Source: a virus
Direction: 5' to 3' (one strand)
Length of the DNA stretch: 25,577 nt
IMG/VR virus record: IMGVR_UViG_3300028608_000071
Coordinates: 1-25,577 of that record
This document shows positions 1 through 25,577 of this stretch, in pieces. The notes under the pieces were generated by a model. It was not told the origin of the DNA. It saw only the letters and a program-made list of their open reading frames with translations, and did no database searches. Numbering within the stretch: position 1 is the stretch's first letter; each line of letters opens with the position of its first letter. Both the position numbers and the translations under genes were made by a program.

Positions 1-622
1 AGGCGAACGACAAGGTGATGGTCCGCGTCATGATGTTGTTGCGGCTCAGCGTCGGGGTCGCCGTGATCGACACGTATGCGTAGTAGTAAATCGTCGCGCC
101 GCCCGGCAGGTTTGCGCGGATCAGGCGTGGCTCTTTGTCCTCGTCAGCCGCTTCGACGATCGAGACATATGCCTGCGCAGGATCATCTGCGACTGGCAGC
201 GTCATGCTGCTGGCGGACTTGTTGGTCGGAAGCTGACGGTCATCGTCGTCTTCAAGGAAGCCGTAAGTCAGGAACTGCTGCTCGCCGCCGTTTGCGGTTG
301 GCTCGGTGATTTGGGAGATCTGCGTCCAGCCAGTGGCCTCGCGAACAGTGCCCGCACCAGAGCCTGCTGGGTAACTCTTCACGCTGGTGGTATCCACGCC
401 CTCGGCGGAGAACTCGTCAGTATCCGAGCCGATGACGCGCGCCGGGCGACCATTGAGCTTTGCCCAGGCGGAGTCGATGACAATTACGTCACCATCAGCG
501 AGCCCGTGGGCTGCAGCGGTGAGCACTGCGGGGCTGGCATTGCTGATCGCGGTGAATGCCTTCGGAATGCTCAGGGTGGCTGCAATCTCGAAGGTGGTGC
601 CGTTGGGAATCTTGACGCTCAT
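1..622 (-). CDS. phage tail tube (major tail) protein, partial
   Basis: This gene starts at the ATG on 622-620 and runs off the left edge with no stop in the window, so the C-terminus is missing. About 207 residues are visible. The protein begins MSVKIPNGTTFEIAATL, has a small beta-rich segment in which an NGRPARV stretch precedes acidic loops, and later contains the run LPGGATIYYYAYVS followed by a strand-rich segment. This pattern and the place directly after the DUF4128 tail terminator gene match siphovirus tail tube proteins of the lambda gpV/phage_tail_3 type, which polymerise into the tail tube. The family assignment rests on general sequence character and gene order, not on an alignment. 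A short hairpin at 650-669 lies between this gene and the upstream tail terminator. Confidence 0.7.
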   Translation of the reverse strand, partial: MSVKIPNGTTFEIAATLSIPKAFTAISNASPAVLTAAAHGLADGDVIVIDSAWAKLNGRPARVIGSDTDEFSAEGVDTTSVKSYPAGSGAGTVREATGWTQISQITEPTANGGEQQFLTYGFLEDDDDRQLPTNKSASSMTLPVADDPAQAYVSIVEAADEDKEPRLIRANLPGGATIYYYAYVSITATPTLSRNNIMTRTITLSFA

Positions 623-649
623 GGGTTTTCCTCTTTGCAGAAATGACAA

Positions 650-669
650 AACCCGCTCAATGACGGGTT
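650..669 (-). terminator. weak intrinsic terminator or attenuator before the tail tube gene
   Basis: On the minus strand AACCCG pairs with CGGGTT around an 8-nt loop, followed by TTTTGTC. The stem is only 6 bp and the T tract is short, so partial attenuation or mRNA-end protection is as likely as termination. It lies in the 70-bp gap between the tail terminator and tail tube genes. Confidence 0.35.
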
Positions 670-692
670 CTGGGTTTGCCCAACGGGCTAAT

Positions 693-1109
693 TCAGCTGG
701 TGTCGGCTCGGTACTGGAACGACACAGGAACGGTAAAGGTGGTGTCGTCCGGAATGCCTGGGCCTGGGTCCACCGGGCTCATGGTCACCACGGTGAGCGT
801 GCCTTTCGTGATTCGCTCGTACAGAGGGAACAAAGCGGCAATCTGGTCTGCTATCGCGCCTGCCGCGCCACGGAACTTGCCGGACGGTGTCACGATGCTG
901 ACCTGAAACACTCCGGTGAACAGCTTGTGGTCACCAGCGAGCGTGGTGCTCGCGGTGTCAGCCGGTAGCGTGAATGCCTTCAGGTAGGTGGCGCCGTTCG
1001 CGGGCGTATAGGCCTCGTTCTCGACGACGACCTTTAGCGGTACCGGCAAGGCTTTTGCCCAATTGATCAGCTTGGCCTCATAGATCGAGGCGATGATGTT
1101 GTGGCTCAT
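693..1109 (-). CDS. tail terminator-like protein (DUF4128 family)
   Basis: This 138-residue protein starts MSHNIIASIYEAKLINWAKA. It then has a beta-rich centre (PLKVVVENEAYTP, TGVFQVSIVTPSGKFRGAAG) and the helix AIADQIAALFPLYERITKG. These features match the DUF4128/phage tail terminator fold, in which a hexamer caps the tail tube to stop polymerisation and joins tail to head. Family length is usually 130-145 residues. Its start overlaps the end of the upstream gene by 4 bases (ATGA type), so the two are translationally coupled. It lies between the HK97 gp10-like gene and the tail tube gene, as expected for this function. Confidence 0.8.
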   Translation of the reverse strand: MSHNIIASIYEAKLINWAKALPVPLKVVVENEAYTPANGATYLKAFTLPADTASTTLAGDHKLFTGVFQVSIVTPSGKFRGAAGAIADQIAALFPLYERITKGTLTVVTMSPVDPGPGIPDDTTFTVPVSFQYRADTS

Positions 1110-1702
1110 ACCTGGTTGTTCCTGATGGCCTCCTGCACGATCTGCTGGAAGCGGGCCACGGTGATACGGACCATGCCGCCGGGGGCCTGGGTCGAATGCC
1201 CGAACTCGAGCGGAATCGCGTACGGCAGGTTGTTGATGAGGTACGCGGTCTGCCCGGCAGTGAAGTCGCTCACGGCTGAAACCAACGCGGCAATCGTCTC
1301 CTGGCCACCGGGGTCAACCTCGTCAAATGTGACGTTCTCGACGACATCAATCGAAAGGTGCCAGTTGGCCCGGAACCGCCCGCCGACATAGCCTTCTGGC
1401 GCGACGATATCCATTCCATCGTTCAGCTTACGGCCAGGCTTGAGTCGGCCTGCCTTAGTCAGGTTGGCGGGATCGCTGCGCAGACTGCTGTTGTGATCGT
1501 CGACCGCTTTGTTGTACTGGCGGGCCACGGTGTTCTGCGCCCAGATCTCCGGGTTACCCACCGGCGACATGCGGATGACGCTACTGCCGATCTCGATGAT
1601 GATCTCGCGCAGGCTCGCGTCGATGGCCTCCGTTGCCTGGGCCGCGAACTCGGCAAGGCTCAGGGCGAAACTTCCGGATTGTCCGGCACCGGCCCGGCTC
1701 AC
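1106..1702 (-). CDS. HK97 gp10-like head-tail/tail completion protein
   Basis: This 198-residue protein has an N-terminal amphipathic helix (FALSLAEFAAQATEAIDASLREI), then IGSSVIRMSPVGNP, the typical start of the HK97 gp10 fold where a helix is followed by a 'SPVxTG'-like turn. The segment GGRFRANWHLSID is the usual 'tGrlRaSw' strand, and NNLPYAIPLEFGHSTQAPGGMVRITV is the 'Y..~lE.GtS.~aP.GmvR' motif with a C-terminal helix. The family sits at the head-tail joint and is needed for tail attachment. A C-terminal HG-type loop is present, so the gene looks intact. It overlaps both neighbours by 4 bases. Assignment is by motif recognition. Confidence 0.75.
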   Translation of the reverse strand: MSRAGAGQSGSFALSLAEFAAQATEAIDASLREIIIEIGSSVIRMSPVGNPEIWAQNTVARQYNKAVDDHNSSLRSDPANLTKAGRLKPGRKLNDGMDIVAPEGYVGGRFRANWHLSIDVVENVTFDEVDPGGQETIAALVSAVSDFTAGQTAYLINNLPYAIPLEFGHSTQAPGGMVRITVARFQQIVQEAIRNNQV

Positions 1703-2067
1703 GATCTCACCTGCAGTTCATACAGAATCGGCGTGCCAGCGGGGTTGATCTCTTTCAGCGGCGGGACGATTGACCAGGTGTGGCCTTGAACGATGATTTT
1801 GTTCAGCAGGTCAGGCGCCCACTCAAGTCCCTGCGCGGCGATCTTCAGCTTCTTATCGCCCTGCTTGATCAGGCTGTTGTTCTGGAATTCTTGACCTGTG
1901 AAGTCGAGCAGGATGCCTTGGGCAGTCTGCTCTGTGATGGTGTCAGGCGGTGCCGTACCAGTTTCCGGGTCGTACTCGCCGACAGTAAATGCCCGGATGG
2001 TCACGGGCTGGCCGAACTCTGTGATCATCTCCAGAGCCATCACGGCCATTTCGTCGTAGAAGGCCAT
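1699..2067 (-). CDS. head closure/head-tail joining protein
   Basis: A 122-residue protein, beginning MAFYDEMAVMALEMITEFGQPVTIRAFTVGEYDPETGTA. It continues with beta strands (TAQGILLDF, DKKLKIAAQGLEWAP, NKIIVQGHTWSIVPPLKEINPAGTPILYELQVRS). A small beta barrel with an N-terminal helix and the closing 'G..W.I......NPAGT.v.Y.lq.r' is typical of siphovirus neck proteins (SPP1 gp16/HK97 gp9 class) that close the connector after packaging. Its order among adaptor, gp10-like and tail terminator genes supports this. It overlaps the gp10-like gene by 4 bases. Confidence 0.65.
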   Translation of the reverse strand: MAFYDEMAVMALEMITEFGQPVTIRAFTVGEYDPETGTAPPDTITEQTAQGILLDFTGQEFQNNSLIKQGDKKLKIAAQGLEWAPDLLNKIIVQGHTWSIVPPLKEINPAGTPILYELQVRS

Positions 2068-2083
2068 GGTGGCTCCGTATCAG

Positions 2084-2587
2084 CTATGCGCGGACGGCGA
2101 AAAGCCCCCGCTTCTGGAGATAGTCAGCAAACTGCGTAGCGCTCGGCCGATCCGGCGCCGCGGGCAGCAGTCGGCCGCTGGTGTTGGGGATCGTCGCGTA
2201 CTCGCGGGTTACCGCGCCTTCGACACGCTCCAGCGTCACCGCGCCTTTGCGCTTCTCTGGTGGATCGATATCGTCAGCATGAATCTCAGCCGCCAATGCC
2301 ATCTGGCCGTACTGGATGCGCGCGGGCAGGTAGTTGTAGGGCTTGATCTCGCAATCCAGTTCAACTCCACGGCGCGGCCAAGATAAAGCCTGCTCGCTGC
2401 TGGTCTTGCGCCCCTTCCAGATCTTGCCATCCATCGCCAAGGCGGCCCGGCGCAACAGTGCTTCTTGCGCAGGCACTTCCGCGGGGATGACCACGCCAAA
2501 CTTTACGGCGTACAGGACCAGGTCCTCGGCGGATGCGTAGCTTTCGGCGTCTGGCTTACCGGTGCCGTCCTCGACGATGAGTGCCAT
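2084..2587 (-). CDS. head-tail adaptor (DnaT-like/Ad1-type) protein
   Basis: A 167-residue protein starting MALIVEDGTGKPDAESYASAED. This 'vedGtg...AnSYvs..ea..Y' start is typical of phage head-tail adaptors often annotated as DnaT-like ssDNA-binding proteins. The helical core follows: AQEALLRRAALAMDG, then a KGRKTSSEQALSWPRRGV segment (in the family a conserved 'wPR.g'), then PARIQYGQMALAAEIHAD. It would form the ring beneath the portal. The DnaT-like name is historical and no replication role is inferred here. It is the first gene of the neck module, separated from the HeH protein by about 55 bp. Confidence 0.7.
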   Translation of the reverse strand: MALIVEDGTGKPDAESYASAEDLVLYAVKFGVVIPAEVPAQEALLRRAALAMDGKIWKGRKTSSEQALSWPRRGVELDCEIKPYNYLPARIQYGQMALAAEIHADDIDPPEKRKGAVTLERVEGAVTREYATIPNTSGRLLPAAPDRPSATQFADYLQKRGLFAVRA

Positions 2588-2644
2588 AAATCAACTCGCT
2601 GTGGTGTTCTGGATTGGGTGCCGCGACACCTGGCACCCGGATTG

Positions 2645-3223
2645 TTACGCCTGCTGAAGATCAGCAACCGCCTTTTCCAGCGATTCTACCGAAGCGTTTG
2701 CCCGATATTGCACGTTGGCGGCGTCGAGTTGCGCTTTGAGGCTTGCGATCTTCTCGGCATTGTCGACCGGCTCCGCCGCCTTGAGTCGTGCAATTTCAGC
2801 GCGGAGCGATTCGGCCTCGCCCGCCAGAGTATCGCGTTCACCCTCGATGGTGACGACGCCTTCGTGAATGGCTTTCAGCGCATCGAACAAGCGGATCGGT
2901 AGTTCGCCAGCACCCGGATGTTCCAGCTCCGACAGGCCTTCGGCGGCGTTGATCAGCAACACGATGCCGTCACGCTCCGCACTCAGCTTGTCGATCAGCT
3001 CCTGCAACGCAGCCGCATGACCGTCTTGGCTGTCGATTAGCATTACCGGCGCTGACTCAACCTGTCGAACCGTCACTTCCGGAACATCGTCAGCCTCATC
3101 CTCGCGGCTTCCGGTGGCGTTCGCGTCGACAATGCGCAGACCGTTTTCCTTAGCCAGCGCCTTCACATCTTCTTGGTACTGGTGGAATGGACCAGGCAAG
3201 TACCATATATTTTTTTGGCTCAT
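2645..3223 (-). CDS. coiled-coil virion-region protein with C-terminal HeH/LEM-like motif
   Basis: I chose the ATG at 3223-3221 (MSQKNIWYLPGPFHQYQED), because GAGG lies 8 bases before it but only 2 bases before the alternative ATG at 3229. The product is 192 residues. The N-terminus is basic/aromatic, the middle is acidic, and residues about 75-165 are a heptad-like helix rich in Glu, Ala and Leu. The C-terminus, AQLDAANVQYRANASVES followed by LEKAVADLQ, matches the helix-extension-helix (HeH, a LEM-like SAP relative) pattern that is common at the ends of small phage head proteins. It sits between the capsid and adaptor genes, so a capsid-associated role is plausible. Its exact function is unknown. 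Confidence 0.55.
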   Translation of the reverse strand: MSQKNIWYLPGPFHQYQEDVKALAKENGLRIVDANATGSREDEADDVPEVTVRQVESAPVMLIDSQDGHAAALQELIDKLSAERDGIVLLINAAEGLSELEHPGAGELPIRLFDALKAIHEGVVTIEGERDTLAGEAESLRAEIARLKAAEPVDNAEKIASLKAQLDAANVQYRANASVESLEKAVADLQQA

Positions 3224-3238
3224 GATCATTACCTCGCC

Positions 3239-3261
3239 GAGCCGGGCACGTCGCCCGGCTC
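3239..3261 (-). other. strong hairpin after the major capsid gene
   Basis: GAGCCGGGC and GCCCGGCTC form a perfect 9-bp stem with a 5-base loop in the gap after the capsid stop. No T tract follows on either strand, so it is not a standard terminator. It may protect the 3' end of the abundant capsid message or lower expression of the next gene, whose GAGG ribosome site follows directly. Confidence 0.5.
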
Positions 3262-3273
3262 AACATTCAGGGG

Positions 3274-4242
3274 TTACTTGGAGGCGTCACCGATCAGAGC
3301 CACACCGGCGGTGTGCTTGATGCTGGTGGCAGTCTTGTCCCAGTTGGTACCGGTCGCCAGTTCGGCGTCGGTCGGCGACTTGCCACCGGTGGTGGTGTCC
3401 CAGGTGTAACCCTTCAAGCCCAGGCCGAAGGTGTAATCGGTTTGGAGCGTGGTTTCGATACGCTCCTTGCCGTTGGTGGTCTGGACGTTGCTGATGATGT
3501 CGCGACCGTCGTGCACCAGCGCCGCGCCCTGCACCAGGGACAGGATGATTTCCTTGTTTGGGGTGCCGACCTGCACCAGCGCCGGCGCGTCCGTCACAAC
3601 GGAAATCTTGCCGAGGATGTCCACGACGCGAACGTTGCCAGCCTGGAACAGTTGCTGCTGGTTTACCAGGTTCTGGCCAACCAATTTGTGGTAGCTGGTG
3701 CCCTGCATCACCTGGGTGACTAGGTTCTGGCTCGCGTCGCCGAACTTTGCATGGGCGTTGTTCAAGCCGGCGTAGGTGATGCCTGCGGTGGCCGACACGT
3801 CGTTGACTGCGGCGGCCTGGGCGGTGATCGCGGCAACCAGCGCAGCGATTGCAGTGTTCAGTTGGTCCTTGAGTAGGATTTCAGCAAACGCGCGGCTCGC
3901 GACCTCGATGCCTTGCGCGGTCGGGCGCTCCAGCCAGGTCATCTGCGATGGCTCGTAGCGGATCGGACCGAAGCCGCCGGCTACTTTCACCGAAGTGTTC
4001 TTCAGCTCGGTCAGGTCGGTCGCTGCGACAGTAGCGTTTGCGCTGTAGCGATCCACACGGCGCTGGGCAGCGGCCAGGGTCTGGAAGAACGACTCTTGAA
4101 GGAAGTCGCCTGTGAAGCCATCCGGGGACAGCACGATTGCACCGCGGCTTGCGGCGTTGAAAGCTGCGAGATACTGATCCAGCGTCTCAAGAGTCGCCGG
4201 CATGATGTATTCGTTGAAAACCTGCATTTGCGACAGGGACAT
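3274..4242 (-). CDS. major capsid protein (Gp13-like)
   Basis: A 322-residue protein starting MSLSQMQVFNEYIMPATLETL. Recognisable stretches are FTGDFLQESFFQTL, the LKNTSVKVAGGFGPIRYEPSQ segment, KFGDASQNLVTQVMQGTSYHKLVGQ, VVTDAPALVQVGTPN and the C-terminal TFGLGLKGYTWDTT with GGKSPTDAELATGTNWDK. These match the phage major capsid family usually labelled Gp13-like, an HK97-fold shell protein. Length is normal for the family (about 310-340). The start is preceded by AAGGAATAACTC, a good ribosome site consistent with high expression. The gene directly follows the scaffold gene (gap about 10 bp), the standard order for procapsid assembly. Confidence 0.85.
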   Translation of the reverse strand: MSLSQMQVFNEYIMPATLETLDQYLAAFNAASRGAIVLSPDGFTGDFLQESFFQTLAAAQRRVDRYSANATVAATDLTELKNTSVKVAGGFGPIRYEPSQMTWLERPTAQGIEVASRAFAEILLKDQLNTAIAALVAAITAQAAAVNDVSATAGITYAGLNNAHAKFGDASQNLVTQVMQGTSYHKLVGQNLVNQQQLFQAGNVRVVDILGKISVVTDAPALVQVGTPNKEIILSLVQGAALVHDGRDIISNVQTTNGKERIETTLQTDYTFGLGLKGYTWDTTTGGKSPTDAELATGTNWDKTATSIKHTAGVALIGDASK

Positions 4243-4252
4243 GAGTTATTCC

Positions 4253-4960
4253 TTACGATTGAGGGAGATCCGGGAACCGGCTCGCGATTGCGGCCGTGCG
4301 TTCCTCTTTGGTGCCGCCGATTTTTCCTTTTGCGGCCCCGCCGCCACCTCCAGCACCAGCAGCCCCGCCGCCCGATGCCTTGCTACCCGCGATCAACGGC
4401 GCGAACGCCGTGTCGTTTGCGAATTCTGCTTTCAGCTCATCCAGCGTTGCCGCCGAGAGCTTGCCCTGCGGATCGAGGACGACCACAACAGGCTTCCCGT
4501 CGCGCTGCTCGACGCCAAGGCGGCGCTCGATGTGCGGCAACAGGGCTTTGGCGCTGCCCGGGATTGCCAGGGCGGACGCGATGTCAGTAGCGGTACGGCC
4601 AACGGTAAGATCCCGGATCTGTCCGCCCAGCGTTCCACGCTCCTGCTCCAGCATGCCGTTCAGCTCAGCTTCGCGGCGGTTGTATTTCTCCGTCCAGGAT
4701 CGCTCGAGTTCTTCGACGTTACCGGACTTGCGAGCGGCTTCCTCGCGGTCGAGGCGGGCCTGCTCTTCAGCATCCTTGCGCGCCTTATCGGCGGCCTTCT
4801 TCTCGTCCAGAAGCTCCTGGACTTTGGATTTCAGGCCGGATACGTCTTCTGGTTGCGGCAGACCTTCAATGCCGAGCACGAACTTGCCGTCCTTCTCGGT
4901 GTAAAGAGCGCGCACGGCTTCGTCGACACCATCCAGGCTGTCCAGTTGAAATTTCAGCAT
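4253..4960 (-). CDS. phage scaffold protein
   Basis: A 235-residue protein starting MLKFQLDSLDGVDEAVRALY, with the family hallmark 'GLPQPEDVSGLKSKVQELLDEKK'. A long charged coiled coil follows at about residues 45-120. The segment TATDIASALAIPGSAKALLPHIERRL is typical of GP20-type scaffolds, and the tail is Gly/Ala-rich and disordered (a GGGAAGAGGGGG run). Scaffold proteins shape the procapsid and are removed on maturation. The ribosome site is GGGAG 6 bases before the ATG. Upstream on this strand lies a plus-strand gene (5056-5556), which interrupts the otherwise tight head operon. Confidence 0.8.
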   Translation of the reverse strand: MLKFQLDSLDGVDEAVRALYTEKDGKFVLGIEGLPQPEDVSGLKSKVQELLDEKKAADKARKDAEEQARLDREEAARKSGNVEELERSWTEKYNRREAELNGMLEQERGTLGGQIRDLTVGRTATDIASALAIPGSAKALLPHIERRLGVEQRDGKPVVVVLDPQGKLSAATLDELKAEFANDTAFAPLIAGSKASGGGAAGAGGGGGAAKGKIGGTKEERTAAIASRFPDLPQS

Positions 4961-4984
4961 TGGTTGTCTCCCAGAGACTTAGGT

Positions 4985-5030
4985 GCAGGCCCTGCCTGCG
5001 TTTAGGTGCTTTACTGTTTTCGAGCAGTAA
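4985..5030. repeat. two short inverted repeats in the gap between scaffold and the embedded plus-strand gene
   Basis: GCAGGC/GCCTGC (4985-4999, 3-base loop) and TTACTG/CAGTAA (5011-5030, 8-base loop) lie in the 95-bp divergent gap. They could be operators or RNA hairpins for either gene. No T tract follows in a position that makes a clear terminator. I see no convincing sigma70 promoter for the plus-strand gene here. Confidence 0.35.
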
Positions 5031-5055
5031 CTTTCTTCTTAGAGCAAGCTGCGCA

Positions 5056-5556
5056 ATGGCTACTAAAAATGACGGAACGGAAAAGACCGATATCCGCGCG
5101 GTTGGATTTACCCTTCTTGGGATAGTCATAACCGCCGGGATTAGCTGGGTATCAGCGACTCAGACTGCTTCGGTGAGCTTTAGGCAGTCCTGCCTAGCTC
5201 GCATTGATGCAAGGGAGTCGTTGATACAGAGCAAAGTGGAAAACTTCTTCGCAGCCCAAGGGCGCCTAACTTCGTTCGGAAATCACCGAGTCAAGGAGGA
5301 TGACGAATTGGAAAGCCGCGTTGACGAATTGGCTGCAAGGTCGTACGCCCTCACCACGTACCTTGATGGCGAGATTTCAAAAATCCCCCAATTAATTAGC
5401 TTGGATCTGATGAGCATCTACTCCACAGGTAAAACCGAGGAAGAGATCAAAAACATGCCTAAGATCAGAGAGAACTTAGGTGACAAAATGGATAAATGGG
5501 ACGCGCTGTACAAGAGCCTAATAAAGAGTTTTGACGCCGACCGGAAAAGATGCTGA
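5056..5556 (+). CDS. membrane-anchored coiled-coil protein, plus-strand moron in the head operon
   Basis: A 166-residue protein of unknown family on the strand opposite to all surrounding head genes. The ATG at 5056 is the only ATG before the membrane segment. The N-terminus is short and charged (MATKNDGTEKTDI), followed by one hydrophobic helix at about residues 15-33 (FTLLGIVITAGISWVSATQ). The rest is a soluble, charged helical domain with probable coiled coil (about residues 45-90), ending DADRKRC. The topology reads N-in with the bulk outside the inner membrane. Codon use is visibly more AT-rich (AAA, TTA, ATT) than in the neighbours. Its stop abuts the stop of the convergent MuF gene with no spacer. 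These are moron features, so a prophage-stage role such as exclusion is possible, but no function can be named. Confidence 0.6.
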   Translation: MATKNDGTEKTDIRAVGFTLLGIVITAGISWVSATQTASVSFRQSCLARIDARESLIQSKVENFFAAQGRLTSFGNHRVKEDDELESRVDELAARSYALTTYLDGEISKIPQLISLDLMSIYSTGKTEEEIKNMPKIRENLGDKMDKWDALYKSLIKSFDADRKRC

Positions 5557-6642
5557 TTAAATTCCCGCCCGCTCGAAAGCCAGAGGCTCCAAAGCCTTCA
5601 TCTGCACAAGAGTCAGAGGCGCAAAGTTGCGATCAAGCTGCAGCTCAGCGAAACGCTCGACGCTCAGACCACCTTCACGGAACAGCTTCGCCCGAACCGG
5701 GCCAATGGCCTTGTCCTGAAACGCCGTCGGCTGCTGCTTCAACCAGTCGTAATAGCTGAGGTCTGCCCTTACCTGCTGCGCGCCGCTGTCACCGATGGAT
5801 GCCCGGGTGGCGTCCTTGGCGAACAGGGCACTGAAGCGGGTCACAGCAACAACCGTCGAGCGACAGTTGATGTGGATCGGAGGTCGAGGCCCCTCGGTCA
5901 GCTTGAATCGACGCTTGTCGAGCGTCCGGCAATTGCTGGTCGTCTTCGTGTCCAGGGTGCTGACCCACTCCACCGATTGCACGACATCGGAGTTCTCTTT
6001 CAGCGTCTCCATGCGCGCCTGGGTGGCGACGTGCTGCACCGCCGTCCGCACGATCGCACCAGCGTTCCGACTGGTCGTGGCCAGAATGCCGTCGTTGTAC
6101 TGGAGTGCTTTGGTCCCGCGGATGCTCTTGATGATCTGGAAGTTGGTCTTGCCTTCGAAGAAGCCTTGCCGGATTGCGCCTGTGAGGCGTTGTCGTTCGG
6201 TGGCGGTGAAGCCATCAATGAAGGTCTTGAGCAGCTTGCCGCCGTCGGCACCGCGCACGCTGAGCGGATTGGTAAGGATGGCAGCACGAATTGCAGCAGC
6301 ACCTGGTACCGCGGCGTCGAACGAAACACCCACCGGCGCCGCTCGGGTCAAACTGGTCGCCTCAAACTCGGCCTCGTAGTTGGCGATATCCACCAGGTCG
6401 AGGTTCAGCTTCTCGCTGTACCGATTGAAGATGCCCAGCAGCAGGCTGTCGACTTCGCTCAGCAACCGTTCCAGGCGAGCGACGGTGTAATCCGTAAGGT
6501 CTGCCCGGGTCAGCCGCTCCCGTATCGAGCGGTCGATTTCTTTGAGGAAAGGCCCGAACTTCTCGACCTCTCCCGACTTCAGTTGCTCGAGGAAGACGGC
6601 GTGCCGAATTGTGGCATCAAGGATCGCTTGGTTTGCCGCCAT
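5557..6642 (-). CDS. minor head protein, SPP1 gp7/MuF-type head morphogenesis
   Basis: A 361-residue protein with an N-terminal helical half (residues 1-100). The MuF domain is at about 195-270: an RTAVQHVATQARMETLKEN helix, WVSTLDTKTTSNCRTLD around residues 227-242, then PPIHINCRST at 254-263. The pattern D-x-x-T-x-x-x-C...PP-x-H-x-N-C-R-S is the signature of the SPP1 gp7 family. These proteins bind the portal, enter the capsid in few copies, and are thought to help DNA delivery. The start is 26 bases inside the portal gene's end, with GAGG 9 bases upstream. The gene ends exactly where the convergent plus-strand gene ends. Confidence 0.85.
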   Translation of the reverse strand: MAANQAILDATIRHAVFLEQLKSGEVEKFGPFLKEIDRSIRERLTRADLTDYTVARLERLLSEVDSLLLGIFNRYSEKLNLDLVDIANYEAEFEATSLTRAAPVGVSFDAAVPGAAAIRAAILTNPLSVRGADGGKLLKTFIDGFTATERQRLTGAIRQGFFEGKTNFQIIKSIRGTKALQYNDGILATTSRNAGAIVRTAVQHVATQARMETLKENSDVVQSVEWVSTLDTKTTSNCRTLDKRRFKLTEGPRPPIHINCRSTVVAVTRFSALFAKDATRASIGDSGAQQVRADLSYYDWLKQQPTAFQDKAIGPVRAKLFREGGLSVERFAELQLDRNFAPLTLVQMKALEPLAFERAGI

Positions 6643-8077
6643 TCGGGGTTACCTCATCGTCATCCAGGTCGGGGCCGGGATTCTCGGTTTCCAGTTCATC
6701 GCGGATCTGGTCGTCGGTCTTTTCTGGATCGATAACCCCGCGATCGCGCAAGTACTGCCAGAAGTCGCCCGCCGGCAGCTTGCCGCCCTGCACAGCATTG
6801 AACAGTGCCGAAAGGATCGTCGCGTCCAGAGTGATCTGACTGAAGTCCTGATTGAGTTTGTAGAGGGTTTCGCCCGGAGCATTCACAAACTCGGCCATCC
6901 AGATCAGGCACTGGCTGTAGGCCTCGCTGACGTTGCTCACCACAAGCGAGAGAACGCTGTGTTCGGCGGCGCTGTCGTTGTCAGCCTGGGTCGCGGTCTT
7001 CACCGCACTGCCCCGTTCAATCAACCGGGCGCCGAGCGACACCATGTCCTCTTTCTTGGCGTCCATGGCCTCTTTGACGAGAGTGTTCGGTTCAGGCTGA
7101 GCAAAGCCGCACGAACCGTTGGCCGGGAGCGTCAGGGGCGCCCGAGAGCCAACATAGATACCGTTCGCTTCCAAGTGATCGCGCCAGGCTTCATCAAGCC
7201 CGGATATCCAGAATTGTGGCTGTCCGGAGAACCACACAGAATCCTCGTAGTCCGCACTGTTGCAGTAGTGGCCGATGTTGAGCACGGCCATGTCGTACAG
7301 CGGCGAATCGTCGATGCTGGTGTCGTTGTTCTCACTACCCAGGAACTGGAATGGGATCAACTTCCACGGTTGGCCGAGGCCATTCAATGGCGTGAAAGGC
7401 GGAATGATCATCGCTGTTTCACTGCTGCCTTCTTGCCAGACTTCCTGCGTGTAAACGCCGGCGTCGTCTAGGCGCAGCACTCGATATTGCACGACCCGCT
7501 CACTGCCAAAGCCGTCATCGGTATCGATGTCCACCTCTTCGCGCAAGACAACCAAACTCAGTAGATGCTGACCACCGACCTTGCGAGTCTTCCAGTTCCT
7601 GATGGACTCGGCCGGGTAGCTGGCAACACTTGCCCGGGCACGGCCTGCCTGCTCGTCGGCCTTGCTCACGGTGCCGGCCTTCACAGCGGCGTAATCCACC
7701 AGCAGCCCGTGGCGCCCAACTTCGAGCAAATGCCCGATAACCGATTGCGACTGCTGGTAGATGCTCACGCCCTGTCCGTCGATGTCTTTCGACACGTAGT
7801 CGAGAGCCCCGGGTACAGTCAGCGTTGGCCAAGTGCGGAACACCGCGCCCACCAGGCTGTGCTTCGTCCGGCCGGTGGCGTTGTAGAACACGGCACGCTG
7901 CTTGTACCCCTTGTACCGCTCGACGTTCTCCTGGCTGATATCGTGCGGATTCGGCTTCGGCAGATAGACATCGCCGCGAGCTTTGACTGTTTCGGAACCC
8001 TTGCACACGTCGCGCACCAGCCGCCAACGGGACTGTGCCGCGTCGTATTCCGGGCGGGTGTAGGTGACGTCTGCCAT
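6617..8077 (-). CDS. portal protein (DUF4055 family)
   Basis: I place the start at the ATG on 8077-8075 (MADVTYTRPEYDAAQSRWRL). It overlaps the terminase stop by one base (TAATG), giving coupling, whereas the longer frame extending to 8260 lies inside the terminase gene. The product is 486 residues. Typical DUF4055 features are the GDVYLPKP...NVERYKGYKQRAVFYNATGRT segment, GQGVSIYQQSQSVIGHLLEVGRHGLLVDY (cut here for length in the middle of a conserved helix/loop), a central PFQFLGSENND-type strand, and the long C-terminal helix of the crown. The C-terminal tail is acidic. Portals form the dodecameric entry vertex for DNA packaging. Its place between terminase large subunit and MuF gene confirms the call. 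Confidence 0.85.
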   Translation of the reverse strand: MADVTYTRPEYDAAQSRWRLVRDVCKGSETVKARGDVYLPKPNPHDISQENVERYKGYKQRAVFYNATGRTKHSLVGAVFRTWPTLTVPGALDYVSKDIDGQGVSIYQQSQSVIGHLLEVGRHGLLVDYAAVKAGTVSKADEQAGRARASVASYPAESIRNWKTRKVGGQHLLSLVVLREEVDIDTDDGFGSERVVQYRVLRLDDAGVYTQEVWQEGSSETAMIIPPFTPLNGLGQPWKLIPFQFLGSENNDTSIDDSPLYDMAVLNIGHYCNSADYEDSVWFSGQPQFWISGLDEAWRDHLEANGIYVGSRAPLTLPANGSCGFAQPEPNTLVKEAMDAKKEDMVSLGARLIERGSAVKTATQADNDSAAEHSVLSLVVSNVSEAYSQCLIWMAEFVNAPGETLYKLNQDFSQITLDATILSALFNAVQGGKLPAGDFWQYLRDRGVIDPEKTDDQIRDELETENPGPDLDDDEVTPNGGKPSDP

Positions 8078-9564
8078 TAGCGTGCGAATCCCATTTTGAT
8101 TGATTTGACCGGCTTCCTTGCGCTTTGGGCGACAGCGAAGTACCGGAATGCATCGGCCGGGTGAGAGGACCAATCGTGAAGGGGTTTGTCCTTCCAGCAC
8201 CCACGCTTGTCGTCCCACTCCTTGCGGTAACTCTCCAAGGCGGTGATGCCCTCCTCGCACTTGGCTTCATCGAAAGCGCATCGAGGAAGGATTTCACGGG
8301 CTTGCTCGATGCCTTCGTCGATGCCGAGCTTCGGCACCACCTGGAACGTCATCGAGTAGCACTGACCGTCGATCTCGTAGCCCTCTCGGGCGAGCTCTCG
8401 GCGGGTCTTGCCATCGCTGCCGAATTCCCGATTATCGATGTCGTGCGGGCCCCAGTGATCTCCGTAGGTGTAGCCTCGATCCTTCAGCACCTTCATGTAG
8501 TGCCGCAGGCCTTCCCCGCTGTTCTGGTAGAAGTCGATGACGTGGTATTCGTCGCCAACGATTCGGACGAACCAGATTGCCGTGGAGTCGCCGACACCGA
8601 TGTCCCAGAACGTGTGAACCGGCAAGTGGCTGTTGTCTGGCAGTTTGCCAATGCGCTGCGCCGCATACAGCTTGGTGAACTGCTTGGCGTAGTAGGCACC
8701 CTCGATCGTCTGCTGGAATGCTTCGGCAGGTATCGATGGGTATTCGCGCTTCATGTCTTCGCCGAGGGTCTTTTCCTTGGCGCTGTACCAGGCGCGCTGA
8801 CCTGGGTTTGTGACGATGCCGTGCTTGGCGACCAGGTCGTCGAAGTACTTGGTCAGCCGGTCCGGGATGACGACGTCGGTCGAATCCAGCCAATACAGCG
8901 GATTGCGCCACCAGCTGAAGAAAAAGAACTTCCAGTCCAACAGGCCCAAGGGCACACCGGCCATCTGCTGCTTCTCGGCAGACTGGCTGTAGTCGAAGAA
9001 ATACCCGGCCCGACCTTCTGCTGTCGACTCGATGGTGACGAAGCATTCAGCGGCCACGGCTTCGAATGCGCCGGTGACGATCTCCCGCGCCTTGTGTGGG
9101 AATTTGGCGCAGATCTTCCCGAATTCGGAAACGTGCAAGTAACGCAGCGTACCGCCGCGGAATGAGGTCGAGACGTAGAGAGAGCCGCCCTTGCTAAAAA
9201 CCAACTCCCCGGCAGCGTCGTTGCGTGCCGGGTTGGCTGCCCTGATCTCCTTGGGCAAATTGTCGTAGGCGTACTTGACCTTCTCTCGGAACAGCCGCTT
9301 GGCATCGTTCAGCGTGTGAGCAATCAGTGCGCACTTCGCAGCTTCGAACAGCGCAGCATCCAGCTGGACGATGCAGACAAGCGTCGTAAAGCCCAGCTGC
9401 CGCGCCTTGAGGATAATGTTGCGGGTATGCATCCCCTGGAAGTAATCGATCTGCTCCTGCGTCATGCGGAAGCGGACCTTCTTCCCCTGCTTGTCGGTGA
9501 TGAAGTAGAGGTTGTTCAGTCGCCAGAATCGATCCCGGAGCAGCTTCATGTGCTCGGGCTTCAT
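8077..9564 (-). CDS. terminase large subunit (packaging ATPase/nuclease)
   Basis: A 495-residue protein with the terminase Walker A variant KARQLGFTT at residues 53-61, a Walker-B-like strand LRYLHVSEFGK at about 140-150, and the coupling motif ESTAEG at 179-184. The C-terminal RNase H-like nuclease shows WDIGVGDST (Asp321), HVIDFY (Asp344) and a final HPADAFRYF with an acidic residue near 470. It cuts the DNA concatemer and pumps it into the procapsid through the portal. The gene follows the small subunit with a 1-base gap (TGA then ATG) and overlaps the portal start by one base. Length is normal and nothing is truncated. Confidence 0.92.
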   Translation of the reverse strand: MKPEHMKLLRDRFWRLNNLYFITDKQGKKVRFRMTQEQIDYFQGMHTRNIILKARQLGFTTLVCIVQLDAALFEAAKCALIAHTLNDAKRLFREKVKYAYDNLPKEIRAANPARNDAAGELVFSKGGSLYVSTSFRGGTLRYLHVSEFGKICAKFPHKAREIVTGAFEAVAAECFVTIESTAEGRAGYFFDYSQSAEKQQMAGVPLGLLDWKFFFFSWWRNPLYWLDSTDVVIPDRLTKYFDDLVAKHGIVTNPGQRAWYSAKEKTLGEDMKREYPSIPAEAFQQTIEGAYYAKQFTKLYAAQRIGKLPDNSHLPVHTFWDIGVGDSTAIWFVRIVGDEYHVIDFYQNSGEGLRHYMKVLKDRGYTYGDHWGPHDIDNREFGSDGKTRRELAREGYEIDGQCYSMTFQVVPKLGIDEGIEQAREILPRCAFDEAKCEEGITALESYRKEWDDKRGCWKDKPLHDWSSHPADAFRYFAVAQSARKPVKSIKMGFAR

Positions 9565-9565
9565 G

Positions 9566-10165
9566 TCAGGCGTCCTTCGATAGTTCGTCCATCAGTTGCG
9601 AAAGTTCGTCGGAGTCTTTCGACTGCTCCTTGTCATCAAGGCCGAATGCGGTTCGTTCGAGTACCTGCAGGTTCTTCATGGCCGAGGACAATTGGAAAAG
9701 GGTTTTGGCGTTGCTGGGCAGGGCAACCGCTGCGAGCATCGAACCACGACGAAAGCCGCTCTCATCGTCGGCCGTTTCGTCAGCAATGGCGTCTTCGATT
9801 TCCTCGCGTCGCTTAATCGTGGTGAGCAGATCGTCCATCAGCAGGTTCGCAAGGTTCGCGGCTTTGCGAATATCTCGGCGATGACTGCGAACAACGGTCG
9901 CGCCCTCCTCCGCGGCCTCTTCGATGATCTCGGCGTCCCGCTCAGGGTTCGCACATTGATCATCGCGAACCTCGCCGCGAACCAGCTTGTTGCGAACCTC
10001 TTTGCGGACCTGCTCGGAAAGATCTCTCGCCCATCCTAAGGCCTTGGCCTTCTTGCGAATCGCGGTGTCGCTGACGCCGTTACGCTCAGCGATGGTTCTG
10101 ATGGAAAGCGCACCAGCCCGGTAGGCTCGTTCGATCGCCTCCCAGTCGGGTTGCTTGGTTGTCAT
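9566..10165 (-). CDS. terminase small subunit
   Basis: A 199-residue protein with an N-terminal helix-turn-helix, WEAIERAYRAGALSIRTIAE followed by RNGVSDTAIRKKAKALGW (residues 8-45), typical of small terminases that recognise the packaging site. A basic helix follows (SEQVRKEVRNKLVRGEV), then a long helical oligomerisation region. An acidic C-terminal stretch, DDKEQSKDSDELSQLMDELSKDA, probably contacts the large subunit. The immediate neighbour downstream is the large subunit. The ribosome site before the ATG is weak (GGA, 6 bases away). An intrinsic terminator lies only about 15 bases upstream in the 5' leader, so transcription from upstream must read through it. Confidence 0.8.
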   Translation of the reverse strand: MTTKQPDWEAIERAYRAGALSIRTIAERNGVSDTAIRKKAKALGWARDLSEQVRKEVRNKLVRGEVRDDQCANPERDAEIIEEAAEEGATVVRSHRRDIRKAANLANLLMDDLLTTIKRREEIEDAIADETADDESGFRRGSMLAAVALPSNAKTLFQLSSAMKNLQVLERTAFGLDDKEQSKDSDELSQLMDELSKDA

Positions 10166-10180
10166 AAGCTATCCAAAAAA

Positions 10181-10201
10181 AACCCCGCACGAGGCGGGGT
10201 T
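10181..10201 (-). terminator. intrinsic terminator just before terminase small subunit
   Basis: AACCCCGC and GCGGGGTT form an 8-bp stem with a 5-base loop, followed on the minus strand by eight T residues. It is a strong canonical Rho-independent terminator placed after the DUF2158 gene and before terS in the same direction, so late expression of the head genes implies antitermination, read-through or a separate promoter. Confidence 0.85.
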
Positions 10202-10217
10202 AGTAGGCGTGATCCAT

Positions 10218-10424
10218 TTAGAACACAAGAGGCCCCACAGGCGCGGCCGGTAATTTCAGCGTTGCAACATCGAATACGCTTTCTTGGCGCTTTTCCTTTT
10301 CGAACCAGACACAATGCGCACCTTCTTCAGGTCCCGTCGGACCATAATCCCCCAGATCTTGGATGGTCATTTTGGGTCCGCCACTTTTCAGCTGAACAAC
10401 ATCGCCCTTCTTAAAATCTGACAT
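10218..10424 (-). CDS. DUF2158 (YodC-type) small protein
   Basis: I use the ATG at 10424-10422 (MSDFKKGDVVQLKSGGPKMT), because AGGAG lies 8 bases upstream; a longer reading frame adds ten residues without support. The 68-residue product has the 'F..GDvVqLKSGGp.MTv' start and the CVWFEK segment (in the family 'C.WF.g...~.~.f....L') of the DUF2158/YodC family. These are small SH3-like beta proteins of unknown function, common in phages and enterobacteria. The gene is the last one before the terminator at 10181-10201, so it ends the small late cluster containing acb2. Confidence 0.8.
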   Translation of the reverse strand: MSDFKKGDVVQLKSGGPKMTIQDLGDYGPTGPEEGAHCVWFEKEKRQESVFDVATLKLPAAPVGPLVF

Positions 10425-10487
10425 CTCACAGCTCCTTGCATGAATGAGCTGCAAACATATGCGTCGAAGGATGTCATTTCAATAGTA

Positions 10488-10739
10488 CTACTCTTCGATT
10501 TGCAGAAGAACGTCTATCAGCTTCTGCTCTCCCAGGCGCATAGCGCCCAAGCATTGCAGGTCGTCGCACTTAGGGCCCAGGCCGAATACTGTGACTTCAC
10601 CCTTGGGGCCGACCAGGGTCAGCGCGCCTACAGTGCACTCAGGATGCTCACCGGCTTCGAGGTTGTCAGCGATTTTGCGCAGGGTCTTGGCTGCATCGCG
10701 CCAGTCCTCACGCTTGAACTCGAGAACCTTGACGGTCAT
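10488..10739 (-). CDS. hypothetical 83-residue phage protein
   Basis: The product starts MTVKVLEFKREDWRDAAKTL; the ATG overlaps the stop of the upstream gene by 4 bases (ATGA). A longer frame extending to 11024 crosses two other genes and is not used. An N-terminal amphipathic helix (residues 10-28) is followed by beta strands (VGALTLVGPKGEVTVFGLGP) and a C-terminal helix (MRLGEQKLIDVLLQIEE). Three cysteines lie at about 35, 58 and 63, not in a clear metal motif. I do not recognise the family. It is cotranscribed with acb2 and may belong to the same anti-defence/late accessory cluster. Confidence 0.7.
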   Translation of the reverse strand: MTVKVLEFKREDWRDAAKTLRKIADNLEAGEHPECTVGALTLVGPKGEVTVFGLGPKCDDLQCLGAMRLGEQKLIDVLLQIEE

Positions 10740-10927
10740 TTGCTCACCATGATGTGGGTTTGCCCGTGGGCATGTCCGTGCAGGACGGCAACCACCAAGC
10801 CTTGAGGCAGGCCAGCGGCTTTGGCCGCGTCGATCGCCTTGGCGATGGCGCCATCCAGTTCGGTAACTGCTTGGTTGATCGCAGGGCTCAGTGGCAGCGC
10901 GTGATGCAGGCGCGTCACGGTACTCAT
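10736..10927 (-). CDS. hypothetical 63-residue phage protein
   Basis: The product starts MSTVTRLHHALPLSPAINQA and contains a long Ala-rich helix (INQAVTELDGAIAKAIDAAKAAG), then a strand-turn-strand LPQGLVVAVLHGHAHGQTHIMV with a histidine cluster (HGHAHGQTH) near the end. Both ends overlap neighbours: TGATG with acb2 upstream and ATGA with the next gene downstream, so the three genes are read as one coupled unit. No known family is recognised. The histidine cluster could bind metal, but this is speculation. Confidence 0.65.
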   Translation of the reverse strand: MSTVTRLHHALPLSPAINQAVTELDGAIAKAIDAAKAAGLPQGLVVAVLHGHAHGQTHIMVSK

Positions 10928-11157
10928 CAGCTGAATGGATCAGCGGGTTTAGCGATTGAGCGCACAAACCACATGAAGCCCTGCTGCAGATTCGTTTTGG
11001 CCAGGGCCAGCAGCCGAGGGTCAACGCCCTCGATCTGGCCGATCTGCTTGAACAGTTCGCCGGCGTCAGCCTCCAGCGCCTTGATGGAGTTCATACCGTT
11101 GATTTCAGACTGGGTCAGGTCGCGGTAACCGGTGATCTTTTTATGCTGGTTGTCCAT
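10927..11157 (-). CDS. acb2: Acb2 anti-CBASS cyclic nucleotide sponge
   Basis: A 76-residue all-helical protein starting MDNQHKKITGYRDLTQSEIN, with GAGGAG 7 bases before the ATG. The pattern I-x-GYR-x-L-x-x-x-EI-x-x-x-N-x-IK, then VDPRLLALAKTNLQQGFMWFVRSIAKP, is the hallmark of the Acb2/Tad1 hairpin family. These small hexamers bind and sequester cyclic di- and trinucleotides made by CBASS (and, in relatives, Thoeris signals), protecting the phage. Tyr11 and Lys26 fall at the positions I recall as ligand-binding residues in PaMx33 Acb2. The gene lies between the holin-type genes and terminase. An alternative GTG start at 11220 would add 21 residues encoded by a palindromic element and is less likely. 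Confidence 0.88.
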   Translation of the reverse strand: MDNQHKKITGYRDLTQSEINGMNSIKALEADAGELFKQIGQIEGVDPRLLALAKTNLQQGFMWFVRSIAKPADPFS

Positions 11158-11175
11158 GCTGCTCTCCTCGTCGCA

Positions 11176-11215
11176 TGTCGCGACACAATTTGCTGATTCG
11201 CGAAACGTGTCGCGG
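11176..11215. promoter_or_regulatory. 40-bp inverted-repeat element in front of acb2
   Basis: The element starts with the perfect palindrome TGTCGCGACA and ends in an inverted copy (TGTCGCGG). The arms CGCGACAC/GTGTCGCG face each other around an A/T-containing centre. It fills the gap between the stop of the upstream membrane protein gene and the acb2 ribosome site. A near-identical 40-bp element lies at 16647-16686. It may be an operator or an mRNA hairpin controlling acb2. Confidence 0.7.
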
Positions 11216-11216
11216 A

Positions 11217-11561
11217 TCACTTGCTTCGACGCTCGATCCCACCGGGCGCCTTTTCACAGCGCATGCAGTGTTCGCAGTTCAGCGTCCGGCACAGCCAGGC
11301 TTTCACCCGCTGCCACCAGATAACCATGAAGATGTGGCGCAGGCCGGCAAGGGCCAGGGACACATGCAGAGTCAGGCCTGCAGTCGTCGGGCCGAAGAAG
11401 ATATTCTGATTGCGAGTCATAACGACGAAACCGCTGATGGCGATCGCCGAATAGATCAGCTTGCCGAGGATGCCGTCCCGCACTCGGCCACTCAGGACAC
11501 ACCAGGTCGCCCACAAGGCAATCAAGCCGCAGGCGATGGAGTTGATCAGTTCAAGATTCAT
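11217..11561 (-). CDS. three-helix membrane protein, holin/antiholin-like
   Basis: A 114-residue protein with three hydrophobic helices at about residues 5-22 (LINSIACGLIALWATWCVL), 32-48 (GKLIYSAIAISGFVVMT) and 60-82 (TAGLTLHVSLALAGLRHIFM). They are separated by a basic RVRDGILGK loop and followed by a basic, Cys-rich tail (LCRTLNCEHCMRCEK). The layout resembles putative 3-TM phage holins (Phage_holin_3-type). It is coupled by a 4-base overlap to the holin gene before it, so it may be a second holin, an antiholin or a lysis regulator. The Cys-rich tail on the cytoplasmic side is unusual for a holin. Function is inferred from topology and position. Confidence 0.65.
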   Translation of the reverse strand: MNLELINSIACGLIALWATWCVLSGRVRDGILGKLIYSAIAISGFVVMTRNQNIFFGPTTAGLTLHVSLALAGLRHIFMVIWWQRVKAWLCRTLNCEHCMRCEKAPGGIERRSK

Positions 11562-11896
11562 GGTGGGTTGCCTCCCCCGAACCGCTGACGGATAAGCGCC
11601 CAGAGGTCAGCGGCTTTGATGGCGCGGTTGATGGCTGCCAAGAGCGAGCCACCGAAGGTACCCAGCAGAAAGCCGATGCCAGCGACAATTCTCGGTTCGG
11701 TCACACCCAGGTATGTGCTTACCATGCTCGTCAGGTACCACGAGCAGGCGACACCGGTAATCAGGAAGATCGCCCAGGCGCGCCAGTCCGTTAAATCGTC
11801 CTTGTGCCACCAACTGGCAATGACGGCGCCAGTGAAGCCAGCGATCAGCAATCCAAACCTGTCGAGATTGTCGAGCAGGCGCTGCAAATACTCCAT
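11558..11896 (-). CDS. phage holin (LydA-like)
   Basis: A 112-residue protein with three predicted membrane helices: about 15-31 (LLIAGFTGAVIASWW), 40-60 (AWAIFLITGVACSWYLTSMV) and 68-88 (RIVAGIGFLLGTFGGSLLAA). The C-terminus is short and basic (INRAIKAADLWALIRQRFGGG). This matches holin superfamily III (LydA type), which forms membrane lesions that release or activate the endolysin. The start has CGGAG 8 bases upstream. It is the first gene of the late cluster after the Q-position protein and the plus-strand gene at 12110, the place where lambda has its S gene. No endolysin gene follows within this window. Confidence 0.75.
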   Translation of the reverse strand: MEYLQRLLDNLDRFGLLIAGFTGAVIASWWHKDDLTDWRAWAIFLITGVACSWYLTSMVSTYLGVTEPRIVAGIGFLLGTFGGSLLAAINRAIKAADLWALIRQRFGGGNPP

Positions 11897-12109
11897 GCGC
11901 TCGACTCCGTTGGCATGACTTGATTTGGATCAGCCCTAGCATCACTCCCAGCTCAGCGCGATGGGTGTGGTGGAGCCGACAACAGAAAGTCCCCAGCAAA
12001 TGCCGAGGTCGTAATGGGTGAAGGAATTGCCGTGACCGTCACGCAAACCATGCAAAACGCTGTTTTTCCAGTCATGGCAAAATAGCGGCTCAATTAATTG
12101 GAGAGTGCC
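11897..12109. other. 213-bp intergenic gap, late promoter region candidate
   Basis: This gap separates the minus-strand holin start from the plus-strand small gene at 12110. In lambda the corresponding place, between Q and S, carries the late promoter and antitermination site. I see an A/T-rich stretch around 12045-12100 but no confident minus-strand promoter. Confidence 0.3.
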
Positions 12110-12307
12110 ATGAAGGACGACGGAAGCAGCATGACAGTGGGCGAACTGCTTGACTCACTTAGAGGAGAGCCAAGGGATACAAAAATCAGATTCCAGGGCG
12201 GTTTGAACTTCTACCGCCTGAAACGCCGCGGCGACGACCTGATTCAAGTTGAATTCAATGAGCCGGTTTACGATGCGTTGACGTACTACTTCAAGCATCA
12301 CAAATAA
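12110..12307 (+). CDS. hypothetical 65-residue protein on the plus strand
   Basis: The ATG at 12110 is preceded by GGAG at a 6-base distance. The protein starts MKDDGSSMTVGELLDSLRGE and contains TVGELLDSLRGEPRDTKIRF, a small helix-then-strand motif, followed by strands (FYRLKRRGDDLIQVEF) and a helix (YDALTYYFKHH). It looks like a small alpha/beta domain. Its orientation is opposite to the lytic operon, and a strong terminator follows directly. It is therefore an independent unit, possibly expressed in the lysogen. The family is not recognised. Confidence 0.6.
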   Translation: MKDDGSSMTVGELLDSLRGEPRDTKIRFQGGLNFYRLKRRGDDLIQVEFNEPVYDALTYYFKHHK

Positions 12308-12321
12308 ATCGCAGCCACGAA

Positions 12322-12347
12322 AAAGCCCGACGCAATGGTCGGGCTTT
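12322..12347. terminator. bidirectional intrinsic terminator
   Basis: AAAGCCCGAC and GTCGGGCTTT form a 10-bp stem around a 6-base loop, flanked by A and T runs. It ends the plus-strand gene 12110-12307 and can also act on the minus-strand lytic transcript coming from the Q-position gene. This again calls for antitermination or a new late promoter. Confidence 0.85.
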
Positions 12348-12423
12348 ATCCAATCCTCGATACACGCAGGTATAACAGGATGGGATTAATTTCGCTCATC
12401 CGCTCACTGATGTCAACAGGCAA

Positions 12424-13119
12424 TCACGCAGCACGCTCAATCAGCAGACCTTCGGCCTCAAGAATGTCGGCGGCGTGCGCCAGCGCTTCGTTGACGAGGT
12501 CGTCAGCGGCACGGCCGATATCCTGCCGCCACCGGCGTCGAGTTGACTCCGGCGTACCTTCGTTGTCCCAGGTGTTCATGTCGTAGAAGCTGTCCTTGAG
12601 CACGATCATGTCGGCGGATCGGGAGCTGTCGCGCTTGACCTTCGCTTGGCCAGCAGCCAGCGCAGCCTTCACCACGGCCTCACGGCGCCACTCTGGCGCA
12701 TCGATTGGGATCTCGACGGAAACGGACGTAGCTACCTTCGGCCGCACGCCCTTCAGCTGCGGGATAGCCCAGGCAGTGGTCGCCTTGAACAGGAACAGCT
12801 TTGGGGCTGGAGTGTTGATGAGCCCTTGCAATGCAGAGATGGCCTGCACTTTGCGGCCCTTGTGGGTGCTGTACTTAGCCACCAGCGCGTCCCAGTGCTT
12901 CTGCTCAAGCGCACTGTGCAGCCGAGCGGACACCCAGCAGTCCACTTGCGTGCGGTCGATGGTATCAGCACCGCGGGAGCGGACCAGCGTCGCCAGGTCT
13001 CCGCCCTCCCCCTCGTCGGCGGAGTTGTACAGCTTCTGCCATGCCTGTTTGCTGGTGTTGTCGATGGCCTCGGCCGCGAGGGCGGAGACAACTGCGTTGA
13101 GAACGCCTGGATAGATCAT
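12424..13119 (-). CDS. hypothetical protein in the late-regulator (Q) position
   Basis: The ATG at 13119 overlaps the ninG stop by 4 bases (ATGA); a longer frame reaching 13224 lies in ninG and is not used. The 231-residue product starts MIYPGVLNAVVSALAAEAID. It has helical segments (WVSARLHSALEQKHWDALVAKYS), a central GRKVQAISALQGLI helix, and a C-terminal helical region with DTWDNEGTPESTRRRWRQDI-like charged residues (NTWDNEGTPESTRRRWRQDI in the frame). The order ninB-ninG-this gene-holin matches lambda nin-Q-S, so a late antiterminator or activator is a fair guess. I see no zinc-finger motif of lambda-type Q, so the function is not assigned. Confidence 0.6.
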   Translation of the reverse strand: MIYPGVLNAVVSALAAEAIDNTSKQAWQKLYNSADEGEGGDLATLVRSRGADTIDRTQVDCWVSARLHSALEQKHWDALVAKYSTHKGRKVQAISALQGLINTPAPKLFLFKATTAWAIPQLKGVRPKVATSVSVEIPIDAPEWRREAVVKAALAAGQAKVKRDSSRSADMIVLKDSFYDMNTWDNEGTPESTRRRWRQDIGRAADDLVNEALAHAADILEAEGLLIERAA

Positions 13120-13697
13120 GCTACAGCCCTCTTCAGTTCGCGAGTCTTGGCCCGGTAATCGGCGGTCATCGCCTTCAGTTGTTCGATGGTGTATTTCTTC
13201 GGTTCGTGTGGGCCTTCCAGCCACTCGACTGCCTCGGCGCCGATCCGCTTCACCAGCTCAATGCGGTAGTTCACGATATTCCCGGAAAGCCGGGTATTGC
13301 ATGGCGAGCACTGCCGATGGCAGTTCATTGGCTCGAAGCGCAGCGCCGGATTGCTCCCCACCGTCCGGTAATGGCCAGCGTCGTACTTGCCCTGGTGCTG
13401 CCGGCCGCAACTGACGCACGGAAGCTCCCCGTCACGGGCACGCACCCAGGCGTTGAATGCATGCTGGGTATCTTTGAGGTGATCCGCCCTGCTCTTCAAC
13501 TTCTCCCTGCGGACTTTGATTTCGCGGCGGTCGCGCTGGTCGATGGCCTTCTTCGCCTTCTGCTCATTCCGGGGTGCGTCCTTGAGCGCGCAGGCCGGGC
13601 TGCACACTGCCTGCCCGATCCGCGATGGGACGAATGAGGCCCTGCAAGTAGCAACGCGGCATTTCTTGGGTTTTGGCTGCTTCCGTTCAATTGTCAT
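13116..13697 (-). CDS. ninG: NinG/Rap recombination nuclease
   Basis: A 193-residue protein starting MTIERKQPKPKKCRVATCRA. It has an N-terminal zinc-binding pair (KKCRVATC at 13-18, VCSPAC at about 32-36), then a basic helix region. The C-terminal nuclease-like part reads LPCVSCGRQHQGKYDAGHYR, RFEPMNCHRQCSPCNTRLSGN, the Cys/His pattern of the NinG (Rap) family. Lambda Rap is a structure-specific endonuclease acting on recombination intermediates. It overlaps ninB upstream by 4 bases and the Q-position gene downstream by 4 bases. Length is normal (lambda NinG is about 204). Confidence 0.92.
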   Translation of the reverse strand: MTIERKQPKPKKCRVATCRASFVPSRIGQAVCSPACALKDAPRNEQKAKKAIDQRDRREIKVRREKLKSRADHLKDTQHAFNAWVRARDGELPCVSCGRQHQGKYDAGHYRTVGSNPALRFEPMNCHRQCSPCNTRLSGNIVNYRIELVKRIGAEAVEWLEGPHEPKKYTIEQLKAMTADYRAKTRELKRAVA

Positions 13698-14164
13698 GCA
13701 GCCTCCTGACTAAGCAGGTCATCGAAGTACACGCCCTGCGGAGCGAACCGCGCGACGATGCGGTCGGTGTATGCCACGCCCTGGGCGCGGTTGAACAGGC
13801 TGGTCACCGGGAAGCCGTCCGGGCCGAAGAGTTTGCAGCCGCCCATCATCGCCAGCTTCGTTTCGTACGGGAGGTGGCGCATCACCCGGTACCACTCAGC
13901 CTGAAATCCGGAATCCTCGTTCAGCAGGATCTGCACGCCGATGTGCAACTTGCAGTACCGCCGAGCGTCAGCCTCGTCGCCGATCTGGGCCATCTCTGCG
14001 ATGCGCTTGTACATCGCGAACCAGAGCCTGTTTTGGTCGAGCGTGCGGTCCTTACCCGGTCGCAGGGAAACCACGACGAACTTTTTGTCGCGGAACATGG
14101 CGCTGAGCTTCGTGATGGCTTCGGATAACTTGGCCTGGCAGTTGACGCTGATTTTATCTGTCAT
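13694..14164 (-). CDS. ninB: NinB recombination protein
   Basis: I start at the ATG on 14164 with AGGAG 8 bases upstream; a GTG at 14167 is also possible and would overlap the upstream stop by 4 bases. The 156-residue product has GKDRTLDQNRLWFAMYKRIAE near residue 40-58, the typical NinB 'R.~~qN~l~wa~l~dia' region. Further on it has CKLHIGVQILLNED, EWYRVMRHLPYETKLAMM and the final YTDRIVARFAPQGVYF. NinB binds ssDNA and works with RecFOR-type recombination. The gene lies between the helicase-loader-like gene and ninG, the usual nin order. Confidence 0.92.
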   Translation of the reverse strand: MTDKISVNCQAKLSEAITKLSAMFRDKKFVVVSLRPGKDRTLDQNRLWFAMYKRIAEMAQIGDEADARRYCKLHIGVQILLNEDSGFQAEWYRVMRHLPYETKLAMMGGCKLFGPDGFPVTSLFNRAQGVAYTDRIVARFAPQGVYFDDLLSQEAA

Positions 14165-14958
14165 CACAGGCGCTCCTTGCGTGTCATTTGATCTATCAAC
14201 TTCAGTTGCTCAGCCTTGCGCGAGGCGAGTCGCCGGCGCTCTGCCCGCGCATCCCATTGGAATTGAATTTGTTTGCGGCGGCGCAGTGCCTGCAGGTCGT
14301 CCCTGACCTCTTGCCAACGGGCCCGAAGCTTTGCGGAAGGCTGCACAGCTGACCCTGTTAGCAAGCCAGCAATGGCCTGGCCATCTTCGGTGATTGGCGC
14401 AATGCGAAGGTCAGACAGGTACTGGGTGCCGGTTTGCTGGCTGATCAGTTGCATGCGAACTGCCGATTCAATTGCCGTCACCCGCCGTACTGGGTCATGG
14501 CCCAGCGAAACACTCCAAGACACCGGGGTCGCTTCGGCGCGAGCCTGGGCTACCAGGCGTTCGTACGCACTCATGAACGCCATTCGCGCGCCGACCTTGT
14601 CACCCAATCGAAGGATCGAATCAGCCGCAGTCATGGCTTGCTGGATCTCAGCGGTGAGAACGACAGTTTCGCTTTCGTCGTGCCCGCAAAGAGCAATCGA
14701 CCATGCCTCATCCTTGCCCGGGCGGCCGTCGGCGGCCTGGACGCGCTGCAGGATGTCCGCCATGGCCAGCTTGCCCTTCACCTCGAAGCGACAGGCCTTC
14801 AGCGCAGCTTTCACGACGGGCACGGAGTAAGCGCACAGGTCTTCAGCCATCATTGCCGCAGTACCTGGGTTCATCTCCTGGCCCATGGCCTCAGCGGTGG
14901 CGCAGATCGCTGCCGCCAGGCCGGCAACCTGCTGGTCATTCATTTCAAAGGTATTCAT
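14164..14958 (-). CDS. putative replication accessory (helicase-loader-position) protein
   Basis: A 264-residue, mostly helical protein starting MNTFEMNDQQVAGLAAAICA. The N-terminal region (residues 1-85) has ATAEAMGQEMNPGTAAMMAEDL and VVKAALKACRFEVKGKLAMADILQRV. This resembles the N-terminal part of lambda P-type loaders, where a helix ends with a 'f.P.~~~i~~' segment. The C-terminus is a long basic helix (residues 205-264). It follows the O-type initiator with a 14-base overlap, the position of lambda P. I see no Walker A motif, so it is not a DnaC-type ATPase. The helicase-loader role is inferred from position. Confidence 0.5.
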   Translation of the reverse strand: MNTFEMNDQQVAGLAAAICATAEAMGQEMNPGTAAMMAEDLCAYSVPVVKAALKACRFEVKGKLAMADILQRVQAADGRPGKDEAWSIALCGHDESETVVLTAEIQQAMTAADSILRLGDKVGARMAFMSAYERLVAQARAEATPVSWSVSLGHDPVRRVTAIESAVRMQLISQQTGTQYLSDLRIAPITEDGQAIAGLLTGSAVQPSAKLRARWQEVRDDLQALRRRKQIQFQWDARAERRRLASRKAEQLKLIDQMTRKERL

Positions 14959-15916
14959 TGCGTGCCCCCGCTTGGCGCTTGGCCAGAACCATCTGGGCTG
15001 CCTGCTCGGCTGCCGATGCGTTCGCTTCGGTGCGCTCCAACTGGCGCGCAGTGGCGCCGTTGATGCGCTGACCGGTCACCCACTGGGTGTGATAGCTCTC
15101 GGCGTTGGCCAACAGGTCGTTTAGGCTGTGGCACTTGCGGAGGACCGCGGCATCGCTGGTTTTCAGGTAGTGCGCGGCGACATGGTGAGCGACATCGGCG
15201 CCGAGGCGGTCGACCAGTTGGCCGAGCTGACCGCCGACCTTGGCGTTCCAAACCGGCCAGGTGCTGTAGCGTTTGCGGTAGGCCATGGCGTAGTTCGCCC
15301 AGGCCTTGAAGGTTTTGCAGGACTGGTCTTTGGGGCCCGGCATGTCGGCGGGAATCTCAACGCGGGGACCGTCGGTGCGGTCAACCACCAGCACCAGGTT
15401 GCGGGCCGGCTTGTCCGGGCCGTCATGCAAGTCCTGACTGGTATCCTGATTGGTACCCTGATGATTGGTATCCTGATTTGTCGGAGATTTTTCCGACCCT
15501 GGCTCGGATTTTTCTCCGACCTTGATCGGATTTTTTTCCGAGGTAGATCGGATTTTTTTCCGACCCTTGTTCTCTGGTGGGGTCGGATATTTTTCCGACC
15601 CATCAAGCTTCTGATTCCACTCGATCGCCTTCTCGGTCAAGCGGAACAGAGTGATGTTCGAGGTGCTGGAAAGCTCAATCAAACCGGCTTCTTCCAGGGC
15701 CTTCAGCATGCGGTAAGCGGTGTCCGGCTTATCGGTGAGCAGCGGCAGCTCCTCGATGATCTTGGCCTTGCTCAGCGCGAAGAAGATCCCGTCGTCCGTC
15801 TTGATTGGCTTGGTCCAGCTCGGGCAGCCGTAGACGAAGGCGAACAGTAGGGCCTGCTGAGAGTTCAGCCCCCACTCCAGCGCCTTCACCTGATTGATCG
15901 TGACGGTGAATTGCAT
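14945..15916 (-). CDS. O-type replication initiator with internal origin
   Basis: The ATG at 15916 (MQFTVTINQVKALEWGLNSQ) lies 1 base after the rha stop, with a GGAAGG site upstream; a longer frame to 15949 is inside rha. The 323-residue product has an N-terminal winged-helix (residues 1-95, with LSKAKIIEELPLLTDKPDTA and MLKALEEAGLIELS). A Lys/Ser/Glu-rich linker with SEK repeats follows at about 105-150, then a NQDT-repeat stretch. The C-terminal domain is at about 190-323 (TFKAWANYAMAYRKRYSTWP) and probably contacts the loader. The linker is encoded by five iterons (15481-15598), as in lambda O, where the origin lies inside the initiator gene. Confidence 0.8.
   Translation of the reverse strand: MQFTVTINQVKALEWGLNSQQALLFAFVYGCPSWTKPIKTDDGIFFALSKAKIIEELPLLTDKPDTAYRMLKALEEAGLIELSSTSNITLFRLTEKAIEWNQKLDGSEKYPTPPENKGRKKIRSTSEKNPIKVGEKSEPGSEKSPTNQDTNHQGTNQDTSQDLHDGPDKPARNLVLVVDRTDGPRVEIPADMPGPKDQSCKTFKAWANYAMAYRKRYSTWPVWNAKVGGQLGQLVDRLGADVAHHVAAHYLKTSDAAVLRKCHSLNDLLANAESYHTQWVTGQRINGATARQLERTEANASAAEQAAQMVLAKRQAGARNEYL
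15434..15480. repeat. tandem 12-bp repeats next to the iterons
   Basis: Units CTGACTGGTATC, CTGATTGGTACC and CTGATGATTGGTATC lie head to tail, then CTGATTTG. They encode the NQDT/HQGT repeats of the initiator linker and adjoin the iterons, so they may be part of the origin, for example the melting region. Confidence 0.6.
15481..15598. repeat. replication origin: five palindromic iterons inside the initiator gene
   Basis: Five 16-bp palindromic copies of the type TCGGAWWTTTTTCCGA start at 15481, 15504, 15526, 15548 and 15583. The first four are 22-23 bp apart, about two helical turns. Each arm is TCGGA/TCCGA with an A/T centre. They are the expected binding sites of the initiator that contains them, as in lambda ori. 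The protein-level trace is a series of SEK repeats. Confidence 0.85.
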
Positions 15917-15917
15917 A

Positions 15918-16724
15918 TCAGGCCTTCCCGACCAGTTTGGCCAGTTCAAGGAAGCGATCGACGTACCAGTGAGGTTGCGTCTCGCGGGGGGATTGAGGGC
16001 TGGTGAGGTTCTTGCCGAAGGCCATGCCCTTCTCGGTGATCGACCAGAACGGGACCATTTCCTGCTTGGAGTTCTTGCGTTTGAGTTGCGTCAGGTAACC
16101 CCTGGCCTCAAGTGCACGATTGAACGCCGCCGGCGCGTAACGGATGCTATGGTCTTTCAGCAAGGCTGTGGCTGACTTGGTGGGCATCGAGTAACCGCCA
16201 GCTGCGTCGGATGCAGCGTCCACCGCGTAGCCTGGGAGAAACTTCGGATCTAGTCCGTTGTTCTGGGCAATTTTGGTGAGCATGGCCATCTGGCAAGACG
16301 CCGCCGGCTTCAGCAGCCGAGTGAAGCACTCCATGATGGCGATCTCGCCGACGACCTTGGTGCCATTCAGCAGCACCTGCTCCCGGGCGCCCTGCTGCCG
16401 CTCCAGTTCATGCCAGCGGCGGATCACCTTCATGCGTAGCGGTGCGCTATAGCCGGTGAGCAGGCAATCAGTGTGCTCGCGGTCGAGCATGTACTCGGCC
16501 TGCTCGCGGTTCTGCCCATCCAGGTAGATGTGCTCAAAACTGAGTACATCTATCTTCAGCTCTTTCAGCATCGCCACGATGTCGCGTTTTACGTTTGCGT
16601 GACGCTTACCGGTGACGTTGGCGATCTCGCGGGACGACATTGTGGTCCGCGACACGTTTTCAGAATTCGCAAAACGTGTCGCGACATTGGCCGTGGTATT
16701 GCTCGAATTGAATTGGCTCTGCAT
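15918..16724 (-). CDS. Rha-family phage regulator/antirepressor
   Basis: A 268-residue protein. The Rha N-terminal domain starts at about residue 29: MSSREIANVTGKRHANVKRD, then AEYMLDREHTDCLLTGYSAP and MKVIRRWHELE. The C-terminal domain (about 130-268) has ATALLKDHSIRYAPAAFNRAL, EARGYLTQLKRKNSK, and FWSITEKGMAFGKNL with an 'RETQPHWYVDRFLEL' end. This matches phage antirepressor C-terminal domains common in Pseudomonas phages. Such proteins modulate the repressor or host functions. The start at 16724 has GAGAGA 8 bases upstream. A second start at 16640 (MSSREI) would remove the 28 residues partly encoded by the palindromic element at 16647-16686. Confidence 0.8.
   Translation of the reverse strand: MQSQFNSSNTTANVATRFANSENVSRTTMSSREIANVTGKRHANVKRDIVAMLKELKIDVLSFEHIYLDGQNREQAEYMLDREHTDCLLTGYSAPLRMKVIRRWHELERQQGAREQVLLNGTKVVGEIAIMECFTRLLKPAASCQMAMLTKIAQNNGLDPKFLPGYAVDAASDAAGGYSMPTKSATALLKDHSIRYAPAAFNRALEARGYLTQLKRKNSKQEMVPFWSITEKGMAFGKNLTSPQSPRETQPHWYVDRFLELAKLVGKA
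16647..16686. promoter_or_regulatory. 40-bp inverted-repeat element at the start of rha
   Basis: The arms CGCGACACGTTTT and AAAACGTGTCGCG form a perfect 13-bp stem around a 10-base centre; one end extends to the perfect palindrome TGTCGCGACA. It lies within the first codons of the longer rha frame and just before the internal start. It matches the element at 11176-11215 in front of acb2. In the two genes it is read in different frames, so the conservation is at the DNA or RNA level. Confidence 0.75.
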
Positions 16725-16751
16725 AATCGAGTCTCTCTAGTTTTGCAGATG

Positions 16752-16777
16752 AGCCGACCTTCTCCGTCGGCTTTTTT
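16752..16777 (+). terminator. plus-strand intrinsic terminator within the minus-strand lytic operon
   Basis: AGCCGAC and GTCGGCT form a 7-bp stem with a 7-base loop, followed on the plus strand by six T residues. No T tract follows on the minus strand, so it does not act on the lytic transcript. It would stop plus-strand (antisense) transcription coming from the left, for example from the region of the rha start. Confidence 0.7.
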
Positions 16778-16788
16778 GTGCCTGGGAT

Positions 16789-17409
16789 TTAGGCGATGGA
16801 TTTCAAACTCGGGCGGTGCTTCGCCAGCAGTGCTTCGGCCTTCCGCCCCAACTCCCCTGCCCGCGCTTCCACCTGGCGGCACTGCGTCACGAAAGCTGGC
16901 AGATGCGGCAGATCGGCTTCGCACATCACTTGGTCATCGAACACTTCGCTGCCGGTGTCGATGACGTCACCGAGTGCCCGGATCAGCGCGCCAAAGCTCT
17001 TGTTCGCGCATTGCTCGCTCTGCATTTGGCGGGCACCCGTCAAGCCGTGGCGGCCCGCCAGCTCGTTGATGCAGTGATCGCGAAATTCAGGCTCCAGGGC
17101 ATTCACCCAGGACTCTTCAAGCCACGACGGCATTTCCTGATCGCCGGTCAGCCAGCGCTGAACACGCTTGAGCCAGCGACCGGTCGCTTTCACGAATTCG
17201 CTTACGTCGTTCTGGCGGGCCAATTCGTCGAAGTCAGGCACCTTGGCCAGCTCGATCTTCAAGGCCGGAACGCGCAGGTAAATTTCCCGGCTCAGTGCTT
17301 GGGCGAAATCGTCCTGGCTCAAGCTGGTGCGGGCGATCTGGTTTTGAGCATGAGCGACCAGCACCTGGTCACGGGTTTGAACGCTGTGTCTTGAACTGGA
17401 CGTATTCAT
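16789..17409 (-). CDS. hypothetical early protein in the cII position
   Basis: The ATG at 17409 has GAGAG 7 bases upstream; a frame extending to 17439 has no site. The 206-residue product starts MNTSSSRHSVQTRDQVLVAH. It has helical regions QDDFAQALSREIYLRVPALK and VSEFVKATGRWLKRVQRWLTG, the signature-like PSWLEESWVNALEPEFRDHC followed by INELAGRHGL, and a helical C-terminus (QCRQVEARAGELGRKAEALLA). I do not recognise a named family and see no classic helix-turn-helix. It is the first full gene after cro in the lytic direction, where lambda has cII, so a regulatory role is possible. Confidence 0.6.
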   Translation of the reverse strand: MNTSSSRHSVQTRDQVLVAHAQNQIARTSLSQDDFAQALSREIYLRVPALKIELAKVPDFDELARQNDVSEFVKATGRWLKRVQRWLTGDQEMPSWLEESWVNALEPEFRDHCINELAGRHGLTGARQMQSEQCANKSFGALIRALGDVIDTGSEVFDDQVMCEADLPHLPAFVTQCRQVEARAGELGRKAEALLAKHRPSLKSIA

Positions 17410-17472
17410 GGGGCTCTCTCGTTCGTATTCTGGGTTCATGCCAAATCGCTACTACTGATCAGGGACGCATCC

Positions 17473-17679
17473 ATGACCGACTCTTCAGAACTGCAAGGCG
17501 AGATAACCGCCCTTTGCTGCTTTGTGGCTGCCTTGGCATCCACCCTGCCCTTGTCTTCTCAGCTCAGGCTTTGGCCTGCGTTTGAATCGAAGGCCAATCA
17601 ACTGCGTTGTCAGTTGAGCCAAGAAGCTCTTCGCGGCTTCGAGCAGGCGACAATTACGCTCAGCTCGAAGCGTGGTTAA
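17473..17679 (+). CDS. hypothetical 68-residue protein, antisense in the early lytic operon
   Basis: The ATG at 17473 has AGGGA 7 bases upstream. The product starts MTDSSELQGEITALCCFVAA and is helical: a hydrophobic first helix (ITALCCFVAALASTLPL), then FESKANQLRCQLSQEALRGF. The sequence has a normal coding composition and a 'LA..LP...Q......fE.~a' pattern seen in small Pseudomonas phage proteins. It lies on the plus strand between cro and the cII-position gene, overlapping the end of cro by 4 bases tail to tail. It would be made from transcripts antisense to the lytic message. Function unknown. Confidence 0.5.
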   Translation: MTDSSELQGEITALCCFVAALASTLPLSSQLRLWPAFESKANQLRCQLSQEALRGFEQATITLSSKRG

Positions 17680-17870
17680 GCAGCGGACTTTTGTGACGGA
17701 AACGGGCGCTGTTCATTTGCTTGGAAACTTCCGTCAGGAAGCTCCTGAACACGGATGTCGCGTTTGGCTGAAAGCGCCTTGTGAATTGCTGGGGCAGTGA
17801 CACGAAGCAGCCTTGCGGCTTCGGACTGCCCTTTTTCAGCAACAAACTTGTCGAGGGGGGTCTCGTTCAT
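17676..17870 (-). CDS. cro: Cro repressor
   Basis: A 64-residue protein starting MNETPLDKFVAEKGQSEAAR, with GAGG 7 bases before the ATG. It lines up along its length with lambda Cro: 'L.dfv...Gq..aA..L.v...ai.ka' for the helix-turn-helix (residues 9-33), then RDIRVQELPDGSFQANEQRP and FPSQKSAA, equivalent to lambda's 'DGSVYAEEVKPFPSNKKTTA' (shown here in part). Cro represses cI and tunes early promoters. It is the first gene of the minus-strand lytic transcript, facing cI across a 104-bp operator region. Confidence 0.9.
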   Translation of the reverse strand: MNETPLDKFVAEKGQSEAARLLRVTAPAIHKALSAKRDIRVQELPDGSFQANEQRPFPSQKSAA

Positions 17871-17903
17871 GATCAAGCCTCGGTCGTAGATGATTCGAAT
17901 ATT

Positions 17904-17963
17904 AACCATCTGTTAATTATAAATCAATACCGATGGTTTCTTCTTATTTTTAACCGTTGGTAT
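17904..17963. promoter_or_regulatory. OR-like region: three CI/Cro operators
   Basis: Three related sites lie between cro and cI: AACCATCTGTTA (17904-17915), ATACCGATGGTT (17927-17938, inverted) and AACCGTTGGTAT (17952-17963). The consensus is AACCATCGGTAT. Centres are 23-25 bp apart, about two turns, as in lambda OR. The same motif recurs twice at 22397-22432. Confidence 0.85.
17916..17921 (-). promoter_or_regulatory. PR (cro promoter) -10 box
   Basis: A perfect TATAAT on the minus strand lies between the first two operators. The -35 region falls on the second operator and is weak by sequence. Predicted transcription starts inside the first operator, so repressor binding would block it. Confidence 0.65.
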
Positions 17964-17966
17964 ACA
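17961..17966 (+). promoter_or_regulatory. PRM (cI promoter) -10 box, near-leaderless cI message
   Basis: TATACA overlaps the third operator and ends 8 bases before the cI ATG, so transcription would start at or within about 2 bases of the ATG. No ribosome site precedes the ATG. This matches the leaderless cI message of lambda PRM. Confidence 0.55.
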
Positions 17967-17974
17967 TTCGCGCG

Positions 17975-18856
17975 ATGACCAAAAAACGAATCCTCCCGCC
18001 TGAGCTGATCGCCGAATGCGCAGCCGCGCACGACTTATTCCTGTCGAAGAAGAACGAGCTGAAGCTCAGCCAGAAGAAAATTGCCGATGAGGCCGGGATG
18101 ACTCCGGCTGCAGTGAATCTTTACTTCAAGGGCATCAATCCCCTGAACACTAAATTCGCCGCCGTTCTTGCACGCATGCTTGATGAGCCTGTCTCTGCAT
18201 TCAGCCCGCGCCTGGCTGACGAGATAGCGGCGCTGACCAGCGCCACGGCCAAGCCAGCCGTAGCGGTAGGATCGAGTGCGGCCGATAAAGTGATGGAGAT
18301 GATCCGCAAGCATGCAGGTAAGAATCTGGATGCGGACGCTCAGGAAAAAATCGCGGCGGCGGCGCTGTCTGCCGCTGGCGAGGCGCACGGCAAAGTAATT
18401 CAGGCTGATTTTTCCGGGATAAAAGCAAGGCCTGAAGAAATCGTGATTCGCCAATACGACGTGCGCGCGTCCATGGGGCACGGCCAGGTCCCAGCTGAAT
18501 ACAACGAGGTAATAAGAAACCTCATTATTCGCGAGGACGTGCTGCGCGAAAAAGGCATTACCTACACCTCCCCCCACTCTCTCGCCATGATTACCGGCTG
18601 GGGTCAGAGCATGGAGGGAACGATCAACGATAAAGACCCACTGATCGTCGACAAGGGTGTCAACGAGTACGCAGGCGACGGGATATACGTACTGACCTGG
18701 CATGAGCATTTATTCATAAAGCGTATTCAGTTACTGGACTCAGAGCGTTTCTTGCTTGTGTCCGACAATCCGCACGTCAGGGATCAAGAGGCGAGAATCG
18801 AAGACGTGACGGTTCACGCCAAAGTGCTGCTGATCTGGAATGCGAGGAAAGCTTGA
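17975..18856 (+). CDS. cI: CI-type prophage repressor (HTH plus S24 peptidase domain)
   Basis: The ATG at 17975 gives 293 residues (MTKKRILPPELIAECAAAHD). The helix-turn-helix lies at about 31-60 (LSQKKIADEAGMTPAAVNLY). An Ala-rich linker follows (90-145). The S24/LexA-like domain has YDVRASMGHGQ at 161-171, GWGQSMEGTINDKDPLIVDKG with Ser212, and HEHLFIKRIQ with Lys249, forming the Ser-Lys dyad (37 residues apart, as in LexA). At the usual cleavage site the residues are Met167-Gly168 instead of Ala-Gly; another Ala-Gly pair (134-135) lies in the linker. Repressor maintains lysogeny by binding the operators at 17904-17963 and 22397-22432. Confidence 0.92.
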   Translation: MTKKRILPPELIAECAAAHDLFLSKKNELKLSQKKIADEAGMTPAAVNLYFKGINPLNTKFAAVLARMLDEPVSAFSPRLADEIAALTSATAKPAVAVGSSAADKVMEMIRKHAGKNLDADAQEKIAAAALSAAGEAHGKVIQADFSGIKARPEEIVIRQYDVRASMGHGQVPAEYNEVIRNLIIREDVLREKGITYTSPHSLAMITGWGQSMEGTINDKDPLIVDKGVNEYAGDGIYVLTWHEHLFIKRIQLLDSERFLLVSDNPHVRDQEARIEDVTVHAKVLLIWNARKA

Positions 18857-18859
18857 GCC

Positions 18860-19087
18860 ATGCCTCTCACCAAGCCCAACCAGGAACTAAGCCGCGATCT
18901 GAAAGCCGCAGCCTCCGCGATCGAGGATGCCGCACACGATCTTTTCCGTGAGGCCAAGACCTACGCTGAGCCTGAGTTCCTGGCAGTCATGGAGAAGATC
19001 GCAATGCTGCATGAGCACATGGATCGGCTGATGGAGTATGCCGAGGAAGTGAAGGTTGGGCGAATAACGCGAGCGAAGTCTGAGTAG
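18860..19087 (+). CDS. hypothetical small helical protein behind cI
   Basis: A 75-residue protein starting MPLTKPNQELSRDLKAAASA. The gene lies 3 bases behind the cI stop and is therefore probably on the cI transcript. The product is almost wholly helical and acidic (AIEDAAHDLFREAKTYAEPE, then FLAVMEKIAMLHEHMDRLME), with a basic end. No family is recognised. Expression in the lysogen is inferred from position. Confidence 0.6.
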   Translation: MPLTKPNQELSRDLKAAASAIEDAAHDLFREAKTYAEPEFLAVMEKIAMLHEHMDRLMEYAEEVKVGRITRAKSE

Positions 19088-19138
19088 GCGCCGAAAAATT
19101 TACTTGAAAACGGATTTTAATTTGAGCCAAGGATAGGT

Positions 19139-19315
19139 ATGAAAAAGACGATGGCATTCTTTGCGCTGGCAACGCTTGTTGGCTGCAACGCACACACACC
19201 AGTGCCCTCTCCTCTTCCTCAGGGCAACATGCCGATGACTCAACAGGAGTATCAAGAAGCCGAGCAGCTGCTCCTCAAGAAGCAGCCATTGCCGGCCGAT
19301 GAGCGTGCGGAATAG
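19139..19315 (+). CDS. small prophage lipoprotein
   Basis: A 58-residue protein starting MKKTMAFFALATLVGCNAHT, a clear lipoprotein signal: Lys-rich start, hydrophobic helix and lipobox LVGC with Cys16. The mature part is short, Pro/Gln-rich and acidic (QQEYQEAEQLLLKKQPLPAD). AAGGA lies 7 bases before the ATG. It is probably anchored in the outer or inner membrane as a lipid-modified peptide. It lies downstream of cI in the prophage-expressed region, where small lipoproteins often block superinfecting phages (for example Llp/Cor-like), but this role is only an inference. Confidence 0.7.
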   Translation: MKKTMAFFALATLVGCNAHTPVPSPLPQGNMPMTQQEYQEAEQLLLKKQPLPADERAE

Positions 19316-19355
19316 GTGAAGGCGGAAAAGGATTCTAGAGGCATGCGCAGATGGT

Positions 19356-19384
19356 TTGTAATTGCGCGCCTAAAATTTTATAGT
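19356..19384 (+). promoter_or_regulatory. sigma70-type promoter candidate for the STAS-GHKL gene
   Basis: TTGTAA and TATAGT are separated by exactly 17 bp in an A/T-rich gap. This would start transcription about 35 bases before the ATG at 19427, whose ribosome site AAGGAG is near-perfect. So the accessory gene may be expressed independently of cI. Confidence 0.5.
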
Positions 19385-19426
19385 TGGTTTAAATTCATAT
19401 TAAAATGAGCATGAAAAGGAGTTCAG

Positions 19427-20725
19427 ATGTATCACGAAGGTTTCGAAGAGCTTAAGCGCGAACTGGAGTCTTCTAGTATTGAAAGGCTAACTTTGCCTGC
19501 TCGCTTTTCTTTCAAAGAGCATGATGTTTATGATTTCGACCGACTAATAAAATTTTTTGATTGGACACTCACAAACAAACCAGTAGAAATAGATCTAACG
19601 AAATGCCACACCGCTAATTACCAAGCGCTGTCACTACTCGCAATTTACGGCTGGAAGCTAAAATCGCAGGGATGTAGGGTAACCTTTCTCGAGAACAGTA
19701 AAACAACGGGGGCCAGTGAAATGTGGCGGAGCATGGGCGCCCGCGGTCTCTTTGCAGTTCTTTTCAATGGCGGCCAACAATTCAAAGGCCATCACTTCAA
19801 ACCGTTATTTGCGGTAAGGGACTCTAAAGATTTCGGAACGGTTATCACCTCAGCAGAATCGTATACTAACGGTTTCAACGTCGAATATGAAGGAACCTTA
19901 CGATACGTACTGAGCGAGTTGCTTTATAATACCATGGAACATGGAAAGTGCTATTCAGGGACCGGATCAGTCAGAATACCGTCTCTGGTACAATTCACCT
20001 GGTATAAACAAAGGAATGAGATTCAGTTCATAATCGCTGATCTCGGGATGGGTATAAAGCGCCATGTAGAACAAGCGTTTCCGCCTCTTGATTCGGACGA
20101 GGATGCGATCGAATTTGCTCTTCGCGCAAAGGTTTCTGGAACATTTGGGAAAAATGACCCGTACAGAAACAAAAATAACGCAGGCATGGGGCTCTATATC
20201 TCCTCCAGCATTATACGGCGGTTAAACGCTGATATGCATATCCTCTCCGGCAATGGGCTTGTTCACATTTCCCCTAGGGATGTTACAAGAAGACGCATGA
20301 ATACGGAATGGCCCGGAACACTGGTACTTGTATCATTACGACTAGAAAAAAATCCAACTTTTTTGCTCCACAAAATGATGCAGGAATTCCGCGCGGCCGC
20401 CGACTCCGAACAAAAAAACGGGGATACAGAAGAGGCAAAATCAAGATTTTTAGTAGGGATTAATAATTTTTTTGGCCGTTACGCAGAAGACAAAGAAGCG
20501 GCAATTAGTTTTAGGGATAGGCGTATTTTTCCTGCCATTGAGGAAGGAAAGATTATAGTAGTTGATTTCGAAAATGTTGTAAGTTCACCTCATAGTTTTC
20601 TGAGTGCGTTACTAGCGTCTCCAATAAAAAGCTTGGGTATGATCGCATTTAAAAGGATTAAATTTGTGAACGCTACGCCTGAAATACGAGAGACGATCGA
20701 TTTCATCATGGAGGACAACACCTAA
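19427..20725 (+). CDS. STAS-like/GHKL ATPase/DUF4325-like accessory protein
   Basis: A 432-residue protein in three parts. Residues about 20-115 look like a STAS-type domain (PVEIDLTKCHTANYQALSLL, then a helix and QGCRVTFLE). Residues about 155-305 are a GHKL ATPase with N box E164/N168/E171-H172 (SELLYNTMEHGK), G1 box DLGMG at 205-209, G2 box GMGL at 253-256 and G3 GT at 297-298. Residues about 365-428 resemble DUF4325, a STAS-like fold (RIFPAIEEGKIIVVDFENVV, SFLSALL). No phosphoacceptor His domain is visible, so it is not a typical sensor kinase; it looks more like an anti-sigma/partner-switch fusion. Codon use is much more AT-rich than the phage backbone. Its place between cI and OL suggests a lysogenic conversion or exclusion gene. 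Confidence 0.75.
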   Translation: MYHEGFEELKRELESSSIERLTLPARFSFKEHDVYDFDRLIKFFDWTLTNKPVEIDLTKCHTANYQALSLLAIYGWKLKSQGCRVTFLENSKTTGASEMWRSMGARGLFAVLFNGGQQFKGHHFKPLFAVRDSKDFGTVITSAESYTNGFNVEYEGTLRYVLSELLYNTMEHGKCYSGTGSVRIPSLVQFTWYKQRNEIQFIIADLGMGIKRHVEQAFPPLDSDEDAIEFALRAKVSGTFGKNDPYRNKNNAGMGLYISSSIIRRLNADMHILSGNGLVHISPRDVTRRRMNTEWPGTLVLVSLRLEKNPTFLLHKMMQEFRAAADSEQKNGDTEEAKSRFLVGINNFFGRYAEDKEAAISFRDRRIFPAIEEGKIIVVDFENVVSSPHSFLSALLASPIKSLGMIAFKRIKFVNATPEIRETIDFIMEDNT

Positions 20726-20727
20726 GC

Positions 20728-20846
20728 TTGACTTTCATGGAGAAATAGGCCATACATCGATCGTGTGCTTGCGTTGGTGCACAGCCATCCGTTGAGAAAA
20801 CGTGATCGGTATGATCGAACAAAAGCCCCCTTATGGGGGCTTTTTT
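20728..20846 (+). ncRNA. possible small RNA with strong terminator
   Basis: TTGACT (20728-20733) and CATACA (20751-20756) are 17 bp apart, and a strong terminator follows about 65-85 bases later. In between lies a TGTGC/GCACA hairpin (20764-20783). No reading frame fits. This could be a short RNA of about 85 nt or only the 3' end of the preceding gene's message. The -10 box is weak. Confidence 0.3.
20821..20846 (+). terminator. intrinsic terminator after the accessory gene
   Basis: AAAGCCCCC and GGGGGCTTT form a 9-bp stem around TTAT, followed by TTTTTT. It is strong and ends transcription of the STAS-GHKL gene or of the small RNA candidate. Confidence 0.88.
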
Positions 20847-20994
20847 ATGTGCTCTGAGATGCAAGCCCATGGATCACTCCGCCTGACCTATCCGCAGATA
20901 ATTGCGCATGGGCGTCGACTTCCATCCGTCGCGCAATGCTCAGGACAGTTAAGCATGGTAGCGCCAGCCAAAGAGATTTGGCCCAGCTTCCGAT

Positions 20995-21020
20995 AGCCCG
21001 GCCCAGCGCCGGGCTTCTTG
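20995..21020 (+). terminator. weak terminator-like hairpin
   Basis: AGCCCGGC and GCCGGGCT form an 8-bp stem around a 5-base loop, followed by TCTTGT. The T tract is imperfect. It lies between the accessory gene and the convergent small minus-strand gene. The stretch 20847-21033 otherwise shows no convincing gene. Confidence 0.4.
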
Positions 21021-21033
21021 TATCTGCCCTTCC

Positions 21034-21255
21034 CTACCCTGCGCCGCCCATACATTCTGCGGAGCTGGAAAGAAGTGCGCCGGCCTGCTGTACAAGCTTC
21101 CTCCACTCATCGCTGGTTATGAGATCGGCACGCTCCATCGCATCAGCACGCCTTAGCAGTCCGAAATACTTTTCTTCTGCGTCTATTTGGTTTTCAGACA
21201 GGACGTAAATCTCGCGCCAGGCCGTCATGGCCAGTCTTCGCTGTGCCTCTCTCAT
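21034..21255 (-). CDS. hypothetical 73-residue helical protein
   Basis: The protein starts MREAQRRLAMTAWREIYVLS and is helical, with SENQIDAEEKYFGLLRRADA and the segment ADLITSDEWRKLVQQAGALL. The AWREIY...E...EE.Y..LL.RADAM pattern reads as a small coding sequence typical of Pseudomonas prophages, not as a shadow frame. A GGGG site lies close before the ATG. It is alone on the minus strand in a region otherwise read rightward and is divergent from the zinc-ribbon gene at 21391. Function unknown. Confidence 0.5.
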   Translation of the reverse strand: MREAQRRLAMTAWREIYVLSENQIDAEEKYFGLLRRADAMERADLITSDEWRKLVQQAGALLSSSAECMGGAG

Positions 21256-21390
21256 TGGAGCCCCTAATGGTGATCTATGGGAGTAGAGGTCAGGTTACTG
21301 GGTCCGTTCAGAATGATGGCACTCTGAGCGACCAATGGTGGCCGTGCGCCACGAATGGTAGAGTTCGGACTAAATTTTGGGAGGCAACCA

Positions 21391-21966
21391 ATGAAGGGAT
21401 TCGGTACGTTTGCGATGATCGTCGGCGTCTGCTGGCTGGTATTCGCTCTAGGTATGGATGTTTCCGTGGCAACGGGCTCGGGTGGCCGGGTGAACAATCT
21501 AGGCCTCATGGCTGACCGCCAGGTTCACACTATCGTCGGCGCCATGATTACGCTGGCAGGCTTGCTGATGATTCTGTTGGGCGGGAAAGTCGCTACCACA
21601 TCTGCACGCACTGAGACCGAGACTCGCCCCTGCCCTTTGTGTGCTGAGACCATCAAAATGGCAGCGGTGAAGTGCAAACACTGCGGTGCAGAAGTTGAAG
21701 CGGTAGCGGTCCCTCGCCTCAAAAACGGCTGGGTAGCAACAACCACATGCCGAGACATAGAAGAGCAGGAGCGCACGATTGATGCCATTGCCGCGATCGG
21801 TCTGCCGGTAATTTCTATGATGGGTCTCGCCGTGGGTGCCGGCCCCTTTGAAACAAAGGACAAAGCCAAGGCTGCCCTGAAGCAGATGCGGGATGGGCCG
21901 AGGCTATACAGCGAAATCGTTTATAGGGATTCGGTCAGCGGCAAATATCACCCGATTACCGATTGA
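21391..21966 (+). CDS. membrane protein with zinc ribbon and SPOR-like C-terminus
   Basis: The ATG at 21391 follows GGGAGGCAACCA and gives 191 residues. Two membrane helices lie at about 5-21 and 47-65 (MITLAGLLMILLGG). A zinc ribbon has Cys81, Cys84, Cys95 and Cys98 (CPLCAETIKMAAVKCKHCG). The C-terminal domain (about 110-185) shows GWVATTTCRDIEEQERTIDA, then GAGPFETKDKAKAALKQMRD, the 'vGPf.tk..A..al..l' pattern of SPOR-like domains. SPOR domains bind denuded peptidoglycan, but the topology here may leave this domain in the cytoplasm. It is probably a prophage accessory protein. A terminator follows its stop. Confidence 0.65.
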   Translation: MKGFGTFAMIVGVCWLVFALGMDVSVATGSGGRVNNLGLMADRQVHTIVGAMITLAGLLMILLGGKVATTSARTETETRPCPLCAETIKMAAVKCKHCGAEVEAVAVPRLKNGWVATTTCRDIEEQERTIDAIAAIGLPVISMMGLAVGAGPFETKDKAKAALKQMRDGPRLYSEIVYRDSVSGKYHPITD

Positions 21967-21975
21967 GATCACAGA

Positions 21976-22001
21976 AAAGCCCGCCGAGCGCGGGCTTTTT
22001 T
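21976..22001. terminator. bidirectional terminator between convergent genes
   Basis: AAAGCCCGC and GCGGGCTTT form a 9-bp stem around a 5-base loop, with T runs on both strands (six on the plus strand, four on the minus). It serves the zinc-ribbon gene and the convergent DUF1654 gene. Confidence 0.85.
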
Positions 22002-22008
22002 GCGCCTA

Positions 22009-22326
22009 TCAGAATGGCGCCGGTTCCTCTATCAGCTCTATGTCGCCCGTCTCAAGCACACGATCCTCATCGCTGGGCGGCTCCCACTCTAACAAAACCC
22101 CACCATCGTCCTGGAAGATCATATTTACCCCGTCCGTCTCAGCTATCCGCCCCATAACTTCATCCCAATCCGCGTCCTGATCTGAGTCCAGCCGATGAAT
22201 CAATGCTGAGCACCTTTCCATGGCGCGTGGCGAATTGATCATTGACGAAACACGCAGGCCTAACCGCTCCACGCTGCTCATCTCCTGCCGTGCTGCTGGT
22301 TTAACCTGCTTCGCTGCTTTTGCCAT
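22009..22326 (-). CDS. DUF1654 protein
   Basis: A 105-residue protein starting MAKAAKQVKPAARQEMSSVE. The core SVERLGLRVSSMINSPRAME, RCSALIHRLDSDQDADWDEV and IAETDGVNMIFQDDGGVLLEW matches DUF1654, a family known almost only from Pseudomonas and its phages. This is the best host clue in the window. Its function is unknown; in some Pseudomonas phages members lie in the early region. It is divergent from the PL operon, and the operators at 22397-22432 lie 70 bp before its start, so CI may control it as well. Confidence 0.8.
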   Translation of the reverse strand: MAKAAKQVKPAARQEMSSVERLGLRVSSMINSPRAMERCSALIHRLDSDQDADWDEVMGRIAETDGVNMIFQDDGGVLLEWEPPSDEDRVLETGDIELIEEPAPF

Positions 22327-22396
22327 AACCCCACCCGTAGCTGTACATCCATCCAGTTATAACCAAAGCATATCTCACACCCATCGAAAATAAATT

Positions 22397-22436
22397 AACC
22401 ATCGGTGTTGACGTTAAAATATACCGATGGTTAACT
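22397..22436 (+). promoter_or_regulatory. OL-like operator pair and PL promoter
   Basis: AACCATCGGTGT (22397-22408) and ATACCGATGGTT (22421-22432, inverted) match the cI/cro operators, with centres 24 bp apart. TTGACG (22408-22413) and TTAACT (22431-22436) with a 17-bp spacer make a plus-strand promoter overlapping both operators. Repressor would silence the plus-strand early operon from here. Confidence 0.75.
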
Positions 22437-22485
22437 ACGTCCATCGCAGCGACACAGTCACTACGAAGGGCCTCAACAGACCCGC

Positions 22486-22533
22486 CGCTCTTTAACAGTC
22501 AGGAATCTTCGCGGATCGATCCCCGGAAACGGG
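22486..22533 (+). promoter_or_regulatory. nut-like site: boxA plus GNRA-loop hairpin
   Basis: CGCTCTTTAACA (22486-22497) is a textbook boxA, the NusB/NusE-binding element of antitermination sites. It is followed by CCCG-GAAA-CGGG (22522-22533), a small hairpin with a GNRA loop like boxB. The arrangement lies just downstream of the PL promoter, as in lambda nutL. Confidence 0.6.
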
Positions 22534-22767
22534 CATAGCGCGAAACACAAACTTCGATCTCCATGCAGGCTCTGGAACCTGCCGGACTCCCCTTATGGGA
22601 GGACGCCAAACCATGCAAGCCAGCCGGCGAAGAACACCGAACACGAAATGTGTGACGCCGGCCAGGTGGGGAAACCGAGGCGCCGAGCATGGGGCGGATA
22701 GCAACACGGAATTTTTCACTGATGCACCTGGTGACGGGTGCATTGGGAAAACAACCGGAGCAGCGAA
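22534..22767 (+). other. structured untranslated leader of the plus-strand early operon
   Basis: No convincing gene lies between the nut-like site and 22768. Hairpins occur at 22565-22582 (GCAGG/CCTGC) and 22587-22601 (CTCCC/GGGAG). A 30-codon frame at 22563-22655 exists but has no ribosome site. Confidence 0.45.
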
Positions 22768-22956
22768 ATGACACCAGATCAAAACAGCCCAAACGGCTGC
22801 TTTTCAAGGCACGGTTTCAAGGTTGAGCGCGAGCCTCGCCGGAGCGGACAGGGGTATCACAGAACAGTCCTTGATCCGCACGGAAACCAAGTTCTACAAC
22901 GCGCTGGATACGAGGCAGAAATTCAGTTCTGCCGCGACAACAACCTGATGACCTGA
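22768..22956 (+). CDS. hypothetical 62-residue early protein
   Basis: The ATG at 22768 has GGAG 7 bases upstream. The product starts MTPDQNSPNGCFSRHGFKVE and continues with basic, strand-forming residues (REPRRSGQGYHRTVLDPHGN) and a short helix (AGYEAEIQFCRDNNL). It looks like a small beta-hairpin/helix protein. As first gene of the nut-containing operon it occupies the position of lambda N, and the REPRRS stretch is basic. It does not, however, have the N-terminal Arg-rich helix expected of N, so no such role is claimed. Confidence 0.55.
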   Translation: MTPDQNSPNGCFSRHGFKVEREPRRSGQGYHRTVLDPHGNQVLQRAGYEAEIQFCRDNNLMT

Positions 22957-23348
22957 TTTCACCGGTTGGCCTTGGCGACAGGGCCAGACGGGAAATCACA
23001 GGTGGCCACTGCCTGCCCAGTGAGCGAACAGTAGGAGCTACCGCCATGAAGTAGCCGAACGATTCACCTGTGTGGCGCAGTAAGCCTGAAGGCTGCGCCC
23101 AGCACCTGACAGGCAGCGGAAAGCAGGGCCGAGGATGTGACCGCGCATCAACCGGGGACCGGTAGGCCCAACCTAAAGTCGACGGACATTGCTGATGCTG
23201 CAAACCCAGGCCGTCGCCAGTAGCGGGCCTGGGTAACTCCCTTCCGACACCACCCGCATGCACTCCCCTCCGCGCCCAACGGCAACCAGCGGAATGGATG
23301 AGTGCAGCCGAGTTTTGTTGGATCACCACCGCCGCTTTGGAGGCGACC
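22957..23348 (+). other. 392-bp non-coding stretch with hairpins and a start-stop minigene
   Basis: No gene is supported here. Hairpins occur at 23074-23099 (GGCGCAG/CTGCGCC with an inner AGCC-TGAA-GGCT) and 23204-23234 (ACCCAGGCC/GGCCTGGGT, a 9-bp stem). At 23046 an ATGAAGTAG with GGAG 9 bases before it forms a two-codon reading frame. The stretch may carry a structured leader or small RNA. Confidence 0.4.
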
Positions 23349-23597
23349 ATGGCAACGAGCTATGCAGATAGTGCGCAGGCCCGTGATTGGGACAGGCGCT
23401 ATGACGCCTGGGGGCACGAGAAAAAATCTCGCCCAGGGGATTTTCACGATTATGAGGCCGCCGAGCAGATGCGCACTCAGGCCCTGATCGACCGGGAATC
23501 ACGCTTTCTGGAAGAACGGAAAAGCTTGAAACGGCGGATTGGCCTGGCCATGTCGAAAATGGAAATGGTCTGCCCACCCAATGGAGGATCCGCATGA
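23349..23597 (+). CDS. hypothetical 82-residue early protein
   Basis: I start at the ATG on 23349, preceded by GGAGG at 6 bases; a frame from 23298 has a poorer site. The protein begins MATSYADSAQARDWDRRYDA and is highly charged and helical (YEAAEQMRTQALIDRESRFL, EERKSLKRRIGLAMSKMEMV). It overlaps the next gene by 4 bases. The family is not recognised. It belongs to the CI-controlled plus-strand early operon. Confidence 0.6.
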   Translation: MATSYADSAQARDWDRRYDAWGHEKKSRPGDFHDYEAAEQMRTQALIDRESRFLEERKSLKRRIGLAMSKMEMVCPPNGGSA

Positions 23598-23827
23598 GCA
23601 TTGGACAGCGCGACCACCAGACGGCCGTTACCTGGATCGAAGGTGAGATCGATAACCTGATTCGAGACCTCGGCAAGCCCAACGCCAGCGCGGCTGCTAC
23701 ATCAGCAATCACCCTCGCTTTCTTGCTTCGCGCAATCAGCGACGAAGAGCAGCGGAACTACAGGGCGCGAATCGACCAGATCTACACCACTTTCAACACA
23801 TCGAATAAGCAGGGAGCAGCCGCATGA
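23594..23827 (+). CDS. hypothetical 77-residue early protein
   Basis: The start overlaps the upstream stop (ATGA). The product begins MSIGQRDHQTAVTWIEGEID and has a long first helix (TAVTWIEGEIDNLIRDLGK), an Ala-rich segment with moderately hydrophobic character (SAAATSAITLAFLLRAIS) and a final helix (EEQRNYRARIDQIYTTFN). It is probably soluble. Translational coupling on both sides shows it is part of one operon. No family is recognised. Confidence 0.6.
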   Translation: MSIGQRDHQTAVTWIEGEIDNLIRDLGKPNASAAATSAITLAFLLRAISDEEQRNYRARIDQIYTTFNTSNKQGAAA

Positions 23828-23994
23828 CTACGTCACCAGTGAAAAACCTGATCGATGAGCAGCTCGACGAAATCGAACGCAGCTTGGCTGTGATCGGAGC
23901 CGGTATTCCCCGTGAGCTGCCTGTGGCTGCCCTCCCTCCGAAGCTGGTTGCGGCGATCAAGGCAGGACGGATCACTGTGAGGCCTCGACCATGA
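23824..23994 (+). CDS. hypothetical 56-residue early protein
   Basis: The start overlaps the upstream stop by 4 bases and the end overlaps the next start by 4 bases. The product begins MTTSPVKNLIDEQLDEIERS and has an acidic helix, a Pro-rich turn (PRELPVAALPPKL) and a short basic end (AAIKAGRITVRPRP). The coupling chain and coding composition support it as a real gene although it is short. Function unknown. Confidence 0.55.
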   Translation: MTTSPVKNLIDEQLDEIERSLAVIGAGIPRELPVAALPPKLVAAIKAGRITVRPRP

Positions 23995-24116
23995 AGCTAA
24001 CCTACTGGGCGCTCGTCGCTGTTCTCGTTGCCGTTGTTGCCGCCTATAACGCCGTCCGGGAATCCACCAGCATCTGCCAGGTGCCGCACTCGACCACCTA
24101 CCGGGTGTTCCGGTGA
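23991..24116 (+). CDS. tiny single-pass membrane protein, 41 residues
   Basis: The start overlaps the upstream stop (ATGA). The product begins MKLTYWALVAVLVAVVAAYN, one hydrophobic helix at about 3-19, followed by a short polar tail with one Cys (STSICQVPHSTTYRVFR). A signal-anchor with the tail in the periplasm is likely. It is coupled by GTGA to the next gene, which also encodes a membrane peptide. Function unknown. Confidence 0.55.
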   Translation: MKLTYWALVAVLVAVVAAYNAVRESTSICQVPHSTTYRVFR

Positions 24117-24229
24117 CCAGTCGCCAGTGGGAGCGCCGCGTGCTGATCTGGCGCGGCTCCTTCTCCGCCATCTCCTTCTTCACATTTCTGATGCTACTCG
24201 GCGCCCTCGCCGATCGCGTCACTTCTTAA
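24113..24229 (+). CDS. tiny membrane protein, 38 residues, GTG start
   Basis: The GTG start overlaps the upstream TGA by 4 bases (GTGA). The product reads MTSRQWERRVLIWRGSFSAI, then FFTFLMLLGALADRVTS: a basic N-terminus and one hydrophobic helix at about 17-31, an N-in orientation opposite in charge to its partner's tail. The two overlapping membrane peptides may work as a pair. Function unknown. Confidence 0.5.
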   Translation: MTSRQWERRVLIWRGSFSAISFFTFLMLLGALADRVTS

Positions 24230-24272
24230 ACCAAGCATTTGAAAGCCGCACACAACGCGGCAAGGAATAGTC

Positions 24273-25424
24273 ATGTCGAAAAATACTGCACAAACCCTCG
24301 TACAAGAATCGCTCGATACCAACAAGGCACAAGAATCCAAGAGTGTATCGCCTGCAGCAGCGGTCACCGACATTGCCGAATATCGGCCACACGAAGAGCA
24401 GATCGTTCGTCTCGAAACGACTTACGCGAACCTAGTTGTCGACTGCTCGACCAGTGAGGGGTTGGCCAATGCCAAGGAAGTTCGCGTTGATATTCGCGAT
24501 GTCCGTTATGCCCTGGCCAACACCACCAAAACGGCGCTGGTGCCTTATCAGCAGGCCGTTAAAGACGCCCAGGCTCGCGTCAACCAAGTGAAGGAATTCG
24601 GCGAGGCGCTGAAGGATCGTGTGCTGGCGATCGAAGCGCCTGTTGACGAAGCAATCAAAGCCGAAGAAAAGCGCGTCGCTGACGCCAAAGCCGAGCGTGA
24701 GCGCCTCGAAGCTGAGCGTGTCGAAGCCATCCGGGCAAAGATTACCCGCTTCAGTTCAGTCGCTGCTGCATATGCAAGCCGTAGCGCTGCTGATGTCACA
24801 AACATTCTGCAAGGCGTGAAGGAATCGGTGATCTTGCCCGAAGAATATGCCGAGTTCGAAGCTGAAGGCACCATCGCTCGCGACAACGCTATTGAGCAGC
24901 TTGAGACGCTCCACAAGGCTGCAGTTGATCGTGAAGAGGCCGCCGCCAAGCTCGCCGCCCAGCAAAAGGAACTGGATGAGCTGCGCGAGAAACAACGTAT
25001 TGCTGATGCTGAAGCGGAGGAGCTGCGCAAACAACGTGCGGAAGAGGACCGGCAGCGCTTGAAGCAACAGCAGGACGAATTGGACCAGCAGCGCCGCGAC
25101 ATAGAAGCGCAGCAACGCCAGCAGCGTGAGCAACAGGAAGAGCAACAGCGCCAACAGCGCGAACGTGACGCGCAGTATCAGCGTGACCAGGAAGAGCTGG
25201 CCCGTCTGCGCGCCCAAGCTGCCGCACCAGTTCCAGTGGCTGCCACCGTGGCGCCTGTAGTGGCCGAAAAAGTCGAAATCGCCCCCATCGTCGCGCCCGC
25301 CCCCGATTCCGACGACGTGACCACGTCCGCACCACCGGCGGACGACATCGTCGAGGTCGTTGCCCTGGGTTTCGATGTGGACCTCGACACCGCCCGCGCC
25401 TGGCTCCGCGCCATCCGCTTCTAA
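24273..25424 (+). CDS. coiled-coil early protein (DUF1351-like), Gln/Arg-rich
   Basis: A 383-residue protein starting MSKNTAQTLVQESLDTNKAQ, with AAGGA 7 bases before the ATG. Residues about 45-130 (LANAKEVRVDIRDVRYALAN, then VKEFGEALKDRVLAIEAPVD) follow the DUF1351 pattern, in which 'kevr.dir~~~~~L' is followed by helices and 'ie.pid..ik..E'. Residues about 215-310 are a long, very Gln/Arg/Glu-rich coiled coil, and a Pro/Ala/Val linker follows. A small C-terminal domain (DIVEVVALGFDVDLDTARAW) closes the protein. The family usually precedes a RecT/Bet-type recombinase gene, and a new gene with such character starts just downstream. The role is probably in phage recombination. Confidence 0.65.
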   Translation: MSKNTAQTLVQESLDTNKAQESKSVSPAAAVTDIAEYRPHEEQIVRLETTYANLVVDCSTSEGLANAKEVRVDIRDVRYALANTTKTALVPYQQAVKDAQARVNQVKEFGEALKDRVLAIEAPVDEAIKAEEKRVADAKAERERLEAERVEAIRAKITRFSSVAAAYASRSAADVTNILQGVKESVILPEEYAEFEAEGTIARDNAIEQLETLHKAAVDREEAAAKLAAQQKELDELREKQRIADAEAEELRKQRAEEDRQRLKQQQDELDQQRRDIEAQQRQQREQQEEQQRQQRERDAQYQRDQEELARLRAQAAAPVPVAATVAPVVAEKVEIAPIVAPAPDSDDVTTSAPPADDIVEVVALGFDVDLDTARAWLRAIRF

Positions 25425-25477
25425 CCACCCTTTCCATCTGCAGGCCGACCGACTCCATGTCGGCCACGGAGAGCGCA

Positions 25478-25577
25478 ATGACCGACTCAGATACCCAAGC
25501 ACCAACTGGCCTTGCCACCTATCACGACCCATCGCACAACGCGGCAGCGCTCATTCTTGACCCAGGCACCATGAAGT
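25478..25577 (+). CDS. probable phage recombinase (RecT/Bet-like), partial
   Basis: The gene starts at the ATG on 25478, preceded by GGAGAGCGCA, and runs off the right edge after 33 residues. The visible part reads MTDSDTQAPTGLATYHDPSH, then NAAALILDPGTMK. The 'A..LILD...M' opening after a Thr/Gln-rich start is typical of phage RecT-type annealing proteins that follow DUF1351-like genes, but no diagnostic motif falls within the window. The call therefore rests on neighbours and the opening residues. Confidence 0.4.
   Translation, partial: MTDSDTQAPTGLATYHDPSHNAAALILDPGTMK

Follow-up and report, generated by a model that had tools for sequence, protein, structure and literature searches.

For the locus analysed here, one may ask what target a kinase-STAS switch has if no effector gene comes with it. 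The window (the whole 25,577-nucleotide stretch of DNA that was analysed) is a Pseudomonas prophage with a single gene, beside its repressor gene, for a protein that joins an N-terminal STAS domain, a GHKL kinase/ATPase domain and a C-terminal DUF4325 STAS domain. Over its full length, the protein belongs to PHROG 5816 (E 1.2e-207, residues 4–432 of 432), which, like PHROG 3364 (the split kinase) and PHROG 9989 (the split DUF4325 protein), has no functional annotation. No description of a STAS-GHKL-DUF4325 fusion was found in the literature searched, where mentions of DUF4325 are scarce. VapKSC and CapKS were described only in 2026, and the present family shows that phages themselves have this kinase-STAS module, reduced to a single gene.

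Organization of the interval between cI and OL

The features of the locus, in window coordinates, are as follows.

17679–17909, minus strand: cro-like repressor gene (phrog_35, E 1.4e-9)
17902–17958, unstranded: OR, three operator-like sites between cro and cI (sequence and motif matches)
17957–18856, plus strand: cI repressor gene, HTH plus S24 LexA-type (phrog_4, E 8e-34; phrog_6201, E 1e-18)
18860–19087, plus strand: small gene of phrog_6388, directly after cI (PHROG match)
19139–19315, plus strand: short lipoprotein-like open reading frame of 58 residues, no family (sequence)
19356–19384, plus strand: weak promoter-like site TTGTAA-17-TATAGT (6 matches in the region, 4.1 expected in shuffled sequences)
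19416–19421, plus strand: ribosome binding site AAGGAG (sequence)
19427–20725, plus strand: fused STAS-GHKL-DUF4325 gene, 432 residues (ATG at 19427, stop codon at 20723–20725, zero internal stops)
20821–20846, plus strand: intrinsic terminator AAAAGCCCCC-TTAT-GGGGGCTTTTTT, a strong hairpin with a T-run (sequence)
21391–21966, plus strand: zinc-ribbon membrane gene, the far border of the variable slot (downstream neighbour common to the phage contigs L002 and L003 and to phage PseuP_222)
22395–22434, unstranded: OL, operator-like sites with a PL-like TTGACG (motif matches)

The operator motif has seven matches, all of them at 17902–17958 and 22395–22434; shuffled sequences would give 0.5. Since the matches are confined to OR and OL, the fusion gene, which has the orientation of the repressor gene, sits between cI and OL. 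This is where the sequence-only reading had placed it, and the PHROG assignments of cro and cI agree. The strong terminator described in that reading is present, and the promoter that it assigned to the gene corresponds to a weak consensus match, near the background of shuffled sequences. With 43.3% GC, where the remainder of the window has 58.3%, the fusion gene does have the AT-rich, acquired character described. No PIN toxin was matched among the flanking proteins searched, and no sigma-factor gene was recognised near the fusion gene.

The content of this slot varies between related phages. In Pseudomonas phage PseuP_222 (L062), the matching slot, bounded by cI and the same zinc-ribbon gene, holds bstA. 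BstA is a proven cI-adjacent abortive-infection protein, typically encoded downstream of cI and expressed in the lysogen (PMC8585504), and in a P. putida prophage a comparable position is taken by a RexAB-type system (PMC12894663). The fusion gene shares the cI-OL slot and the position of lysogen-expressed cargo with BstA and lambda-type RexAB, but its product is an unrelated protein. The presence of BstA in the same slot and the recurrence of homologues downstream of phage repressors are in keeping with the earlier idea of an exclusion- or defence-slot gene. The PseuP_222 gene itself (6946–7863, minus strand) is annotated as 'hypothetical protein', and its product is a BstA homologue by its match to phrog_6287 (E 1.7e-109). 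In L002, the zinc-ribbon neighbour (7835–8410, homologous to 21391–21966 of the window) includes a region that matches phrog_1039, 'immunity to superinfection' (E 6e-25).

Domain architecture of the fusion protein

The three domains and the loop discussed below map to the window as follows.

19478–19816, plus strand: N-terminal STAS domain, about residues 18–130 (AlphaFold2 model, sub-threshold Pfam STAS_2, profile match to VapK over STAS and GHKL)
19823–20347, plus strand: GHKL kinase/ATPase domain, about residues 133–307, with N168 at 19928–19930 and D205 at 20039–20041 (Pfam, AlphaFold2, fold comparison)
20444–20722, plus strand: C-terminal DUF4325 STAS domain, about residues 340–432, VapS-like (Pfam, AlphaFold2, VapS alignment)
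20591–20596, plus strand: His389-Ser390, at the start of a STAS α-helix in the near-invariant motif PHSFLSALLA (His389 at the position of the VapS phospho-Ser48)

Pfam matches above cut-off were obtained for DUF4325 (residues 359–420, E 5.7e-9) and HATPase_c (residues 157–277, E 6e-6), while STAS_2 (residues 36–88, E 0.064) was sub-threshold. The AlphaFold2 model, calculated with seven sequences as input (mean pLDDT 73), shows a STAS-like α/β domain at about residues 18–130, a GHKL domain at about 133–307, a low-confidence linker at 308–334 and a second STAS domain at about 340–432. Model and Pfam together thus reproduce the three-domain layout of the sequence-only reading. No HTH or wHTH was matched by Pfam in the 432-residue protein, and the model leaves no room for one.

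In fold comparisons, the GHKL domain is closest to SpoIIAB (1l0o, Z 12.7 for 135 residues), followed by RsbW (6m37, Z 10.5), with lower scores against sensor histidine kinases and CheA (Z about 8.4–8.9); the Pseudomonas SiaB-SiaC complex (6kko) is also among the structural matches. The GHKL boxes, E164-N168-H172, D205-x-G207-x-G209, N251-A-G-M-G255 and P296-G-T298, were rightly read as intact; the motif residues are invariant in eight homologues, and the GHKL fold is present in the model. The modelled Bergerat fold and the N, G1 and G2 motifs indicate that the protein belongs to the GHKL anti-sigma-type kinase superfamily. Searches of PADLOC, NCBIfam and PDB sequences with the single protein returned nothing specific, and the protein fits no PADLOC model.

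Comparison with VapKSC, CapK/CapS and anti-sigma switches

CapK is an ssDNA-activated kinase of HTH-STAS-GHKL architecture that responds to DNA damage and phosphorylates the STAS repressor CapS (PMC13373217, EMBO J 2026). The related VapKSC is a toxin-antitoxin system whose PIN toxin, VapC, is proposed to be set free when the kinase VapK phosphorylates VapS, the STAS antitoxin. The system protects against a phage, and mutation of VapK, VapS or VapC abolishes the protection (PMC13373217). The sequence-only reading named no described phage system of this exact layout, but the layout does not stand alone: it is that of PHROG 5816 and is related to the proteins of these two systems (PMC13373217).

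The N-terminal 300–310 or so residues of the fusion protein align with VapK across both STAS and GHKL (hhalign probability 98.7%, E 2e-16), and phrog_3364 is matched alike by VapK, by the split phage kinases and by the N-terminus of the window protein. The C-terminus aligns with VapS (hhalign 84%, E 7e-6), and the solved Escherichia VapS (9z7o) matches the DUF4325 profile (E 1e-8). VapS was missing from a profile search with the fused C-terminus alone and from the fold-search matches listed; this absence is read as a sensitivity limit, because the broader DUF4325 profile does find VapS.

The fusion thus resembles VapKSC in its VapK-like STAS-GHKL part, its VapS-like DUF4325 STAS domain and the same conserved loop region, but differs in being one polypeptide with no adjacent PIN/VapC gene. 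The tail after the loop has 39–47 residues in the fusions, compared with 60–66 in VapS proteins. The VapC-blocking helix is thus missing, in line with the lack of a toxin gene. With CapK/CapS, the fusion shares a STAS-GHKL kinase paired with a STAS substrate, and a link to phage defence. In contrast to that pair, it has neither the N-terminal HTH of the kinase nor the C-terminal wHTH of the STAS protein, no downstream immune operon accompanies it, and the substrate-like domain is joined to the kinase. SpoIIAB/SpoIIAA and RsbW/RsbV likewise combine the closest GHKL folds with a STAS partner, but the fusion has an additional N-terminal STAS domain, its kinase and STAS parts are joined, and it is phage-borne.

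By these features, the fusion protein is neither VapKSC nor CapK/CapS, though it very probably operates in a similar way. As CapK and VapK also have it, the STAS-GHKL fusion itself is not unusual; what sets this protein apart is the extra DUF4325 domain at its C-terminus. The most fitting view of the window protein is that of a kinase and substrate pair brought together in a single gene.

The unfused arrangements differ in their neighbours. Complete VapKSC (kinase, DUF4325 protein and PIN protein) was found in the Deinococcus plasmid L028, whose PIN protein matches the solved Escherichia VapC, and in two genomes (L073 and L075). Split kinase and DUF4325 pairs with no adjacent PIN gene are carried by Streptococcus phage LYGO9, Marinitoga phage MPV1 and a Pseudomonas plasmid. 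Francisella phage KIRK has a DUF4325 gene and a 293-residue partner annotated only as hypothetical, possibly a further split form directly after cI (PMC7924643).

The ssDNA-stacking aromatic residue of these kinases (CapK W68, VapK F54) may correspond to a Trp of the L028 VapK, the reference used, that aligns with Thr62 of the fusion. The stacking residue may therefore be missing in the fusion; a conserved Tyr/Phe65 lies three residues beyond Thr62.

The putative acceptor loop of the C-terminal domain

The statement of the sequence-only reading that the protein has no phosphoacceptor domain is not supported, since VapS, which VapK is proposed to phosphorylate, belongs to the DUF4325 family too. 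In VapS proteins, a Ser/Thr lies two residues before a conserved Phe, and S48 of Escherichia VapS falls there by alignment (numbering with 18 tag residues inferred from a chain length of 134 versus 116). The fusion proteins have no Ser/Thr at this position; it is occupied by His389, or by Gln in L053, and phosphorylation by the known chemistry is therefore not assured. The adjacent Ser390 is invariant among the fusions, and in the fused phage proteins the invariant positions within the C-terminal domain include the H-S-F motif of this loop. The S-F pattern is also found in the DUF4325 proteins of the split pairs without PIN.

Distribution and genomic settings

Viral relatives share full-length identities of 83% (L002 and L003, which have the same gene), 80% (L004), 71% (L005), 51% (L029) and 44% (L069). 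Substitutions are strongly biased to the third codon position, where they are saturated, and dN is 0.13–0.21 for the three closest phage homologues, a pattern pointing to strong purifying selection on the fusion gene. Incomplete or decayed copies occur in L006 and L057. In a phylogenetic tree, the fused proteins form one clade (support 93/93) and the VapK proteins another (100/99). BLASTN and TBLASTN searches against phage and plasmid records yielded distant split kinases and no isolated, annotated phage with the fusion.

The complete fusion was found, on chromosomes, in five of 398 Pseudomonadota genomes, and in none of 398 Pseudomonadaceae genomes (profile search, E 1e-20) or of a set of 56 Pseudomonadaceae. 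Because the same profile did detect the fusion in other Pseudomonadota, its absence here reflects rarity and not a failure of detection. The patchy occurrence is that of an accessory gene, and the survey did not find its homologues to be mostly chromosomal housekeeping genes. The fusion or its remnant lies just downstream of alaS in L055, L056 and L057, an indication that the chromosomal site is fixed within this lineage.

Five phage contigs (the window, L002, L003, L004 and L005) carry the fusion close to a repressor gene, and in L069 it is adjacent to a repressor and an integrase. In L002 and L004, the gene begins about 67–110 bp after an S24-type cI, a spacing short enough for co-transcription. 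In L005, a small HTH gene and then a short open reading frame precede it. The L069 copy lies between an HTH and ImmA-like pair and an integrase. In L029, a lone, AT-rich fusion gene is inserted between a Mu-like neck gene and a head maturation protease, and its solitary position within a Mu-like structural operon argues for a self-contained single gene. The GC gap recurs in the phage relatives, reaching 38.5% against 67.8% in L029, with the exception of L069, where the surroundings are equally AT-rich. No neighbour gene is common to all the homologous loci compared.

Proposed function and alternatives

The reading that we favour, with moderate confidence, is that the gene is prophage cargo, predicted to be expressed in the lysogen, and that its product is a one-protein VapK-VapS (CapK-CapS-like) kinase/STAS switch for exclusion or a stress response. 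The N-terminal STAS and GHKL domains, whose fold, motifs and homology to VapK are described above, would form an active anti-sigma-type protein kinase and would sense a stress signal arising from phage infection or DNA damage, possibly ssDNA as for CapK. Once activated, the kinase would phosphorylate the attached DUF4325 STAS domain at the His389-Ser390 loop, or alternatively would hold this domain while at rest; control of the C-terminal STAS could be exerted in cis or between the protomers of a dimer. The change would free or hide a STAS surface for a partner. With no toxin, DNA-binding domain or shared neighbour gene, that partner would have to come from the host or from the invading phage. 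What follows, the least certain step, might be exclusion, abortive infection or a host stress response. The phage-borne module sits where exclusion genes are kept and lacks the toxin and DNA-binding outputs so far known for such switches. A bolder proposal, to which we give only modest credence, is single-gene exclusion: a GHKL kinase that senses infection would govern the STAS domain fused to it, without a dedicated toxin or regulator, and His389 or the shifted Ser390 would be a novel type of acceptor in a STAS domain.

Homologues also occur on chromosomes, in three cases (one a remnant) beside alaS, and the gene may thus serve to regulate the host instead of excluding phages. Its product would then mimic an anti-sigma or partner-switch protein: by binding or phosphorylating a STAS protein or sigma-related factor of the host, such as those of the SiaB-SiaC or HsbA circuits of Pseudomonas, it would alter the physiology of the lysogen. 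The proximity of the GHKL domain to SpoIIAB and RsbW, the match to 6kko, the solo chromosomal copies and the lack of a toxin partner fit such a role; however, the fusion brings its own substrate-like STAS domain, and the recurrent phage carriage in exclusion slots and patchy spread suit conflict genes better. We regard host regulation as possible but rather improbable.

It is less likely still that the protein is an accessory to the induction switch that senses DNA damage or the state of the phage and tunes CI. The position of the gene directly after cI in L002 and L004 and within the cI-OL interval of the window would suit a controller of lysogeny, as would the response of the relative CapK to DNA damage (PMC13373217), but homologues also occur in the Mu-like structural operon, beside repressors of other types (L069) and on chromosomes where no cI was seen in the vicinity; across settings so varied, CI cannot be what the protein generally acts on. 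Descent from a VapKSC antitoxin that has degenerated, and that now neutralises or hijacks VapC-type toxins encoded elsewhere in the host, would account for the clear homology to VapK and VapS but is very improbable, given the shortened tail with its missing VapC-blocking helix, the separation of the fused clade from VapK and the strong purifying selection.

Through the one-protein kinase/STAS switch that we favour, three phage families that lack annotation, PHROG 5816, 3364 and 9989, acquire a likely kinship with VapK and VapS and a mechanism that can be tested.

Related kinases in other settings

The PADLOC model PDLC02567 (DrmA, 1750 positions) matches STAS-GHKL proteins over its N-terminal positions, about 50–390, including residues 58–419 of the L069 protein, which suggests that some DrmA-like defence proteins carry a STAS-GHKL module. 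A kinase that falls near the fused clade is encoded on the Phaeobacter plasmid pP129_f (L026, 2732–4576). The protein encoded ahead of it is weakly HEPN/RES-like (Pfam E 5e-4, below cut-off) and may be a further toxin partner. In L058 (5996–9359), a kinase of the family adjoins an N6/N4 DNA methylase gene and a resolvase, an arrangement that recalls the CapK genes located downstream of restriction-modification systems.
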